Of a DNA stretch of 64,000 nt, positions 1 through 64,000 are shown piece after piece (position 1 is the first letter of the stretch; each line of letters begins with the position of its first letter). The stretch spans positions 35,860 through 99,859 of the IMG/VR virus record IMGVR_UViG_3300046314_000558; one strand, given 5' to 3'. Under the pieces are notes generated by a model that saw only the letters and a program-made list of their open reading frames with translations, was not told where the DNA came from and made no database searches. Both the position numbers and the translations under genes were made by a program. This stretch comes from a virus.

Positions 1-2
1 AC

Positions 3-695
3 ATCGTTGGAAACGAAAGCCCTGTTAGCGTTGAAAGCGTTGAGCGTGCTGCTGAACAACTGGGTAAAACCACTCGTAGCATTGCATCTAAACTGCGTCA
101 ACTAGACCGTGAAGTTGCTAGTCTTGCAAAAGAAAAAACCAGCGCATTTACTGAAGCAGAAGGCACTGATCTTGCCGACTTCGTTCACGCTAACGCCGGT
201 AACTTGACATACAAAGATATTGCTGAAAACTTTGCTGGCGGTAAATTCACTGCCAAACAAATTCAAGGCAAACTGTTGGCCTTGGAATTGACTGGTTCAG
301 TTAAGCCAGCCGAAAAAGTTGAAGTTGCACGTACATACACAGAAGCCGAAGAAATGACTTTTGTGAAAATGGCTGATGCAGGTAGCTACATTGAAGAAAT
401 CGCTGCTAAACTCAACAAGACAGTTGCATCAGTTCGTGGTAAAGCACTGAGCTTGACTCGCAAAGGTCAAATTGCCAAAATTCCAGCACAAAAAGAATCT
501 CATGCCAAAGAGTCCGTTGACCAAGTAAGCGCATTGGGTGCAGCTATTGCAACAATGACCGTAGCAGAAATTGCTGCTAAGGTTGACAAAACAGAGCGTG
601 GTCTGCGTACATTGCTGACTCGCCGTGGTATCAAAGTTGCTGACTATGACGGTGCAGCTAAAAAAGCCAAAGCAGAAGCCAAAGCTGCTGCTTAA
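3..695 (+). CDS. Partial DNA-binding-like protein with repeated helix-turn-helix units
   Basis: The reading frame is open from the window edge, so the 5' end is missing; about 230 residues are visible. Three or more short units resemble helix-turn-helix or Myb-like folds: 'VERAAEQLGKTTRSIASKL', 'IEEIAAKLNKTVASVRGKA' and 'VAEIAAKVDKTERGLRTLL', each with an E-x-A-A-x-x-x-x-K-T core. The tail is rich in Ala and Lys. I infer a phage DNA-binding protein that could coat or regulate DNA; the exact role is unknown. The frame contains a TTG at 204, but there is no reason to start there because the repeat pattern continues upstream. A strong terminator follows the stop codon. Confidence 0.6.
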   Translation: MVGNESPVSVESVERAAEQLGKTTRSIASKLRQLDREVASLAKEKTSAFTEAEGTDLADFVHANAGNLTYKDIAENFAGGKFTAKQIQGKLLALELTGSVKPAEKVEVARTYTEAEEMTFVKMADAGSYIEEIAAKLNKTVASVRGKALSLTRKGQIAKIPAQKESHAKESVDQVSALGAAIATMTVAEIAAKVDKTERGLRTLLTRRGIKVADYDGAAKKAKAEAKAAA

Positions 696-711
696 TTTGG
701 TTTAAACCAGT

Positions 712-746
712 AGCCCGGGAGTTCCATAAAGCTCCCGGGCTTTTTC
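712..746 (+). terminator. Rho-independent terminator after the HTH gene
   Basis: A perfect 10-bp stem (712-721 with 732-741, AGCCCGGGAG/CTCCCGGGCT) is followed directly by a T tract. It ends transcription of the first gene just before the Shine-Dalgarno sequence of the next. Confidence 0.9.
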
Positions 747-765
747 TGTTTAGGAGGTTCATAGT

Positions 766-1065
766 ATGCGTGTAACAATTACATACCATGACAACGAGTC
801 GTTTACAATGGAAGAAGTTGTAAAGCAGGCCGTACATAATTATGGAAAAGCAGCCCAAGTAGAAATCAAACCAGAATCTACCATGGCATATGACCACATC
901 TATTTTGGTTTACAGCAGTTGATAACTCACGAACAATTGAGTTTGCTGTATGATAGTGGTGCAACTTATCAGCAAGATTTAAAAAAGCTACGAGAGCAAG
1001 TAATGTACAAAGTTACTGAAATCGTGGATCAAGTTATTATTGACAATGAAGCGAAAGTAGGGTAA
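766..1065 (+). CDS. Hypothetical phage protein, 99 aa
   Basis: The gene has a strong ribosome binding site (AGGAGG at about 752) in front of an ATG and ends two bases before the helicase gene, so it leads the replication operon. The protein is acidic to neutral, with no membrane segment or recognisable motif. It may be an accessory replication protein because of its position, but I cannot assign a function. Confidence 0.65.
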   Translation: MRVTITYHDNESFTMEEVVKQAVHNYGKAAQVEIKPESTMAYDHIYFGLQQLITHEQLSLLYDSGATYQQDLKKLREQVMYKVTEIVDQVIIDNEAKVG

Positions 1066-1067
1066 TC

Positions 1068-2456
1068 TTGGATACTAGTGCAGTAGTCTTAAACAAATTA
1101 TTAACTGAGCGTAACCTAGATATCTGGGCTAAACTCAAGTTGGTATTTTTAGACCCTGCGTATTCTTCCTTGTACAGCGTAGTAAACAAATACTACGAAA
1201 AGTACAGCGCAATTCCGTCTTTTGACGATCTTGAGCTAACCTTAAGGGAGGGTCCGGCGTCTAAAACACTGGCAACTCTCCGGTTAACCGAGGTACCAGA
1301 CGTTTCCGCAGAAGTAGCACTGGACGCACTAATCGACCAGTATACTCAGAACGAAACGGTAAAACTATTAGATAAATTCGTAGACAAATTACCCCTCTAC
1401 GATACAAATGAAATTAAAGAAAGCTTAGCCTCGATTGCACTAACAATCGAGGAAAAGACGCATACGAGCGAAAAAGTATTTACAATGGCTGACATGATGA
1501 TGTTTAGCCATCCAGAAGATTTGGAGAAAGAGCGTGTTTACCTTGGTCTTAATAACGGCTTTGACAGTGTGCTTGGTGGCGTTGCTCGCCAAGAACTCAT
1601 ACTCATTGGGGGTAAACGGGGCTCTGGCAAATCTATTGCTAGTAGCAATCTGTTTGTTAATCAATATGAGTCTGGTAACAGTAGTATTTATTTCAGTATT
1701 GAAATGACCGCTAAAGAGACTATGGAGCGTAACCTATCTATCTTAGCTAACGTAAACCTGCAGAACCTAAAACAACACAAACTAACAGACGACGAACTAT
1801 TGCGAGTAGTAAAAGCTCGTGCTGAAATGTTTGTTGACAGCGGTGACCTAGTAAGCGAGTTTTTACGTCATCGTGACCGCTTTAAGTTTGAAGAAAAATT
1901 AGTGCGTAACTGTGTGCTAAAAGCAGATAATCAAATGATTATTGTTGATGACCGTGATCTGACCCTAAGTAGTATCGACTTGCACATTGGTAAAGCCAAA
2001 GCAAAGTTCGGTGACAAACTCAAGCTGGTGGTAGTTGACTACCTTAACCAAATTGTCCTAGAAGGAAACGATCAGTATGATTGGAAACCACAAATCGAAG
2101 TCAGCAAGAAACTTAAGAATCTCGCACGAAAGTACGAAATTGTCATGGTTAGTCCATATCAGATCGACAAAGACGGGGAAGCTCGTTTTGCGAAAGGAAT
2201 TCTTGACGCAGCGGATATTGCTCTTACCATGGAAGCTCACGATAAAGAGACCAACGCGATCTCGTTTGAAACGACCAAGATTCGTGGCGGCAAAGAAATG
2301 GCGTTTACAAGTCCAATTGACTGGGATACCTTACGTATCTCGCCACAGAGTGTGGATAAGCCTACAGCTAAAGAACCGATTAAAAAAGTAAAGAAAGGCC
2401 AAGAAGAAGCAGCACCTGTTAGCGATAGCGGAGCAGACTTACCTTGGAACGCATAA
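1068..2456 (+). CDS. Replicative DNA helicase (DnaB / T4 gp41-like)
   Basis: This is a hexameric 5'-3' helicase of the RecA-fold DnaB family that would unwind the phage fork and work with the primase encoded directly downstream. The Walker A motif GGKRGSGKS lies at about residues 181-189 and the Walker B strand 'KLVVVDYLN' at about 319-327, followed by the helicase region with 'VSPYQIDKDGEA'. The first 150 residues are the usual helical N-terminal domain. The start is a TTG two bases after the previous stop, preceded by AGGG; no ATG occurs until well inside the protein. The C-terminal 40 residues are charged and probably disordered. At 462 aa it is normal for the family. Confidence 0.92.
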   Translation: MDTSAVVLNKLLTERNLDIWAKLKLVFLDPAYSSLYSVVNKYYEKYSAIPSFDDLELTLREGPASKTLATLRLTEVPDVSAEVALDALIDQYTQNETVKLLDKFVDKLPLYDTNEIKESLASIALTIEEKTHTSEKVFTMADMMMFSHPEDLEKERVYLGLNNGFDSVLGGVARQELILIGGKRGSGKSIASSNLFVNQYESGNSSIYFSIEMTAKETMERNLSILANVNLQNLKQHKLTDDELLRVVKARAEMFVDSGDLVSEFLRHRDRFKFEEKLVRNCVLKADNQMIIVDDRDLTLSSIDLHIGKAKAKFGDKLKLVVVDYLNQIVLEGNDQYDWKPQIEVSKKLKNLARKYEIVMVSPYQIDKDGEARFAKGILDAADIALTMEAHDKETNAISFETTKIRGGKEMAFTSPIDWDTLRISPQSVDKPTAKEPIKKVKKGQEEAAPVSDSGADLPWNA

Positions 2457-3311
2457 ATGTCAGACCCAGTACTAGAACTAATACAGAAGAACGATCTCCA
2501 GTTTACAGTATCTGGGCGCGACTACTTAATAAAATGCCTGAACCCAGACCACAGTGACTCAAACCCTAGCTTTCGTGTAGACAAAGTTAGTGGTGTGGCT
2601 CACTGCTTTGCGTGTGGGTTCAAAACTAATCTTTTTAAGTTTTACGGGGTTTTCACAAACCCAGTACCTATTAAGATTATGGCACTAAAAGAAAAGTTGA
2701 ACATATTAAAACGGTTTGGTCAAGAACTGGAACTTCCACAAGGCTACACTCCTTGGACAAAACAATTCCGTGGTGTAAGTCCACAAACACTAAAGCAGTT
2801 TGGTGCTTTTTACACCAATCAAGTTGAAAAGCTACAAGATCGAATTGTATTCCCAGTAAAAGATATTACTGGTAAAAATGTGGTATTCATTGCTCGTCAT
2901 ACTATGTCGCAGGGAAATCCTCGTTATGTTAACTATCCACAAGGTGTTAAGATTCCAGTGTTTCCATCACACTTACCAAGCGGCTACAGTTCAATGGTGA
3001 TTGTAGAAGGCATGTTTGATATGCTTAACCTATACGACAAAGGCTGTGAAAACGTGGTATGTGCATTTGGCACTAATACCTTACAAAATGAAACAAAGTC
3101 TAAATTATTGCCATTTAAAGCACAAGGTATTACACACGTATACCTGCTGTTTGACGGTGATGAAGCAGGACGCAAAGCTGCCAAATTAATGAAGCCCATT
3201 ATCGAAGAAGAAGGCTTTATTGTTGAAATTATAGATTTACCTGATGGAACTGACCCAGGTGAACTAGACACAGAGAATGTACGAAGCATTGCCGAGTACG
3301 TTAATAAATAA
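2457..3311 (+). CDS. DNA primase (DnaG-type, zinc finger plus TOPRIM)
   Basis: Primase that makes RNA primers for lagging-strand synthesis. A CHC2-like zinc site is visible (C27, H32, C50, C53), and the TOPRIM domain has the conserved glutamate in 'VIVEGMFDML' (about residues 180-189) and the DxD-type motif in 'LLFDGDEAG'. At 284 aa it is shorter than bacterial DnaG (about 600) and has no separate helicase-binding domain, as is usual in phages with a separate helicase gene. Its ATG follows the helicase stop with no gap, which suggests translational coupling and a helicase-primase pair. Confidence 0.92.
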   Translation: MSDPVLELIQKNDLQFTVSGRDYLIKCLNPDHSDSNPSFRVDKVSGVAHCFACGFKTNLFKFYGVFTNPVPIKIMALKEKLNILKRFGQELELPQGYTPWTKQFRGVSPQTLKQFGAFYTNQVEKLQDRIVFPVKDITGKNVVFIARHTMSQGNPRYVNYPQGVKIPVFPSHLPSGYSSMVIVEGMFDMLNLYDKGCENVVCAFGTNTLQNETKSKLLPFKAQGITHVYLLFDGDEAGRKAAKLMKPIIEEEGFIVEIIDLPDGTDPGELDTENVRSIAEYVNK

Positions 3312-3313
3312 AC

Positions 3314-3342
3314 TTGAAATGTTAGCCAAGATACGCTATAAT
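3314..3342 (+). promoter_or_regulatory. Sigma-70-like promoter for the DNA polymerase gene
   Basis: TTGAAA at 3314-3319, a 17-base spacer, then a perfect TATAAT at 3337-3342. It lies in the short gap after the primase stop and 22 bases before the polymerase ATG, with an AAAGGA ribosome binding site between. Confidence 0.88.
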
Positions 3343-3364
3343 AAAGTATCAAAGGAAATTATAA

Positions 3365-5644
3365 ATGAAAATTGCCATTATTGACAAAGCACCCAATCGA
3401 ACACGCTATAGTGACTATTTTGAGTTCGAGTACGATCAGTTTCACATGAGTTCTGTGCCAATCACCAAGCTACTGAAAAAAGATGTAGATTTGGTAGTGG
3501 ACTTGGAGCCGTATGATTTTGTGATCTTGGTTGGAGCAGAGGCTGCCAAAGAGTATGCAAAAATTACATCAGTAACCAACATGGCTGGTCAACTGGTGCA
3601 AGACAAATTCATTGCTATTTCAAACCCAGCAATGTTGAGCTTTAAACCAGAAGGCAAGCCTGACTTTCAGCGTGCAGTTGATCGTATTCACAAGTACGTT
3701 AAGGGTCAGCTAAAGCCCGCAGTACAAGGTGACTTTGCTGGAATTGATGACACTAACGAAGCCAAGCGATTCTTGCGTGAAGTGCTAGACAATGCTCAAG
3801 GCTATGTTGCATGGGACACGGAAACAACTTGCCTTTATCCACGAGACGGATATGTGCTTGGCGTGTCTATGAGCTACAAGAGCAAGCACGGCAGATATAT
3901 CTTAACAGATTGCTTGGACGATGTTTGCCTAGACTTAATGCGTAAAATTGCCCGTGAGTTTTACACAGTATTTCATAACATGAAGTTTGACTTTAAGATG
4001 ATTAAGTATCACCTTGATATCGACTTTCCTCGTAAGCGGGTGCATGACACTATGGTTATGCACTATGTTCTTGATGAAACTGACTCACACGGCTTGAAAC
4101 CACTAGCCCTAAAGTACACCGATTACGGTGACTATGATTCAGAACTTGATGACTTTAAAAAGGCATACTGTGCAGCACATGGCTTGTTGCAAGATGACTT
4201 TACATATGACCTTATTCCCTTTGATACAATTAGTCGTTATGCTTCTATTGACACAGCCGTTACATACGACCTTTTCCACAAGTTCTGGCCGATTGTCCAA
4301 ACCAATGATAAACTGCGTAAAGTTTACGAAGAAATCTTGATTCCTGGTACACTGTTCCTAATGGACATGGAAGAAGTAGGTATTCCTATGAGTACTGAAC
4401 GCATGGCCGCAGCTAGCAAGTACTTGGATTATGAGATTGAAGAAGCTAAAAAAGTTGTTTACAGCTTTGATGCAGTAAAGCAGTATGAAAAAGATAGTGG
4501 AAAGATCTTTAACCCTAATTCAGTTATGCAGCTTCGCGTTGTGTTATTCGACTATTTGGGTCTTAACCCAACTGGTAAAAAGACTGCAACTGGTGCTGTT
4601 TCTACTGATGCTGAAGTTCTTGGTGAGTTATCTGATGAGCATCCACTACCTGCCGCAATTTTAAAAGTGCGTCAGCTTGGCAAGATTCAGAATACTTATA
4701 TTCAAAAGATTCTGCCAGAAATTGATCGTGACGGTCGTATTCGTACTAACTTCAACTTGATCTTTACTACCAGCGGACGTCTTAGCTCTAGTGGCAAGTT
4801 TAACGCTCAACAGATTCCTCGCGATGACCCTATTATCAAAGGCTGTATCGAAGCTCCAGCTGGCTACAAGATTGTATCACAAGACTTGACCACAGCCGAA
4901 ATGTATTATGCAGCTGTGCTAAGTGGTGACAAGAACTTGCAAGAAGTATTCTCTAGTGGCGGCGACTTTCACTCAACAATTGCTAAAATGGTATTTTCAT
5001 TGCCATGTGCAGTTGAAGATGTTAAAAAGCTATTTGGCTCAATGCGTCAATCAGCTAAGGCTATTTCTTTTGGTATTTTGTATGGTTCGGGTGCTAATAA
5101 AGTATCTCAGACTGTATCAAAAGCTACTGGCGAGAATTACCCAGTTGAGCAAGCCCGTGACGATATTAAACAATACTTTACTAAGTTCAGTCGCCTTAAA
5201 AAGTGGCTGGAAGACCGCAAAAACTTTATTCAAACAAATGGTTACACATACTCATTTTTTGGGCGTAAACGCAGATTACCTAATGTATTTAGCGCAGATA
5301 AAGGTATTGCAGCTCACGAAGTCCGTTCAGGAATTAACGCCGAAGTACAAAGCCTTGCCAGTGATGTTAACTTACTTGGCGCTATGCGAACAGCGGAAGA
5401 GATTGCAGCAAAAGGGCTAGATGCTAAAATCTTTATGCTGGTTCATGACTCAATTGTTGCGCTCGTAAAAGACGAAGATGTGGTGGAATACTGCGAGATC
5501 CTAAAGCGTAACACGCAACACCAATGGGGATGTGAGATTCCAAATGCCCCAATCGGTGTAGATCAAGATATCGGCGAGGATTATAGTTTTGGACATTTCT
5601 CAGAAACATACAAGTTTGTTGGAGATACGCTGGCCCGTATTTAA
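3365..5644 (+). CDS. DNA polymerase, family A (Pol I-like) with 3'-5' exonuclease
   Basis: Replicative polymerase of 759 aa. The 3'-5' proofreading domain has the DxE motif (D151, E153 in 'AWDTETT') and the ExoII-like 'FHNMKFDFKM'. Polymerase motif A is 'SQDLTTAEMYY', the O-helix is 'RQSAKAISFGILYG' and motif C is 'LVHDSIV'. No 5' nuclease domain is present; that activity is supplied by the separate FEN gene at 12404-13249. The residue equivalent to E. coli Phe762 is Phe569, as in bacterial Pol I. The gene has its own promoter and its last 56 bases overlap the next frame. Confidence 0.96.
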   Translation: MKIAIIDKAPNRTRYSDYFEFEYDQFHMSSVPITKLLKKDVDLVVDLEPYDFVILVGAEAAKEYAKITSVTNMAGQLVQDKFIAISNPAMLSFKPEGKPDFQRAVDRIHKYVKGQLKPAVQGDFAGIDDTNEAKRFLREVLDNAQGYVAWDTETTCLYPRDGYVLGVSMSYKSKHGRYILTDCLDDVCLDLMRKIAREFYTVFHNMKFDFKMIKYHLDIDFPRKRVHDTMVMHYVLDETDSHGLKPLALKYTDYGDYDSELDDFKKAYCAAHGLLQDDFTYDLIPFDTISRYASIDTAVTYDLFHKFWPIVQTNDKLRKVYEEILIPGTLFLMDMEEVGIPMSTERMAAASKYLDYEIEEAKKVVYSFDAVKQYEKDSGKIFNPNSVMQLRVVLFDYLGLNPTGKKTATGAVSTDAEVLGELSDEHPLPAAILKVRQLGKIQNTYIQKILPEIDRDGRIRTNFNLIFTTSGRLSSSGKFNAQQIPRDDPIIKGCIEAPAGYKIVSQDLTTAEMYYAAVLSGDKNLQEVFSSGGDFHSTIAKMVFSLPCAVEDVKKLFGSMRQSAKAISFGILYGSGANKVSQTVSKATGENYPVEQARDDIKQYFTKFSRLKKWLEDRKNFIQTNGYTYSFFGRKRRLPNVFSADKGIAAHEVRSGINAEVQSLASDVNLLGAMRTAEEIAAKGLDAKIFMLVHDSIVALVKDEDVVEYCEILKRNTQHQWGCEIPNAPIGVDQDIGEDYSFGHFSETYKFVGDTLARI

Positions 5645-6140
5645 GTTAGGTGATAAGAAACCAACCCAGCAAGATGGGCTGGTATTCTATCATACACACT
5701 ACGTAGATGAAAACAACTGTGAGACTTATAGCGTTAGAATGGTTGATGATAAAACTCTACCACAAAAGACGCTTGGTCTCCGACGTCTAGCAATGAAAGC
5801 ACTAAAGGTTGAGCTGTTCCCAATCCGCACAGCTATCTACTTTTTAGCAGACTTGGTTAAACTTGCAAAAGCAACCACTTGGTTTGTTGACAGCAGTGGC
5901 AGAGTATTTCAGTACGAAAAAACCACACGCGCCAAACTCACAACAAAGAAACTAAAAAATGTTTTACCTGCAGAGGGGCTAGGGTGTGTGTTTGAATTAG
6001 TGGGAGTACCTAACCGATTTAAAGCAATGCGTCACCCTGATACTACAGAACAGTATGCCAGAGTATTGCAGTTGGGTATGGCATTTATTTTTTATGGTTT
6101 TTGTAGTGAGCACAAGCCTGATAGTTGGAGAATGGTTTAA
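5589..6140 (+). CDS. Hypothetical protein downstream of DNA polymerase
   Basis: The frame continues from within the end of the polymerase gene to directly before the helicase ATG. No ATG is near the front: TTG at 5589 is possible but not certain, and the true start may lie after the polymerase stop. The protein is basic (about 183 aa at most) with a central helical part ('LGLRRLAMKALKVELFP') and no catalytic motif I recognise. Its place between the polymerase and the UvsW-like helicase suggests a replication accessory role. Confidence 0.6.
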   Translation: MDISQKHTSLLEIRWPVFKLGDKKPTQQDGLVFYHTHYVDENNCETYSVRMVDDKTLPQKTLGLRRLAMKALKVELFPIRTAIYFLADLVKLAKATTWFVDSSGRVFQYEKTTRAKLTTKKLKNVLPAEGLGCVFELVGVPNRFKAMRHPDTTEQYARVLQLGMAFIFYGFCSEHKPDSWRMV

Positions 6141-7436
6141 ATGCCTAAAGCAGTAATATCAAATCGTATTTACATGGATAATCCTGGTGTAGAACACACA
6201 AAAAAGATTATCGGTGCACTTACCTACAAAATCAAAAAAGACACTGGTTCAAAGCGTTTTGCTACAGTAGAAACTATCAAGAATTATAAGGTGCTGCCCA
6301 AAGGTATTCTATCAATTCCCCAAGGTCGCCTAGACTTAATTCCCGAAGACTATGAAATCATTGATAAACGATTGCTTGAGGATGTACCTTTCCCAACGCC
6401 TAAATATCCTCTACGACCCGAACAGCAAGTGGTTTATGACCCAATCGACGACACGTGCTTTATCAATGCCCTTGTGGGATGGGGAAAGACTTTTACAGCC
6501 TTACACCTTGCTCACAAGTTCGGACAAAAAACTCTTGTTATCACCCACACAGCTGCACTCCGAGACCAGTGGTGCGAAGAAATTGAAGTCCTATTCGGGA
6601 CGCAGTGCGGAGTTATTGGTGGTGGACGAGTTGACCACGCCGACCACTTTATCACAGTGGCCAATATACAGACGCTCAGCAAGTGTGCTGGTGACTTGGC
6701 TAAGGAGTTTGGGACTATTATCTTGGACGAAGCCCACCACTGTCCTGCCACTACATTTGCACAAACAGTGGACGTATTCCATGCCCGCTACCGAATTGCT
6801 CTTAGTGGCACAATGATTCGCAAAGACGGCAAACACATCTTGTTTGGTGACTATTTTGGCCCTCTAGTATACAAGCCACCACAGTCGAATACACTGACTC
6901 CAACAGTGCACATTGTTAAGTCGGGTATTACACTAAAGCCAGGTGTACCTTGGGTTGAAAAAGTCACAGAACTACTAGAATCAGAAAAGTACAGGCAATT
7001 TATTGCAACCATTGCACTAATGCATATGCAAGAGGGTCACTCAGTGTTGGTAATTGCTGACCGAGTGGAGTTTTTACACAAAGTGAAAGAATACATTGGC
7101 GAAGATTGCGCGGTTGTTACAGGCGACACAGATTACGAAGAACGACAGTACGTCAAACAAGAAGTCCTCTCAGGAAACAAAAAAGCCATATGCGGAAGCA
7201 GGCAAATATTCTCAGAAGGCATATCTATTAACACACTCAGCTGTGTTATCCTTGCAGCCCCAATGAGTAACGATAGTCTGCTAGAACAAATTGTGGGTCG
7301 CGTTCAACGATTGCATGAAGGTAAACTTGACCCACTAGTTGTGGACATTAACTTTGCTGGTTATGCGGATAAAAAACAAAACAACGATAGACTAGCCTTG
7401 TATTTACGTAAAGGCTGGCAGGTAATAACAGCATGA
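6141..7436 (+). CDS. Superfamily 2 helicase, UvsW-like
   Basis: ATP-dependent helicase/annealing enzyme that in T4-type phages resolves R-loops and remodels recombination intermediates. Motif I is GWGKT at residues 113-117, motif II is DEAH at 196-199, motif III is 'LSGTM', and motif VI is 'QIVGRVQR' near residue 385. Length 431 aa, close to T4 UvsW (about 500). It starts one base after the previous stop. A promoter for the next transcription unit begins 13 bases after its end. Confidence 0.9.
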   Translation: MPKAVISNRIYMDNPGVEHTKKIIGALTYKIKKDTGSKRFATVETIKNYKVLPKGILSIPQGRLDLIPEDYEIIDKRLLEDVPFPTPKYPLRPEQQVVYDPIDDTCFINALVGWGKTFTALHLAHKFGQKTLVITHTAALRDQWCEEIEVLFGTQCGVIGGGRVDHADHFITVANIQTLSKCAGDLAKEFGTIILDEAHHCPATTFAQTVDVFHARYRIALSGTMIRKDGKHILFGDYFGPLVYKPPQSNTLTPTVHIVKSGITLKPGVPWVEKVTELLESEKYRQFIATIALMHMQEGHSVLVIADRVEFLHKVKEYIGEDCAVVTGDTDYEERQYVKQEVLSGNKKAICGSRQIFSEGISINTLSCVILAAPMSNDSLLEQIVGRVQRLHEGKLDPLVVDINFAGYADKKQNNDRLALYLRKGWQVITA

Positions 7437-7448
7437 TAAAATTTACAC

Positions 7449-7477
7449 TTGCAGTAGCTTCGCTATTATGCTATAAT
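7449..7477 (+). promoter_or_regulatory. Sigma-70-like promoter before the 7497 gene and SSB
   Basis: TTGCAG at 7449-7454, 17-base spacer, perfect TATAAT at 7472-7477, in the 60-base gap after the helicase. The next gene starts 20 bases downstream with an AAGGA ribosome binding site. Confidence 0.85.
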
Positions 7478-7496
7478 ATAGTCTAAGTTAAGGATT

Positions 7497-7874
7497 ATGG
7501 CACTCTTTTTTAACCTGGATTTATTAGAAACAGAAACACATTGTGACCCTAAATTAATGTTAAGTATGCTGGAAAGGCATTTTAGCAAAAAGCCAATACC
7601 GAAAAACCACCGTGAACTAAATAGTTTCAAAAACTTGTCGGGTCACAGCTTTTTGTTAAATGCCCAACCTCTTTTCCAAGAAACTTGTGATATTGCACAC
7701 AAAGCGCAATATATCAGACTTGCAGGAAGGCGTGATTATAGCTTATATAAACTTTATCGTGTAGTCTACCTAGACTTAACCTATTTCAAAGATCTTGACT
7801 TAGACGCACTAAAACACAACCCACTGCTTACAATAACAGACAACAAAATTTACTTCAAATACGAAAATAACTAA
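7497..7874 (+). CDS. Hypothetical protein, 125 aa
   Basis: First gene after the 7449 promoter, with AAGGA before its ATG, and only two bases from the SSB gene. It is lysine-rich and has no membrane segment or motif that I recognise. Co-transcription with the single-strand binding protein suggests a role in replication or recombination, which is inference. Confidence 0.65.
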   Translation: MALFFNLDLLETETHCDPKLMLSMLERHFSKKPIPKNHRELNSFKNLSGHSFLLNAQPLFQETCDIAHKAQYIRLAGRRDYSLYKLYRVVYLDLTYFKDLDLDALKHNPLLTITDNKIYFKYENN

Positions 7875-7876
7875 TT

Positions 7877-8518
7877 ATGGCAATTTCATTTAAAAACACC
7901 AAAGGCAAAGCTCAATCAAACAAAGTTGAGGCTTACGAGTACAAAGACGGCGAAAACACAGTTCGACTAGTAGGCGGCGTTCTTCCACGCTATATTTACT
8001 GGATCAAGGGCAGCAACAACAAGGATATTCCTGTTGAATGTTTGGCTTTCAGCCGCGACAAAGAAAAATTCGATAACATCGAAAAAGATCATGTCCCACA
8101 GTTCTACCCAGAGCTGAAGTGCTCATGGAGTTATACAGTTAACTGTATTGACCCAAAAGACGGCAAAGTCAAAGCTCTGAACTTGAAAAAGAAACTGTTT
8201 GAGCAAATTGTAAGTGCAGCAGAAGACTTGGGCGATCCAACAGATTTTGATACTGGTTGGGACGTTGTGTTCAAGCGCACTAAGACTGGGCCTCTAGCCT
8301 TTAATATCAGCTACGATCTCTCAGTACTACGTTGCAAGCCACGTAAGCTAACTGATGAAGAACGTGCAGCTGCTGAAGCAGCCAAGTCAATTGATGAAAA
8401 ATATCCTCGCCCAACAGAAGCCGAAGTGCTAGCCCTGTTGGAAAAAGTTACCTCTAACACAGATGACGGCGATGCAGGCGATGACTCTGCTCAAGAAGCT
8501 GTTAAAGAACTAGGTTGA
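7877..8518 (+). CDS. Single-stranded DNA-binding protein (phage type)
   Basis: A 213-aa protein with a beta-rich core (residues 1-160) and a C-terminal tail of Asp and Glu (from about residue 195, 'TDDGDAGDDSAQE'), the hallmark of SSBs that recruit replication partners. The core resembles T4-type and related phage SSBs in layout (basic N-terminus 'FKNTKGKAQ', aromatic residues 'YIYWIKG' and 'SWSYTV'). It would coat single strands at the fork and in recombination. A terminator follows directly, so it ends its transcription unit. Confidence 0.75.
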   Translation: MAISFKNTKGKAQSNKVEAYEYKDGENTVRLVGGVLPRYIYWIKGSNNKDIPVECLAFSRDKEKFDNIEKDHVPQFYPELKCSWSYTVNCIDPKDGKVKALNLKKKLFEQIVSAAEDLGDPTDFDTGWDVVFKRTKTGPLAFNISYDLSVLRCKPRKLTDEERAAAEAAKSIDEKYPRPTEAEVLALLEKVTSNTDDGDAGDDSAQEAVKELG

Positions 8519-8525
8519 TATATGT

Positions 8526-8560
8526 AGCCCGCAATCCTGAAAAGCTTGCGGGCTATTTTG
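8526..8560 (+). terminator. Terminator after SSB
   Basis: A 9-bp stem, AGCCCGCAA (8526-8534) with TTGCGGGCT (8546-8554), followed by a short imperfect T tract (ATTTTG). It would reduce read-through into the nuclease genes. Confidence 0.75.
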
Positions 8561-8573
8561 TCTGATAAACACA

Positions 8574-9533
8574 ATGAAAATACTATTTACAGCAGACGTA
8601 CATATTAAACTAGGTCAAAAGAATGTGCCAGTTGAGTGGTCACGAAACCGATTTCACCTATTTTGCAAGCAGTTTAGTGAAATGCAGCATGAAGCAGACT
8701 TGGTGATTGTGGGTGGCGATGTATTTGATCGACTACCTACAATGGATGAAGTTGAGCTTTACTTTGACTTTGTGGAAAGCTTTCACAAACCAACACTAAT
8801 CTATCCTGGCAATCATGAAATGTTGAAAAAAGACTCAACATTCTTGACTAACCTTAAAAAGTCTACACATCGACTAAATTCATTGGTAACTATTATAGAT
8901 GAATACTACTCGAACGATACAGTAGATATTATACCTTACAACAAACTGAAAGATTACGAAAAGCACGGATATAGTTTTAGCAACCGTATCTTGTGCACAC
9001 ACGTTCGTGGAGAGATTCCACCGCACGTTAAGCCAGAAGTAGACTTGGACTTATTTAATCGCTGGAACTTGGTACTAGCAGGCGACCTGCATTCATATGA
9101 AAATTGTCAGCGCAATATTCTTTATCCTGGCAGCCCTTATACTACTAGTTTTCACCGCTCCCGAGTCGATACTGGCGCTATTATCCTTGATGTTGATACT
9201 CTCAGTCATGAGTGGCGGAAGTTCAACTTACCACAGCTCATCAAGAAAACAATCACTGCCGAAGAGGCCTCCACCTCCGCCAATGCCACCGACTTTGACC
9301 ACACAATCTATGAAGTGCAAGGTGATATGCAAGAACTCGGAGAATTGCAAGATTCAGAGCTGATTGCCACCAAAGTCCTAAAACGCGATACCGACTCAGC
9401 ACTAATGCTAGACGCAGAAATGTCCTTGGATCAAGAAGTACGCGAGTACGTAACCTATATCTTAGAACTACCAGAACCCACGGTAGATAAGGTTTTAAAA
9501 GAAATGCAAAATCATGCAGAAAAATTCACCTAA
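8574..9533 (+). CDS. Recombination nuclease subunit, SbcD / Mre11 / T4 gp47-like
   Basis: Metallophosphoesterase-type nuclease that pairs with the SbcC-like ATPase at 9755-11593 to process DNA ends. The metal-binding motifs are in order: 'ADVH' near the N-terminus, 'VGGDVFDR' (about 48-55), 'YPGNHE' (about 77-82) and 'AGDLHS' (about 169-174). Length 319 aa, as in T4 gp47 (about 340). Its last 20 bases overlap the glutaredoxin gene. Confidence 0.92.
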   Translation: MKILFTADVHIKLGQKNVPVEWSRNRFHLFCKQFSEMQHEADLVIVGGDVFDRLPTMDEVELYFDFVESFHKPTLIYPGNHEMLKKDSTFLTNLKKSTHRLNSLVTIIDEYYSNDTVDIIPYNKLKDYEKHGYSFSNRILCTHVRGEIPPHVKPEVDLDLFNRWNLVLAGDLHSYENCQRNILYPGSPYTTSFHRSRVDTGAIILDVDTLSHEWRKFNLPQLIKKTITAEEASTSANATDFDHTIYEVQGDMQELGELQDSELIATKVLKRDTDSALMLDAEMSLDQEVREYVTYILELPEPTVDKVLKEMQNHAEKFT

Positions 9534-9786
9534 AATAGCCGAAGTATGGTCACAAACTAACTGCCCAGCTTGTACTGAAGCCAAGCGGTTACTGGAAACT
9601 CACGGAACGCATATTGTAGAAAAAATGCTTGGCATTAACGGCTATACCAAAAAAGATTTAATTGAAGTAGTTCCCAATGCTCGCAGTGTGCCACAAATCT
9701 TTTTAGATGGTGAGTACATTGGTGGATTGCAGGAACTTAAAAGAAAACTAGCAAATGATAACAATAAAAACACTAGCATGGTCTAA
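9514..9786 (+). CDS. Glutaredoxin-like protein
   Basis: Small thioredoxin-fold redox protein of 90 aa with active-site CPAC at residues 17-20 and the cis-Pro segment 'SVPQIFLDGEYIGG'. It overlaps the nuclease genes on both sides (20 and 32 bases). Phage glutaredoxins commonly reduce ribonucleotide reductase; a reductase is encoded in the same module (13737-15704), so it is the likely partner, although class II enzymes may use other thiol donors. Confidence 0.88.
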   Translation: MQKNSPKIAEVWSQTNCPACTEAKRLLETHGTHIVEKMLGINGYTKKDLIEVVPNARSVPQIFLDGEYIGGLQELKRKLANDNNKNTSMV

Positions 9787-11593
9787 TGCTTTTAGTTACG
9801 GATTAGATAATAAAATTGATTTTGTGGCCGCCCCACTCACACAGCTTGTGGGTAAGAACGGTCACGGCAAGAGTTCTATTGCACTAGTACTTGAAGAAGT
9901 GCTGTTCAATAAGAACTCAAAAGGCATTAAAAAAGCAGATATTCTTAATCGTTATGTAAAAGACAAACACTATGCAATCGAACTAGTATTTGATCGTGAT
10001 GGTACCGAGTACAAGATTGAAACTCGTCGTGGTACGTCACAAACAGTTAAGCTATACAAAGACGGTGTTGATATTAGTGCACACACAGCTACTGCTACTT
10101 ATAAGATTGTAGAAGAAGTAATTGGCATTGACCATAAAACTTTTAGTCAAATTGTTTATCAGTCAAATGCATCTAGCTTGGAGTTTTTAACTGCTGCAGA
10201 TACTGCACGTAAAAAGTTCTTAATTGAAATCCTAAACTTGGGCAAGTATACTCAGGCACAGGATGTTTTCAAAGAAGTAGCTCAAGACTTAAGCAAAGAT
10301 ATTGCTGCAACTCAGTCACAAGTTAACACAGTCGTTGCTTGGCTAGACAAATACTCAAAAACGGATTTGAGTCCCAAGCAAGCTGTGGTTGTTCCAGAGC
10401 TTGACTCAGAAGTATTACAAGAAGCGGCTAAACTAGAGTTGTCTATTCAAAGTGTGGAGTCCACCAACCGTAAGATTTCGCAGAATAACACTTACAAGCA
10501 GCTACAGACAAAAATCAGTCTTGTGCCACTACCGCCTAAACCTGATGATGACGTTAGTCAAGCTCAGCTAGAAGCAAAGAAATTGAACACAGAGACTATT
10601 GAGCTACAAAAAACGGTAAAAGACTCTGAGGCATTTGTTCAAAAGATGAATAAATTGCATGGTAACTGCCCAACGTGCTTACAGGCTATTGACACAGATA
10701 AAATATCTGAGCTTGTTAAAGAGCAGGTAGATATCCAGCTAAATGCTGAAAGTAAAAGCACACAGCTACGTTCACGCCTTGAGCAAATAAACGCAGACTA
10801 TCGAGCATACACAGCTAAAAAGCTGGCCTGGGAAGCTGCACAGAAGTCTCAAGAAGAATGGGAAAAGTATCATCAGCTTATTGATACTGAACTACCTGAT
10901 ACAATGCTAGATAAAGCGGCGCTGCAAAATAGCTTGGCCGATCTTGAAACCAGTATCAAAGCTACGCGTGATAAGATTGCAGCAGCTGAAAAAACCAATC
11001 AAACTGTTAGTGCACATAATTCCAAAGTAGAAACAATCAGTAAGCAGTTAGCTGAAATGAGTGAAGAACTGGAAGTGTACAGTGAAAAACTTCATGAGCT
11101 ATCGGAGCGCATGAGTATTGTAAATGTCTTAACTAAAACTTTCTCTACAACTGGCCTAGTTGCCTACAAGATTGAGTGCTTGGTAAAAGACCTAGAAGAA
11201 ATTACGAACAATTACTTGGTTGACCTAAGTGATGGTAGATTTCAAATTAGTTTCAAAATTTCTGCTAGTGATAAACTAAATGTTGTTATCACTGATAACG
11301 GCAGAGACATTGAAATGTTGGCATTGAGTGGCGGTGAGCGTGCGCGAGTAAATGTAGCAACGCTATTAGCTATTCGCAAACTAATGCAGACCCTAAGTTC
11401 GAGCAGAATTAACTTGCTGATCTTAGATGAAACCGTTGAAGCACTCGACGTAGACGGTAAAGAAAAACTGGTAGAAGTCTTGTTAAAAGAAGAACACCTA
11501 AACACCTTTTTAGTATCGCACGGATTCTCACATCCACTACTAGAAAAAGTCAACGTTGTTAAACGCAACAACATATCTCATATAGAGGCATAA
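9755..11593 (+). CDS. Recombination nuclease ATPase subunit, SbcC / Rad50 / T4 gp46-like
   Basis: SMC-like ATPase of 612 aa. Walker A GKNGHGKS is at residues 33-40, long coiled coils flank a zinc hook CPTC at 305-308, and the ABC signature 'LSGGERARVNVA' and Walker B 'LLILDETVEALD' lie near the C-terminus. With the SbcD-like subunit it forms an end-processing complex, used by T4-type phages for recombination-dependent replication and host DNA breakdown. The ATG overlaps the end of the glutaredoxin gene. Confidence 0.94.
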   Translation: MITIKTLAWSNAFSYGLDNKIDFVAAPLTQLVGKNGHGKSSIALVLEEVLFNKNSKGIKKADILNRYVKDKHYAIELVFDRDGTEYKIETRRGTSQTVKLYKDGVDISAHTATATYKIVEEVIGIDHKTFSQIVYQSNASSLEFLTAADTARKKFLIEILNLGKYTQAQDVFKEVAQDLSKDIAATQSQVNTVVAWLDKYSKTDLSPKQAVVVPELDSEVLQEAAKLELSIQSVESTNRKISQNNTYKQLQTKISLVPLPPKPDDDVSQAQLEAKKLNTETIELQKTVKDSEAFVQKMNKLHGNCPTCLQAIDTDKISELVKEQVDIQLNAESKSTQLRSRLEQINADYRAYTAKKLAWEAAQKSQEEWEKYHQLIDTELPDTMLDKAALQNSLADLETSIKATRDKIAAAEKTNQTVSAHNSKVETISKQLAEMSEELEVYSEKLHELSERMSIVNVLTKTFSTTGLVAYKIECLVKDLEEITNNYLVDLSDGRFQISFKISASDKLNVVITDNGRDIEMLALSGGERARVNVATLLAIRKLMQTLSSSRINLLILDETVEALDVDGKEKLVEVLLKEEHLNTFLVSHGFSHPLLEKVNVVKRNNISHIEA

Positions 11594-11594
11594 A

Positions 11595-11894
11595 ATGATT
11601 AAAATTGAACGAATTACGGCTACCCAACCAACCCTTCTACGCAATGGAGTACGTCAACCTGTTACACAAAACATGACAGTAACTGCCCAAGAGCTGGAAA
11701 CGATTGAAGCAGCTGACGGTACTATCCTCTACTCCGTGGACGAAATGGAAGTAAAAACTATCACATTTCAGGCAAAACCAGTTGCCCCAGCACCAGCAGC
11801 TAAGCCAGTTGCAAAACCAGTTATCAAGCAACCACAACCCAAGGTTGCCGAGCCTGTCGTGGAACCTACAAGTGAAGAAAACGCGCCTGAGTAA
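11595..11894 (+). CDS. Hypothetical protein with Pro/Ala/Val-rich tail
   Basis: A 99-aa protein with a short ordered N-terminal part (about 55 residues) and a low-complexity tail of Ala, Pro, Lys and Val ending in acidic residues. It starts one base after the gp46-like stop and its TAA shares one base with the next ATG (TAATG), so it is translated within the recombination operon. No function is recognised. Confidence 0.65.
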   Translation: MIKIERITATQPTLLRNGVRQPVTQNMTVTAQELETIEAADGTILYSVDEMEVKTITFQAKPVAPAPAAKPVAKPVIKQPQPKVAEPVVEPTSEENAPE

Positions 11895-12352
11895 TGGTCG
11901 TAGACGCTAGAGCCAAGGGAGCACGTACTGAAACCACAGTACGTGATCTCTTGCGTAAACATACCGGTTTAGGGTGGGAACGTATTCCTGGTAGCGGAGC
12001 CCTTGACCCTAAACACCTGCTAAAAGGTGATTTGTATGTGCCTGGGCGAACTAACCTTTGGTGTGTAGAAGTAAAAGGCTACGCAGAAGATCATGTTACA
12101 TCACACTTGCTGACTTCAAAATCACCACAACTTGTGGAATTTTGGGAACAAACAATTCGTCAAGGCAAGCAGGTTGAAAAGAAACCGCTGCTAATCTTTA
12201 AGTTTGACCGAAGCAAGGTATTTGTGGCTTTTGATGAAATGCCTAACTCGCAAAATTATCGGTGCATCTACTACAATCACGAAACCCACGAATTTTATGT
12301 TGCCTTACTAGAAGATTGGTTGAAGTATGAGCAACCACAATTTGTGACTTGA
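11894..12352 (+). CDS. Holliday-junction-resolvase-like nuclease (PD-(D/E)XK fold)
   Basis: The 152-aa protein has the Hjc/RecB-nuclease pattern: E13 in 'GARTETTVRDLL', a GSG turn at 33-35, D46 in 'KGDLYVP', and E59-x-K61 in 'VEVKGY'. These are the residues that bind metal and cut DNA in archaeal Hjc-type resolvases. It would resolve branched DNA before packaging. Its start overlaps the previous stop by one base. Confidence 0.75.
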   Translation: MVVDARAKGARTETTVRDLLRKHTGLGWERIPGSGALDPKHLLKGDLYVPGRTNLWCVEVKGYAEDHVTSHLLTSKSPQLVEFWEQTIRQGKQVEKKPLLIFKFDRSKVFVAFDEMPNSQNYRCIYYNHETHEFYVALLEDWLKYEQPQFVT

Positions 12353-12378
12353 ACAAAAGTGGTTAATAGTGTATAATA
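12350..12378 (+). promoter_or_regulatory. Sigma-70-like promoter for exonuclease, dUTPase and reductase genes
   Basis: TTGAAC at 12350-12355, 17-base spacer, perfect TATAAT at 12373-12378, overlapping the end of the resolvase gene and 26 bases before the exonuclease ATG. Confidence 0.87.
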
Positions 12379-12403
12379 TACCCTTAACCACAAAGAATAC
12401 AAC

Positions 12404-13249
12404 ATGAGTATTACATTTAAAAAAGCCACAGAATCAAATAACACACTGTTGATTGTAGACGCACTAAACTTGGCATTTCGCTATAAACATAGCGGAGCCA
12501 CAGATTTTGCCACAGACTACATTCGCACAGTTGACAGCCTAAAGAAAAGTTATAAAGCGTCTCACGTTATCATTGCTTGTGACCAAGGCAGTTCTAGCTA
12601 TCGTAAAGCATTAAGCCCAGAATACAAACAAAATCGCAAAGACAAGCAAGAACAACAAACTGACGCAGAGCGTGCAGCTTTTGAATTGTTCTTTGAAGAC
12701 TTCCTGCAAACTATTGCCACTATTGAAACCACTACCAGCTACCCTGTGTTGCGTTTTCAAGGTGTAGAAGCCGATGATATTGCTGCATACATTGTATCAC
12801 AAAAGTCTAAACTGAGCACAGACGATATTTGGCTGATTTCTAGTGATCGTGACTGGGACTTGCTTGTACAGCCCGGCGTTAGTCGTTTCAGTTACGTTAC
12901 ACGCAAAGAAGTTACACTAGACAACTGGAACGACCATTATGATTTTAACCCTGAAGATTATATTAGCATTAAGTGCCTTACAGGTGATACTGGCGACAAT
13001 GTGGCTGGTGTCCCCGGCATTGGCCCTAAACGTGCTGTGGCTCTTGTTAACGAATGGGGCAGCACTTATGACATTATCGCTAGTATCCCTATTGCAGGCA
13101 AGTACAAATATATTCAAGAGCTCAACAAGTGCAAAGACACACTAATGCTCAACTATCAGCTAATGGACTTGGTAACACACTGTCAGGAAGCCATTGGTAG
13201 CGAGAACATTGCCACAATTGACGAAACCCTACAACTTTACTTAAAATGA
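12404..13249 (+). CDS. 5'-3' exonuclease (FEN / RNase H-like)
   Basis: Structure-specific nuclease of the FEN family, 281 aa, that removes primers and flaps. Acidic metal ligands are visible in 'LIVDALNLAFR' (near residue 18), 'IACDQG', 'GVEADDIAAY', 'SSDRDWD' and 'GDTGDN'; the helix-hairpin-helix 'GVPGIGPKRA' lies at about 202-211. It supplies the 5' nuclease missing from the polymerase. The dUTPase start overlaps its stop (ATGA). Confidence 0.93.
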   Translation: MSITFKKATESNNTLLIVDALNLAFRYKHSGATDFATDYIRTVDSLKKSYKASHVIIACDQGSSSYRKALSPEYKQNRKDKQEQQTDAERAAFELFFEDFLQTIATIETTTSYPVLRFQGVEADDIAAYIVSQKSKLSTDDIWLISSDRDWDLLVQPGVSRFSYVTRKEVTLDNWNDHYDFNPEDYISIKCLTGDTGDNVAGVPGIGPKRAVALVNEWGSTYDIIASIPIAGKYKYIQELNKCKDTLMLNYQLMDLVTHCQEAIGSENIATIDETLQLYLK

Positions 13250-13722
13250 GCCATTTTTTAAATATTAACCGAGATTACGACCACAGTCGTGGTGTACCAA
13301 TCAAACAAGAGCTTGAGTGTCAAGTACAGCCTGGAGCACAGCTTCCAAAACGTGCACACCGCACAGATGCTGGAGCAGACTTGTTTAGCTATGAAGAACA
13401 CGAAATCTATCCCGGCGAACAAAAACTTGTTGATACGGGTACAGCGATAAAAATTCCAGAAGGCTATGGAGGCTTTATTTTCAATCGCAGCTCGCAAGGG
13501 AAAAAAGGCATTACAATCCCACATTCTGTTGGAGTCATTGATTCCGATTATCGTGGAAATTTAAAAGTTTTGCTAAAAAATATTTCAGAAGACCCTTATA
13601 AAATCGAGGTTGGCGACCGAATTGCTCAGCTGGTTATTATGCCAGTGCTGCTGCCGGAATTTAAAGATATTTGGAATGACACACAACGCGGTACTGGCGG
13701 CTTCGGCAGTACCGGACAATAA
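13246..13722 (+). CDS. dut: Deoxyuridine triphosphatase (dUTPase)
   Basis: Trimeric dUTPase that converts dUTP to dUMP, keeping uracil out of phage DNA and supplying thymidylate synthesis. All five family motifs are present in order: 'AGADLFS', 'RSSQGKKG', 'GVIDSDYRG', 'RIAQLVI' and the C-terminal 'RGTGGFGSTG'. Length 158 aa is typical. It is coupled to the exonuclease by an ATGA overlap and is followed by the ribonucleotide reductase. Confidence 0.95.
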   Translation: MSHFLNINRDYDHSRGVPIKQELECQVQPGAQLPKRAHRTDAGADLFSYEEHEIYPGEQKLVDTGTAIKIPEGYGGFIFNRSSQGKKGITIPHSVGVIDSDYRGNLKVLLKNISEDPYKIEVGDRIAQLVIMPVLLPEFKDIWNDTQRGTGGFGSTGQ

Positions 13723-13736
13723 ATTAGAAAGAATAA

Positions 13737-15704
13737 ATGAACTTACCATCAACACGAGCACAGGTAATTACACGTCGTACCTATAATCGCCCTACTAGCG
13801 ACGACGGAAAAGAGTTTGAAACATGGCAAGAAACAGTTGCCAGAGTTATTGACCACCAAGAGTGGTTGTGGGCACGAGCAGTTGGTCGCGATTTAAATGA
13901 CCTGGAATACGCGGAGCTTTATGATCTTGAGCAACTGATGCTAGATCGCAAGGTGCTAATGAGTGGTCGTACACTTTGGTTGGGCGGCACTAACGTAGCT
14001 AAAACACGTGAAGCGTCTCAATTTAACTGTAGTTTCACACACGTTGAAACAATCTATGACGTTGTTGACGTCTTATGGTTACTGCTACAAGGTTGTGGCG
14101 TTGGATTTAAGCCAATTGTGGGTACGCTAAACGGCTTTTCAAAGCCAATTAAAAATATTCGAGTAGTACGTAGTACTCGTACTACCAAGGGTGGTAATGA
14201 GCACAATACAGAAACATTTGACGCAGAAACTAAAACTTGGACTATTCAGGTCGGAGACAGTGCAGAAGCTTGGGCAAAGTCTGTTGGTAAGCTGCTTGCG
14301 GGTAAGTACCCTGCTGATACTCTTGTACTTGATTTTAGTCAATTACGACCTGCTGGTGAAAGGTTAAAAGGTTATGGCTGGATTTCTTCAGGTGATGCTG
14401 CAATTAGTACTGCTTATACTGCTATCGCCAATATTCTTAATGGTCGTGCTGATAGTCTACTCACTCGGATGGATATTCTGGACATTGTTAACCATCTTGG
14501 TACTATTCTATCCAGTCGTCGCAGTGCTGAAATCGCACTTTTCGATTACGGTCAACCGGAGTGGGAAGAGTTTGCTGTAGCCAAGAAAGACTGGTGGTTG
14601 CATAACAATGCACACCGCACACAGTCAAACAACAGTTTAGTATTTAAAGAAAAACCGCTTAAGTCTGATCTAGAGAAAATCTTTGGCATGATGATTGAAG
14701 CTGGCGGTAGTGAACCAGGATTTATCAATGAAGTCGAAGCCCTCAGACGTGCTCCTTGGTTTAAGGGAGCCAATCCATGCGTTGAAATCTTACTCGGTAA
14801 TAAGGCTTTCTGTAACCTTACCGAAACTGACATTGCCAAGTTCAAAGGCGACACAGCTGGATTACACAACGCTATACGACTGGCAGCTCGTGCCAACTAC
14901 AGACAAACGTGTGTTAACCTTCAGGACGGCATACTTCAAGAGTCTTGGCACCTTAACAACTATTTCTTACGACTTTGCGGTGTAGGCCTAACCGGTATCG
15001 CAATGCGTCCAGATATGGGAAGCTATGACTACGAATACTTGAAGCGTACTGCTACTAGTGCTGCTGTTGGTATGAGTCAAGAACTTGGACTGCCTGCTCC
15101 TAAAAATGTAACTTGTATTAAGCCGTCAGGTACACTGAGCAAAATCATGGATACTACCGAAGGCGTACACAAACCACTAGGAAAGTATATTTTCAACAAT
15201 GTACAATTTAGCAAACATGACCCGGTGGTTGAGAAACTACGTGAAGCGAATTACCGTGTTATTAATCATCCTGTTGATGATTCTGGAGTGCTTGTTACGT
15301 TTCCGGTAATGTGGGACGGAGTTCCGTTTGATAAAGTTGATGGTAAAGAAGTTAACATTGAGTCAGCTATTATTCAACTAGAGCGTTACAAGTTGTTGCA
15401 GACTAGCTGGAATCAACAAAATACGTCGGTAACTATCAGTTACGATCCAACCGAAGTACCTGGAATCATTGATTGGTTGCTAGATAACTGGGATTGTTAT
15501 GTTGGCGTGAGTTTTATCTACCGCACAGATCCAACTAAAACTGCCAAAGACTTGGGTTATTTGTACCTTCCACAAGAAGTAACCACAGAGCATGACTACC
15601 ATGAGTATGTTAAAACCCTAAGCCCTGTTGATCTTAATAACACCAACAGTTTTGATGAAATCACCGATGCCGAATGTGCAACTGGTGCTTGCCCAATTAA
15701 ATAA
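13737..15704 (+). CDS. nrdJ: Adenosylcobalamin-dependent (class II) ribonucleotide reductase, monomeric type
   Basis: Reduces ribonucleoside triphosphates to deoxyribonucleotides. The key residues have the spacing of Lactobacillus leichmannii RTPR: C98 ('FNCSF'), radical C348 and E350 ('NPCVEI'), C359 ('FCNL'), and the C-terminal reducing pair C647/C652 ('ECATGACPIK'). The 655-aa length fits the monomeric class. Because it needs B12 and no oxygen, it works in aerobic or anaerobic hosts but ties the phage to a host that makes or imports cobalamin. It ends the nucleotide operon with one small gene. Confidence 0.95.
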   Translation: MNLPSTRAQVITRRTYNRPTSDDGKEFETWQETVARVIDHQEWLWARAVGRDLNDLEYAELYDLEQLMLDRKVLMSGRTLWLGGTNVAKTREASQFNCSFTHVETIYDVVDVLWLLLQGCGVGFKPIVGTLNGFSKPIKNIRVVRSTRTTKGGNEHNTETFDAETKTWTIQVGDSAEAWAKSVGKLLAGKYPADTLVLDFSQLRPAGERLKGYGWISSGDAAISTAYTAIANILNGRADSLLTRMDILDIVNHLGTILSSRRSAEIALFDYGQPEWEEFAVAKKDWWLHNNAHRTQSNNSLVFKEKPLKSDLEKIFGMMIEAGGSEPGFINEVEALRRAPWFKGANPCVEILLGNKAFCNLTETDIAKFKGDTAGLHNAIRLAARANYRQTCVNLQDGILQESWHLNNYFLRLCGVGLTGIAMRPDMGSYDYEYLKRTATSAAVGMSQELGLPAPKNVTCIKPSGTLSKIMDTTEGVHKPLGKYIFNNVQFSKHDPVVEKLREANYRVINHPVDDSGVLVTFPVMWDGVPFDKVDGKEVNIESAIIQLERYKLLQTSWNQQNTSVTISYDPTEVPGIIDWLLDNWDCYVGVSFIYRTDPTKTAKDLGYLYLPQEVTTEHDYHEYVKTLSPVDLNNTNSFDEITDAECATGACPIK

Positions 15705-15706
15705 TT

Positions 15707-15868
15707 ATGATCTCAAACAACACTGAACTAACCTTTAAAGTTAGTATTGAAGAAGCTAATCACATTTTAGCGGGCTTACAAGAGTTGCCTGCTAAAATCT
15801 GTAATCCGCTGTCGGTAAAACTACAAGCTCAAGCAAAAGAACAATTGCCTGAGCCAGCAGCAGAATAA
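15707..15868 (+). CDS. Small conserved phage protein, 53 aa
   Basis: A short frame two bases after the reductase stop, starting 'MISNNTELTFKVSIEEANHI' and ending before a terminator. The pattern 'EEANHILAGLQELPA' plus a Gln/Ala/Pro tail resembles small proteins often seen in phage genomes, but no function is known to me. Its tight spacing and placement just before the terminator support it as a real gene. Confidence 0.6.
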   Translation: MISNNTELTFKVSIEEANHILAGLQELPAKICNPLSVKLQAQAKEQLPEPAAE

Positions 15869-15880
15869 TCAGCCAAACAA

Positions 15881-15916
15881 AAAGCCCCCGCGTTGCAAAA
15901 CTCGGGGGCTTTTTTG
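15881..15916 (+). terminator. Terminator ending the replication/nucleotide operon
   Basis: Stem GCCCCCG/CGGGGGC extended by A-T pairs (AAAAA...TTTTTT) and a 12-base loop. The symmetric A/T flanks mean it could also work on the - strand. Confidence 0.88.
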
Positions 15917-16017
15917 TCGTCAAAATTTCGTAGGGTGCGCCAATGCACTTGCCCAAAAATATCCTGCATAATTTCTTATTACCGTGCATTTTTGCTCCTG
16001 GAACCCTAAAAGTTGGG

Positions 16018-16046
16018 TTGCAGTACATACCATTTTGTTGTATAAT
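16018..16046 (+). promoter_or_regulatory. Sigma-70-like promoter for the glycine-rich protein gene
   Basis: TTGCAG at 16018-16023, 17-base spacer, perfect TATAAT at 16041-16046. It lies in a 256-base non-coding stretch (15869-16124) that also holds the preceding terminator and leader hairpins; I see nothing else there. Confidence 0.85.
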
Positions 16047-16051
16047 TATAT

Positions 16052-16090
16052 CAGTTCTTAAATTTTTAGGAACTGCGCGGTGATACGCAG
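16052..16090 (+). promoter_or_regulatory. Two hairpins at the 5' end of the leader RNA
   Basis: CAGTTC (16052-16057) pairs with GAACTG (16070-16075), and CTGCG (16073-16077) pairs with CGCAG (16086-16090). The first would sit at the extreme 5' end of the transcript from the 16018 promoter. The two share three bases, so they compete. A stabilising or regulatory leader is inference. Confidence 0.5.
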
Positions 16091-16124
16091 TATCAAATCT
16101 AACCACAAACGAAAGATATATTGT

Positions 16125-17045
16125 ATGGTTGATACAACGACTAGCGTACCAGTTTCTTCGGAAGCAACTGAAGAAGCAATGGATGCGCTTAAAAAACAAG
16201 CTAGTTTTGCTGAAGATTATTATAAGCAACTGGCATCTCAAGTTAAAGAAACCTTAAAGGAAAATAAAATGGCAGAAATTATGACACCAAGTATGATTAT
16301 GGGTGGCGGCGGAGACGGTGGTCTTGGCTTTGGTAGTGGCGGCGGCCTTATTGGCGGTCTTATCTTAGGTAGTTTACTACGTAATGGTAATGGCGGTTTA
16401 TTTGGCGGTGAAGGTAACGGTGCAGCTCTAGGCGCAACGCTACGTAACCCACCAGAACAAAATCAAGCTAACATGGACTTAATGGCAGCTATTGGTGCAG
16501 TTGATAAAGCAACAGCAGTAAGCACAGCAGCTATGGAAGCCTCACAAGCTACACAAACTCTAGGTATTACAACTCAACTAAACAACGTAGCCAGCTCTCT
16601 AGCTGCTCGTACAGACAACCTAAAAGATATTGTTAATACAAATGCAGTAGCTTTAATGCAAGGTCAAGCTGCTATTCAGCAAAACATCATGGAAAACCGT
16701 TATGAACTATCTAAAGATATTTCTAGCGACGGTGAAAAGACACGTGCACTAATTACACAACAGTACGAGCTAAATCTACAGCGTCAACTAGCTGATGCAA
16801 ACGCAGCAATTATCGAACTACGTAGTCGTGAATACAGTGGCGCAGCAGCTCGCGGTGTTGAAGTTACTACAACAAACAACATCAACCAGATGCAACAACA
16901 ACAGCAACAACAAGCTCAGTACGGTCAATTGGCCAATCTGATCTGGAGCTTAGGTCAAAGCATTCGCAGCGAAAACGCAGCAATCAACGTTGGTAGCGGT
17001 ACACAAACTGCTAACCCAAGCAACACAAATACTAACATTCGTTAA
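16125..17045 (+). CDS. Glycine-rich, coiled-coil phage protein (probable virion or abundant protein)
   Basis: From the ATG at 16125 the protein has 306 aa; a GTG at 16080 is possible but would lie in the leader hairpin, and an internal ATG at 16269 has a better ribosome binding site (AAAGGA), so two forms could be made. After an acidic helical N-terminus there is a Gly/Leu-rich segment at about residues 55-105 ('GLGFGSGGGLIGGLILGSLL'), which could be membrane-active or a flexible linker, then long Ala/Gln-rich helices likely to form coiled coils and a Gln run. It has its own promoter and terminator. A virion role is plausible from composition only. Confidence 0.7.
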   Translation: MVDTTTSVPVSSEATEEAMDALKKQASFAEDYYKQLASQVKETLKENKMAEIMTPSMIMGGGGDGGLGFGSGGGLIGGLILGSLLRNGNGGLFGGEGNGAALGATLRNPPEQNQANMDLMAAIGAVDKATAVSTAAMEASQATQTLGITTQLNNVASSLAARTDNLKDIVNTNAVALMQGQAAIQQNIMENRYELSKDISSDGEKTRALITQQYELNLQRQLADANAAIIELRSREYSGAAARGVEVTTTNNINQMQQQQQQQAQYGQLANLIWSLGQSIRSENAAINVGSGTQTANPSNTNTNIR

Positions 17046-17059
17046 TATTTAGGTTACTA

Positions 17060-17092
17060 AGCCCCCAAGACCACAAGTCGTGGGGGCTTTTT
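17060..17092 (+). terminator. Terminator after the glycine-rich gene
   Basis: An 8-bp GC-rich stem (AGCCCCCA/TGGGGGCT) followed by TTTTT. The next gene begins 15 bases later with no clear promoter of its own, so some read-through is likely. Confidence 0.82.
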
Positions 17093-17106
17093 AATTGGAG
17101 AGTATA

Positions 17107-17694
17107 ATGCAACAACAATTTATGCCGTTTGGTTGGCCTATGCCAGCCTACTTACCACTACCACCTATAATAGAAGACAATGATTTATTTATAAACAGTG
17201 TAGTTAATGGTAGTTCAACACCAGGGCCTCAAGGCGAACCAGGGCCACAAGGCGAACCAGGGCCACAAGGCGAAGCTGGTGTTAGTGTAGTTAGTGCAGA
17301 AGTATCACCAAATCCCGGTGACCTAATGCTAACACTCAGCAACGGTGAAATAATAAATGCTGGCAGTGTAATAGGGCCTGAGGGACCACCTGGACCAAGT
17401 GAAAGTTGTGGTTGCAATACTACAACTATTACAGAAGACTACTACGCCACTGAAAAGGATTGCTATATTGGGGCGCAACTAAAAGATAAGGCAAGTGTTA
17501 TGCTACCTAGTAACGTAAAGCCTGGTACTAAATACTCTATAAAACTAGAATTTGGTGCCCCTGTAGGCAACAGGAAACTAACAATACAACCAGAATCGCC
17601 AGCGCTAATAAACGGAGTTACGGCAATTACGATGACTACTCCTTATGAGAGTATTAATGTAATTTTTAATAATGGCAATTGGTGGACTATATAA
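17107..17694 (+). CDS. Collagen-like repeat protein
   Basis: Start chosen at the ATG at 17107, with GGAG 8 bases upstream, rather than the in-frame TTG at 17095. The 195-aa protein has two Gly-X-Y stretches, 'GPQGEPGPQGEPGPQGEAG' at about residues 39-57 and 'GPEGPPGP' further on, separated by a short beta-rich part, and a Cys motif 'SCGCN'. Residues after about 105 look globular. Collagen-like stalks in phages usually trimerise and extend fibres or surface decorations; that role is inferred. It is separate from the tail genes, which lie on the other strand. Confidence 0.75.
   Translation: MQQQFMPFGWPMPAYLPLPPIIEDNDLFINSVVNGSSTPGPQGEPGPQGEPGPQGEAGVSVVSAEVSPNPGDLMLTLSNGEIINAGSVIGPEGPPGPSESCGCNTTTITEDYYATEKDCYIGAQLKDKASVMLPSNVKPGTKYSIKLEFGAPVGNRKLTIQPESPALINGVTAITMTTPYESINVIFNNGNWWTI
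17221..17274 (+). repeat. Three 18-bp tandem repeats encoding collagen triplets
   Basis: The unit CCAGGGCCNCAAGGCGAA occurs at 17221-17238, 17239-17256 and 17257-17274, with one base differing in the first. It encodes the GPQGEP unit and could expand or shrink by slippage. Confidence 0.9.
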
Positions 17695-17702
17695 GGAATA
17701 AA

Positions 17703-18140
17703 ATGGAAGAACTAAAACTGGCGCTTAAACGCGCTTTTGCAACAACTTATGCGTTCTTGGTGAAATCAGAAAACTTTCACTGGAACGTAACAGGCCCAAA
17801 CTTTGTGCAACATCACGAACTGTTTGGTAAAATTTATGACGAGGTAGATGATGAGCTGGATGACTTTGCTGAGCGCGTGCGCGCTTTACGTTGCTTTGTG
17901 CCTGCTAGTTTCTCGCAACTTAGTGAAAATTCGCAAATTTTGGATACGCTGGAAATACTACCACCGACCGAAATGGTACGTACACTATACGTTGACAACG
18001 GCAAAGTACACACGGCGCTAATGGAAGCCTATGCACTTGCTGAAACTGAAGGTGAGCACGGACTAAGTGCGTTTTTAAGTGAACGCATTGACGCACACCG
18101 CAAACATGGTTGGATGTTGTATTCAACAATGCAACCATAA
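17703..18140 (+). CDS. dps: Dps-family ferritin-like protein
   Basis: A 145-aa four-helix protein of the Dps family, which oxidises and stores iron as 12-mers and can protect DNA from peroxide. The whole ferroxidase centre is present with the correct spacing: H26 and H38 ('FHWNVTGPNFVQHH'), D53 and E57 ('DELDDFAER'). The start is the ATG with AAGGA 8 bases upstream, just after the collagen-like gene. There is no long Lys-rich N-terminal tail, so direct DNA binding is uncertain. The gene ends at a bidirectional terminator. It may handle iron released by the phage heme oxygenase, which is inference. Confidence 0.92.
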   Translation: MEELKLALKRAFATTYAFLVKSENFHWNVTGPNFVQHHELFGKIYDEVDDELDDFAERVRALRCFVPASFSQLSENSQILDTLEILPPTEMVRTLYVDNGKVHTALMEAYALAETEGEHGLSAFLSERIDAHRKHGWMLYSTMQP

Positions 18141-18141
18141 C

Positions 18142-18176
18142 AAAAAGCCCCGCACTATTGCTAGTGCGGGGCTTTT
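18142..18176. terminator. Bidirectional terminator between converging operons
   Basis: A perfect 11-bp stem GCCCCGCACTA/TAGTGCGGGGC with a 4-base loop, flanked by A5 on one side and T4 on the other. It ends the + strand genes (Dps) and the - strand genes (18180 onward). Confidence 0.95.
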
Positions 18177-18179
18177 CTT

Positions 18180-18560
18180 TTAACCGTCAGATGAGGATAA
18201 GAACAGTGCTGCAAATTCCAGTGCTTTGGCGTCGTCACGTTCTCGCATGATTTGATCACGCTTTTCACGACTCCAACTGAATCCACCGTCACCGCCCCAC
18301 AAATCCCAAGCTACTCGGCCTTTGCTTGGAAAACCTTCTTCGCCGCTGTTGAATCCAGTAGCTTTTTTATCTACTTCGTGGCGACTGAAAAAGCTGTACA
18401 TGCGTAGTACGGTTGTGCCGGTTAGCGGGTCTCGATCCTTTAGCTGATTAGCACGTGCAAGTCCAACTAGTGTACCTCCTGGCTTACCTTCGTCTTTCCA
18501 TTTTAATGCACGTTTGGCAGCGCTTGCCATACCTTCTGTGGGTTTATATGTTTCTGCCAT
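18180..18560 (-). CDS. Conserved phage protein, 126 aa, unknown function
   Basis: The pattern 'ASAAKRALKWKDEGKPGG' followed by 'RMYSFFSRHEVDKKATGF', 'GRVAWDLWGGDGGFSWS' recurs in many phage and prophage proteins, often beside or fused to head maturation proteases. The function is not established as far as I know. Here it is the last gene of the leftward set, one base after the 18561 gene, far from the head genes. Confidence 0.7.
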   Translation of the reverse strand: MAETYKPTEGMASAAKRALKWKDEGKPGGTLVGLARANQLKDRDPLTGTTVLRMYSFFSRHEVDKKATGFNSGEEGFPSKGRVAWDLWGGDGGFSWSREKRDQIMRERDDAKALEFAALFLSSSDG

Positions 18561-18995
18561 TTATTCCTCGTTTTCATCTGGGCTCACAAACAATACATTT
18601 GCATTGTCTGGATCGGTTGCTGGATCTTCCCAGTCATCACATGTACGTAACGCACTGCAAGTAATAGACCACAATGTACAAACTGCGCTAGGCATTCCGG
18701 CAATGTCGGCCCACTTTGGTGTAACTGGTAGTTCACTTGCTTTTAGCTGAGCACCTGGACTAGCAGGTAACGCAGCCATAATTTCTGGACTATTGTTGTA
18801 GTGAGCACAATTCATGCATAGTCGGGTACGGGCAACACCTTCTGGTACGCCCCATAATTCCATTTTATCGCCCCAGTATAAAACACTGGGTTGTCGCGGA
18901 TCTGCTGGACCTAACTTTGCACGCTCAATACAAACAAGGTGATTTGATAAGTTTAAATCTTTGTAGCGTAGTGCTACTGGTAATACTTCTGACAT
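18561..18995 (-). CDS. Cysteine-motif protein, possible metal-binding, 144 aa
   Basis: Conserved-looking cysteines are grouped as C-x-x-C in 'RLCMNCAHYN' (about residues 59-62), then 'VCTLWSITCSALRTCDDWE' (three Cys spaced 7 and 6), plus one near residue 22. Such a set could bind zinc or an iron-sulfur cluster, and similar short Cys motifs ending in a Cys-Asp-x-Trp step occur in phage proteins of unknown role. It lies between PhoH and the 18180 gene with very short gaps, so it is co-transcribed with PhoH. Confidence 0.6.
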   Translation of the reverse strand: MSEVLPVALRYKDLNLSNHLVCIERAKLGPADPRQPSVLYWGDKMELWGVPEGVARTRLCMNCAHYNNSPEIMAALPASPGAQLKASELPVTPKWADIAGMPSAVCTLWSITCSALRTCDDWEDPATDPDNANVLFVSPDENEE

Positions 18996-18997
18996 AT

Positions 18998-19756
18998 TTA
19001 GTTCCTATAAGCCATAATAATTTGCTTACACATTTTTGATCTGACAATGTCTTCATCAAGGAATTCAATAACCTCAATACCTTCAATGCCCTCTAAACGA
19101 TCCACAGCGTCTTCCAATCCACTATCAGGAATATCCGACTGCTCAGTGTCACCGCTAAAAATCATCTTGCAATTTTTGCCAATTCGCGATAACAGCATTT
19201 TCATTTCTTCACGAGTACAGTTTTGTGCCTCATCTACTAACACAATGCAATTGTCAAAAGTAGTACCGCGTAGGAATCCCAGAGGAGTTGGATCAATGTC
19301 CTTGGCTTTTAAACAGTATTCATAAAAACCTTTGCCTAGGGCTTTGGTAAAAATAGCATCAAAAGGCAATAAATACGGAGCGTACTTTTCTTCTAGAGTA
19401 CCTGGTAAGAATCCTAAGCCACGACCTGTTTCAATATTGGGTCGGGTTAGGATAACTTTATCAACTCGTTTGTGAAACAGCTCCGATGCTGCATAACTGG
19501 CTGCAATAAATGTTTTACCTGTACCAGCACTGCCAATACCAAATATTACATCATTGTGTTTGATAGCGTCTAGGTACTCACCTTGTACGAAGTTTAGTGG
19601 CTGGACTTCTTTGAAAGTATAATTACGCTGAGGTTGAGGCTCGCTGATACCAGCATGTTTTTCACTACGCAGTCTAGATTTTTCCTCCTGTGATGGACGG
19701 TTACTAGACTTTTTTGCTGGAAAGGTGCGATGGGTTTTACCACTATTTCTTGCCAT
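18998..19756 (-). CDS. phoH: PhoH-like ATPase
   Basis: Predicted P-loop ATPase of 252 aa, frequent in aquatic phages; its biochemical role is unsettled (RNA metabolism or phosphate stress). Walker A 'GSAGTGKT', 'LTRPNIETGRGLGFLPG' and Walker B 'IVLVDEAQN' are all present, and 'MIFSGDTEQSD' matches the family. I chose the ATG at 19756 because the promoter at 19798-19826 lies inside the longer open frame and AAGGA precedes this ATG. The first 50 residues are basic and probably disordered. Confidence 0.92.
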   Translation of the reverse strand: MARNSGKTHRTFPAKKSSNRPSQEEKSRLRSEKHAGISEPQPQRNYTFKEVQPLNFVQGEYLDAIKHNDVIFGIGSAGTGKTFIAASYAASELFHKRVDKVILTRPNIETGRGLGFLPGTLEEKYAPYLLPFDAIFTKALGKGFYEYCLKAKDIDPTPLGFLRGTTFDNCIVLVDEAQNCTREEMKMLLSRIGKNCKMIFSGDTEQSDIPDSGLEDAVDRLEGIEGIEVIEFLDEDIVRSKMCKQIIMAYRN

Positions 19757-19797
19757 GAATTTCCTTGTTGGTTTATATAAATCTCGTGGAAGCAATA

Positions 19798-19826
19798 ATT
19801 TTACCACAAGATTAAACTGCTGTCAA
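19798..19826 (-). promoter_or_regulatory. Sigma-70-like promoter for PhoH operon
   Basis: On the - strand, TTGACA (19821-19826), 17-base spacer, TAAAAT (19798-19803). It lies 41 bases before the PhoH ATG. Confidence 0.82.
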
Positions 19827-19834
19827 ATATAAAT

Positions 19835-20038
19835 TTACTTTGGGGCTTTTGGTGGCACAAGCGTACCTTCCAATTTTTTGTGCACTTTTACTTCTTTGCA
19901 CACTTGTTTTGGTTTCTTGGTCTTGGCATCTGTTTGTTCAACACATACCTTTTTAGTTTCGGCAGCAAATGCCGGATTGTTGTAGGAAACTGAAAAGATT
20001 CCTGCAACCATTAGTGTAGCCCAAATTACTTTTTTCAT
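19835..20038 (-). CDS. Small exported protein with two cysteines, 67 aa
   Basis: A signal peptide is clear: 'MKK', a hydrophobic stretch and a probable cut after 'PAFA'. The mature part of about 42 residues is very basic and has two Cys 15 residues apart, likely a disulfide in the periplasm. It directly follows the 20039 membrane protein (no gap) in the lysis/envelope group. Function unknown. Confidence 0.65.
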   Translation of the reverse strand: MKKVIWATLMVAGIFSVSYNNPAFAAETKKVCVEQTDAKTKKPKQVCKEVKVHKKLEGTLVPPKAPK

Positions 20039-20491
20039 TTAAATCTCCGGTTGAGGTGCCTGTTGAGGCGCTGGCTTGCCATTAATCATACGAATCTCTG
20101 CGATTGCAGTGCCGTTGAATCCAGCTGTGGTACTAAGTCCTGGTGAGAAACTTGGTTCTTGGCGCGGTACATACGAAGTTTTAGCAGCTTGTGCTGCGTT
20201 TTCTTGTGCTTGTTTCATTAGTGCTAAACTAGCATCAACTTCTTCTTTTGACCCGCCTGCTAACATAATTCCCGATAGTGTACCAGTTAAAAATGTAGCA
20301 ATTGGCACAATTAACTCAAAGAATTTTTGGTCAATTGGTGAGATAGCGTTTAGTGGCTGTGTTACAAAAATCAAGCTGTAAAGCACCACAAACACAATAC
20401 CTGTTAGTGTTAGCGCCAAACACACTCCAATAAAAAACTTTAGGCGAGCCATTAGTTGCTCATCGGTGTATAAAAACGTGTTACTTTGCAC
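20039..20491 (-). CDS. Membrane protein with two transmembrane segments, holin candidate
   Basis: A 150-aa protein with hydrophobic helices at about residues 18-43 and 62-83 and a polar Gln/Ala/Pro-rich tail. Two transmembrane helices and its location in the lysis region fit a class II holin, which would open the inner membrane for the endolysin. The long C-terminal tail is unusual, and no holin signature is recognisable, so the call is from topology and context only. It overlaps the 20481 gene by 11 bases. Confidence 0.5.
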   Translation of the reverse strand: MQSNTFLYTDEQLMARLKFFIGVCLALTLTGIVFVVLYSLIFVTQPLNAISPIDQKFFELIVPIATFLTGTLSGIMLAGGSKEEVDASLALMKQAQENAAQAAKTSYVPRQEPSFSPGLSTTAGFNGTAIAEIRMINGKPAPQQAPQPEI

Positions 20492-20750
20492 AGGTGACTC
20501 CTGAGGTGGTTGGTGTTGGGGTTTGAGCTGGCGTTGCCTGAGGGTCTAGTCTTGGGTCGCGCTGCCCTTTGAAAATATGGTCAGGACAAGTACGTGTTAC
20601 GTCGCAAATTGGTCGCTTACATTGTGGCGAGTCCCAATTATCCGGGTTTTGGCACGGATAGCGAAAACGATCTCCACCAAAAAACGCTAGTGCAACTGGC
20701 AGCACAATCAGCACTCCTAGCCATTTAAATAATTTTAAGTCGGTGTTCAT
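20481..20750 (-). CDS. Cysteine-rich membrane-anchored protein, 89 aa
   Basis: One N-terminal hydrophobic segment (about residues 9-24) is followed by 'FGGDRFRYPCQNPDNWDSP' and four to five further Cys, then a Pro/Thr tail. The layout suggests a periplasmic domain held by disulfides and anchored in the inner membrane. I recall similar 'GGDRFRYPCQ' proteins in aquatic phages without known function. It lies among the lysis/envelope genes, between two membrane proteins. Confidence 0.6.
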   Translation of the reverse strand: MNTDLKLFKWLGVLIVLPVALAFFGGDRFRYPCQNPDNWDSPQCKRPICDVTRTCPDHIFKGQRDPRLDPQATPAQTPTPTTSGVTCAK

Positions 20751-20753
20751 TGC

Positions 20754-21311
20754 TTATTTTCCTGCTAGCGGATTATCAATTGCCGCTTTAATTTTATTAT
20801 CTACATCACGACTTACACGCTCTAGCCTATTTTCAGTATCACGCTTTAGCTTATCCATATCGTCTTTTGTACGATCAAGGCTATTTCGTAGATCTTTTTG
20901 CACAGACTTTAAGTCTTGGTCAGTCTCACGCTGAGCTTGCTTAACGCTACGCTCAATCTGCTCTGTTACGGTTTCGTTACGACGTAAATCTTGTTTTAAG
21001 TCATTTTTAATATCACGAGTGTAGTCAGAAGTCTTTTGAGAATTTTCCTCAATTACTGATAGTCGTTTGTCAAAATTGCTTAAGTCAGGTGTTACATACT
21101 CAGCAATTTTCTTTTTCATACCCATATAGTCTTTGTATATTTCAAAAGTGCCATAAAGACCGCCCAGCGCACTACTTGCAATTGTAAAAGCAACCATAAG
21201 TTTGGCTGGAGTAAACTCGTATCCACCAATACTAATAACGGTGTCTTTTGAGGCATATTTTTTAGCTGCAGCTTCTAGCTCGTCAACTTTTTTGTTTAAG
21301 TCTTCTGCCAT
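20754..21311 (-). CDS. Membrane protein with long coiled coil, 185 aa
   Basis: A short helical start, one hydrophobic segment at about residues 34-56, then about 120 charged residues with heptad patterns ('DLKSVQKDLRNSLDRTKDDM') that would form a long rod. The arrangement is similar to inner-membrane spanin-like or holin-associated proteins, but a separate spanin pair exists at 24684-25363. It follows the 21320 exported protein gene by eight bases. Confidence 0.6.
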   Translation of the reverse strand: MAEDLNKKVDELEAAAKKYASKDTVISIGGYEFTPAKLMVAFTIASSALGGLYGTFEIYKDYMGMKKKIAEYVTPDLSNFDKRLSVIEENSQKTSDYTRDIKNDLKQDLRRNETVTEQIERSVKQAQRETDQDLKSVQKDLRNSLDRTKDDMDKLKRDTENRLERVSRDVDNKIKAAIDNPLAGK

Positions 21312-21319
21312 AATAACTC

Positions 21320-23008
21320 CTATTTATATTGTGAATTTACTAAGTCTTGATGCTTTTGATCCGACCCTAAACCGCGTAAAACTCGTACATTGTCTACAAC
21401 CTTTTGATTTTTGTAAACTTCCCGTGGCTCATAAAAACTTGCGTCACGTAACACAAAGTTTGTGTAGCCCGCATATCCTTGTGGAACCGTTGCCAGCTGC
21501 GCTACACTAACGCCTGTGGCCAGCTCGTTGGTGGCAGTTTGGCTACGCTGTGTTTGTGGTGCGCTGGGTGCCTCGGTTTGTGTAACCTGCTGTGCATCTA
21601 AAATTTGTTTTAGTGGACTGGTTACATCAGCTAAAAAGTTTGTGGTCTGTGCAACAGCTTCTGGCTCTTGATAGCGTGTTTGTTGTGTGGCAAAACTACC
21701 AGAGGTTTGTGTGGTTTGAGATTGCTCCACACTTGTTGGTGCCAACAATTGTTGCTGAAAATTTTGCTGCTGAGTGCTTGCGGCACTAAACACCTGCATG
21801 GCTTGTAACACGCCAGTTGTTTGTTGCTGTTGTGCGGCAACTGACATAACTGTAGCGCGGCTAGTGCCCACTGAGGTTTGTGCAACACTGTTACCCGAAC
21901 TGGTTTCTGCGCTTGCAACGCTGGACGCAACTGCTGCGGTTGTGGCGGCCGTGGCCACTTGTTGTGCGCGATCACTGCTTGCTTGTGCCACTGTTTCTGC
22001 GGCAGCAACCACCTGTTGTGCTACAGCTTTTTCACGTTCTGAGTTCTTGGCTATTAAACTAAGTGCAAAACTTAGGTTAACCGGCCCACTGCTGGATTTT
22101 TCCTGAGTGCTGGCTGCTGCACTTGTGGCGGCCGGAGCCTGTGGCTGAGATTGTTGTAGTGGAGGACTTCCGGGCTGTGGTGGGCTTCCGGGCGGTGGTG
22201 GTGGTCCTGGTGGTTGGGCGCCAGGCGGTGGCGGTTGATTGTTTGTGGGTGGTGCACCTGGCGGAGGCTCGCCGGTTTCGGGTGGCGGTGGTGGCGGAGC
22301 ATAGGCGACCGTTTCGGTTTGCCCAGGTTTAGGTGCCAGTTTGGCCAGTGCATCAAAGTATCCCGTACACGTAGTACTATAAAAGGTGTTTGTAGCGCAA
22401 GGATCAACCGAGTACTTTAGTGAAAAACTAACGTCCATGACTTCAGGCCCATATGGGCCCTGCCAGTAGTTATTATCTCGCCCAACAAGACCGTACCTGA
22501 CATTGGTTAGCTCAGGCACGGCATATGGGCTAGCAAAAGTTTCTGAGAAATCGAACCGTTTCCAGTTATATTGCTGGTTGGTATAAGCCGTATAGTCGTA
22601 CTCGGCTGCGGTGGCACCAGTTTTGTTATAAAACTTTACGTATGCGCTTAAATAGTCTTGTTGACCGTTATCCCAGCCATTGCCATTTTTAGCAGTAAAA
22701 ACAAAGTTAAATCCACTAACTTGTAATCCCTTGCCTGAGTTGGGTAGCACACTGGCAATTGAACGTAGCTGATACAAGTCAGTGGTACCGTAAGAGAAGT
22801 TTATGTTACCACCTGGGCTAACTATTGGTAGTGGCCCACAGTATCCTGGATCTCCTTGTGCCCAACAAGTTAGATTGCCTTGGTAAACCGCATTGTTCCA
22901 TGCCCCATTATTCACCAAATTACCAGTTGTGTCGACTTGTGCGTTAGAATAGCTTGTGAACCAAAAAGCCCAGCACAGCACCAAGGCCAATCTTCTTATA
23001 TACGTCAT
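21320..23008 (-). CDS. Large exported protein, lectin-like N-terminus and low-complexity Pro/Gln/Ala region
   Basis: The 562-aa product starts with a signal peptide ('MTYIRRLALVLCWAFWFTSY', cut near 'SNA'). Residues about 25-225 are beta-rich with Trp, Tyr and four Cys and look like a secreted adhesion or carbohydrate-binding domain. Then come a Pro-rich linker (about 230-290) and a long Ala/Gln/Ser/Thr region with coiled-coil character, and a short basic C-terminus. The ATG has GAGGT upstream, inside the end of the Asn-rich gene that it overlaps by 65 bases. Export by the host's own secretion path is unusual for phage structural proteins. Function unknown. Confidence 0.65.
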   Translation of the reverse strand: MTYIRRLALVLCWAFWFTSYSNAQVDTTGNLVNNGAWNNAVYQGNLTCWAQGDPGYCGPLPIVSPGGNINFSYGTTDLYQLRSIASVLPNSGKGLQVSGFNFVFTAKNGNGWDNGQQDYLSAYVKFYNKTGATAAEYDYTAYTNQQYNWKRFDFSETFASPYAVPELTNVRYGLVGRDNNYWQGPYGPEVMDVSFSLKYSVDPCATNTFYSTTCTGYFDALAKLAPKPGQTETVAYAPPPPPPETGEPPPGAPPTNNQPPPPGAQPPGPPPPPGSPPQPGSPPLQQSQPQAPAATSAAASTQEKSSSGPVNLSFALSLIAKNSEREKAVAQQVVAAAETVAQASSDRAQQVATAATTAAVASSVASAETSSGNSVAQTSVGTSRATVMSVAAQQQQTTGVLQAMQVFSAASTQQQNFQQQLLAPTSVEQSQTTQTSGSFATQQTRYQEPEAVAQTTNFLADVTSPLKQILDAQQVTQTEAPSAPQTQRSQTATNELATGVSVAQLATVPQGYAGYTNFVLRDASFYEPREVYKNQKVVDNVRVLRGLGSDQKHQDLVNSQYK

Positions 23009-24059
23009 CTGTTTTTACCTCATCCAGTTTTGGAATCTTGTCTGGGTTAGCATCCCACTGCGCTTTGGCTTGAGCACCGATTTGTCCTTCGTATGGGCAA
23101 GGTGTTCCTGCCTGCAACATAGCATCAAATACGCGGCGATCTTGGCACATGGTAGCAACTGCAGCTACTTTCATACCCATGTCGTATAGGGTTTTTGACA
23201 ACTTTAAACGCTCGCAGTTCATGTCTCTGACAGTGCCACCACTGCTAACACCAAATACTTGTGTTTGTACGCTTCCTGAGTTACCGGTTGAACACAGGTC
23301 AGCGTTACCGCCACTCATCATTGCGGGAGCCACTGCTGTTGGAGGTGGCTGAATTACGCGCTGAGTTATGTTGGACTCATTAATATTCCGGTTGGTTAGC
23401 TCACCTGAGTTAATATTTTGATTAATGTTGGTGTTGGCGCTGGTATTTTGATTAACGTTGGTGTTGGAGGAAACCGCAGAGCTAGTACTTTGGTTAATGT
23501 TGGTCATTGAACCACTTTGAACGTTATTGTTGGTGCTAACAGAAGTGCTGGAGTTGATATTACGATTAGTCATATCACCAGTATTAATATTATTATTTGT
23601 TGCTGTTGAAGTACTAGTATTCGTATTATTGTTGTTATACGTCATTGTACCACTATTAATATTATTGTTTGTGTTAACACTTGTACTCGCATTATTATTA
23701 TTGTAAGTCATTGTTCCCGAATTAACATTATTGTTATTGTAGGTAACAGTTCCACTCATAGCATTGTTGTTATTATTGGTAACTGTACCCGACTGAATGT
23801 TGTTATTGGTATTTGTACTAGTTGACGTACTTGTATTATTGTTGTTGTTTGTGTTAGTCGAAAGACTATTAACAGTGCTCAAACTTGTTGAGTTTGAGTT
23901 ACTGATAGTATTCGAATTTGAATTAACGGTGCTAGTAGAAACCGAAGTTGAGTTAGTATCTACTAGACTTTTGGAATCGTAAGTACCTTGATTAATGAGC
24001 GTTTGAGCACCCACACTGCTTGCTGCAAACAACAAACCTGCTAAAACTATTTTAATCAT
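22944..24059 (-). CDS. Exported asparagine/serine/threonine-rich repeat protein
   Basis: The 371-aa product has a signal peptide cut near 'SVGAQ'. Residues about 35-235 are built of imperfect repeats of type 'NNNxxSGTMTYNNNN' with runs of Asn, like beta-solenoid, curli-like or amyloid-forming proteins. The C-terminal 120 residues have four Cys and end in a hydrophobic helix 'IGLGAVLGFLVHKLF' that may sit in a membrane. It lies directly after the endolysin gene (one base gap) in the lysis cassette. It could be a periplasmic or surface matrix protein; this is speculation from composition. Confidence 0.65.
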   Translation of the reverse strand: MIKIVLAGLLFAASSVGAQTLINQGTYDSKSLVDTNSTSVSTSTVNSNSNTISNSNSTSLSTVNSLSTNTNNNNNTSTSTSTNTNNNIQSGTVTNNNNNAMSGTVTYNNNNVNSGTMTYNNNNASTSVNTNNNINSGTMTYNNNNTNTSTSTATNNNINTGDMTNRNINSSTSVSTNNNVQSGSMTNINQSTSSAVSSNTNVNQNTSANTNINQNINSGELTNRNINESNITQRVIQPPPTAVAPAMMSGGNADLCSTGNSGSVQTQVFGVSSGGTVRDMNCERLKLSKTLYDMGMKVAAVATMCQDRRVFDAMLQAGTPCPYEGQIGAQAKAQWDANPDKIPKLDEVKTDDVYKKIGLGAVLGFLVHKLF

Positions 24060-24060
24060 G

Positions 24061-24684
24061 TTACGCTCCTAGTACGTGTAGTGCATGTTGGTAATGCTTA
24101 ATGCGATCTTCTAAGCCAATAGTACCGCCATTAATGCGTTTTGTTAATGTAAGAATATCACCAGCGTCTGCCCACTGATTAAGTTTATTAGTTTCCCAAA
24201 ACCAACAAGCACTTTGAGCCGCACCTTCAAATGTTTCCAAGTATTCAGCAGCTTCTTCAACACCGATACCTAAGCTAGCAGCAAACCAAGTGTAGTTGTC
24301 TTTGCCAGTTAGCTGAATAAGACCCTTGCCACTATAACGATAGCCGTCGCCAGATTCTACCGGCCCGTTGCCCATGCGGTTGGCATACACAAGGTTGGCA
24401 ATTGCTTGCTGCTTGTTTGGCATCGCTGCATACTGCTGTGCCAACTCATCTGTGGGAAAGTACTTGGGAAATATCTTGCGTAGTGTAACTGCACGATAAT
24501 TTAAGTTTTCACGCAGTGCTGTAAAGCCGCCTGACTCGTGCGCACACTGTGCAACAAAAGCTGCAATGCGTTGTGGCGTATTGATTTTGTAGTCTGGTAA
24601 CAGCTGAGCTAGTGCCACATGCCATTGCTTAACATATGGATTACGAGGAATCAGCTGTTGTAGCTGTTCGAGAGTTAAATTCAT
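24061..24684 (-). CDS. Endolysin, glycoside hydrolase family 19 (chitinase-type muramidase)
   Basis: Cell-wall lytic enzyme of 207 aa. The family 19 core is visible: catalytic E50 in 'CAHESGGF', 'LVYANRMGNGPVESGDGYRYSGKGLIQLTG' region at about residues 95-124, and 'SACWFWE' further on. No signal peptide or membrane segment, so it depends on a holin to reach the wall. Its ATG overlaps the o-spanin-like gene's stop (TAATG in the sense direction), placing it in the lysis operon. Confidence 0.92.
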   Translation of the reverse strand: MNLTLEQLQQLIPRNPYVKQWHVALAQLLPDYKINTPQRIAAFVAQCAHESGGFTALRENLNYRAVTLRKIFPKYFPTDELAQQYAAMPNKQQAIANLVYANRMGNGPVESGDGYRYSGKGLIQLTGKDNYTWFAASLGIGVEEAAEYLETFEGAAQSACWFWETNKLNQWADAGDILTLTKRINGGTIGLEDRIKHYQHALHVLGA

Positions 24685-24947
24685 TACTTTAGTCCTTCAT
24701 GAATAAGTTTTTGTTTTTGGTACCACTCTTGCCAAGCTTCCAATTTGACCAAACAGCTGTAGTATTCGTTATAGTTAACGCTTACAGTTTTAGCAACACC
24801 GCTAAGAGTTGTGGTTGGGTCCAGCTTTTGTAGTGGTGGGCAGGCCTGCATGCTTTGCAAGCCTGGGGCCTCTGGCCACCGTTGCGTGACTGGCACGACT
24901 GTGGAGCAACCACTTAATAGTGCTAGTGATAGTAGTAGTGCTTTCAT
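24684..24947 (-). CDS. Rz1-like outer-membrane lipoprotein (o-spanin candidate)
   Basis: An 87-aa lipoprotein with lipobox LLSGC ending at C14, followed by a Pro-containing stretch and three more Cys. Small lipoproteins of this kind ('TVVPVTQRWPEAP', then 'YYSCLVKLEAWQEWY') beside an endolysin are common in phages and are taken as Rz1-like spanins that help break the outer membrane. It overlaps the probable i-spanin gene by four bases. Confidence 0.75.
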   Translation of the reverse strand: MKALLLSLALLSGCSTVVPVTQRWPEAPGLQSMQACPPLQKLDPTTTLSGVAKTVSVNYNEYYSCLVKLEAWQEWYQKQKLIHEGLK

Positions 24948-25363
24948 TTAGGTTGCTCCGCTGCACGATTGTGTGCGTCTACAAATTCTTTGGGTATAGC
25001 ACAAGTGTTGTCGTATTTGACTACTTCACGGTCAATATACTGGATATTATCTGCACCGCGTTTTGTAATCACCTGTGTTTTGTATACTACTTTTTCTTTG
25101 ATAACTTCGTTGGTGGCCGCACTTGCCACTTCAGCTTGTGCAACTTTGGCCTCCAACTCTTGTGCCGCAGCTTTCCATGTGTTATCGCAGTACAGCATTC
25201 CCATAATGAAAATTGTTGCGGCTACGAGGATAGGGCTCACAATTTTAATAATGAACTCGTACGGTTTTAGCAGTTTTAAATGGCTTAAAAAATAGCCAGA
25301 TAATCCGGCTATTAATAACAGCCACCAAAACCAGTCTGGAATGATTTTGAAAATTAAAAACAT
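24944..25363 (-). CDS. Rz-like inner-membrane protein (i-spanin candidate)
   Basis: The 139-aa product has two hydrophobic N-terminal helices (about 9-28 and 37-60) and then a helical Ala/Glu/Lys region of about 75 residues reaching into the periplasm, with two Cys near the end. Overlap with a lipoprotein gene and a following endolysin gene fits an i-spanin/o-spanin pair. Two membrane helices rather than one are unusual for Rz. Confidence 0.7.
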   Translation of the reverse strand: MFLIFKIIPDWFWWLLLIAGLSGYFLSHLKLLKPYEFIIKIVSPILVAATIFIMGMLYCDNTWKAAAQELEAKVAQAEVASAATNEVIKEKVVYKTQVITKRGADNIQYIDREVVKYDNTCAIPKEFVDAHNRAAEQPK

Positions 25364-25369
25364 AAAATT

Positions 25370-25540
25370 TTATAAAACCTGGTAGGCTCCACTGGGGTCT
25401 GCTACTGTTGGGTCTATTAGCGAGTCAGTGGCGACTTCAAGCAGCTTGGTTGCAGACGCACTTAGGTTGCTTTGTATTGACTGAAGTGAGCCCCACAACG
25501 TAAGATCAATTGTTTGAATTTGGTTGGTAAGATCGGCCAT
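25370..25540 (-). CDS. Small hypothetical protein, 56 aa
   Basis: An ATG frame fills the gap between the 25548 gene (7 bases) and the i-spanin gene (6 bases). It reads 'MADLTNQIQTIDLTLWGSL' and continues as an amphipathic helix ending in 'DPSGAYQVL'. It is polar, with no membrane segment. The tight fit supports it as real. Confidence 0.55.
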   Translation of the reverse strand: MADLTNQIQTIDLTLWGSLQSIQSNLSASATKLLEVATDSLIDPTVADPSGAYQVL

Positions 25541-25547
25541 ATTATCC

Positions 25548-26603
25548 TTAACTTGTTTGCATAATTACACCAAAACCATTGCCACAATTAAAGAACGTAT
25601 AAGTTTCTCCGTTTACATTAACAGAATCACCAGTAGTACCCATATTAGGGCGAGTCCAATAAATAGGAACAACTCCAGTTACAAACTGTGTTGGGTATCC
25701 CAACTCTCCAATCTGGAAATAAACAGGGCTAATTTGGTATCTTGGTGCCCCTGCTGCATTGATTGAGTTATTACGATAAGTTGAACTTGCTTGTAATAAG
25801 TTACCCAAGTTAGCAGTACCTGCTTCAGAAGGATCATACGTACCGTAATAAGTACCAGTGTTTACGTTAGTAACTCCAATAGCGGCAACCATTATTCCAG
25901 GAGTCTGTGTTATTGTATAGTTAGTTGGAACAGTAGTATTAATTCTTGCAGTTGCACTACTAGTAGCATGGCAGTATTGCATAACAGGTGGTCTATTATA
26001 AAAATCATTTACATCGGTATTTGTTGCCTCCCATACTGCACTTAAGCCAGCAATTGACCCTTCAACAATAATTGTAATATGACGAGGTGTAGCAATAACG
26101 TGCAATATAAAATTGGCAGCAGTACAGATAGCTAGAGAGTTTGTTTCACCGATACCTCTTGCGGCTGCAGCAAAAGGTCGTGGGCCTTCATTTGTTGCAA
26201 CACCAAGAGCAGTGACGCTTTGAGCAGAAGTTAAAGCAAAAGAATAGCCGCTAGACGAAGAGCCACGCCAAACAATACTCATCAAAGCATACTTTAAACG
26301 TGAAGGCTGATTTAAACATGGTGCAGAAAATGCTAGATTATAGTGCGTATCATTTGTATAACCATAAGGGGCTGTTGTAGCTGCAGCAGAGTCTACTGCA
26401 GCAATCGTTGGTTGATCGGCAGCGCTAACACCGCCTACATACGTCCAACCTGCGGGAGTAGGATCAACTATAATTGAGGAACTTTTATTAAATGCTGTAA
26501 TTAAATCAAGGCTTGGAGCGTCAGAGGTAATCAGTCGGCCAATGTCGCGCATTGCACGAACTGCGCTAATAATTGAGGGGCCTACAACTAATTTTGCGTA
26601 CAT
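25548..26603 (-). CDS. Probable virion/tail-associated protein, 351 aa
   Basis: Beta-rich protein with many Thr, Ser, Ala and Gly, no signal peptide and a Cys-poor sequence. It belongs to a run of fibre-like genes and its composition is like that of phage tail adhesins. It contains 'YIYW'-like aromatic strands near the C-terminus. No family is recognised. Its ATG shares a base with the stop of the 26603 gene. Confidence 0.6.
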   Translation of the reverse strand: MYAKLVVGPSIISAVRAMRDIGRLITSDAPSLDLITAFNKSSSIIVDPTPAGWTYVGGVSAADQPTIAAVDSAAATTAPYGYTNDTHYNLAFSAPCLNQPSRLKYALMSIVWRGSSSSGYSFALTSAQSVTALGVATNEGPRPFAAAARGIGETNSLAICTAANFILHVIATPRHITIIVEGSIAGLSAVWEATNTDVNDFYNRPPVMQYCHATSSATARINTTVPTNYTITQTPGIMVAAIGVTNVNTGTYYGTYDPSEAGTANLGNLLQASSTYRNNSINAAGAPRYQISPVYFQIGELGYPTQFVTGVVPIYWTRPNMGTTGDSVNVNGETYTFFNCGNGFGVIMQTS

Positions 26604-26806
26604 TAAACTACTCCTTGGTGAAATACCGTTATGTTAGGGTTGTTAATAGCTGAATCAGCTTTAAAGTAAACTACATCGCTAACTACAATATAATTGTAGC
26701 TAATATTATTGGCGTTGTGTAGTTCTTGCAATTGAGCGGCTGTTCCAGTAAATGTGTAAACAGTATTAGTTGAGCCAAAATAATCAATAATTTTTTCTGG
26801 TGTCAT
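26603..26806 (-). CDS. Small hypothetical protein, 67 aa
   Basis: Short gene between two beta-rich structural genes, overlapping the next start by one base and lying three bases from the previous gene. 'EKIIDYFGSTNTVYTFTGTA' shows no known motif. It is likely part of the tail adhesin set. Confidence 0.55.
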   Translation of the reverse strand: MTPEKIIDYFGSTNTVYTFTGTAAQLQELHNANNISYNYIVVSDVVYFKADSAINNPNITVFHQGVV

Positions 26807-26809
26807 GGT

Positions 26810-27280
26810 TTAGTTTCCATAATAGTTAACGCTTATGCTAAGACCTGCACCTGCAAGTGAAAGAGTTGTCCCAGCAGCTACAATATCTACGTATATATAG
26901 TTGCCTGCAGGTACTGTAGTATTTAAAGTAAAGTTAAAATTAGGAGTTTTAGCAGCTACAACAACATTATCTAATATAACGGTTGCGGTTGAATAAGACT
27001 GCCCCATTTTAAATCTCAGTATATTTGAACCGCCTGAAGGAACTCTTGTGAATTTTAGAGTTCCTGAGGTTACTAAACTATCGGTTGGAAAATAAAAACC
27101 CACATTACTGAGATTTTTGGTTGGCCGTACTTGAGTAGCAGCACTAGTAGTAATGCTTTTTGTTAGCAATTTAGTACCTGCAATTAGGTTGGCGGGTCCA
27201 GCTGTGAAAACACTCTTTACATTGGTAAAAACTTTACCAAGCGTATTATCAATTAAAAAATTTCTTGTTCTTGTTGCCAT
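26810..27280 (-). CDS. Beta-rich structural protein, 156 aa
   Basis: Low-charge protein rich in Thr, Val, Asn and Gly, with alternating hydrophobic strands and no export signal. It starts one base after the 27282 gene's stop. It resembles small tail-decoration or adhesin domains in composition only. Confidence 0.6.
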   Translation of the reverse strand: MATRTRNFLIDNTLGKVFTNVKSVFTAGPANLIAGTKLLTKSITTSAATQVRPTKNLSNVGFYFPTDSLVTSGTLKFTRVPSGGSNILRFKMGQSYSTATVILDNVVVAAKTPNFNFTLNTTVPAGNYIYVDIVAAGTTLSLAGAGLSISVNYYGN

Positions 27281-27281
27281 A

Positions 27282-28460
27282 TTACATCTCCAGAGTAGTT
27301 ACTGCTGCTTTCCACTGTAGAGAAACTCCTGATAAACCGGTTACGTATAAATTAATACTATTATTTACATCATCTGCTCTAACGTCAACAGTAATATTAG
27401 GGGAGCTTCTGGTAACTACAATTTCGTAGACGTTACCTACGTCAGATACCACGTTGGCCTTGTTTGACACAACGCTTTTTAGCGTAAAAGCAGCATAGTT
27501 ACTACCGTCATTTGATTCTGTACATACAACATCAACTGTATAATAAGTATTTGTACCCGTAGTAGTAGGAATCCTACTGTCTGGAATACCGCCAACAAAT
27601 AATTCAGTTTCTACAGCAGTTGTAGTATACCCAACCATTAAATATTGGTTAGTGTAAGGTGAGGATGCTATAGAACCGTAAAAAACTTCTTTTGTACTTG
27701 CGTCGTATTGTAGAACACCAAACGAGGTTTGTCCACTAAAACTGCTGCGTATAGGGTTAATGTATAAGCCAGCGGCGCTAGAACTTAGGCTACTATACGC
27801 ATCAGTATTTATAACTATAGATCCTGCTGCTGATGCGGTAGTACTAGGTCCTAGAGCAATGGCTCCGGCTGTTGCTATGGCATTAGTACCAATGGCTATA
27901 GCATAGGAATCAGCAGTAGAAGCACCAGATCCAATAGCTATCTCATTACTACCATTATTATATGTACCGTAACCTATAGCAATACTATTGGAAAGCATGC
28001 TACCCGGACCAGGGCTACCAGAGTGCGAATTATTACCAATAGCAATACAATTACTGGCAGAAGTAACATTGTTACCAATACCAATACTACTTCCACCGCC
28101 TACTACGTCCTCATTGTTGTTTCCAATCATTATGGAAGGTGTTCCAGGATGGTTGGAAATTATTTTAATAGGTGCATTAGAAGGAAATTCTATATTAGAT
28201 AATTTTAACCCAGGGTAGTACGTACCATCGCTACCTGTGTCCGAGTCAATAAAGCCCAAAGTATGACCAAGAGTGTTAGAAATAGAGCCGCTACTGCCAC
28301 CGCCACCACCGCCAGTACCAGTGGGTTTATTGGTCAAATCTGTATAACTACCGGAGGTTGCAACAGTGGCCAATCCTGCAACCTCACTAGCCTGTACTAC
28401 GCCGTCTGCTAGTAATTGCCCATTTGAGGCTAAATTTGCCAATAGTCTTGCTTTAGTCAT
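27282..28460 (-). CDS. Tail fibre/adhesin with YadA-type head repeats
   Basis: The 392-aa protein has a short coiled N-terminal part, a Gly-run linker, and at about residues 105-215 a series of 'NSIAIGYGT', 'NEIAIGSGA', 'YAIAIGTNA' repeats of about 14 residues. These are the left-handed parallel beta-roll repeats found in trimeric autotransporter heads. The rest is beta-rich. In a phage this is a trimeric fibre likely to bind the host. AAGGG precedes its ATG. Confidence 0.75.
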   Translation of the reverse strand: MTKARLLANLASNGQLLADGVVQASEVAGLATVATSGSYTDLTNKPTGTGGGGGGSSGSISNTLGHTLGFIDSDTGSDGTYYPGLKLSNIEFPSNAPIKIISNHPGTPSIMIGNNNEDVVGGGSSIGIGNNVTSASNCIAIGNNSHSGSPGPGSMLSNSIAIGYGTYNNGSNEIAIGSGASTADSYAIAIGTNAIATAGAIALGPSTTASAAGSIVINTDAYSSLSSSAAGLYINPIRSSFSGQTSFGVLQYDASTKEVFYGSIASSPYTNQYLMVGYTTTAVETELFVGGIPDSRIPTTTGTNTYYTVDVVCTESNDGSNYAAFTLKSVVSNKANVVSDVGNVYEIVVTRSSPNITVDVRADDVNNSINLYVTGLSGVSLQWKAAVTTLEM

Positions 28461-28469
28461 AAGCCGCCC

Positions 28470-28553
28470 TTAATTTGCAGCAGCACGTGCTGCTAAATAT
28501 TCTAATATTTCCCGCTCATAGTTCTGGAAATAACTCTTTATGTATGTACTCAT
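28470..28553 (-). CDS. Possible very small protein, 27 aa
   Basis: An ATG frame overlapping the end of the bilin reductase gene in another frame encodes 'MSTYIKSYFQNYEREILEYL' and an Ala-rich end. It fills the gap up to the 27282 gene. There is no good ribosome binding site, so this is tentative. Confidence 0.25.
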   Translation of the reverse strand: MSTYIKSYFQNYEREILEYLAARAAAN

Positions 28554-29202
28554 GCACTTGGTCATCACTGAATCCCAGGGTTTTTAATACTCGTGGAGTA
28601 TGTGGGTTGCACTTTTGTTGCTGACAGTAATAATTTTGCTGAGCAGTGTAGTCAAACTTGGCAACTTGTTCGTCATAGGTTAAATTAGGACGATTGGCCT
28701 TTATTGCATCCAAGTAGTAAATCAACGACTTTTTACTTAATTCTAGTATCACTGATAGTTCAAATTCTGAGTTTATATTGCCTGCTGCAACCATACGCGG
28801 GCTAAAAATGTTTTGTGCCCAGGCCGGCAGTTGTCGCGGTTTTGACCACTCGGTTGGTTCTACGAACTCTTCAAACCACTTACACATCGGGTGTTCTGGG
28901 TTGCCAGCAGGAGAGAAGTCTAAGAAAGCTCCGGTAATTTTGTTTGTACCAGCTACAATATCAAATCCGTATATTGGGGCTGAGTCGTAGGTGTGTGGAA
29001 ATACGCACAAGTGCATCATCCACAGTTTTTTACTATCACTTACGTCAATAATGTCCAAGTTAGCACGGCGTACCCAAGCACTTAAGTAATTCTTGGTGTA
29101 CCATTCTGAGGTGATTTCACTGGTCGAAAGAAAAGCACGCTGATTGAGGATGCTTTCCAATTCTTCAGCGTGCTTTTTTAATTTGTTAAATATTGTGCTC
29201 AT
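28516..29202 (-). CDS. Ferredoxin-dependent bilin reductase (PcyA/PcyX/PebS family)
   Basis: Reduces biliverdin IXa, made by the heme oxygenase upstream, to a phycobilin using electrons from ferredoxin. The 228-aa length equals that of the family. Core signatures are visible: 'MHLCVFPHTYDSAPIYGFDI' then 'VAGTNKITGAFLDFSP' (catalytic Asp95, which lines up with Asp105 of PcyA/PebS), and the C-terminal 'YYCQQQKCNPHTPRVL' and 'YIHKELFPEL', which match cyanobacterial PcyA ends. By spacing from that Asp, the PcyA Glu76 and His88 positions hold Cys66 and Tyr78, so it is unlikely to be a standard PcyA; a PcyX-like enzyme making phycoerythrobilin is the best guess. No ferredoxin gene is seen in the window. 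It overlaps the heme oxygenase gene by 17 bases. Confidence 0.9.
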   Translation of the reverse strand: MSTIFNKLKKHAEELESILNQRAFLSTSEITSEWYTKNYLSAWVRRANLDIIDVSDSKKLWMMHLCVFPHTYDSAPIYGFDIVAGTNKITGAFLDFSPAGNPEHPMCKWFEEFVEPTEWSKPRQLPAWAQNIFSPRMVAAGNINSEFELSVILELSKKSLIYYLDAIKANRPNLTYDEQVAKFDYTAQQNYYCQQQKCNPHTPRVLKTLGFSDDQVHEYIHKELFPEL

Positions 29203-29728
29203 CGGCTAGCTCGTCAAATAAGTCAAATATTAATTCAAAGCACTTGTTTGCCTCTGCAGCCATGTTGTCCGATAATTTTTCTCGTAATGCTTTAATAGTA
29301 TCATTACGGTTTTCAAACTCATACATAAGTCCGCTGCCAGGTATTACCCGTTTAATCATCTGACCTCCGTACATGTCGCCCATATGTCGAACATATACAT
29401 GTGCTAGCAGCCCTGCATCGTTTAAAGTATCTAAATGATTTTCATAAGCTGTAGTAGCTGGATAAGTAGCGGCTAATGGAGGAAAAACCATCGAACGGAT
29501 AAGTTCTTGTAAGTCTTCATAAATAGCTGGCGTACGATAAATTCCTGGTAGATTGTTGAGCAATCCACGCGATTTACACAAGTGTTCTAGCTTTTTATAC
29601 GCCGCTAACTGATTGAATAAGTAATCGTAGTAAATACTTTTAGCCATATTACCAGATACCAACAACTTAGTAAATCTATGCTGTTCTGCTAGCTGATGAC
29701 TAGCATGTGTTTGTTCTTTTAATGACAT
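29186..29728 (-). CDS. ho: Heme oxygenase
   Basis: Opens the heme ring to biliverdin, carbon monoxide and ferrous iron, with electrons from ferredoxin or a similar donor. The N-terminal 'THASHQLAEQHRF' places the proximal heme ligand at H11, and the distal helix signature 'AHVYVRHMGDMYGGQMIKR' (about residues 110-128) matches the family pattern with GD-x-x-GGQ. The 180-aa length is a little shorter than bacterial and cyanophage enzymes. The ATG lies 6 bases after a terminator hairpin and has no Shine-Dalgarno sequence; the next in-frame ATG is too far inside to be the start. It is the first gene of a two-gene cassette inside the tail-fibre array. Confidence 0.95.
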   Translation of the reverse strand: MSLKEQTHASHQLAEQHRFTKLLVSGNMAKSIYYDYLFNQLAAYKKLEHLCKSRGLLNNLPGIYRTPAIYEDLQELIRSMVFPPLAATYPATTAYENHLDTLNDAGLLAHVYVRHMGDMYGGQMIKRVIPGSGLMYEFENRNDTIKALREKLSDNMAAEANKCFELIFDLFDELADEHNI

Positions 29729-29733
29729 AATGT

Positions 29734-29760
29734 AAAAACAAGGGCTTGTGCCCTTGTTTT
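29734..29760 (-). terminator. Terminator directly before the heme oxygenase start
   Basis: On the - strand, AAAACAAGGGC pairs with GCCCTTGTTTT around an ACAA loop, then a T tract. It covers the stop codon of the tail chaperone gene and ends 6 bases before the heme oxygenase ATG. Confidence 0.88.
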
Positions 29761-30205
29761 ATTTGGTTGGTTTGACTGGAACAATAATTTCACTAGGGTT
29801 TTGAATATTAGCATATGTAGTCGTCATATCACGCAATTGTTGACGATATGTAGCCCACTCTGCACGCTTTTCTGCACTTAAACCATTATCTGGCAACTGT
29901 GACCAGTCCGATAGGTATAATTCATAATCACGCTGTCTGCGAACCCATAAGTCAGCTTTTTCTTCCTGAGATAATTCACGAGTAGTGATTATATTGCGAA
30001 CAATTCCGTCATCACACATCTCATAACCATCTTCACTTAGCAGTTCTTGCGAAATACTTGCACCACGTCGCTCAAAAGGGGCGTACCCCTTTTGAGTTAA
30101 CAGTTCTGGCGTAATTTCGTTTACCTGCCAAACTTCAAGTAAGTTAGGCTCAAAAACTGGATGGTCAATTGGCTGATTATTTTGTATTTTTATATAAAGT
30201 TTCAT
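29759..30205 (-). CDS. Tail fibre assembly chaperone-like protein
   Basis: A 148-aa protein with the layout of phage tail-fibre assembly proteins: an N-terminal beta part ('NQPIDHPVFEPNLLEV') and a C-terminal helical module 'WVRRQRDYELYLSDWSQLPD' plus 'EWATYRQQLRDM', typical of the APC-type chaperone domain. It directly follows the large fibre gene (10-base gap), which is the usual place for a chaperone that folds that fibre's tip. Confidence 0.8.
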   Translation of the reverse strand: MKLYIKIQNNQPIDHPVFEPNLLEVWQVNEITPELLTQKGYAPFERRGASISQELLSEDGYEMCDDGIVRNIITTRELSQEEKADLWVRRQRDYELYLSDWSQLPDNGLSAEKRAEWATYRQQLRDMTTTYANIQNPSEIIVPVKPTK

Positions 30206-30214
30206 TGTATTCCT

Positions 30215-33200
30215 TTATGCAGTGATGATTGGTTGGTCAGCGGTTAGAGTACTAGGAAATGCACGTCCAGCACCCCAAATTAAACGTACTCCAGCAGCTC
30301 CACCACGTTGTTGAAAAGCGTTTGGACTATTTTGACTGGTACTAGTACCACTACTACCACCGCCTCCACCATAATCTCCGCCACGCGCGCTGCCGTTGCC
30401 ATAACTGCCGGTTTCTCCGTGGGTACCATTTCCGCCACCACTACCACCACCGCCACCACTACCGTTAACGTTGACTTGGCCATAGCCAGCAACCCAACCC
30501 CCGGTACCGCTAGCACCTTGGCCCAATAAGCCCACACCGCCACCGCCGCCAACACCCCAAGTGCTACTATAACCATCCCTGGCCGCTGCACCACCTCCGC
30601 CAGGGTTTGCATTACCATTACCACTACCGCCAGCACCTGTATAACCAGCAGCACCCCCGCCGCCTGTACTCCAGCTACCTGCACCGCCAGTACCACCAAC
30701 ACCACCACCGTCGCCAACCCAACCACCGCCATAAGCATTACCAGTACCCGATGAATTAGGTCCGCCTGCTCCGCCGTGGTATCCAGCAACAGTAGTTGCA
30801 TTAATAAAGAAGGAAGGCGTACCTCCAGAGTTGCTTGACGAGTTTGTAGGCTGAGTGCCGTAACTACCAACTTGCACAGTATAACTATTGCCAGGTACAA
30901 CAGTAATATTGTTTTTCCAACCTAAACCACCACCACCTGCACCGCCGCTTGACCACTGATAGCCTCCCCAGCCGCCACTACCAACGCAAACAGCGCTTAC
31001 TGAGGTAACTGCAGTAGGAGCTACCCAGGTATATGTTCCAGGACCAACGTTAGTTCCGTACAATTGTTGGCCTTGTGGGTAGTTTAAGGCAAAATTCCAC
31101 GTAAACTTTTTATCTAGACTAACACTGCCAGCTGTAGCTCGTACAGTAAATGTAAATTTAGTAGTAGCTGCTATACTAGCAGGAGCTGTTCCAGTTAGTG
31201 TACCACTAGAATTCAAGTTTAGCCAACTAGGTAAACTGCCAGCAACTATTGAATGAGTGGCGTTGGTTCCGCTTATTTGTGCTTGTGTAAATGTAAAAGT
31301 ATTTACACTTCCAGGTACAATTAGTCCAGGAGCTGTCGAAGTACTATACATAGGCACTCCAGGGCCTACAATTAAAGTTACTGGCTTATACCCTGCTACT
31401 CCTCCGCTAGACGTAGCTATTACTGTGAAGCTGTAACTACTATTAGGAATATTGCCGGTGGCACTAACAACACCAGAAGAACTATCAATAGATAGCTGTG
31501 ATGGGGCTCCAACTAATGACCATGTGTACGTAAATGATGCGGCAATTTGGTTAGTTGCAGTATAGGTTTTTTGCTGAAAAGTGCTACCAGTTGTTAAACT
31601 CATAGTACTATCACCGTCAACCTGTACAATAGAATCCCAGTAGTTAACTGTACCGTCAGTACGTAAGAACGCACCAGGTAAGTTAAGTCTAGGAGGTACT
31701 GCACTAGTAACTAAATTAGTAACATAACCAACAACAGCACTTTGTGTAGGCACTTTAGTAGGACTATTTTGTGCTAGTGTAGTATCAGTACTAAATTCAT
31801 TAATTTGAGCACCTAGCTGAGCTCCAATAGATCCCAGGCGTAAACTAGTTAAACCACTTAAGTTAAAGGCATTAGCATTTAGTGTAGCGCTACCAGTAGC
31901 TTGGTTAACTGCAAAATAAGGTCCAACACGGAAATTACCAGATTGATCGGTACTTAGGTAGTATACTCGACCAGGAAATGTTTGTACAACTTCTTTTGAT
32001 TGATCTGGTTGCTGCGTAGGAGTATTTGGGTAGTTTGTACTACTTACTCCGCCAGTACCAATATTTAAAAAGTCGTGACCAGTTAGGCGTACTAAACTAA
32101 ATTTATAACGAATACTGGCCACAGAGCCTGCAGCAGAGGTATTTACTTTTTGCTGAGCTAGTACCACTGTAATAACACTAGCGGCATTTGCCCAACCGCC
32201 AGAAACGGACTGGATAATATAAGAAGAACTGTCTCCGGCTAGTTGAATACTTCCACCAGCTACAGGTAGTGCGGTTAAGTTATTAAGGATTAAGGTAAAA
32301 CCTGCTTGTCCACCAACACTAGATATTGTTCCTGAACCACCACTTGTAGTAGTAAAGGTGCTACCTTGGGTAAACGCACCGCCTGCATTCTCTGCAATAT
32401 AAAGCGAGGTAGCTTGAGCACTAGTAACAACAGCTGTTGCTCCAGTATTGCTTGTAATGGTATCTCCTGGATTAATAGTTCCAGTATATGCGCTTGCTAA
32501 AGTCAGCATTGAACCGTAAACTGTACCAGTAACTGGTGTTTCACTAGCAGAGTAACCTGAAGCTACAGAACCATATGTACCATAAGAATTATTACCCGCT
32601 ACAGAACGCAATTGACCGCCGTTAGTTGCTGCGTAACCAAAATAACAGTAGTAAGTAAATGCAGACACAGCTTCTGCTGCACCACCATTGTCAATCCACA
32701 AAGCTACCCCATTGTCATGAATATTAGTATACTCATGAAATAACATAGACTTGTTACCGCTATTATGTACAGCACCATTAACGTAAGCACCAATTGCATT
32801 ATTACCAAAAGCCGCACATTCTAGAACATAAGGTGATTTAGTGGTAACAGGAGAAGCAGGGTTTAGTGCACAAAAAATACCTCGAGGTGTAGAGGTAGTA
32901 ATATCAGCAGGGATACTACCAGTACTCCAACCTGTCATTCCTTTAAAGGCTAGTTTATTCAGTAATGAACCATCTGACATCAACCACATGGTTGAGTTGG
33001 AATTACTAGTTACCCCATCAAGACTAGTACCGGTTTTAGGGGCTACAATTGTAGAACGCTGTCCATCGCCAACAATAGCTACGTTAGCTGGAATAGTGAT
33101 TGGTAACTGTTCTTCGTATGTTCCTGTTTTTACAAAAATTGTACTAAAAGGCGCTGCATTATTACATGCATACGCAATAGTTTTAAAGGAATTAGTAAGG

Positions 33201-33463
33201 CTAGTACCAAATCCTTCACTGTCAGTTCCATGAGGAGTAACGTAGTAGGTATTTTCGCTATAAGTAGCTGTACCGGCACCCGTAAGCATTACTGTCCAAT
33301 ATGCCGTGGTTGTTGGTATGGTACCAACTGTACCACTAGCATTAGTATAGCAATATACATTGCCGTTATAGCTTACTACGTCATTAAGAGTATATGTAAC
33401 GGCAGCGTCATATGCTCCTAGGTAGTTAAATCTAAGTTTTCCAAGATCAATTGTTTGTGTCAT
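30215..33463 (-). CDS. Large tail fibre with beta-helix and glycine-rich tip
   Basis: 1082 aa. The N-terminus 'LGKLRFNYLGAYDAAVTYTL' is a short attachment/binding module. Residues about 75-300 look like a right-handed beta-helix ('YYVTPHGTDSEGFGTSLTNS', 'VAIVGDGQRSTIV'), with cadherin/Ig-like beta domains at about 640-860 and a Gly-run tip at about 880-1060 ('GGGGSGGGNG' type). Poly-glycine tips of this kind occur in T4-like gp38 adhesins and several tail fibres that recognise surface proteins. It is followed by a fibre chaperone. Host recognition is the likely role. Confidence 0.85.
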   Translation of the reverse strand: MTQTIDLGKLRFNYLGAYDAAVTYTLNDVVSYNGNVYCYTNASGTVGTIPTTTAYWTVMLTGAGTATYSENTYYVTPHGTDSEGFGTSLTNSFKTIAYACNNAAPFSTIFVKTGTYEEQLPITIPANVAIVGDGQRSTIVAPKTGTSLDGVTSNSNSTMWLMSDGSLLNKLAFKGMTGWSTGSIPADITTSTPRGIFCALNPASPVTTKSPYVLECAAFGNNAIGAYVNGAVHNSGNKSMLFHEYTNIHDNGVALWIDNGGAAEAVSAFTYYCYFGYAATNGGQLRSVAGNNSYGTYGSVASGYSASETPVTGTVYGSMLTLASAYTGTINPGDTITSNTGATAVVTSAQATSLYIAENAGGAFTQGSTFTTTSGGSGTISSVGGQAGFTLILNNLTALPVAGGSIQLAGDSSSYIIQSVSGGWANAASVITVVLAQQKVNTSAAGSVASIRYKFSLVRLTGHDFLNIGTGGVSSTNYPNTPTQQPDQSKEVVQTFPGRVYYLSTDQSGNFRVGPYFAVNQATGSATLNANAFNLSGLTSLRLGSIGAQLGAQINEFSTDTTLAQNSPTKVPTQSAVVGYVTNLVTSAVPPRLNLPGAFLRTDGTVNYWDSIVQVDGDSTMSLTTGSTFQQKTYTATNQIAASFTYTWSLVGAPSQLSIDSSSGVVSATGNIPNSSYSFTVIATSSGGVAGYKPVTLIVGPGVPMYSTSTAPGLIVPGSVNTFTFTQAQISGTNATHSIVAGSLPSWLNLNSSGTLTGTAPASIAATTKFTFTVRATAGSVSLDKKFTWNFALNYPQGQQLYGTNVGPGTYTWVAPTAVTSVSAVCVGSGGWGGYQWSSGGAGGGGLGWKNNITVVPGNSYTVQVGSYGTQPTNSSSNSGGTPSFFINATTVAGYHGGAGGPNSSGTGNAYGGGWVGDGGGVGGTGGAGSWSTGGGGAAGYTGAGGSGNGNANPGGGGAAARDGYSSTWGVGGGGGVGLLGQGASGTGGWVAGYGQVNVNGSGGGGGSGGGNGTHGETGSYGNGSARGGDYGGGGGSSGTSTSQNSPNAFQQRGGAAGVRLIWGAGRAFPSTLTADQPIITA

Positions 33464-33696
33464 ATGATGCTCACTATAAGGTGGCCTTTATTATTTATCG
33501 AAAAATTCATAGAGTTTTTCGTCCAAAAAAATGTACGATATCCTGTGGCCGTAGGAATCGCGTCCGGTAGTTCTACCGGAGAACCATCGTATACTAAATC
33601 AATATACGCTTGTCCTGTTTTAGGGTTCATTCTTGCACCGACAAAATTTTGATTAATAATATCGGCTAAATCAAGTTGTACTGGCGATAGTTTCAT
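33460..33696 (-). CDS. Small structural protein, 78 aa
   Basis: Overlaps the fibre gene by four bases (ATGA) and the upstream gene by one, so it is translated with them. The sequence has 'MNPKTGQAYIDLVYDGSPVE' and no known motif. Its place suggests a baseplate or fibre-attachment part. Confidence 0.6.
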   Translation of the reverse strand: MKLSPVQLDLADIINQNFVGARMNPKTGQAYIDLVYDGSPVELPDAIPTATGYRTFFWTKNSMNFSINNKGHLIVSII

Positions 33697-34016
33697 TATT
33701 CAACTCCTTGCAGGATTGAAAAAATTACGTCAAGGCTTTGTGCTATCATGGCGCTAACTACTAGGCTATCACCTGGTAGTAGCACAAGCTTGTTGCCGCG
33801 CATTAGTTCGTAAGGATCGCCAGCATCTATGCGTTTGTTTTTGTGCACAAAGGTGTCTACACCAGCTCTGCGAGTTTTAATTGTAAAAGGCACTGTGGTG
33901 CTTAGCAAGTTGCTAACACTACAACCAATTATAATTGCTTTTTCTGTGGCTGTGTATACTACAGTTTCTGCAGTACCTACGCCATTTGCAATTGCGTTAG
34001 TAAATGTTGTTGCCAT
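33696..34016 (-). CDS. Tail-associated structural protein, 106 aa
   Basis: Beta-rich protein with the pattern 'AIIIGCSVSNLLSTTVPFTI', then 'DAGDPYELMRGNKLVLLPGD', a layout commonly seen in small phage virion proteins. It lies in the adhesin array with 3-base and 1-base contacts to its neighbours. Confidence 0.65.
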   Translation of the reverse strand: MATTFTNAIANGVGTAETVVYTATEKAIIIGCSVSNLLSTTVPFTIKTRRAGVDTFVHKNKRIDAGDPYELMRGNKLVLLPGDSLVVSAMIAQSLDVIFSILQGVE

Positions 34017-34019
34017 GTT

Positions 34020-34475
34020 TTACCCCAATGCAATTGCCATAACAATGGCTTTTTGTGTTGCTAGTGTGTCCACTTCAGACTTTCGGTAGGTATCTGCTAG
34101 ACCAACTGGATCATAAGCAACGAACCTTAAAAAGTCCCCAATTACTGCAGCTTGAACTAAACTAATGTTGGTACCATTTGTGGCCACATAGTCACTGTTG
34201 CCAAGCTGGATACCGTTTAACCAAACATCTAAGAATCCCGGAGAATATCCACCAGGAAATACAAAGGTGGTTTGAGCTGCGGTGGCTGTTGTTTCGTATA
34301 TGCGACGTGTTCCTGCAGTAGCCCCACTGCTAAGTGAAGCTATTGTACCATCTGATTTCTTATAGTAAATAGCGCCATCAGCATCATTGAGCGCTAGCTC
34401 GCCAGGGGTTAAATCTGCGGGTTGCGGTATCTTGCCTGGCTCTGAGCTTCGTTTAATTTTTAATACTGGAGCCAT
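34020..34475 (-). CDS. Short tail fibre with conserved N-terminal attachment module
   Basis: A 151-aa protein whose start 'MAPVLKIKRSSEPGKIPQ', with 'LTPGELALNDADGAIYYKKS', is the common N-terminal module of phage tail fibres. The same module begins the 34484 gene. The remaining 80 residues include 'VWLNGIQLGNSDYVATNGTN', seen in many fibre proteins. Confidence 0.75.
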   Translation of the reverse strand: MAPVLKIKRSSEPGKIPQPADLTPGELALNDADGAIYYKKSDGTIASLSSGATAGTRRIYETTATAAQTTFVFPGGYSPGFLDVWLNGIQLGNSDYVATNGTNISLVQAAVIGDFLRFVAYDPVGLADTYRKSEVDTLATQKAIVMAIALG

Positions 34476-34483
34476 ACACGTCC

Positions 34484-35815
34484 TTAGTAGGTACCGCAGT
34501 CAACTTGTTGTAAGAACACAGAGCCTGCAGTTAGTGTGAATTGATCCGCGCTAAAGCTAGCTAAACCTTTGATAAGTGTAGTAGCAGTTGGAATTGCTGT
34601 TTGTAGGATGCTGGTTACAAGACCTTTGGCGTTAACGGTAATTGTTGGCACTGTGACTGCGTCACCGTATGCACCAACAGTAGCGTTAACTGTGGCCAGC
34701 GTAATTGCTGCTGACACTGCAGCGCTGCCGTCTACACTTAGTAGTGTAGCTGTTGCATCACCAGTTAAACTCAAGTTGCGAGCTGTTTTCCACTTAGTAG
34801 CTGTTGCAGCATTACCAACAAGTTCAGCGTAAATATTAGCAACTTCCAAGTCTTTGTTAAGTGCCCAACGATCGGTACCGCTGGTATACAAGATTGTAGC
34901 TGGTACTGCAGGTCCACGAACCGTTAAACCACCACCGTCTGCCATTGCTGCACTCGTAGCGTCTTTGGCAAGTTCGATATTTTTGTCACCAATGGCAACT
35001 GTGGTAGAGTTAACTGTGGTAACAGTTCCCAATACAGTTAAGTTACCGGTTATACTGGCATTGCCGTCAATGTTGATGTTGGCAGCAGTAATGTCGTTGG
35101 AGTATAAGGTACCGTTGATTGTGGCATCATTGAACACAACGTTAGACGTAGGGTCGACTGCTTGACCAAGGTTGATTGTTACTGTGTTATTTGTAACCGC
35201 TGTGGTAACACCAACTCCGCCTACAATACTCAGTGTATCTGTTAACAAGCTAACGGTGTCTGTTCCGGTATTGCCGGCTACACCTAAATTAGTTGCAACA
35301 CTAGCAGTTCCGGCTGCTGTTAAGCGACCTTTGCTGTCAACTGTGAATGTTGGAATGTCTGTTGCTGAACCATAACTGCCAGCTGCTACAGTAGTATTTG
35401 CTAGGGTAATTGCTGCGTTTACGTTTTGTGACCCGTCTACGCCGGTTAGAGATGCGGTTGCGTCACCGGTTAGGCTTAGGGTACGAGCATTCAGCCATTT
35501 GGTTGCTGTTGCTGCGTTACCAAGTAAATCTGCAGTAATGTTACGTGCTGCAAAATCACCGTTTGAATCACGACGGACTAGTGTACCAATTGTGTTGATA
35601 TTAGTGGCTGCGTCAACCATGTCGGTATAGCGCTTACCACCAATAATAATGTGGTTAACTGCATTGCCAGCAGTTTCGAGTCCAAGACCAATATAAAGTC
35701 TGTCACCACCGTTCGACCCGTTGTCTGTTAAGCCTGAGTAGGCTAATTCACCTGCACCTAATACCCCAGGATTACCCGAGGTTTCACTGCGTTTTATTCT
35801 TACTATAGAAGCCAT
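34484..35815 (-). CDS. Tail fibre with duplicated 'LTGDATA' modules
   Basis: 443 aa. It begins with the attachment module 'MASIVRIKRSETSGNPGV', then has two copies of an about 80-residue unit with 'GNAATATKW', 'LSLTGDATA' and 'VDGS...VSAAITLA' (about residues 95-170 and 335-415), separated by a beta-rich section with 'LTVLGTVTTVNSTTVAIGDK'. These are typical of T4-like gp34/gp37 and other long tail fibres. Likely trimeric. Confidence 0.82.
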   Translation of the reverse strand: MASIVRIKRSETSGNPGVLGAGELAYSGLTDNGSNGGDRLYIGLGLETAGNAVNHIIIGGKRYTDMVDAATNINTIGTLVRRDSNGDFAARNITADLLGNAATATKWLNARTLSLTGDATASLTGVDGSQNVNAAITLANTTVAAGSYGSATDIPTFTVDSKGRLTAAGTASVATNLGVAGNTGTDTVSLLTDTLSIVGGVGVTTAVTNNTVTINLGQAVDPTSNVVFNDATINGTLYSNDITAANINIDGNASITGNLTVLGTVTTVNSTTVAIGDKNIELAKDATSAAMADGGGLTVRGPAVPATILYTSGTDRWALNKDLEVANIYAELVGNAATATKWKTARNLSLTGDATATLLSVDGSAAVSAAITLATVNATVGAYGDAVTVPTITVNAKGLVTSILQTAIPTATTLIKGLASFSADQFTLTAGSVFLQQVDCGTY

Positions 35816-35826
35816 ATTTTTTCCTT

Positions 35827-36093
35827 TTAAAACTGACCAGATTCAATTATTTGTTGATCTAGTAGCTTGGTGGCAGTCCACTGCTGTGTTGTGGCATTAT
35901 ACACTAGTGTGCTGCCGCCCTGTAGGTTTGTAGTATCAATGTCCACTGCGTTTGTAATAGAACTAGTTGCAGCCGGAGGCATCATGCCGGTAACAATAAC
36001 CGTGGCCTGCTTATCATCAACAACCAGGTTATGTGTTTGTGTGGTTTGTATAACCGTGCTATTATTTGATTCGGTTACAACTACATCAGTCAT
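35827..36093 (-). CDS. Small tail-associated protein, 88 aa
   Basis: A Thr/Val-rich protein with a central 'PPAATSSITNAVDIDTTNL' and 'STLVYNATTQQWTATKLLD', a fibre-type segment often found next to attachment modules. It overlaps the 36090 gene by four bases. A baseplate or fibre connector role is inferred. Confidence 0.6.
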   Translation of the reverse strand: MTDVVVTESNNSTVIQTTQTHNLVVDDKQATVIVTGMMPPAATSSITNAVDIDTTNLQGGSTLVYNATTQQWTATKLLDQQIIESGQF

Positions 36094-36680
36094 CGCGTAA
36101 CCTCTGGAACCAGTGTTAAGTTACCAACCAAGAAAGGCACAACATTGTTGCCGTTGAATAGTTCTAGTGAGTACACAGCTGTTGCAAAATCAAACAGCGT
36201 GGTAACGCTGCCTAAGATGGTAATTGTAATTGTTTTGCTTACATTATCCAAGACGATTTGACCGGCTTGCGAAGTTGCTTCGTAAATAACGTCGGGACTG
36301 TCTACGGTTTCACGAATTTGCATGCGTGCGGCATATTGTGCTAAGTCAACTGGTTGACCATATTCTACAACTCCACCAGTTGTAAAGGCAGTGTACTGTA
36401 GACTGTTTACCTGATTTAGGGTAATACTATTACTGGTAACACCAGTAGCAACATGATACTGATCGCCAGTGGTATTGATTTCTTTCATACCACCTGCACC
36501 AGCCACACGTAATCTCCAACCAACTGGAAGATTGTGCGGTTCGCTGGTAGTTATAACACAAGGCGCTGATTTTGCAATAGTTTGAATTGGTACGTAAACT
36601 TTTGTTTGCGATTCCCAACGGTAAACTTCTTGAAATGTACTGCCTTGGTATACTTTATAATTAATTTTTGCTGGCTGCAT
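36090..36680 (-). CDS. Baseplate/tail protein, 196 aa
   Basis: Beta-rich protein starting 'MQPAKINYKVYQGSTFQEVY', with 'AARMQIRETVDSPDVIYEAT' and 'YSLELFNGNNVVPFLVGNL' near the end. This layout resembles N-terminal domains of receptor-binding baseplate proteins that have a few strands and a 'QGSTF' turn. It overlaps the 36661 gene by 20 bases. Confidence 0.65.
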   Translation of the reverse strand: MQPAKINYKVYQGSTFQEVYRWESQTKVYVPIQTIAKSAPCVITTSEPHNLPVGWRLRVAGAGGMKEINTTGDQYHVATGVTSNSITLNQVNSLQYTAFTTGGVVEYGQPVDLAQYAARMQIRETVDSPDVIYEATSQAGQIVLDNVSKTITITILGSVTTLFDFATAVYSLELFNGNNVVPFLVGNLTLVPEVTR

Positions 36681-37020
36681 ACACTCTGCCTTTCTGCGAT
36701 GCTGACTGCTTGAAATTACTTACCTCTTGTGTAAGAGCACATACTTCAGTACGCAAATTTTGGTTTTCTACAGTTAATTTTTGTAGCTCGGTATTTAAAG
36801 CAATTATTTCTGAATGCAACCTGCCTAGCTCTAAGCTAAGCTTAGTATTCTGCTCGCTCATACGCTCCAATTCAGTGTGCATAAGGCTGATAATACTAGT
36901 TTCTGCTTCTGTACTTCGCCAATTTTTTAAGATTTTTTGCGCTCCTACCAGAACAGCTATTATTGCAATTGCAACTAAACTAACGGCCTGTAAGATTTGT
37001 TCAAAATTAGAATCCAACAT
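36661..37020 (-). CDS. Membrane-anchored coiled-coil protein, 119 aa
   Basis: One hydrophobic segment at about residues 11-27 ('AVSLVAIAIIAVLVGA') followed by about 75 residues of heptad-patterned coiled coil with many Leu and Glu. It begins the operon downstream of the 37142 promoter and has a leader that can hide its ribosome binding site. It could be a holin-accessory, superinfection or envelope protein; function unknown. Confidence 0.6.
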   Translation of the reverse strand: MLDSNFEQILQAVSLVAIAIIAVLVGAQKILKNWRSTEAETSIISLMHTELERMSEQNTKLSLELGRLHSEIIALNTELQKLTVENQNLRTEVCALTQEVSNFKQSASQKGRVYAASKN

Positions 37021-37028
37021 ATGTGAGT

Positions 37029-37123
37029 TCTCCTATTTATTACGGACTATAATCTTTATAGCCACTTAGTTTATTTAACTAGTTGTAAACCAGTGAGAAT
37101 CCTTATTAACGTAAAATAGGAGA
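37029..37123 (-). promoter_or_regulatory. 5' leader with an inverted repeat covering the ribosome binding site
   Basis: In the leader of the 36661 gene, TCTCCTATTT (37114-37123 read on - strand) is the exact complement of AAATAGGAGA (37029-37038), which contains the AGGAG in front of the ATG. Folding would hide the ribosome binding site. The gap 37021-37227 holds nothing else but this leader, a promoter and a terminator. Confidence 0.6.
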
Positions 37124-37141
37124 CTACGGACAATTTGATAT

Positions 37142-37170
37142 ATTATAGCATATAGGGTCCAAATTGTCAA
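37142..37170 (-). promoter_or_regulatory. Consensus sigma-70 promoter upstream of the 36661 gene
   Basis: On the - strand, TTGACA (37165-37170), 17-base spacer, TATAAT (37142-37147): both hexamers are perfect. It would drive the fibre array from 37020 downward. Confidence 0.92.
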
Positions 37171-37173
37171 TGC

Positions 37174-37208
37174 AAAAAAATACCCTGCCCATTTGCATGA
37201 GCAGGGTA
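37174..37208 (-). terminator. Terminator after the Calx-beta-like tail protein gene
   Basis: ACCCTGC pairs with GCAGGGT around a 12-base loop, then seven T. It ends the tail-tip transcription unit just before the 37142 promoter. Confidence 0.88.
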
Positions 37209-37227
37209 AAATTTAGCTAAATTTTAG

Positions 37228-40200
37228 TTAAAATCCGCCACCGCCACCATAATCATAGTAGTACACAACCCAGTAAAATGCTAGTGTACGAAAACTGCTG
37301 GGATAGCTGGCATCTTGATTGGGAAATGTTGCGTTGATTGTGTAAGTTCCTTGAGTATAAGCAAGATTGCCTATGTTAAAACTGCCAAAACCACTTACAT
37401 CTGTGGTTATATCTGCACTTGCATTAATATAATTTGGTCCATCTACAATTGTAAACCTAACAGTGGAATTGGGTTTTGCACCGTAAATATACCAAGGCTG
37501 AACGCTACCATCGTATAAGTTATTGTAAAAATAACTATCAGACATATAAGGATAATATTGCTGCACATAGCCACAAGTAGAACTATTGGTTTGTACAGTT
37601 TCTGCGTATATGCCGCCACGACCATCATGTTTGTTTTGATATAAGTTAAACTGGTTATTACCAGTACCACAGTACTGACCGCCACTCAAAGTACCTGCAT
37701 TTTCTACAACTAATATGCGCGCACTACGAACGTGATTATTATAAGCAAATTTTACCCATAAACGCTTATCCCCAGTAGCACCCTCTGTGGTACTAATTGC
37801 CTGGTATCCAGGAATATAGTTGGTCCAATAACCATCACTATTTAAGTTCGCTGAACCTGGAAAAGTTGCTGGTTGAGGGTCCGAATTGTTGGTAACACTA
37901 AATGTAAAGGCTGAATATGGTTCACCTTGTCCTATAGTAGTAGCATAATATCCACTGGTTGGAACAATATAGTCACCCCCAGCATCACTGGCAATTGTTA
38001 CCTGTTCGTCCCACTGATTAAAACCACAACTAGCACTCTGTGCCTCTACAAGCGTAGCACTAATACCGCCCGTGCCGTTATGGTAGTTTTGGTATAGATT
38101 AAAACTGTTGACGCCAGTACCGCAGTAAAGACTACCACTTTTAGTACCTGCTGCAGGATATACGCTGGTGTCATTGATAGTCACGGAGTTTGAAGCCAAT
38201 ACTGTACCGGTTATGCTGCCTGATCTAACATCAAACGTTGCAGTTTGTGCACCTTCAGTTATCTGGTCATTGGCAAAGTAAATTCTCACACTCTGACTTG
38301 GACTAATAGTGCCGGAGTTAATTTGTCCTTGACTCTCCCAATAAGCCCCATCACCATAATCCAAATAGTACTCCGCATACGCAATATCTGCCATTTCCAT
38401 ACCAGTCAAAGTCCAGTAGTACGTACCGGTTTGATTGGTTGCAAATGTAAATAATACAGAGTTACCCTCGTTAACACTGGATACACTGCGATCTACTCTG
38501 TAAGTAGCAGGGTCCTTTGAAGTATCATTAATATACACTGTGCCATAAGTATCACGGCGTGTGCCATTGGGATAATCTAAAACTAAAGTAAAATACTCTT
38601 GTCCGTCTGGGCTGTAGTCTGGGTCAGATTCTGTTGTGTTATCTGCAACAATTTGTATGTTAAAAGAAGCAGTATTATTGTTTATTGTTAAACCATTTTC
38701 AGCACTGTTAATAATATCGGCCGATACGGCAGTTCTTGGATTAACGGCTTTTGGATATACTACTGTTTCGTTTGGTACATTACTGGTAGTTACCAAAAAG
38801 TAAGCAGTTTGACCTTCGTTTATGTATAGTGGACCTTTGGTACCGTTGCTGGCAGTAATTGAATAAGTCGGTATTTCGGTAACGGTTACGCTAGCACTGC
38901 GAAAGAATTTGTCGCCTTGTGTAAAAATCCATAATACGCGACTGCCAACACCAATGTCATAGCCTGTGACAGTGTTGCTAAAATTCCCATATCCGTCTAG
39001 TGTTAAAACTTGTGCTTCGGCAGCATCTTGATAAGCAGCCAGCCAACGGTTGTTGAATGCGTCAACTGGGTCAACACCTGAATCCAGTAAAAGCCACTGA
39101 GCAGTATCGTTTGGAATTCCGCCAGTTATCTGAATAGTAGTATTTTGATTTTGCTCAATTAGGCTGGGCTGTATAGTTACCACAGGGTTGTATCCAAAAC
39201 TCAAGTCTGTGATTGATATGGTTACTCCGACTTCGGGTCTGTTAGTAAGTGTTACAATTGCTGTTTCATTTTCTGGACTAGCATCTCTAGCAAATGTCAG
39301 TTGTATAGCAGCGGTTCCGTTTGCTCCACCTGTTCCAGCAACCGTAAAGTTTCCGCTTACTGATCCAACAGATAAGTCTGCCTGTTGAATACCGCCTATT
39401 TGATAAGGTACTACCGTTCCACTAGGTACGTTAACAGTATTTAAGTATACAAGTACGCTTTGACCCTCTTCTGGATTAGCTTTAGAAACACTAAGTGCAA
39501 AACTTTGTAGATCACTAATTGTAAATACAATAGAAGCTTTGCCATTGTTTAGTGTTACTGTGGCTGTTTCAGTGCCCTCTGATAGTCCGTCAGCTAGTGC
39601 AGTAATAGTTACTGTAGCCCGATTTCCACTAACTGTAAAATTACCGGTTAGTGGAATACTTATATCGGTACTTTGAATTCCAGTAATTGTATAAGGTACT
39701 AGTGTGCCGTTTGCTACCCCTGCCGTTTCTAGCGTTATAATAGCTACATTTCGTCTGTATAAACTGGGGTCATTTAGCAAACCTTCTTCTAAGGTTGTTG
39801 TGCTAATTCTTAAGGTGTACGAAGCAGGAAATTCTGGTGCTGTATAGCCCTGATTTAGGGTGTAGGAGTCTAGTAAAATAATTGGCTGTAGCCCTAAACC
39901 AGAAGTATTATAAAAACTAGCATTAAATAAAGATACATTGGCATTACTATTAGATCTACTAATCGCAGGCATAGCATTACGAATTTTTTGGCCAACTCGT
40001 CTATATATTCCATGATAGATTATTTCTTTGGCTATACCATCATTTCCGTCATAGTAAGCATATACAGGAAGTGCACTTGGTAACAAAAATGCAGCATCTG
40101 CTGGTAGATCTAGATCTTGAGTATCTTGACCTGGAATTGCTTGCCCCGATTGATATACGTAGTCTCTGGGATTTGGTAAATATACAAGAGGTATTGATTT

Positions 40201-40716
40201 AGGCTGAAAGTGTTTTTTATTTGAGTCATATGTACACTGCTGAGAACTGTTAAATACATGAACCCCATAACCTGTACTTAAATTAGCCGTAGGTACTGGG
40301 TCTGCTACAAATACGTATACTCGTGGCACGTCGGCGGCACTTGCTACTACAGTACTTGGTATGTACGCATAAACATCTATCCAAGGATTCTCAGCTACTA
40401 GCCTATGAGTTTTTTCTGTACGGTAGTATACAGCGCGGCTTGTATTTGGTAGCTCAATACACACGAAACAATTATAAGCAGATGGCACCGTATATCGTAT
40501 TAAATAAACGGTCCAACCTGTAGCTGATTGTGCATCAAAAGGTGTAAAAGGTGTATACGGAGTACCTTCTCCATCATACTTATTTAACTCATTACATGAG
40601 TAAGTTACATCATATAAAGCATCGGCGGAAGCTTGCCCCCAGTACCAAGGCTTGGTACTAGTGTCATCAATAATTGTTTGATTATTGTTGTTTAAAAATT
40701 TAAATCCGTAACTCAT
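37228..40716 (-). CDS. Large tail adhesin with Calx-beta-like domains
   Basis: 1162 aa. The N-terminus 'MSYGFKFLNNNNQTIIDDTS' is a short module shared with the 40713 gene. From about residue 305 there are about four beta-sandwich units of Calx-beta type ('EEGQSVLVYLNT', 'INEGQTAYFLVTT', 'VNEGNSVLFTFAT') linked by 'ITDLS'- and 'INDTS'-like ends. The last third has two copies of a Cys-bearing unit 'YCGTG.N.FNLYQN.H.G.GGI', and the tip is Tyr/Gly-rich. Such chains form long flexible adhesins. Host contact is the probable role. Confidence 0.8.
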   Translation of the reverse strand: MSYGFKFLNNNNQTIIDDTSTKPWYWGQASADALYDVTYSCNELNKYDGEGTPYTPFTPFDAQSATGWTVYLIRYTVPSAYNCFVCIELPNTSRAVYYRTEKTHRLVAENPWIDVYAYIPSTVVASAADVPRVYVFVADPVPTANLSTGYGVHVFNSSQQCTYDSNKKHFQPKSIPLVYLPNPRDYVYQSGQAIPGQDTQDLDLPADAAFLLPSALPVYAYYDGNDGIAKEIIYHGIYRRVGQKIRNAMPAISRSNSNANVSLFNASFYNTSGLGLQPIILLDSYTLNQGYTAPEFPASYTLRISTTTLEEGLLNDPSLYRRNVAIITLETAGVANGTLVPYTITGIQSTDISIPLTGNFTVSGNRATVTITALADGLSEGTETATVTLNNGKASIVFTISDLQSFALSVSKANPEEGQSVLVYLNTVNVPSGTVVPYQIGGIQQADLSVGSVSGNFTVAGTGGANGTAAIQLTFARDASPENETAIVTLTNRPEVGVTISITDLSFGYNPVVTIQPSLIEQNQNTTIQITGGIPNDTAQWLLLDSGVDPVDAFNNRWLAAYQDAAEAQVLTLDGYGNFSNTVTGYDIGVGSRVLWIFTQGDKFFRSASVTVTEIPTYSITASNGTKGPLYINEGQTAYFLVTTSNVPNETVVYPKAVNPRTAVSADIINSAENGLTINNNTASFNIQIVADNTTESDPDYSPDGQEYFTLVLDYPNGTRRDTYGTVYINDTSKDPATYRVDRSVSSVNEGNSVLFTFATNQTGTYYWTLTGMEMADIAYAEYYLDYGDGAYWESQGQINSGTISPSQSVRIYFANDQITEGAQTATFDVRSGSITGTVLASNSVTINDTSVYPAAGTKSGSLYCGTGVNSFNLYQNYHNGTGGISATLVEAQSASCGFNQWDEQVTIASDAGGDYIVPTSGYYATTIGQGEPYSAFTFSVTNNSDPQPATFPGSANLNSDGYWTNYIPGYQAISTTEGATGDKRLWVKFAYNNHVRSARILVVENAGTLSGGQYCGTGNNQFNLYQNKHDGRGGIYAETVQTNSSTCGYVQQYYPYMSDSYFYNNLYDGSVQPWYIYGAKPNSTVRFTIVDGPNYINASADITTDVSGFGSFNIGNLAYTQGTYTINATFPNQDASYPSSFRTLAFYWVVYYYDYGGGGGF

Positions 40717-41024
40717 TTAGCAAATACCATTAAAATAGTTGGTCGACGCACACTGCCTGTGGTACTACTAGTATTATCCCAAATTATTTTTGGGTTTTGT
40801 CCACTCTCAATATTTCCTTGAACTAAATAAATACTGTGGTCGCCACTGGACAAGGTAAATAATTCTATGGTCATACCAGAATAAGCTGAACTTAAATTGA
40901 CTATGTTAGACGAAGTAGTAATATTGGTTGGCAAGGTAACAAACTGCACAAAAACTCCACCAGGACTGGTGGAGTCATATGCAACAGTATTATCTTGGTT
41001 TATGATTTTCATTCCATAAGCCAT
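40713..41024 (-). CDS. Small tail protein sharing the adhesin N-terminal module
   Basis: A 103-aa protein whose start 'MAYGMKIINQDNTVAYDSTS' parallels that of the 37228 gene. This family is often found near the tail tip of siphophages. It overlaps the next gene by four bases, so the two are coupled. Confidence 0.68.
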   Translation of the reverse strand: MAYGMKIINQDNTVAYDSTSPGGVFVQFVTLPTNITTSSNIVNLSSAYSGMTIELFTLSSGDHSIYLVQGNIESGQNPKIIWDNTSSTTGSVRRPTILMVFAK

Positions 41025-41037
41025 AAGTTTTCTCTGT

Positions 41038-43737
41038 TTAAGTGTTAGGGTTTGTTGGTATTGTTAAGTTACCAATAATAACACGGGCTTGATTACCTGT
41101 GTATACTATAATCTGGTTATCATACATACGAATATAGTCGCCAGTTTTTACAGCACCAATATTTAACCTTTTTACATCAATTGTTCCAGTGGTAATTTTA
41201 CCACCATCAATTGTGGTAACATTAGTAAGATCCTTCTTAGCAAAGTCGTTATTGCTAAATGTAACTAGTCCATCAAAGTTTTGGTGGGTAAAAGGGCTAC
41301 TAATGTCAACGGTTTGTGCTCCGCCAAACACTGTTTCTTGTACGCTATAGCGCACAGCCCACATTTTTGTTGTAGGTTCGTTTGGTACATTAAAAGTTAT
41401 TGACCAACTACCAGGATCAGGTTCAGTTATACTACTAAAAGTTCCATTAGAGAAATCAAACCCGCTAGCACTAGGCTTAGTTGGTGGACTCGCCTGTTGA
41501 ATACTGTAATACAAGTATCCAGTTGCATTACGTAGTGGATTACCAGCTTCACCTTGTACCCGCACTGGCGTTTGCCAAGTGTATATTAGTGAATCTTGCA
41601 GACGCTTACCAAAACTTGTCCACAGTGCAGCAGTACCGCCAGCACCAGCAACGGTCGGGCTCCATCCACCAGGTGTTGTGGAACTTGCCACAGGAGTATC
41701 TGGCTGCAAATCACTACGAATGTATATCTGTGATATACCTTCGCCATTAACACCCCGCTGACCAGCAAGTGCTTTGCTGAATGTTAGAATTTTTGTTAGT
41801 GTAGTTCCACCAACAGTAGCACTAAAAATAGCTTGGGCTGAATTACCAGTAATACTATATACTGTAATATTACCAGCACTATCAATGGCGTAGCTACTAC
41901 TATTTCCACCGCTATAACTTACAGGCGCAAAAGTTACTGCTGGTTGTGTAGTACCTGATAGTAACTTGGTTCCTATTACTGCCGACAACTTACTATATCG
42001 TGGGAATTGCCCACTAAGTGGCTCCCCCGTAGAGTCGCAGCTAATAGTCTGGTTTTCGTTTGATAGGCCAACCACAAGTGAGTCGTCTCCCTCACGCAAA
42101 CTATACACACTGTATACGTCATATACGCTGTAAGTCTGGTTTTCTACAGTTTCTGTAACCACTACTCTAACTGATTTATAGCCAACAGCAGGAAAGCTAT
42201 TTAAAACAAAAGTATTGCCGTTTGCCACGCCCACACTGGGCAGAGGTACTACATCATCAACCAACCAAGTATAGGCTGGGCTTAAAAAATTGCTGGCAGT
42301 AGCTGTTAGCGTAATGGATGATTCGGTTGACTGTGTGGAATTTTTTGCTGTAATAAATGCTTGAGTTGGAGCAGTTATATCTACTACACGAGCAGTTGCA
42401 CCTGTAACGCCAGCTTTAGACTTTGCAAAACTTTGGCGAACTGTTTGCGTTCCAACAGTACCGCTTGTGGTACGATACTCTATGGTATAGTCAATGTATG
42501 CTTGGTCAGCAGTCATTGCTGCGTGCGTATCAAAGTCTATGTAATTAGGCCCAATTGTTGGGGTTGGGTCAACTGTAATACCTACACCGGCAATATTAAA
42601 AATATTCCAGGTTCCTGGGCTATCGTACGGAGACGCTTGGTCTACGCTAAGATAAGTATTGCCTTGTTTTACTTGAATGGTTGTACCACTTCCTGCATAG
42701 TTTGCTGGTACGGTGTCGCCATTGCTGGCAGCTTGTATTAAGTGCGCACTATTAGATAGCTCAACAGTTATTTGTTCTGTACCATCATTTATACGATAAA
42801 GAGTAAAGCTATCGCTTACATTACCAAGTGTGGCTGTTACAATAACTGTTCCAAGCGTTAAACCAGGCTGAGAAAACTGTGCGGCAGTTATTGTAATCTT
42901 GTTGTCAACTTGGTTAAAGTTTATTTGCGTATCGCCAGTTCCAAGCTCAACCCCAGCACGAGTATACGCTTTGGTTGTAAAAACTGGAGTACCAGTTAAG
43001 TTTGTTAACTGTGCTGTTATCACAGTATTTAGTGTTTGTGGCAGCGGAGCATCTGCATCTTTAAATACAAAACTTGAGTTTGTTGCACTCAAGCGAATAA
43101 CCGGTGCTTTTTCACCGGCTAGTCCACGATAAATATTCCACACTTGCTCAACAGTTACGCCATTAAATGTCGCAGTAAAAACAATATCTGCAGCATTTTC
43201 TTCAATGCCAGTACAGCTGTAAACACCCGTTACGGCATTTATAGTGGCACCAATCACAAAATTATTTGAGCCGGGTTTTATACCGTACACAGGACCTGCA
43301 CCAGTTACTTCTTGACTTAAGTTAAAAACCTTGAATACACCTGTGGCACGAGAAAAATCACCACCACTACCGTCTGCAGCTGTTACAATTGGTAGCGGGT
43401 CGTTGGTTAAATAACCATAAACTGTGGTATTTTCATCATACACTAGTGCTGTTATTTCTGCTGAAACTGTGTATATTGTTGGATCAATACTACTAATAAA
43501 GGCATAACGTACATAATATCGTGTATTAGTATCTAGGTCAGAGATGGTAATGGATAAACCATTACCATCAAAACCCAGTGTACCTTGTCCTGCTTGTGGA
43601 TTAAAACCAGAAGTTTTTGAATACCAAACTTTTACGGCAATTAAGTCATCACGTATATCATCTGTTCTGATAGTGTCATATGGTGTGTCTAATATTAAGT
43701 GTAGAGACTTTATGCCTGAATACAGTCGTGCTGACAT
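41038..43737 (-). CDS. Tail tip/host-specificity extension protein, 899 aa
   Basis: Starts with an about 100-residue fibronectin-like part ('NTRYYVRYAFISS'), then many beta domains, and ends with 'DGGKITTGTIDVKRLNIG' and 'RMYDNQIIVYTGN', like the C-terminal region of lambda-type J proteins. It lies directly after the J-like gene, so the tip complex seems to be split over two genes. It is likely the host-contacting part of the tail tip. Confidence 0.78.
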   Translation of the reverse strand: MSARLYSGIKSLHLILDTPYDTIRTDDIRDDLIAVKVWYSKTSGFNPQAGQGTLGFDGNGLSITISDLDTNTRYYVRYAFISSIDPTIYTVSAEITALVYDENTTVYGYLTNDPLPIVTAADGSGGDFSRATGVFKVFNLSQEVTGAGPVYGIKPGSNNFVIGATINAVTGVYSCTGIEENAADIVFTATFNGVTVEQVWNIYRGLAGEKAPVIRLSATNSSFVFKDADAPLPQTLNTVITAQLTNLTGTPVFTTKAYTRAGVELGTGDTQINFNQVDNKITITAAQFSQPGLTLGTVIVTATLGNVSDSFTLYRINDGTEQITVELSNSAHLIQAASNGDTVPANYAGSGTTIQVKQGNTYLSVDQASPYDSPGTWNIFNIAGVGITVDPTPTIGPNYIDFDTHAAMTADQAYIDYTIEYRTTSGTVGTQTVRQSFAKSKAGVTGATARVVDITAPTQAFITAKNSTQSTESSITLTATASNFLSPAYTWLVDDVVPLPSVGVANGNTFVLNSFPAVGYKSVRVVVTETVENQTYSVYDVYSVYSLREGDDSLVVGLSNENQTISCDSTGEPLSGQFPRYSKLSAVIGTKLLSGTTQPAVTFAPVSYSGGNSSSYAIDSAGNITVYSITGNSAQAIFSATVGGTTLTKILTFSKALAGQRGVNGEGISQIYIRSDLQPDTPVASSTTPGGWSPTVAGAGGTAALWTSFGKRLQDSLIYTWQTPVRVQGEAGNPLRNATGYLYYSIQQASPPTKPSASGFDFSNGTFSSITEPDPGSWSITFNVPNEPTTKMWAVRYSVQETVFGGAQTVDISSPFTHQNFDGLVTFSNNDFAKKDLTNVTTIDGGKITTGTIDVKRLNIGAVKTGDYIRMYDNQIIVYTGNQARVIIGNLTIPTNPNT

Positions 43738-43746
43738 AATTTTCCT

Positions 43747-46700
43747 TTATTGAATAGTCTTAATAACTATTGTTCCTAGTGCACTAGCGGCACTGTAATT
43801 ATCGTGAATATCTACTGTTCGGCACGCTACTCGGTAAGTAACCCCTATAGTAGATAATCTTGTTCCTGTAAACTCAAGTAAGTCTAATTGAGCTATTCCT
43901 GTAGACCTAACTACTTTTATCTGATTAGTTGCATTTGGTTCAATTTCCCAGAAGTCTTCAGTTCCAGTATCCCGATAAACTCTATACTCGTATGTCTTAA
44001 ACAAAGCAGTATTATTTGGAATATCGGAAAGTGCGGACATAAATAACGTATGGTTATTTAAATCAATCTCTACAGTATCTACAGTCAAAAAGTTGGCAAA
44101 AGAACCAACTGTATGTGTATATTCCTGAGACCATTTACCAGTTCTGCCGTCTTTTAATTGATACCTTAGTTTAATTTTGTAAACCTGACCGGTTGTAACT
44201 CCGCCAATATATATAGAGCCAGTGTTATAATCAGTAGTAATTATACTGGCATTAATTAGTTCCGATGTATTTTGTAAGTAGTAGCTACATTGAACTTTAT
44301 CTATTAGCTTAGGTAGTAGTTGTGCATTTGCATAACTAATTCCAATACGCTGTTCATAGAGTCCTGTACTTAGCAATCTACTTGTAGAACTATCACTAGC
44401 AATATTAGTAACTAAAGGTACTTGACTATCTACTAAACCTGTTCTTAGTTGTTCAGGTGGTAGTGTTATTTGTGACTCAAATACTACGTTTTGTGTTAAA
44501 GTTAAGTAGTCTGTAAAAATATTGTAGGTATCGGTTATACCATAATCTACAAGGGTTATTAGTGCAGATTTATTGCTTGAAGGCTCAATGCTAAGCACAA
44601 TTAAGTCTTGTGACTCGCGCTTATACTCTCCAAACAAGAATAAGTCTCCGGGCATAACTTCAGACGTTGCAGTAGTTAGTTTAACAGTTGAAATATATCC
44701 AGACTCAACATCAGTTAAATCAACTGTACGCTCTATGCTGCTTCCAGTAGCTGATCTAAAACGTATTGTATAGTTATTAGATACATCAATCAATACTGGT
44801 TCGTCTAGCTCAAACTCAATACTACTGATTGTTGTTTTTACTCTACCACTGCCTGTTCCCCATAGAGGAACATCGTGCATTGCCTTCACCCTGTCGCCCC
44901 GGTTACAGACTAGGTATTCAATATCTGAATTTAGTCTATATACTTCTGGGCGCAACTTAGCTTGGGCAAAATGCCAACGAGCATGATCTATAGCTAGCGA
45001 CTTTTTAGTGACTCCTGGTAAACTTATATTTTCAAATAACTCTGAGTTATTAGCATTTTTACCAGCATTGTAAACTATCACTTCTGCTTCTTGATAGTTT
45101 TGGTCTTCGTCATAGTAAGATACCTTTAAGCCATCCGGTAGTTTTGGTAATATCTTGGTACCTTCAAAACCCCAACTATTGTGTGGAGTAAAATGCTGTA
45201 CAATATTTGGTTTTGGTTCATCAATAACCACAGACCATCTACCATCTACCATAGCAGGACTGGCTCTACCAGCAGCACATATATCACGCAATACTTCTAG
45301 AATACTACGGGCTGAAGCATGCACGCTGTTATATTGAAAACCTTTTGTAGTACAGTACTGACTCCAGTATTGGATCTGCTGTAAGTTAATCTTTGCAGAT
45401 ACGTCACTATCTTTTATACGCTGTGGGTTTGCAGGATGCTTTAATACATATAAAAATAAATCTGCTGGATTATTGGTTGCAGCTTCTTGCCACGAAGTAC
45501 CGTTCCAAGAAGGTGCCCACGTTTGTACAATAGCATTAACGCCCTCAATCTGACCGTTTAACTGGTCGTCAGCTTTAATTTTCAGTGCGGCTGCTGCAAT
45601 CTTGCAGTTTAGCGGGTCTCTGGCAGGCGATATGTTTCTTACAAAAGTTGTTTGTAGCAGTACCACTTGCGCATAGATTTGTGATTTAGCATTTCCTGCA
45701 CCATTGGCATTACTAGTCCACTCAGCATTATCCCCGCTTTTTCTACGCACCCTAACCTGTACTTCATTGGGTGAATTTAATGCATAGAATGTTTTGTTAA
45801 TGGTAAACGCATCCTTTTTAACGGTGCCGTCACCTATAATACCATCTTCCCAAACTGTCCAAGGACCAGAACCGTCTTTAATTTGAATTTCATACTTTAC
45901 GATAGCCGACTCTTCTTTTCCAGAATCGCGACCTTCTGACTGTATTCTTCTCAAACCTTGTGGGAAGTGCAGAGATACACTAAACTGATTGATTAATACA
46001 ACATTACCACTACTATCATAAGTAGTAGGTCCGCTGCTGGTAACAATCCAAGGCCCATACTGCTGCTCTGTTAGTACAGCATCGTACTGTCCGGGACAAG
46101 ATAGTGTAAGATTTTTAGCAACCTGCTCAATATCTTTGCCGTAAATAGCATTAAAGTCTATTATTTGCTGTGGTGTTGGGTCTGTTCGGCGGTCTAAAAT
46201 AACAATTGGTTGTGGTAGTGTGTACTCGCTTAGTGCGACGTCACCAATTTTTAAGGTTGCTGTGTCGATAACCAATGGACCATATCCCCATACTAAAAGC
46301 ATGGATAAATAGCTGTCTGTATCGTTTTCGTAGCTTAGGTTGTTTACAGCCCCAAGCGGCGGAGTCATTCGCACTTTACCAAGGACAACAGGAATAGCGC
46401 CATAAGGGTTAACCTGATTTGCTCCACCAGTAACCATTAGTTGACGTTCACTCGAACCCGGGGAGGCTGGGCCACTAGGTGGTCTAATAGGTGAAATTGC
46501 ATTTATTAGCAATGAACCTGCTAGTGTTAAACCAACTGTTACGGCTGCATTTAATGCTGCTAGTGATGTAGTAACAGTAGTGCCCATAATACCGGCAGCA
46601 GCTGTGGCACTTGTAAAACCGGTTAATTGTCCAGCTAATACTGGGGCATAAAATGCTACTGCTAGTGTTAGTAGTAATCTAAATGTATTGCCTTTTCCAG

Positions 46701-47322
46701 GTACTGCTCGATACTCTACTCGATCAGTGTCTTGTAATACGACACTTTGCCATACAACTTGCGGAACTACCTTACCGTTAACAAGTATAGTAATTTTACT
46801 TGCTAGTTCAGGAGCAATTTCGTACTCTTTAAGGATCCAGTTTGATAGCTCTAAAACAGTTGTTCCTGGCAAAATTGGTACTGTAAATCTTTCTGTACGC
46901 AATGGGTGTGGTACTGCGTTAAGTATAGCACTTTTATTTTCGCTGTACTTATAGTAACCTACTATACGGCGACTCCAGCCGTGGGAGCTTAGAGACTCAA
47001 TTGCACTATCCATACCATCTCTGGCATGTAAAAAGTGTGTGTTACTAACGGTAATTCCTATATGGGATTCGTGACCCATAACATTAAATAGTACTAAGCA
47101 GCCTTCTGTTGGTTCGTCTAGAGATTCCCAACCTTCTTTGTACTGTGCAATTAGGTCTGACATTCTATCAGTATCGTCTGCTTCATACTCGCCGGTAAAG
47201 CTTGGTAAGTCTATATTATACTCTTGCTTATATACAAGACGAGCTAAACCCCAGCAATCAATACCTTCTGTAGTTCTACCTTTATCAAGGAAAGGTATAC
47301 CTATGTATTTATTTGACCACAT
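43747..47322 (-). CDS. Tail tip protein: NlpC/P60 peptidase fused to J-like protein
   Basis: 1191 aa. The N-terminal 145 residues form an NlpC/P60 cysteine peptidase with C23 ('GIDCWGLARLVY'), H87 ('HESHIGI') and H98, the lambda K-type activity that opens peptidoglycan during entry. Residues about 155-220 resemble a lambda I-like ubiquitin fold ('ILVNGKVVPQ'), followed by two hydrophobic stretches (about 215-280) and the large J-like tail-tip body with 'NPYGAIPVVLGKVRM' and 'LDPL'-type segments. In lambda, K, I and J are separate genes; here they appear joined. Confidence 0.85.
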   Translation of the reverse strand: MWSNKYIGIPFLDKGRTTEGIDCWGLARLVYKQEYNIDLPSFTGEYEADDTDRMSDLIAQYKEGWESLDEPTEGCLVLFNVMGHESHIGITVSNTHFLHARDGMDSAIESLSSHGWSRRIVGYYKYSENKSAILNAVPHPLRTERFTVPILPGTTVLELSNWILKEYEIAPELASKITILVNGKVVPQVVWQSVVLQDTDRVEYRAVPGKGNTFRLLLTLAVAFYAPVLAGQLTGFTSATAAAGIMGTTVTTSLAALNAAVTVGLTLAGSLLINAISPIRPPSGPASPGSSERQLMVTGGANQVNPYGAIPVVLGKVRMTPPLGAVNNLSYENDTDSYLSMLLVWGYGPLVIDTATLKIGDVALSEYTLPQPIVILDRRTDPTPQQIIDFNAIYGKDIEQVAKNLTLSCPGQYDAVLTEQQYGPWIVTSSGPTTYDSSGNVVLINQFSVSLHFPQGLRRIQSEGRDSGKEESAIVKYEIQIKDGSGPWTVWEDGIIGDGTVKKDAFTINKTFYALNSPNEVQVRVRRKSGDNAEWTSNANGAGNAKSQIYAQVVLLQTTFVRNISPARDPLNCKIAAAALKIKADDQLNGQIEGVNAIVQTWAPSWNGTSWQEAATNNPADLFLYVLKHPANPQRIKDSDVSAKINLQQIQYWSQYCTTKGFQYNSVHASARSILEVLRDICAAGRASPAMVDGRWSVVIDEPKPNIVQHFTPHNSWGFEGTKILPKLPDGLKVSYYDEDQNYQEAEVIVYNAGKNANNSELFENISLPGVTKKSLAIDHARWHFAQAKLRPEVYRLNSDIEYLVCNRGDRVKAMHDVPLWGTGSGRVKTTISSIEFELDEPVLIDVSNNYTIRFRSATGSSIERTVDLTDVESGYISTVKLTTATSEVMPGDLFLFGEYKRESQDLIVLSIEPSSNKSALITLVDYGITDTYNIFTDYLTLTQNVVFESQITLPPEQLRTGLVDSQVPLVTNIASDSSTSRLLSTGLYEQRIGISYANAQLLPKLIDKVQCSYYLQNTSELINASIITTDYNTGSIYIGGVTTGQVYKIKLRYQLKDGRTGKWSQEYTHTVGSFANFLTVDTVEIDLNNHTLFMSALSDIPNNTALFKTYEYRVYRDTGTEDFWEIEPNATNQIKVVRSTGIAQLDLLEFTGTRLSTIGVTYRVACRTVDIHDNYSAASALGTIVIKTIQ

Positions 47323-47843
47323 TAAAATATTCCAGGAAAATATGCAGGAGAAAAACTATGCATAGGAAATGGTTCGCGCTCATAGTCTATCATAGATAAT
47401 TCTGCTACCACAGTTTGTGCGTTGTATGTAAAGCTACTAATGTAAAATCCACTAAAAGATACCTCTACACGATCTGGAGTTTTAGATAAAACTAATTCCA
47501 TCTTTATTTTTGCAGGACCAGTTATGGTTCGTATAATAGGCGTTATGTACCTAGTAACGTCATTTAGTGTAATAGAACACTTAGGGGCTTGAGCTTCTTC
47601 TTCTGTTGGAAGCGTAATTTCCATTGGCAAGAACATAAACTCTTGATTATTGCTTACAACCCCATATACTACCTCATCCGCAGTTTCACTAATACGTCCA
47701 GTAGAGTTATCTGCTAAACGTACTATTACTTCATCTGGATTGTCGGGATTGTAAACAGTAAGTAAAAATATTAAATCACTATCTGCATCAGGAGAAAATA
47801 TTGCCCGAATAGCGTCAGGCGACATTGTCGTTAAACGACTCAT
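47322..47843 (-). CDS. Minor tail protein (DUF1833 / lambda L-region type)
   Basis: The 173-aa product has the pattern 'LLTVYNPDNPDEVIVRLADN' and 'ITLPTEEEAQAPKCSITLND' seen in small minor tail proteins upstream of NlpC/P60 tip genes. Its last base overlaps the start of the tip gene, and its ATG overlaps the stop of the previous one. It probably helps assemble the tail tip. Unlike lambda L, no Cys-rich iron-sulfur tail is visible. Confidence 0.78.
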   Translation of the reverse strand: MSRLTTMSPDAIRAIFSPDADSDLIFLLTVYNPDNPDEVIVRLADNSTGRISETADEVVYGVVSNNQEFMFLPMEITLPTEEEAQAPKCSITLNDVTRYITPIIRTITGPAKIKMELVLSKTPDRVEVSFSGFYISSFTYNAQTVVAELSMIDYEREPFPMHSFSPAYFPGIF

Positions 47844-48205
47844 GGTAGTATCTCCAGTTGCATACTTACTGACCAGTAGTCTGGTGCAAGGTATGTAGTA
47901 TTATATAACACACCCTCTTGTTGAGTTAGTATTCGGGCTTCTACTATGAAACCAGTCCGTGGGTGTGGAAAACCAAACCTTGCAGTACCTTTTATAGTTT
48001 CAGTTGTAAAAGTCTCAAGTGTTTCCACTTGAGACCCTGTCATAATAAAACTTACTTGCATATTACTAGGCTTTTTACCACGGTAACGCTGCTTAGCTGG
48101 CCCGGAATCCATTGGTGTACGTAGCATTAGTACTCCACTTGATTCAGAGTAGCCTTTTTGAGGTGATTGTGGTAAAGTTTCTGGCCAAGAATAGTAGTAT
48201 GCCAT
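47840..48205 (-). CDS. Minor tail protein, lambda M-like
   Basis: A 121-aa beta-rich protein with 'VSFIMTGSQVETLETF' and 'GFPHPRTGFIVEARI', which fits the tail-tip M family. It lies between the tape measure gene and the L-like gene, exactly as in lambda. Confidence 0.75.
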   Translation of the reverse strand: MAYYYSWPETLPQSPQKGYSESSGVLMLRTPMDSGPAKQRYRGKKPSNMQVSFIMTGSQVETLETFTTETIKGTARFGFPHPRTGFIVEARILTQQEGVLYNTTYLAPDYWSVSMQLEILP

Positions 48206-48207
48206 TA

Positions 48208-51200
48208 TTATCTCCTAATTAATTGAGGCTGTAAACCAAAAGTGCCGCGAATAGCTTTTTGTGAAGCGCTACCATTTCTGGATATTTCGCTTGCTGTCAT
48301 ATCACCTATTACTACTTCAATCTTACGATTGCCTCGTGAATCGGTAGTTTCCTTGGTAGTGGCTTTTTCGCTTCCGTAATTATTAACAACTACATCAACA
48401 TTTCCTCCCCCACCACCTTCGGCGCGAACGCCCAAGGTTCCATTACCGTCACGCGTAAGTGGCATAATGGCTTCTGGGCCGGCTTCGCCCATTAGGCCTG
48501 TGCCTTTGGCAAACTTAAACATTGTTGGTGAGTCTACTATTGAGTTGGTAAACATGCCACCTTTGGCAAATGGTTCGATAGCATAATCAAAGGCATTACC
48601 TTTGGCATTAAAGAAGTTATCTAAATTAGCCCCAGGTATTGTTGGTGTTGACGCTCCACCACCAAATATACTAGTAACTGCGCTCATTAGTCCTGGTCTA
48701 AAAGCTGCGTACATAGCTGTTGCTTGTAGCTGCATTTCGTAACGAATTAGACCTTCAATCATACTACCTATTAGGTCGCCAAATGCCATTTTACCAGTTT
48801 TGGCAAAGTTAACCATTACATCACCCATTCCTTGAAAGGCTTTCTCAAATACTTCGCCATAAGCTAGTGCTCGTTGTGAATACTGTGAGTCTTCTAGAGA
48901 TAGATTTTTCTTGGCCTCTGTTACTTTACGAATACCTTCATATTCTACAACGTATCTTTCGGAAATAGCTGTCATTTCTGCAGTTATTTCTTCACGACGA
49001 GCATTTCCTTCACCACCTTTTGCAGTATTTAGATAGTCTTTACTTAATTTATTAATTGACTTTCTGTAATTAGCTTCTAAACTGGCTAATTTACCAGTCT
49101 CTTCCTGCTGTAGCTTAGTTAATTCAATACCAAGTTTTTTAGCTGCTAACTCATCTGGATTATAAGAGTTTCGCTTTTCTGCAAGTTGTAGTTCTAATTC
49201 TGCTACTTGCATGGAATCGCTTTGCAGTATTTTAATAGTTTCTAGTTTATTTATTTCTTCTTGTAGGGCCCTGTCTCTAGCATTAAATAAGTTATTACGT
49301 ACTTCTTGCTCTTCTTTTAGTGCGGTTGCTTTATCTTTATTTGTCTTGTTTTCAAAAGCACCCAGTACTTTAGTACTTTCCAAGATAGCATAGTTGTTTT
49401 GCAGTTCCTCGACGCCTTTTGTAACTCCGGCTGCTTTTAGTGCAAGAATTTGTAGATCAAATTGTTGTCTTTGTGCAGTAATTGAGTTAATTTCTTGGTC
49501 GTATTGAGCCTGAGCTTGTTGAGTCTCTAAAGATGCGCGTCTTGTGATCTGCTCATCTGTTAACTTACCGTTTTGCTGTTGTATTTGCTCTATTTGTTTT
49601 AGCTGACTATCAATTCCAATGTTTTGTAGTTTTAAGTTATCCTCTACTAAGCGATTATTTTCTTCAATAATCTTTGTTTCCATTTTTAGTATGTCTAACT
49701 TCTTACCAGTCTCAAGCTTACTGCGTTCGGCTTCAGTACCCATGAAAGCTTTTACACTTTCGCGCATTGTATTAATACGTGCAGCAGCTTCAGGAGAATC
49801 CTTGCCAAAAGTACTCATGGCATTGTTAAGATCGTCTAAGAAGTTTTTAGAGCTAGGTGCACCCTTTCCACCAGTAACATAACTTTGGAATTTTTGTGCA
49901 AGTGCAGCTTCGCTTTCAGCTGCTGCTATGTTAGGACCAGTACCTGCACGTCTGTCATTAGCATCCATATTGCCGAATGCTTCTCTTGCACTGGATAGAT
50001 TGAGTGCAGCTGTATTAGCTGTTGTAGCAGCAATCTGCATATGTTGGGCGCGCAACATACTTTCTTGCAACTTTAACATTGCCTCTTGATTTGCATACTC
50101 ACGCTGATTTAGCTGAGATTCTAGTCTGGCAATACCTGGAATACTACCCATCATGCCAAGAATACCTTTGGCTAAGTCAATTCTGGCCTTCTCAAAAGCT
50201 TCGTCTAGTGCACGAGACACTAACTGACTGCCTGTAATAAACGCATCCACAGCCAGTTCTTTGAACTTAGGGCTGTTCATTAACTCAGCAATTTTTGCAC
50301 GTTCTTCGGTGTCTTTTTTAGTTAATGCTGCAATTTGTGCTTGTTTGGCGTTGAGTTTATCAGTTGCTGCCTCTAGTGCATCTAACCCCATAGTATCGCC
50401 GCCCTGGGCAATTACCATTTCGCGATCAACACCACCATACATTTTATCAAGTTTTTGATATTCTAGCTCTAAAGCAATTACTTCTTGACGAGCAGTCTTT
50501 AATTGAATTGCAGTCTGTCCGTGCTTTTGATTTAAGCTGTCGATTTCTGGCTTTAAACGATTGATTTGCTGAACTAGTGCTGGATTAAAAACACCCAGTA
50601 CGGCGGTTTCTTCCAGCAACTTCTTCATGCTGGCAATACCAGCGACTGGATCGTCCAAAGCACCAACCATTTTAACAGAAGCTGCTGCCATATCATCACC
50701 AAGTTTTGTTAGTGGTGATTGGTCTAAAGCTGACTTTGTAAAATCAAGATACGTTATGTTTAGCTTCTTTAAACTCTCGTCAAACTCAACACTGCGACTA
50801 GCGACGTTGCTTTGAGCATTAGCTACTTTCTTTAGTTTTTCTTCAATAGCCTGAATCTTGTTAGCAGCTTCTGGACCACCTTTTTTAATTGCATCTAACC
50901 ACTGTATTTGGTTGTCACCGGCAGCACCTAATTCTGCAGTTACTGTTTTTAGTGCAGTTTCGCGAGCTATATCACTGTCAATAGCAGCAATTGTTTGTAC
51001 AATGTTTTTTACTGTTGCTTCGGCAAACTTACCAAGTTGTCCACGACCTATTAGTGAAGCTAGTTTATCAGTAAAGCGGTCCCAACCTGTTGTTGCTTTA
51101 TCAAGATCTTGAAACTTTTCACGTACAGCTGTTAGCCCGTCAACTAAACCTTGTAGTGCATTGGCTTGGGATAGTAGTCCCTGAGATTGAAATAATGCTT

Positions 51201-52995
51201 CTGGTTTTTGCTTACTTAAAAACGCCAAAGTGCGTTCATAAGTTTTAACCATTTCATTAGAGGTATCTACGGCATCAGAAAAAGCCTTAGCCTGTTCTGC
51301 ATTTTTTGTAAACCAACTGTCAATAAGCACTGCTATACCCGCAATAGCTCCAGCGAGCCCAATAACACCTTGCAGCGCACCAACAAATCCAGTAACAGCA
51401 GTCATTGCAATAGTTGCAGCACCTCTGACAGCTGTAAATCCTTTACGGATCGGACCCATATCAGATTCTTTTAGCGACTTTTTCATTTCACTAAAAGCTC
51501 CGGCTATACCAAGTGTACTTGTATCTGTTGATGATTGGCTTAAGATTTGCTTGCTTGCAGCAACATCTGCTGTGCGTTTTGCCATCATTTCGGCACGACC
51601 ACGAGCAGTCCATAAACTTTGCTGTTGATTTAGCTTGCGTGTTGTTTCCTCAACTACACGACCATAATCTTCTTCTGCTTTTTTACTTGCACTGATTGCT
51701 CTTGCTGCTTCATAGTATCTACCTGCAATGTCTAATTTACCCTGCTTTTCATAGCGAGCACCAACTTTGGTTAGGTAGTCTAGTTCTTCTTTGCTAACAT
51801 CTTGTGCAGCTTTTTGTAAGATTGCGTAACCTTTGGACTGCTTGCCAAAACTTGTACTACGTAATTCTTCGATTCTTTTTACAGCAGCATCAGCAGCAGC
51901 AACTTCTTTTTCTGCCGCGCTTTCTGCCATTTGCTTAACTTTAACAGCCTGTGACTCTTGTGCTTTCTTTGCTTCTGCGGCGCGATAGTCTGCGGCTTCT
52001 TTGGCTGCTTTAGCACTTGCCAATAAACCTTCACGATACTCAGTGATTGCTGGCAGCGCTTGTTTTACCAACATAGCTGATAGGTACGCTATACCGGCTG
52101 TTAGTGCTCCAGGACTTTGACTTAAACTATTTAGTACTGGCCCTAGGTACTTGTTAACAACTTCTAAGCCATTTTGTGCTAAGTCTTTTAAGCTAGCCAA
52201 TAGCTTGTCGTATGGGTTGGTTGGAATATTGATCGCATTAAACTTATCAGTACCTTCTTTTAGTACTGCGTTTGCAAAAGCTTGACGACGTTCAAAATCT
52301 GTTAGCGCACCTGCACTCTTACCAACACTACGAGCATACTCTTCTGTGGCTGGACCAATTTTAGTAAAAATACCTAGTTCGTCCAATAATTCTGGTTCTA
52401 GTTTAGTAATACCGCGAGTTAAACGGCTAACTGCATCAGCCATGTTTAAACCAAGGGCTTGTGAAGCATTTCTGGCCACACTCCCTAATTGCATTAACTG
52501 CTTAGAGCTCATACCAGCACTGGTTGCTTTGGCTGTAGCTTCCATTGCATCGCGCAGGCTCAAAGCTCCGCCACTAGCTGTGGCTAAGTTTTTTGCCAGT
52601 GTACCAAGACTTTGTCCGCTGGTTGCGCCTAGCTGATTTAGACCCTCTACCATGTTGGTAGTATTCATTGCTTCGCGTAAGGTATTAAATGCAGCACCAA
52701 CTGCAAATAAGTTAGCAGCAACTGTAGCATATAGTCGCACCAATCCACCTAAGCCTTGAGATTCTTTGGCAAAGTCACGAGCGCTTGCACCTGTACCGGC
52801 AGCACCTCTGGCTCTGCCGTAATCCTGACCACTGACCCCTTTATTACCTTCGGCCCTATAAGAACTCTTAGCCGCTTGGGTCATTTCTTTGTTCAATGTT
52901 TTTGCATCATCAATGCGCTTTTGCATTGAGTTGCTTTTATCACTGAACAACAGTTCATATTCTACTGTATTACCTGCCATATACTCTCCCGGCAA
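48208..52995 (-). CDS. Tape measure protein
   Basis: 1595 aa, mostly helical with coiled coils and Ala/Gln/Lys-rich stretches, a hydrophobic section at about residues 525-560 ('ALQGVIGLAGAIAGIAVLID') and the hallmark C-terminal 'GLMGEAGPEAIMPLTRDGNG' near residue 1510. By the usual 0.15 nm per residue it predicts a tail of about 240 nm, so a siphovirus. It has its own strong promoter. Confidence 0.95.
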   Translation of the reverse strand: MPGEYMAGNTVEYELLFSDKSNSMQKRIDDAKTLNKEMTQAAKSSYRAEGNKGVSGQDYGRARGAAGTGASARDFAKESQGLGGLVRLYATVAANLFAVGAAFNTLREAMNTTNMVEGLNQLGATSGQSLGTLAKNLATASGGALSLRDAMEATAKATSAGMSSKQLMQLGSVARNASQALGLNMADAVSRLTRGITKLEPELLDELGIFTKIGPATEEYARSVGKSAGALTDFERRQAFANAVLKEGTDKFNAINIPTNPYDKLLASLKDLAQNGLEVVNKYLGPVLNSLSQSPGALTAGIAYLSAMLVKQALPAITEYREGLLASAKAAKEAADYRAAEAKKAQESQAVKVKQMAESAAEKEVAAADAAVKRIEELRSTSFGKQSKGYAILQKAAQDVSKEELDYLTKVGARYEKQGKLDIAGRYYEAARAISASKKAEEDYGRVVEETTRKLNQQQSLWTARGRAEMMAKRTADVAASKQILSQSSTDTSTLGIAGAFSEMKKSLKESDMGPIRKGFTAVRGAATIAMTAVTGFVGALQGVIGLAGAIAGIAVLIDSWFTKNAEQAKAFSDAVDTSNEMVKTYERTLAFLSKQKPEALFQSQGLLSQANALQGLVDGLTAVREKFQDLDKATTGWDRFTDKLASLIGRGQLGKFAEATVKNIVQTIAAIDSDIARETALKTVTAELGAAGDNQIQWLDAIKKGGPEAANKIQAIEEKLKKVANAQSNVASRSVEFDESLKKLNITYLDFTKSALDQSPLTKLGDDMAAASVKMVGALDDPVAGIASMKKLLEETAVLGVFNPALVQQINRLKPEIDSLNQKHGQTAIQLKTARQEVIALELEYQKLDKMYGGVDREMVIAQGGDTMGLDALEAATDKLNAKQAQIAALTKKDTEERAKIAELMNSPKFKELAVDAFITGSQLVSRALDEAFEKARIDLAKGILGMMGSIPGIARLESQLNQREYANQEAMLKLQESMLRAQHMQIAATTANTAALNLSSAREAFGNMDANDRRAGTGPNIAAAESEAALAQKFQSYVTGGKGAPSSKNFLDDLNNAMSTFGKDSPEAAARINTMRESVKAFMGTEAERSKLETGKKLDILKMETKIIEENNRLVEDNLKLQNIGIDSQLKQIEQIQQQNGKLTDEQITRRASLETQQAQAQYDQEINSITAQRQQFDLQILALKAAGVTKGVEELQNNYAILESTKVLGAFENKTNKDKATALKEEQEVRNNLFNARDRALQEEINKLETIKILQSDSMQVAELELQLAEKRNSYNPDELAAKKLGIELTKLQQEETGKLASLEANYRKSINKLSKDYLNTAKGGEGNARREEITAEMTAISERYVVEYEGIRKVTEAKKNLSLEDSQYSQRALAYGEVFEKAFQGMGDVMVNFAKTGKMAFGDLIGSMIEGLIRYEMQLQATAMYAAFRPGLMSAVTSIFGGGASTPTIPGANLDNFFNAKGNAFDYAIEPFAKGGMFTNSIVDSPTMFKFAKGTGLMGEAGPEAIMPLTRDGNGTLGVRAEGGGGGNVDVVVNNYGSEKATTKETTDSRGNRKIEVVIGDMTASEISRNGSASQKAIRGTFGLQPQLIRR

Positions 52996-53025
52996 TTAAC
53001 TTAATTTCACTAACTCTTGGCTACC

Positions 53026-53054
53026 ATTATATCATTATAGGGCCATCGTGTCAA
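53026..53054 (-). promoter_or_regulatory. Consensus promoter for the tape measure gene
   Basis: On the - strand, TTGACA (53049-53054), 17-base spacer, TATAAT (53026-53031). A second TATAAT lies inside the spacer. It is 31 bases before the tape measure ATG and follows a terminator. Confidence 0.92.
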
Positions 53055-53074
53055 CCCAAAAATTTTTTAGTAAT

Positions 53075-53109
53075 AAAAAAACCCGCTAAAATTAATTGGC
53101 GGGTTTTTT
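53075..53109 (-). terminator. Terminator after the tail chaperone genes
   Basis: AAAAAACCCGC pairs with GCGGGTTTTTT on the - strand around a 12-base loop. The A/T arms mean it could work in both directions. It overlaps the last codons of the 53092 gene. Confidence 0.88.
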
Positions 53110-53403
53110 GGTTTGCTTGCGCATTTCGTCAATCCGTACTGAATCGACCATGACTATTAACTCATAATAAGTCCTGTGGTCCTCAAAAGGAATTCCATAA
53201 GCACTAAAAAGATCGAACACTGTATCTAGTTTTTTACCTAAATAAGATCCAGCTACAAACTCCCAGTCATCACGTAAAGACTTGTATATACTAAGTGCTT
53301 CTTGTACTTCTAAGGGGAATTCATGTAATTCAATTGGTATTTCTTCCGGTACAGGATCATTTCCCATTTGCTCGCACAAATCGAAATACTGTTCCTTGGC
53401 CAT
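53092..53403 (-). CDS. Tail assembly chaperone, T-like part of the G-T frameshift product
   Basis: This frame continues upstream of its ATG (53403) without a stop to the slippery site at 53469-53475, so it is most likely expressed as the C-terminal part of a -1 frameshift fusion with the 53454 gene, as with lambda gpGT. The sequence 'YFDLCEQMGNDPVPEEIPIE' and 'LIVMVDSVRIDEMRKQTKK' fit a small acidic to basic helical chaperone. A separate start at 53403 is possible but has no strong ribosome binding site. It ends at the tape measure terminator. Confidence 0.82.
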   Translation of the reverse strand: MAKEQYFDLCEQMGNDPVPEEIPIELHEFPLEVQEALSIYKSLRDDWEFVAGSYLGKKLDTVFDLFSAYGIPFEDHRTYYELIVMVDSVRIDEMRKQTKKPAN

Positions 53404-53453
53404 ACCAATTGCACTATTTTGCTGGTAGTTAATTAACTGTTGTCTTACAGTAA

Positions 53454-53867
53454 TTAACTGTTCGTCGTAAAATTTGCTAAATCGTTTACCTGTTCACTGA
53501 TAAAGTTGTCAAACTGTGAACTATTCTTCATAAGCATCAAAGCATTTTCTTTGCTATACGCTAAGCAATCTTCTTGATCGAAATGTGATACATCAACTGG
53601 TACTAGTAAGTTTACATAACTAAACTTTAAACCACTCCAGCCTTTGATTGCTGCGTCAACGTATAGTTCCAAAAATAAGTCTTCATTAAACTCATCTTGG
53701 ACCTGACGGTTCTTAAAGGTATTTTTAGTAGATTTTTTACGTAGATTGATTAAGGTCTCGCGACTCATAAAACCAAGTTTAATAGTAAAATCAGGCATGC
53801 CTGGATATTCTACTTCTACTGTTTTTGAAGGTACTAATAACGACTTAAGGCTAATTTCTTGTGCCAT
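53454..53867 (-). CDS. Tail assembly chaperone (lambda gpG-like)
   Basis: 137 aa, a beta-rich start ('VEVEYPGMPDFTIKLGFMS') and helical body with 'FLELYVDAAIKGWSGL', characteristic of siphophage chaperones that hold the tape measure during tail assembly. The slippery sequence lies four codons before its stop. Located between major tail protein and tape measure, as expected. Confidence 0.85.
   Translation of the reverse strand: MAQEISLKSLLVPSKTVEVEYPGMPDFTIKLGFMSRETLINLRKKSTKNTFKNRQVQDEFNEDLFLELYVDAAIKGWSGLKFSYVNLLVPVDVSHFDQEDCLAYSKENALMLMKNSSQFDNFISEQVNDLANFTTNS
53469..53475 (-). promoter_or_regulatory. Slippery heptamer AAATTTT for -1 programmed frameshift
   Basis: Read in the 53454 gene frame the bases are A AAT TTT, a canonical X XXY YYZ site. 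After slipping back one base, the next codon is TAC and the frame stays open through 'YDEQLITVRQQLINYQQ' into the 53092 gene. The frameshift would join the G- and T-like proteins, as in lambda (which uses GGGAAAG). Confidence 0.85.
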
Positions 53868-53896
53868 GTTATTCCTGTTGTATTTATATTGGATTT

Positions 53897-53928
53897 AAAA
53901 ATAGGTGCTGGAGATCAACCCAGCACCT
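53897..53928 (-). terminator. Terminator after the major tail protein gene
   Basis: AGGTGCTGG (53920-53928) pairs with CCAGCACCT (53903-53911), followed by ATTTTT on the - strand. A partial stop here would give more major tail protein than chaperones. Confidence 0.88.
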
Positions 53929-53945
53929 GCTGTTAACGTTACAGC

Positions 53946-55115
53946 TTAAGCTGTTGCGTAGTAATTAACGGTAACTTCGTTAGCTTGGTCAATATCGAAT
54001 GCAGAACCTGCAAAGCCTTGGCCAGTAAACGTTAATGTTGTACTAATAACCTGTTCAGTGTTAACTGTTGGGATTTGCAACATAGCTGCCGGTAGTTTTA
54101 AGTCTACGCGTGTAGCATTTGCACCGCCACCCATTTGGATGTTGATTGCATAGCTAGGATTAATTTCTGTGGCTGCGCTGGCTAACAAGCCGTTTAACAG
54201 TCCACCTGTGTTATTTGCACCGCTACGTAGGTATGCAGTTAGTGTACCTGTAATACTACGAGTACCTGTAAAATACGTAATAGGTAAGTTAACAACGCCT
54301 AAGTTAGCTGGAGTCAAGTAAGTTAGGTTGTTGCTCATAGTGATTGATCCGCCAGTAATTGGCACAGAGAAATCACTTCCAACAAAGTCATTAATGTCAT
54401 TATTGACTTGTAGAGTACTTAACTTGTTTGTAATGTACTTTGCAGATGTATTTTTGGCTGTGGCTTCTTCAGCACCTGTAGCACCAACGTCAGCACCTGT
54501 AAATACAACTGGATTTGCTTGGTTAGCAGATAGGGCGATTTGACGAATCAAACTTCCTTTTCCTGCCCACTGAATTGATGCAATTGCGTCAATACCAAAG
54601 TCAATAGTAGCTGTGTCTAGCGCACAGTTATCTAGCGCATATGCTAGGTCGTCAAATACAACAATAATACCAAAAGCTTGTAGCTGGTGTTTGTTGGAGT
54701 TTGTTAAGCCTAGGATACCTGGGTTAGGGCTGTTGCCGTTAGTCCAAGCTGCACCTACTTCACCGATTTTTGCTGCACCACCAAACGCGTTCCATAACAA
54801 GCTTTCTTCACAAGTAATTGTGGTTGAGTTTAGGTATGGACGTAGATAAGTAGAGAATGAAAAATCTAGAGGTTCTAGAGCGGTGTTGAAACTACGCTGT
54901 CCACGAGCAGGTGTTTCACCAGCCTCGTTTAGTGTAACTGTGTCCACTGTTGTGTTTTGGCTGAAGCTCATGCCTTCTAGCACTTGGATTTCCCAGGTAT
55001 TAGTAGTTGCGAATGGTTGCGCTTCATCTTTATAAGCACCTGCACGAATGCGGCCTTGACTGTCTACGTTTGTAGTAAAGAACACTCTACTATTACGGAT
55101 TAAATTAACTGCCAT
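53946..55115 (-). CDS. Major tail protein
   Basis: 389 aa, beta-rich with few Cys. It starts 'MAVNLIRNSRVFFTTNVDSQ' and includes 'FNTALEPLDFSFSTYLRPYL', a typical layout of siphophage tail tube proteins with a domain insert. It sits between the tail terminator gene and the chaperone genes, has a good ribosome binding site (AAAGGA) and a terminator, as expected for the most abundant tail protein. Confidence 0.88.
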   Translation of the reverse strand: MAVNLIRNSRVFFTTNVDSQGRIRAGAYKDEAQPFATTNTWEIQVLEGMSFSQNTTVDTVTLNEAGETPARGQRSFNTALEPLDFSFSTYLRPYLNSTTITCEESLLWNAFGGAAKIGEVGAAWTNGNSPNPGILGLTNSNKHQLQAFGIIVVFDDLAYALDNCALDTATIDFGIDAIASIQWAGKGSLIRQIALSANQANPVVFTGADVGATGAEEATAKNTSAKYITNKLSTLQVNNDINDFVGSDFSVPITGGSITMSNNLTYLTPANLGVVNLPITYFTGTRSITGTLTAYLRSGANNTGGLLNGLLASAATEINPSYAINIQMGGGANATRVDLKLPAAMLQIPTVNTEQVISTTLTFTGQGFAGSAFDIDQANEVTVNYYATA

Positions 55116-55137
55116 AGTTATTCCTTTTGTTGTTTGT

Positions 55138-55188
55138 AACTAAAAGCACTCAGACTAGACATTTATCTGTACTTTGTGCTTTTTAGTT
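55138..55188 (-). other. Long inverted repeat before the major tail protein gene
   Basis: AACTAAAAAGCAC (55176-55188 on the - strand) can pair with GTGCTTTTAGTT (55138-55149) with one bulged A. It lies in the 71-base gap between the tail completion and major tail protein genes. There is no good T tract, so RNA stability or processing is more likely than termination. Confidence 0.5.
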
Positions 55189-55627
55189 AATCTCGTGCAT
55201 AACGCACCTGTAGGTTTATTTCTCCTACACCATAAGGCGTTAGTAACCCCTCATCTGTAGTAATAGACTGAACTAGTATTTCAGTCGTTTCCAAGTTATT
55301 TTCTTGGTCATAGATTAGAACACGATTTGCATCTATGCACTTCTCTAAATCTTCTAGTAGTAGCTCAATCTGATCTTGTGCAGTGTCTTCGCTTTTAACA
55401 TAACACTTTACACTAACCATTAAGTATCCCCAACTAAATCCGCTTGGGTGATACTCACGAGTTTCGTTGCCAGGGCTTAGGTAAACACAAGGAAAATCTT
55501 CGACTTCATCCCAAAATTTTAGTTTTGGAAAACTATTATTGGTTAAGTTGGTGTGGTAATCTGGTCTACCATCTAATTCTTTGAACTTTTCGGCCAAAGC
55601 CTTTAATATTTTTGTACGCTTGCTCAT
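55187..55627 (-). CDS. Tail terminator/completion protein (gpU-like)
   Basis: A 146-aa alpha/beta protein: 'RTKILKALAEKFKELDGRPD' then 'FPCVYLSPGNETREYHPSGF', 'DQIELLLEDLEKCIDANRVL' and 'GVGEINLQVRYARD'. The pattern matches siphophage tail completion proteins that cap the tube. Position just upstream of major tail protein supports it. It overlaps the 55624 gene by four bases. Confidence 0.82.
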   Translation of the reverse strand: MSKRTKILKALAEKFKELDGRPDYHTNLTNNSFPKLKFWDEVEDFPCVYLSPGNETREYHPSGFSWGYLMVSVKCYVKSEDTAQDQIELLLEDLEKCIDANRVLIYDQENNLETTEILVQSITTDEGLLTPYGVGEINLQVRYARD

Positions 55628-57120
55628 ATTAATACCGATCTCAATCTATTGGACACACTTTTTTGTGCAATTTCACGAATTGAGCTAGAAATCAGCAATT
55701 TAGGATCTCTACTTTTAGGAGTACCCTGTTTTCCGCCTAAGCTAAACGTGGCATACGGATATTTCATGTAATTATAAAACACAGAAAGCATTCCTGCTTT
55801 ACTTCTAGATACTCTTTCGATTGTTACGCTATCAGCTAATCTGCCTGATCGTAAGTTTAGAATATCTTTTCTACTACCATCACCCATATTATCTTTAACA
55901 GTTTTGTTAATCGCCGCTCTTAGTAAGTTTTCTAGGTTAGTTAAACTACTAACTGAAGATGTTACTGAGTTAAGCCTTAGTACTGCTGCGGAACTTGGTT
56001 TTACTTTTGGTAACTCAACTTTACTTCTTGTTCTAGTTACCTTGGTTTTTTGTACAATTGGTGTATTGCTAGTATAGTTTCCAGAAGACTTGCCTTCTAG
56101 CAAATGTGATTTAAGATTTTCGGATATGTACTGGCGTAAACTCTTTGAAGTTACTAAATCCAGTAGTAGACTAGCATTTTGTTTAAGTCTTGTTGTTAAG
56201 GCTTTGCCTATGCCAAAAGCTCTTTCTTTAGTAGCCTTTTGCAAGTTTTCTGCTTGCGATTCTAGTGAGCCTATCATAAGACCAGACTCAATAAGCATCT
56301 CTAAAACTAGCTTACTGTTAGCAAACTTCTTTCTAACAATAATTCGTGTTTCTGCTTGTCCGGTTTCTTTACTAAAACTTCGTACTAATCTGTCTGGTTT
56401 TGCGTCTTTTGGCCACTCCAGTAGTGCCTGTAGTAGTCTTGGACTTACTAAACCACGCTTTACTTCTGAAGATCCTATTTTGGAGCTAATAATATCTACT
56501 TCTACGTGACCTATGTTCTGTAATACGCCGAAGTTTTTAGCCAAATATGCTTTAATTAGGTTTCTAGGACTGTTGCCTAAATTATCGTCTATTAAATCAG
56601 AGAAAGCATCGTAGTTAAAATTACTCTTAACACGCTTACCAAAGTCACTTTGAATAGTAGTAAACTTAGGAGATATAATTAAAACACTTTTATTTTTCTT
56701 TGATAGCTCTTTTACTACCACAGTTCGTTTAAATAGAGCTTGAATAGTGCTTTTAATTGTACCGCTTTCACTAGCAATACTAGCATTTAGTGTGTCTAAC
56801 GTATTTGCTAAGTCGGTACTTGTAATATTTGGGAAGGTATCAATATACTCTGTAATTGTTTTCTGATAAGCCAAATCCAAATTGTCTATTATAAGATTTG
56901 GATTGTCTAAGTTCAAAAGCTGAGTCATGTCTTGAATAGCTTTTGATTCTGGTATTAAGATATTTTTACGTATATTGCCTATATCTAAGAATAGGGTAAA
57001 AGGTAATGTGCTATCTATATAGCTACGAAGATCATTGTCTTTTTTATTAATATATTGTTGAATATACGCGTGATCTTCTTTAGCTAATTTTTTGAACCAA
57101 TCAGCTGTATAAAATGCCAT
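55624..57120 (-). CDS. Head-tail joining / neck protein, 498 aa
   Basis: A large Lys/Ser/Leu-rich helical protein between connector and tail terminator. The C-terminal part ('GRLADSVTIERVSRSKAGML', 'YMKYPYATFSLGGKQGTPKS') resembles HK97 gp10-type or lambda Z-type neck proteins, while the first 350 residues are an extra region I do not recognise. It overlaps both neighbours (1 and 4 bases). Confidence 0.65.
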   Translation of the reverse strand: MAFYTADWFKKLAKEDHAYIQQYINKKDNDLRSYIDSTLPFTLFLDIGNIRKNILIPESKAIQDMTQLLNLDNPNLIIDNLDLAYQKTITEYIDTFPNITSTDLANTLDTLNASIASESGTIKSTIQALFKRTVVVKELSKKNKSVLIISPKFTTIQSDFGKRVKSNFNYDAFSDLIDDNLGNSPRNLIKAYLAKNFGVLQNIGHVEVDIISSKIGSSEVKRGLVSPRLLQALLEWPKDAKPDRLVRSFSKETGQAETRIIVRKKFANSKLVLEMLIESGLMIGSLESQAENLQKATKERAFGIGKALTTRLKQNASLLLDLVTSKSLRQYISENLKSHLLEGKSSGNYTSNTPIVQKTKVTRTRSKVELPKVKPSSAAVLRLNSVTSSVSSLTNLENLLRAAINKTVKDNMGDGSRKDILNLRSGRLADSVTIERVSRSKAGMLSVFYNYMKYPYATFSLGGKQGTPKSRDPKLLISSSIREIAQKSVSNRLRSVLI

Positions 57121-57689
57121 TATGTATAATCCGCTACGTAAAGATCTAAGACTCGTTTAATATGCGCAGGGAAGTTAGTATTCATTATATACTCAAGCTG
57201 AACACTACCGCCGCCGCCCGGAGACTTATTGTTGTGTATACTTGAATCGTTTCTACGATAGTAGGTAACTAAATCTAGTACAGCTAGTTTTAAGTCTGCA
57301 GGTACAATCTCGTATCCTGCAAAGTGCGTTACTTTGTAACCGTTAAGCAGTGGCTGAAATCCTCGTGGATCTATACAAACAACGTAATCGCCTGTTTGTA
57401 CCCAGTCTACAAATTTAGTTAGTTTTGTATACGTCTGACCATAATCTAAGCTACGCTGTACGGATACTACTTGTGTAACTGGTGTTTCTTTTAGCAGTAA
57501 GCTACCGAACCCACCATCAAATACTTCTGATTTTGCTTCGTCGAAATAGTCAACGAAAGTGCGGCGGCAATAAGACTTTACTAGCTCAGATACTTTTGGA
57601 ATTAAAAGATCTATTTCTGCATCTTGATTAACGGAGGTGATGCCAGCGTAGGTTTTATATTCCGCTTTTGTGATTAAATTTGCTCCCAT
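57120..57689 (-). CDS. Head-tail connector protein (gp6-like)
   Basis: 189 aa, with the common connector start 'LITKAEYKTYAGITSVNQDA', 'EIDLLIPKVSELVKSYCRRTF' and a C-terminal helical part 'LKLAVLDLVTYYRRNDSS'. These forms bind the portal ring. The gene lies after the capsid gene and a double hairpin; its AAAGG ribosome binding site is close to the hairpin. Confidence 0.85.
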   Translation of the reverse strand: MGANLITKAEYKTYAGITSVNQDAEIDLLIPKVSELVKSYCRRTFVDYFDEAKSEVFDGGFGSLLLKETPVTQVVSVQRSLDYGQTYTKLTKFVDWVQTGDYVVCIDPRGFQPLLNGYKVTHFAGYEIVPADLKLAVLDLVTYYRRNDSSIHNNKSPGGGGSVQLEYIMNTNFPAHIKRVLDLYVADYT

Positions 57690-57702
57690 TTAGCATACCT
57701 TT

Positions 57703-57742
57703 CTTGTTTTATAAGTGCACCACAGTACACTTATAAAACAAG
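57703..57742 (-). other. Perfect 15-bp inverted repeat in the capsid-connector gap
   Basis: CTTGTTTTATAAGTG (57703-57717 on +) and CACTTATAAAACAAG (57728-57742) are exact complements with a 10-base loop. Four bases (57739-57742) are shared with the terminator hairpin next to it, so the two structures exclude one another. Confidence 0.85.
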
Positions 57743-57758
57743 ACCCCGAAGGGTCTTG
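57734..57758 (-). terminator. UUCG-tetraloop terminator after the capsid gene
   Basis: CAAGACCC-TTCG-GGGTCTTG hairpin on the - strand, followed by TTTTAT. The T tract forms part of the second hairpin, so termination may be conditional. Confidence 0.88.
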
Positions 57759-57766
57759 CCAGGAGA

Positions 57767-59683
57767 TTAAGCTACGTAACGTAGAGCGGAAACTGCACCG
57801 CCTAGGTTTGTTGTAACTTGAGTCATGCCAGTACGTAGGCTAGCTACCATAACACGACGTTGTGTCTCTACCAAGTCTTGTGTATCAACACGTAGACCAC
57901 GCTGGTTACCAACCAAGAAGTTACCTGGGTTGAAACAGATTGCGCCAACAGCGTCAGCAGCCTTATCTGCAAACTCAGCACTTACGATAACTGGTGTGTT
58001 ACCAACTGCACCGATTTGACCAGTTAACAGAGTGGCTTGATTACCAACTTTGTCAACAGTTAGGAAGTTTGTGTCTTCTAACAGGTCGTAGTAGTTTTCT
58101 GTGCTTACGATGTAAACTAGTTCTGAAGGATCTAGACCCCAGGCACCTAGGTCACGACGCATTTGCTGTAGCTTAGCAACAGTCATTTTAGCAGCATCGC
58201 TGATATCTAGAGTAACGGCGCTTACTGCATCGTAAGTTGCCAAGCCTTTAACTGGGTCACTACCTGTACCTGCACCACGTAGCATAGCACGGTCAACAGC
58301 GCGAGCAACACGGCGAACCATGGCGTCACGGATAACAGGCATAATGGCCAATAGGCTGTCTTCTTCTTCTTCGTATGCAACGTATTCGTTTGTAGCAACT
58401 TTATACGCGTTCAAAGTGATTTCTTTTAGTGCATGAGTAGCTTCGTTACCAGCACTTGCTGTTGTACCAAACGCTGTGTTAGCCATCCATGTAGCAACAC
58501 CAGCTTCTGGGTTCACAGGAATAGTCATAACGTTGGTCTGCATAGTAATACCACGCAGGTTAGGAGCAACAACTAAACGACGGCGAACTTCGTTTTCCAT
58601 GTTAGTGGATACTTCTAGTTCCCATGTAGCGCTTGGTAGGTGAGCACCGTACTTTTGGATCATTTCTTGACCAAACTTAGTGTCGCCTAGAGCTTTACCT
58701 GCCATCTTTGCAAGAATAACGGCCTTCTCTTTGTCAGCATAAGACATTTCGCCGGCTTTGCCGTCTGTGAAAGTCATACGTGATTTCTGAATGGCTTCTA
58801 GTTCAGCAGCTTTCTCTTTTAGAGCGCTCTCTAGACCTGCAACAACAGATTTAGTTTCGTCAGCTTGAGCAGCAAAACGCTTCTCTACTTCGGCCATTAG
58901 TGCCTCAGCACCGGTTGTGGTTGGTGTTGCTAGGGCAACAGCAGCCTTGATTTTTGCGTCTAAGTCAGCAGCTTCTTTGTCAGCAAGTGCTTTTTCAGCA
59001 GCAGCTTTTTCTTGAGCAGCTAGCAGGGACTTAGTGGCTTGCTCAGCGGCAGCGGCCAACATTTTTTGTAGTTCTTCTGGAGTCATTTCCAATTCCTTTG
59101 TGATATTGCTTTTTGCATCGCCGGAGGCTTCTAGCCCTTTAGCTGAGTCGCTTGGGTTAGCAAATTGCATTTTGAAACTCTTAAATTCTTCGGCCGTGTC
59201 AAACGCCTTAGAAAGACTAAATAGTGTATTTTGATTTGCTGGTACAGACACAACGGATATTTCGTGTAGTTCCAGTTCTTTTACAACAAACAGCTCTAAG
59301 GCTGAATTATATTCCGCATCAACGATACGGAAACCAATGCTAAAGGCGGTTAGCACGCCGTCTTTTACAAGATTGAAAACATCCTCAGCTGCTGCAGAAA
59401 TTCTTGCTTTTACATACAAGCCTTTCTCATCGACGCGGTGGTCTGTCATTCTTCCAACTGGTTCACTGTGGTCGTGGTAAGCAAGAATTACTGGATTTTT
59501 CAAGTAATTCTCAATACCCTTTTGCCACACCGCAGCTGGAACAATGTCACCGTGTCTGTCAACGTCATTGGTTGAAGCGTAACCTTCGATGGTCACGCTG
59601 TCAATTTTGCCGTCAGCAGTTGGTAGAGGTTCACTCTTAGTAAAAGAACTGTTTAAAAACAGCACTTTATTTTTATCTACCAT
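57767..59683 (-). CDS. Fused prohead protease, scaffold and major capsid protein (HK97 type)
   Basis: 638 aa in one gene. Residues 1-160 are an HK97-family prohead protease with the His in 'AYHDHSEPVGRM' (H70/H72), Ser115 in 'LTAFSIGFR' and Glu141 in 'ELHEISVVSVPAN'. Residues about 195-310 are a charged coiled coil (delta/scaffold domain, many Ala, Glu, Lys). From about 315 the HK97 capsid fold follows ('EVRRRLVVAPNLRGITMQTN', 'GNQRGLRVDTQ'). The phage has no separate protease gene, so the fusion must cut itself during maturation. Confidence 0.92.
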   Translation of the reverse strand: MVDKNKVLFLNSSFTKSEPLPTADGKIDSVTIEGYASTNDVDRHGDIVPAAVWQKGIENYLKNPVILAYHDHSEPVGRMTDHRVDEKGLYVKARISAAAEDVFNLVKDGVLTAFSIGFRIVDAEYNSALELFVVKELELHEISVVSVPANQNTLFSLSKAFDTAEEFKSFKMQFANPSDSAKGLEASGDAKSNITKELEMTPEELQKMLAAAAEQATKSLLAAQEKAAAEKALADKEAADLDAKIKAAVALATPTTTGAEALMAEVEKRFAAQADETKSVVAGLESALKEKAAELEAIQKSRMTFTDGKAGEMSYADKEKAVILAKMAGKALGDTKFGQEMIQKYGAHLPSATWELEVSTNMENEVRRRLVVAPNLRGITMQTNVMTIPVNPEAGVATWMANTAFGTTASAGNEATHALKEITLNAYKVATNEYVAYEEEEDSLLAIMPVIRDAMVRRVARAVDRAMLRGAGTGSDPVKGLATYDAVSAVTLDISDAAKMTVAKLQQMRRDLGAWGLDPSELVYIVSTENYYDLLEDTNFLTVDKVGNQATLLTGQIGAVGNTPVIVSAEFADKAADAVGAICFNPGNFLVGNQRGLRVDTQDLVETQRRVMVASLRTGMTQVTTNLGGAVSALRYVA

Positions 59684-59697
59684 AATACCCCTTTGTG

Positions 59698-60882
59698 TTA
59701 TTCCTTAGCGGAGGCGGGTCGTCCTCCAGTACTAGGATTTGCGGCTGAACCTGCAATATTTGCAGGGATTCGTAAATCATCGTTACCAGCTTTTGACTCG
59801 TAACGCAGCTCAACACGAGCCTCGTTGGGAGTAATAATGCCAGCATTTACTAACGTACTGTGGTACGCAGCAATATCTTTTAATTCAGGTTGTAGCGCAC
59901 TAACGGAGCTGGTAATAGCTTCTACGTCGTAGCCAAAATAACGCTCAACAGCACTGATAAATTTACGATTAATTGGTAGTACTGTTTCTAAATAGAACAG
60001 ACGTAAGTTTGGGCTGATGTTGGCGTTGTTACCGCCTTGCAACAAGATTGGCGGAACACCAACTGCTTGCATGATTTTTTCGCCATGAGTTTTGATTGAA
60101 GTATCAAAATCCATGTCTTTGAAGTTTGTTTCGGCTAGCTGATGCGGCTTTAGGCCCGAATCCAAGATAACTGGACGCTTGCCACCATTCTTTACATTGT
60201 ACTTTTGTAACCAGTAAGCAATGGTCTTTTCTTTTGCAACCTGTGATAGGGTATTATCTGTGGTTAGTACTAATCCAAATACAGCACCATTGTCAAAAAA
60301 GTTTTCTTGGAATTGCTGCATTGAATACAGCAACTTCACACTGCGATCTGCTGACTCCAGCCGACTGCTTCCGCGATAGATTGAATCACTGCTCAAGTCG
60401 CGGAAGTAGAAAACTTCGGATTCTTTGAAGTCTACTATTCCGTTGTAGCGAAAACCCTTGATAAAGGTTTTTGGGTCAGTCATGATTTCAACTTTGTCTG
60501 CAGGCAGGTGGTACATAAAAGTACCGTCAAAGTGTACAAAGGCGTTGCCTTCTAAGATAAAGTCTGTGAATAGTGCGCTGCGAAAATCTTGTGCTGATTG
60601 ATACGGGTTTGGGCGAAAGTTAAGTAGTGTATTAAGCGTCTTTTGACGAATACCTACAACAATGCCATCGTGTACTTTATCTTTGATATCGTAGTCTAGG
60701 CTGCTTGCGGCATTTACCAACAAGCTAACGCTACGATTAACTGCTTCCAGCTTTTGAAAGCTTTGGAAGTAAGTTAATTTTGCATCTGTACCAACTTGTG
60801 TACCGGCTTCTTGCGAGATACGTTCCTGTGCTGGGTTCAGCTTTGTGCGAATCCAGTCTTGTGATTTTGCTATCCAACTCAT
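59698..60882 (-). CDS. Portal protein (HK97 family)
   Basis: 394 aa. 'ISQEAGTQVGTDA', 'VNRSVSLLVNAASSLDYDIK', 'LNFRPNPYQSAQDFRSALFT' and 'GVPPILLQGGNNANISPNLR' are typical of the HK97 portal group. Forms the dodecamer through which DNA is packaged. Lies between the HNH gene and the capsid gene. Confidence 0.93.
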   Translation of the reverse strand: MSWIAKSQDWIRTKLNPAQERISQEAGTQVGTDAKLTYFQSFQKLEAVNRSVSLLVNAASSLDYDIKDKVHDGIVVGIRQKTLNTLLNFRPNPYQSAQDFRSALFTDFILEGNAFVHFDGTFMYHLPADKVEIMTDPKTFIKGFRYNGIVDFKESEVFYFRDLSSDSIYRGSSRLESADRSVKLLYSMQQFQENFFDNGAVFGLVLTTDNTLSQVAKEKTIAYWLQKYNVKNGGKRPVILDSGLKPHQLAETNFKDMDFDTSIKTHGEKIMQAVGVPPILLQGGNNANISPNLRLFYLETVLPINRKFISAVERYFGYDVEAITSSVSALQPELKDIAAYHSTLVNAGIITPNEARVELRYESKAGNDDLRIPANIAGSAANPSTGGRPASAKE

Positions 60883-60890
60883 AGTTTCCC

Positions 60891-61322
60891 TTAAATAAAC
60901 CTTGAGAAAAATGAGTTGTGTGTTTGAGTAGGAACGGCTTTATCACCATGAACGTGCTTTTCACGCTGTATTTCAATCCAGCGTTGCTGCTTTGCTTCTG
61001 AACCTACTGCCGGTGCTTTACCATAAATACTGTGCAGTGCTACATGGTGCGGATTACATAGGGTGTAAACCTGGTCATATAACTCTACGCGGTGCTCAGC
61101 AATAAATTCATCACGAACAGCTAAAATGCCTTCGTCTGTTGATATGTCGTAACCTTTTCGCGCAGCCCACGTTTCTAGTAAGATTGTGATTGAATGTAGA
61201 TGATGAAGTTCCAGGTCTTTGGTAGTATCGCAGACAAAGCACTCGGTTTTTTTATCGTACGCTGCCTTGGCTCGATCGCGAACCCACTTAACTGGAATGC
61301 GTTTGTTTGTGTTCTTGGCCAT
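60891..61322 (-). CDS. HNH endonuclease
   Basis: The 143-aa protein has 'CFVCDTTKDLELHHLHSI' and 'CNPHHVALH', an HNH motif with two CxxC-type zinc sites. In HK97-like phages an HNH protein beside the terminase stimulates DNA cutting at packaging, and its place between terminase and portal genes fits this. It is the first gene after a perfect consensus promoter. Confidence 0.88.
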   Translation of the reverse strand: MAKNTNKRIPVKWVRDRAKAAYDKKTECFVCDTTKDLELHHLHSITILLETWAARKGYDISTDEGILAVRDEFIAEHRVELYDQVYTLCNPHHVALHSIYGKAPAVGSEAKQQRWIEIQREKHVHGDKAVPTQTHNSFFSRFI

Positions 61323-61352
61323 TTTTTAATTGGATCTCTTGAGATTACTAGT

Positions 61353-61381
61353 ATTATACCTGGTTAGCACAAAAATGTCAA
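61353..61381 (-). promoter_or_regulatory. Perfect consensus promoter for the head genes
   Basis: On the - strand, TTGACA (61376-61381), 17-base spacer, TATAAT (61353-61358). It drives the HNH, portal and capsid genes. Confidence 0.94.
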
Positions 61382-61416
61382 TACCATAATTTTTTGTGCA
61401 CCTTGGACATTTTGAC

Positions 61417-61445
61417 TTGCACACAGAATCCAAATCATGTATAAT
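61417..61445 (+). promoter_or_regulatory. Promoter on the + strand, facing into the large terminase gene
   Basis: TTGCAC (61417-61422), 17-base spacer, TATAAT (61440-61445). The -35 type (TTG-M-A) matches the + strand replication promoters. No + strand gene lies downstream; the first ATG gives a 7-codon frame. It would make RNA antisense to the large terminase. Confidence 0.7.
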
Positions 61446-61467
61446 TGAATATTAAATAGAAAACCGA

Positions 61468-62754
61468 TTATAGGGTATATGTATAAAGAGCATAACGAAT
61501 AGCATCCGCCATGTGAGAGTACTGGTCATGCTTTGGACGTTCACGCTGTAAACCTTCCTTCGTATCCCAGCGATACTGGTCAAACACCGCTAATGAATGT
61601 GTGCAATGAGGAGCTACTTTTAAGCGGCCCTGGGCTACCAGTGTTTGCACATATGCAATTCCGGGTAGGACGTCCTTTTTAGCTTTGGTTGAAGCCAGGT
61701 CGTAGATGTAGGCCAAGTCCGATGCAAACTGTGCAGCGGCCGAGTCAATAAAGATTGTTTCTACACCCCACTTGGCGCACAACTCACGGAAACTTTCAGC
61801 GTGTTGTGCGGTAGTGGCCTCATTTTCCAAGTACTCGTCTACAATCCAGAATGTGTCCAAAACCGGCTCGTAAACAATAACACAAAATGCTGTAAAGTCG
61901 CGATAACCAGGGTCACAGCCAGCAATGGCTTCGCCCAGTAACCCCACTGGTGGTTCCACCACATCGGATTGAGCTAAGCTGTAAATTTGACCCTCAAACA
62001 CTGTGAAGCTGGCAAGATATTCTTGTTCAAATTCAGCACGCGACATTGACTTCCTAGCCTCAGCCACATCCGACTCGGCCATGCGAGTGTTCTCCGAATA
62101 GTCCGACTGCAACGAGACCCATTCCGGAAAGTTGGGGTCAAATCCACGATTCCAAAATTGCGAAAACCAGTTGTTGCGACCACGTGGTGTTGAGATAAAG
62201 ATGGCCTTTGAATTGGGCTTGTCTAAGGTAGGACGCAGCGCAACGTTAAACGCAGCCTCACCATCCGAGCCCAAGGCAGCCTCGTCAAAAATAATCAAGT
62301 CATAGCTTCGACCAACGCACGAGTCAACGGTGCTAAGCGAACCCATGCGAATCGTCGAACCGTTGCTGAGTTCAATAATCTTGTCTTTTAAGTTATCGCG
62401 AGATACTTCAAGGTCAAAGTGCTTGATTAATTTACGTTGCAGCTCAAAACTAATGCCACTCAAGTTATAGTTTGGCGACATGATTAACACATTGCAGCCG
62501 GGTACTAGTGAGACAAGTTGACCAACCACGTTGGCTATGTAGGTTTTGCCCAATCTGCGAGCTAGGGCAGCGCAAACAAATCGGTACTTGGGGTCGTTGA
62601 CCGCGTTGATTAGTGCGATTTGGGGTCGGTTAATGGTTTCGTAAATACCTAAGAGCTTTAAGTAGTTGACAATCGGCAGTTTAATAAACCTGCGACCAGC
62701 ATCAAACTCAACAATGTAGTCGCACTCAACATCTGGACGTGATACAGTTAGCAT
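61468..62754 (-). CDS. terL: Terminase large subunit
   Basis: Packaging ATPase and nuclease. I chose the ATG at 62754, with a G-rich ribosome binding site, seven bases overlapping the previous gene, rather than 23 codons upstream. The ATPase motif 'ARRLGKT' near residue 65 and Walker B 'LIIFDEAA' are followed by the nuclease residues 'AGCDPGYRD', 'IFIDSAAAQF' and the final 'HMADAIRYAL'. 428 aa, typical of the T4/RNase H-type group. Confidence 0.94.
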   Translation of the reverse strand: MLTVSRPDVECDYIVEFDAGRRFIKLPIVNYLKLLGIYETINRPQIALINAVNDPKYRFVCAALARRLGKTYIANVVGQLVSLVPGCNVLIMSPNYNLSGISFELQRKLIKHFDLEVSRDNLKDKIIELSNGSTIRMGSLSTVDSCVGRSYDLIIFDEAALGSDGEAAFNVALRPTLDKPNSKAIFISTPRGRNNWFSQFWNRGFDPNFPEWVSLQSDYSENTRMAESDVAEARKSMSRAEFEQEYLASFTVFEGQIYSLAQSDVVEPPVGLLGEAIAGCDPGYRDFTAFCVIVYEPVLDTFWIVDEYLENEATTAQHAESFRELCAKWGVETIFIDSAAAQFASDLAYIYDLASTKAKKDVLPGIAYVQTLVAQGRLKVAPHCTHSLAVFDQYRWDTKEGLQRERPKHDQYSHMADAIRYALYTYTL

Positions 62755-63401
62755 CCTGCCCCCGATGCAAGCACAATCTTGCAGATGTGTTCTAGGCGCT
62801 CGATGTGCTCGTAGGCACGCCACGGAGTGGTGTCAACCGCAACAACGCCGTGACCACGAATACCCACAATATCATAACCAATATTGCCTAACGCATCCAG
62901 GCCCAATTTCTCATGACACTGATCCGCCAATTCTTGCGAAATGGGTTTGACATCGCCAACTGTGGGCGCTACACGGGTATAGCGATTCAACTCCGGAAAG
63001 CTTGCTGAAATTGTTGAGAGATCAATTCCACGATGCATAGCCGCAATGCAGTAGGTGGGATGTACATGCACTACCACACGTGTATCCACTGGATGTTGAC
63101 CCAGCTCACGTTGTAAGCCAAAGTGCAGTGGCAGTTCGCCACTGGGTTCTAGACTGCTGCTAATAGGTGTATAGTCTAGTATTTTTGGAAAATACTCTAG
63201 TCGTGGTGGCTGCGAATAGTATCCCGACTCAATGCCGATCTTTTTAAACTGGTCAGGTTGCAGTGTTTGCTTGCGAACGCCACTGGGTGTTATGTAAAAG
63301 TGGTCACGATCGTGGTGGCGGATTGAGCAGTTGCCGTCGCGCGATGTAATCCAGTTGCGCTGGTACGCATCCAGCATGACTTCACAAATTGTTTCCAACA
63401 T
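62748..63401 (-). CDS. Class II aldolase/epimerase-like enzyme
   Basis: Member of the zinc-dependent family that includes L-fuculose-phosphate aldolase and ribulose-phosphate 4-epimerase (217 aa, usual length). Visible are 'SRDGNCSIR', 'FYITPSGVRKQTLQPDQFKK', the Glu in 'SGELPLHF', the zinc pair H-x-H in 'VVHVHPTYC', 'IRGHGVVAV', and the C-terminal 'YEHIERLEHICKIVLA' with the third His. All expected active residues appear. Its placement between the small and large terminase genes, with overlaps on both sides, is unusual for a metabolic enzyme; substrate unknown. Confidence 0.88.
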   Translation of the reverse strand: MLETICEVMLDAYQRNWITSRDGNCSIRHHDRDHFYITPSGVRKQTLQPDQFKKIGIESGYYSQPPRLEYFPKILDYTPISSSLEPSGELPLHFGLQRELGQHPVDTRVVVHVHPTYCIAAMHRGIDLSTISASFPELNRYTRVAPTVGDVKPISQELADQCHEKLGLDALGNIGYDIVGIRGHGVVAVDTTPWRAYEHIERLEHICKIVLASGAGC

Positions 63402-63874
63402 TAGGCAACATCTCCGCTAATAAGTTTTGAAATAAGATGTGAATATTTGCTGCCATCCAAGCCCTCATTAATCTGCACGTTGACTTGACGCTGTGGCCCG
63501 GTTGCCTGCTGTGCTTTGGCCAGCTGAATTTCACGGTCTAACAAATCCATGCTCATTTTATGTGAGAGCGCTAAGAGTTCACTAATATCCTTGGTTGATC
63601 CAGTTCCGGCCTCATGCAGCTCTTGAAACTTTTGCTTGATTAAGGCGTCCATGGCAGCACGCATTTGAAAACGGTTGTTGAATCCGGTATCCATGAAAAC
63701 CGCGTCAATATAGCCCCGGACCTCGCGGCGAGCTAAGATTTCGGTGACCATGGTGGGTGGCAGGTCTAGCTCATCTGCTACACGTTTGCTATCTTGTAGC
63801 TGCAGGTAAGCATTGGCCACTTCCAGGGCTTCAGGGGCAATTTGCAGTGTTTCAGCAGGTAAGTTTTGTGTCAT
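63401..63874 (-). CDS. terS: Terminase small subunit
   Basis: 157 aa with an N-terminal helix-turn-helix ('LQDSKRVADELDLPPTMVTE' plus 'ILARREVRGYI'), a helical middle and a Gln-rich C-terminal region that would meet the large subunit. It recognises phage DNA for packaging. It is the first gene of the leftward operon and overlaps the aldolase gene by one base. Confidence 0.85.
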   Translation of the reverse strand: MTQNLPAETLQIAPEALEVANAYLQLQDSKRVADELDLPPTMVTEILARREVRGYIDAVFMDTGFNNRFQMRAAMDALIKQKFQELHEAGTGSTKDISELLALSHKMSMDLLDREIQLAKAQQATGPQRQVNVQINEGLDGSKYSHLISKLISGDVA

Positions 63875-63893
63875 AGTTGAGTCCTTTGGGGCA

Positions 63894-63923
63894 ATTATAT
63901 CATGCGGGGTAGTAGAGTGGCAA
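63894..63923 (-). promoter_or_regulatory. Sigma-70-like promoter for the terminase operon
   Basis: On the - strand, TTGCCA (63918-63923), 18-base spacer, TATAAT (63894-63899), 20 bases before the small terminase ATG. Confidence 0.8.
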
Positions 63924-63943
63924 GTGAATTTTTTGTGGTGGTT

Positions 63944-63994
63944 GGGCGGTTTGGGAAGGTGGGGGCGATTGGGTTGGTTTGGGGTCGATGGGGG
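63944..63994 (+). other. G-rich tract with G-quadruplex pattern
   Basis: Six G runs of 3 to 5 (63944, 63953, 63961, 63971, 63981, 63990) are spaced by 5-7 bases. It lies upstream of the small terminase promoter. The end region 63875-64000 holds only this tract and the promoter. Confidence 0.7.
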
Positions 63995-64000
63995 TGGTTT

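Follow-up and report, generated by a model that had tools for sequence, protein, structure and literature searches.

A gene pair predicted to turn heme into a reduced bilin is carried by a phage that, judged from its structural and replication genes, is a distant T5-like siphovirus (Demerecviridae-like). The stretch analysed (the window, 64,000 bases) runs from base 35860 to base 99859 of a virus record of 99,859 bases, which may be incomplete. The first gene of the pair (29186..29728, minus strand) encodes a heme oxygenase (HO) of 180 aa, and the second (28516..29202, minus strand) a PcyX-type ferredoxin-dependent bilin reductase (FDBR) of 228 aa. Both open reading frames are on the minus strand at the positions given in the original prediction, and they share 17 bases (29186..29202). 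An overlap of 11-74 bases recurs in nearly all carrier contigs and measures 14 bases in the Pelagibacter phage Mosig, so that translational coupling of the two genes through the overlap is probable. At two loci, L170 and L171:3890-5708, a 2OG-Fe(II)-oxygenase-like gene separates HO from the reductase and the overlap is absent. Just 5' of the HO start we noted a terminator-like stem-loop of 11 pairs (29735..29760, no strand assigned). A similar hairpin occupies the same site in L003 and L013, and the element may act as an insulator between the pair and the fibre genes upstream of it. A search of Rfam gave no match.

We examined the HO gene product by family, fold and residues. It scored 65.2 bits against Pfam Heme_oxygenase (PF01126; curated cut-off 23) and matched several solved heme oxygenases in the PDB by sequence (E 3.5e-8). 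The AlphaFold model (pLDDT 95.6) displays the all-helical HO fold and matched PDB heme oxygenases at E 4e-8, with a TM of about 0.8. The proximal H11 and the distal G117, D118, G121 and G122 (HMGDxxGGQ) are invariant among 32 aligned phage sequences, which bears out the family signatures, a proximal His11 and a GD-x-x-GGQ distal helix, that had been read from this sequence alone. By sequence and modelled structure the gene at 29186-29728 is predicted to encode a canonical heme oxygenase of the HO-1/HmuO superfamily.

Likewise, the reductase scored 70.7 bits against Pfam Fe_bilin_red (PF05996; curated cut-off 31). Its best solved relative by sequence is PcyX (PDB 5owg, E 1.3e-50); cyanobacterial PcyA comes next, at E about 1e-10. 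The AlphaFold model (pLDDT 91.4) adopts the alpha/beta/alpha FDBR fold and matched PcyA (E 1e-13) and PcyX 5owg (E 9e-13). A maximum-likelihood tree built from 55 FDBRs joins the phage reductases with those of Mosig and 5owg in a single clade (support 100/99), next to a PcyA clade (95/88) and the Peb side (98/98). Alphaproteobacterial PcyA, which has been joined with PcyX as the AX lineage (PMC10151467), is not among these sequences, so the tree does not reach the border inside AX. Constraining the window FDBR to PcyA was rejected (AU p=0.0008). The reductase thus falls in the PcyX clade, inside the FDBR family.

The residues that accompany this placement corrected one point of the original prediction, which had named Asp95 as the catalytic Asp of the reductase. 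The catalytic Asp is D81, because D81 aligns with Asp105 of PcyA and Asp105 of PebS, the latter position read directly from the D105N crystal mutant 2x9i; it also aligns with Asp86 of PcyX and is invariant in 32 of 32 sequences. Asp95 is thereby ruled out as the catalytic residue; D95 is also invariant and is distinct from the established catalytic Asp. The alignments therefore show that HO His11 and the catalytic Asp of the reductase, as D81, are both kept. H64 aligns with PcyA His88. D50 corresponds to Glu76 of PcyA and to residue 63 in the 5owg chain; since the native Met is residue 9 of that chain, residue 63 is Asp55 of PcyX. Asp occupies the D50 position in the window protein and in 40 of the 42 phage rows of the tree, and Glu in all five PcyA rows. 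The tree and the residues (Asp, not the Glu76 of PcyA) exclude a PcyA or PebS identity, and the PcyX-type assignment made earlier is upheld by family, tree and Asp55 equivalent.

Asp55 has been called PcyX-specific, and the phycocyanobilin (PCB) product of the CB_2 phage reductase has been attributed to its lack of Asp55 (Wegner et al., PMC11480375). Given the PcyX grouping and the Asp55 residue, phycoerythrobilin (PEB) is the likely product of the window pair. The two enzymes are almost certainly what they were first taken to be; these identities and PEB as likely product, taken together and leaving the role of the pair aside, we consider quite probable. Two PcyX-like phage reductases, L180:5001-5669 and L193:5001-5654, have Ser at the Asp55/Glu76 position, and their product may differ. 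L180 belongs to a different phage lineage, in which a beta-ketoacyl-synthase-like gene (L180:3252-4484) directly precedes the bilin pair.

The nature of the carrier, which the original prediction had missed, emerges from three groups of genes. A fused head protease/major capsid protein of T5-like type (57767..59683, minus strand), which matches the PHROGs for major head protein/head maturation protease, shares about 37% identity with those of Vibrio T5-like phages, and a T5-like DNA polymerase (3365..5644, plus strand) shows 48% identity over 99% of its length to theirs. Both are nearest to phages of Vibrio and Pantoea. Furthermore, the tail genes of the record are of the non-contractile type. 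This lineage differs from the T4-like carriers described so far. The cultured T5-like phages among the matches infect gammaproteobacteria. The part of the record before the window holds a run of 25 tRNA genes (L042:2362-13506) that covers most amino acids. Similar small proteins of about 100 aa are scattered in the non-structural region (L041:478-804, 4327-4656, 6536-6847 and 8238-8549; L042:3096-3383; window 204-695), the clearest copies with the motif YTPEQT..V.DY..G..VE.IAE.LGKTVRSVVAKL.

The pair lies between tail-fibre and lysis genes, all on the minus strand. Upstream are a tail-fibre assembly chaperone (29759..30205; Pfam Phage_tail_APC, PHROG tail fiber assembly) and a large tail-fibre protein of 1082 aa (30215..33463) with Ig-like and pectinesterase-like stretches, which belongs to the carriers' tail-fibre family 6. 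The next gene downstream encodes a YadA-head-like fibre protein (27282..28460) with weak YadA_head repeats under the curated cut-off. Further on are a small membrane protein without a Pfam match (24944..25363, family 2), which by position would be Rz/spanin-like, and a GH19-type endolysin (24061..24684, family 3; Pfam Glyco_hydro_19 at 25.6 bits, at the cut-off). Family 2 is found directly 3' of the pair in most T5-like carriers, and family 3 is also found downstream of it; the usual order after the pair in these phages is Rz-like gene, small gene, GH19 endolysin. On the 5' side, T5-like carriers have either a tail fibre with its chaperone or a sugar-biosynthesis-like gene block. In many of them this block, with carbamoyltransferase-, sugar-kinase-, nucleotidyltransferase- and epimerase-like genes (L036:4095-9508, L009:4141-9509 and similar loci), replaces the tail-fibre genes directly 5' of the pair. 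In T4-like carriers the pair precedes neck genes. The earlier description of a pair set amid tail-fibre genes and lacking photosynthesis genes is therefore accurate: no photosystem reaction-centre gene was detected in the 99,859-base record, nor in any of the 40 carrier records that include it.

We then asked how widespread the pair is. A first scan returned 38 IMG/VR contigs with reductases 53-82% identical to that of the window, and a profile scan found relatives encoded on 282 or more IMG/VR contigs; contigs with an HO number at least 594. Together with Mosig and the published phage pairs, these numbers indicate that the rarity implied by the original prediction was overstated. The same motif patterns, two strict ones, met only two Prochlorococcus PcyA in the genomes of 84,980 species; because the patterns are strict, rarity in bacteria holds for close kin only, and distant bacterial FDBRs such as alphaproteobacterial PcyA would escape them. 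The window-type capsid gene was present in 11 of 29 records (28 bilin contigs and Mosig). Conversely, among 38 contigs found through the capsid only two carried the FDBR or the pair, both already known bilin contigs, indicating that the pair is dispensable for the lineage. Six capsid-found records of 82-104 kb are without the FDBR. In one of these six, a relative whose capsid is 96% identical, the lysis genes are separated from the next fibre genes by a single fibre-like gene of 2539 aa. The pair is thus optional cargo in a variable region of a T5-like siphovirus clade.

Where the pair occurs, its two members are nearly inseparable. In a scan based on HO, covering the best 79 loci, those nearest to the window HO, an FDBR lies downstream in 77 of the 77 with at least 108 bases downstream; the remaining two end within 98 bases. 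Likewise, HO is present in 37 of the 38 records of the FDBR-based set, the exception being cut at the contig end. L014 and L018 share 96% of their FDBR and only 64% of their HO, which shows that the two genes are replaced independently and that the combination outlives gene replacement. Among the pairs compared, NG86 estimates of dN/dS ranged from 0.04 to 0.11 for FDBR and from 0.04 to 0.26 for HO, with the more distant pairs synonymously saturated; values were well under 1 for both genes in the unsaturated close pairs as well. Both genes are under purifying selection. The simplest reading of the pairing suggests that reduction of biliverdin belongs to what is selected, and pairing alone does not separate a bilin that is the product from one that is a by-product of drawing biliverdin off.

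As predicted from the sequences, the pair should convert host heme into a pink light-absorbing pigment. HO would open host heme to biliverdin IXalpha, Fe2+ and CO, and PcyX would then reduce biliverdin by four electrons to phycoerythrobilin, completing a heme-to-PEB module. No 2Fe-2S ferredoxin (Fer2) was detected in the records searched; as the phage encodes no recognisable ferredoxin, the electrons would have to be drawn from the host, through its ferredoxin or some other donor, and both heme and a compatible ferredoxin are assumed to be supplied by the host. Since the pair lies on the same strand as the tail and lysis genes and in their region, it is probably expressed late. The most likely role, which we put forward tentatively, is that the pair takes host heme apart in a controlled way late in infection; PcyX would be the sink, turning biliverdin into reduced bilin and so pulling the HO reaction forward while iron is freed.

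It is possible, if somewhat unlikely, that iron release is the purpose itself, with HO freeing iron for iron proteins of phage or host and the reductase merely clearing inhibitory biliverdin. A supply of iron has been proposed by earlier authors (PMC11480375). The same phage encodes a Dps-like ferritin and a rubrerythrin (window 17679-18140 and L042:12305-12757), which suggests an iron or oxidative-stress theme, and the record also encodes a glutaredoxin. However, ferritin-family genes occur in capsid relatives that are without the pair; there is no clear association, and these genes are not evidence for the idea. 2OG-Fe(II)-oxygenase-like genes, recognised by sequence features and annotated in Mosig, recur upstream of the pair in T5-like and T4-like carriers and would fit a need for iron, but none adjoins the pair in the window, nor was one present in the fibre regions of five pair-less relatives. 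Iron-tipped fibres are likewise unsupported: the iron-binding HxH motif is absent from the tail fibres of the window and from all 15 tail-fibre proteins searched, although fewer than 0.3 occurrences are expected by chance in any one. Moreover, iron release alone would need no reductase every time, unless for drawing off biliverdin. An antioxidant use, raised in the original prediction, is conceivable as well.

The constant presence of a reductase after HO, in every testable locus, would sit well with a bilin that acts as a ligand, binding to a host protein, for instance a phytochrome or bilin-binding globin, as its chromophore or regulator and thereby altering host behaviour. In E. coli, the PcyA of phage CB_2 is able to provide phytochrome with a functional chromophore (PMC11480375), and in non-photosynthetic bacteria FDBRs are found together with bilin-binding globins (PMC10151467). 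Against this, neither a GAF domain nor a phycobiliprotein-family gene was found in 21 carrier records, and PEB, if made, is a poor phytochrome chromophore. PEB adducts of phytochrome are fluorescent and do not photoconvert. We regard this use of the bilin as improbable. A broader form, that in unrelated phage lineages of non-photosynthetic bacteria the reduced bilin itself, rather than iron or the loss of heme, is selected through an unrecognised bilin-binding target of host or phage, is doubtful; if it were true, such selection would have left its mark in two genes that stay almost always coupled although they recombine independently. A cyanobacterial host, in which the pair would support phycobilisomes as proposed for cyanophage pebS/pcyA, recalls cyanophage P-RSM6, which has an FDBR pair near plastocyanin. 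However, the 40 carrier records are without reaction-centre genes, the capsid and polymerase point towards Vibrio and Pantoea phages, PcyX differs from the PcyA and PebS of cyanophages, and the same pair is found in a cultured Pelagibacter phage, making such a host very improbable.

What purpose a light-harvesting pigment serves for phages of heterotrophs has been named as a question still to be answered (PMC11480375, in its part on tetrapyrrole catabolic enzymes). The T5-like lineage broadens the range of carriers past the T4-like ones of that study, and since the other known T5-like phages come from gammaproteobacteria that can be cultured, a pair-bearing isolate might be within reach. The near-constant pairing of HO and FDBR narrows the possible explanations, and the Ser variants of L180 and L193, at a position linked to the product, are natural test cases.

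The closest known systems are the hemO-pcyX pair of Mosig EXVC030M (MT647606) and the marine metagenomic PcyX of PDB 5owg, which resemble the window in PcyX clade, protein families and catalytic residues. Mosig also shares the HO-FDBR gene order and the overlap, and reaction-centre genes are absent from both records. However, Mosig is a cultured T4-like myovirus of Pelagibacter, whereas the window phage is T5-like; the Mosig pair is preceded by a ferrochelatase and 2OG-Fe(II) oxygenases and followed by T4 neck genes, in place of tail-fibre and lysis genes, and its proteins are only about 40% (FDBR) and 32% (HO) identical to those of the window. Phage pairs linked to non-photosynthetic hosts, with their biochemistry, were described by Wegner et al. 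2024 (PMC11480375), whose contigs were placed by gp13 with myovirus pelagiphages. Among them, the hemO-pcyA/X-alaS cassette of freshwater phage CB_2 and its relatives likewise combines a phage HO and an FDBR, and the hosts are proposed to be non-photosynthetic (PMC11480375). In contrast, the CB_2 reductase is without Asp55 and makes PCB, and the window reductase has Asp at that position. The CB_2 cassette includes alaS, and no 5-ALA synthase (TIGR01821) was found in the window record and 38 carrier contigs (39 records, possibly fragments); with the linked synthase absent, the window pair is not a three-gene hemO-pcyA/X-valaS cassette. Cyanophage pebS and pcyA have the enzyme superfamily and the substrate in common with the window FDBR, but belong to other FDBR clades and have cyanobacterial hosts. 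We found no report of a siphovirus carrying the pair in the open-access literature. Together, PcyX pairs in Mosig and in metagenomic T4-like phages are already known, with enzyme assays published for analogues; what is new here is that a T5-like phage is the vehicle and carries the pair as optional cargo, that the two genes are almost always kept together although they recombine, and that the catalytic residue of the reductase is corrected to D81.
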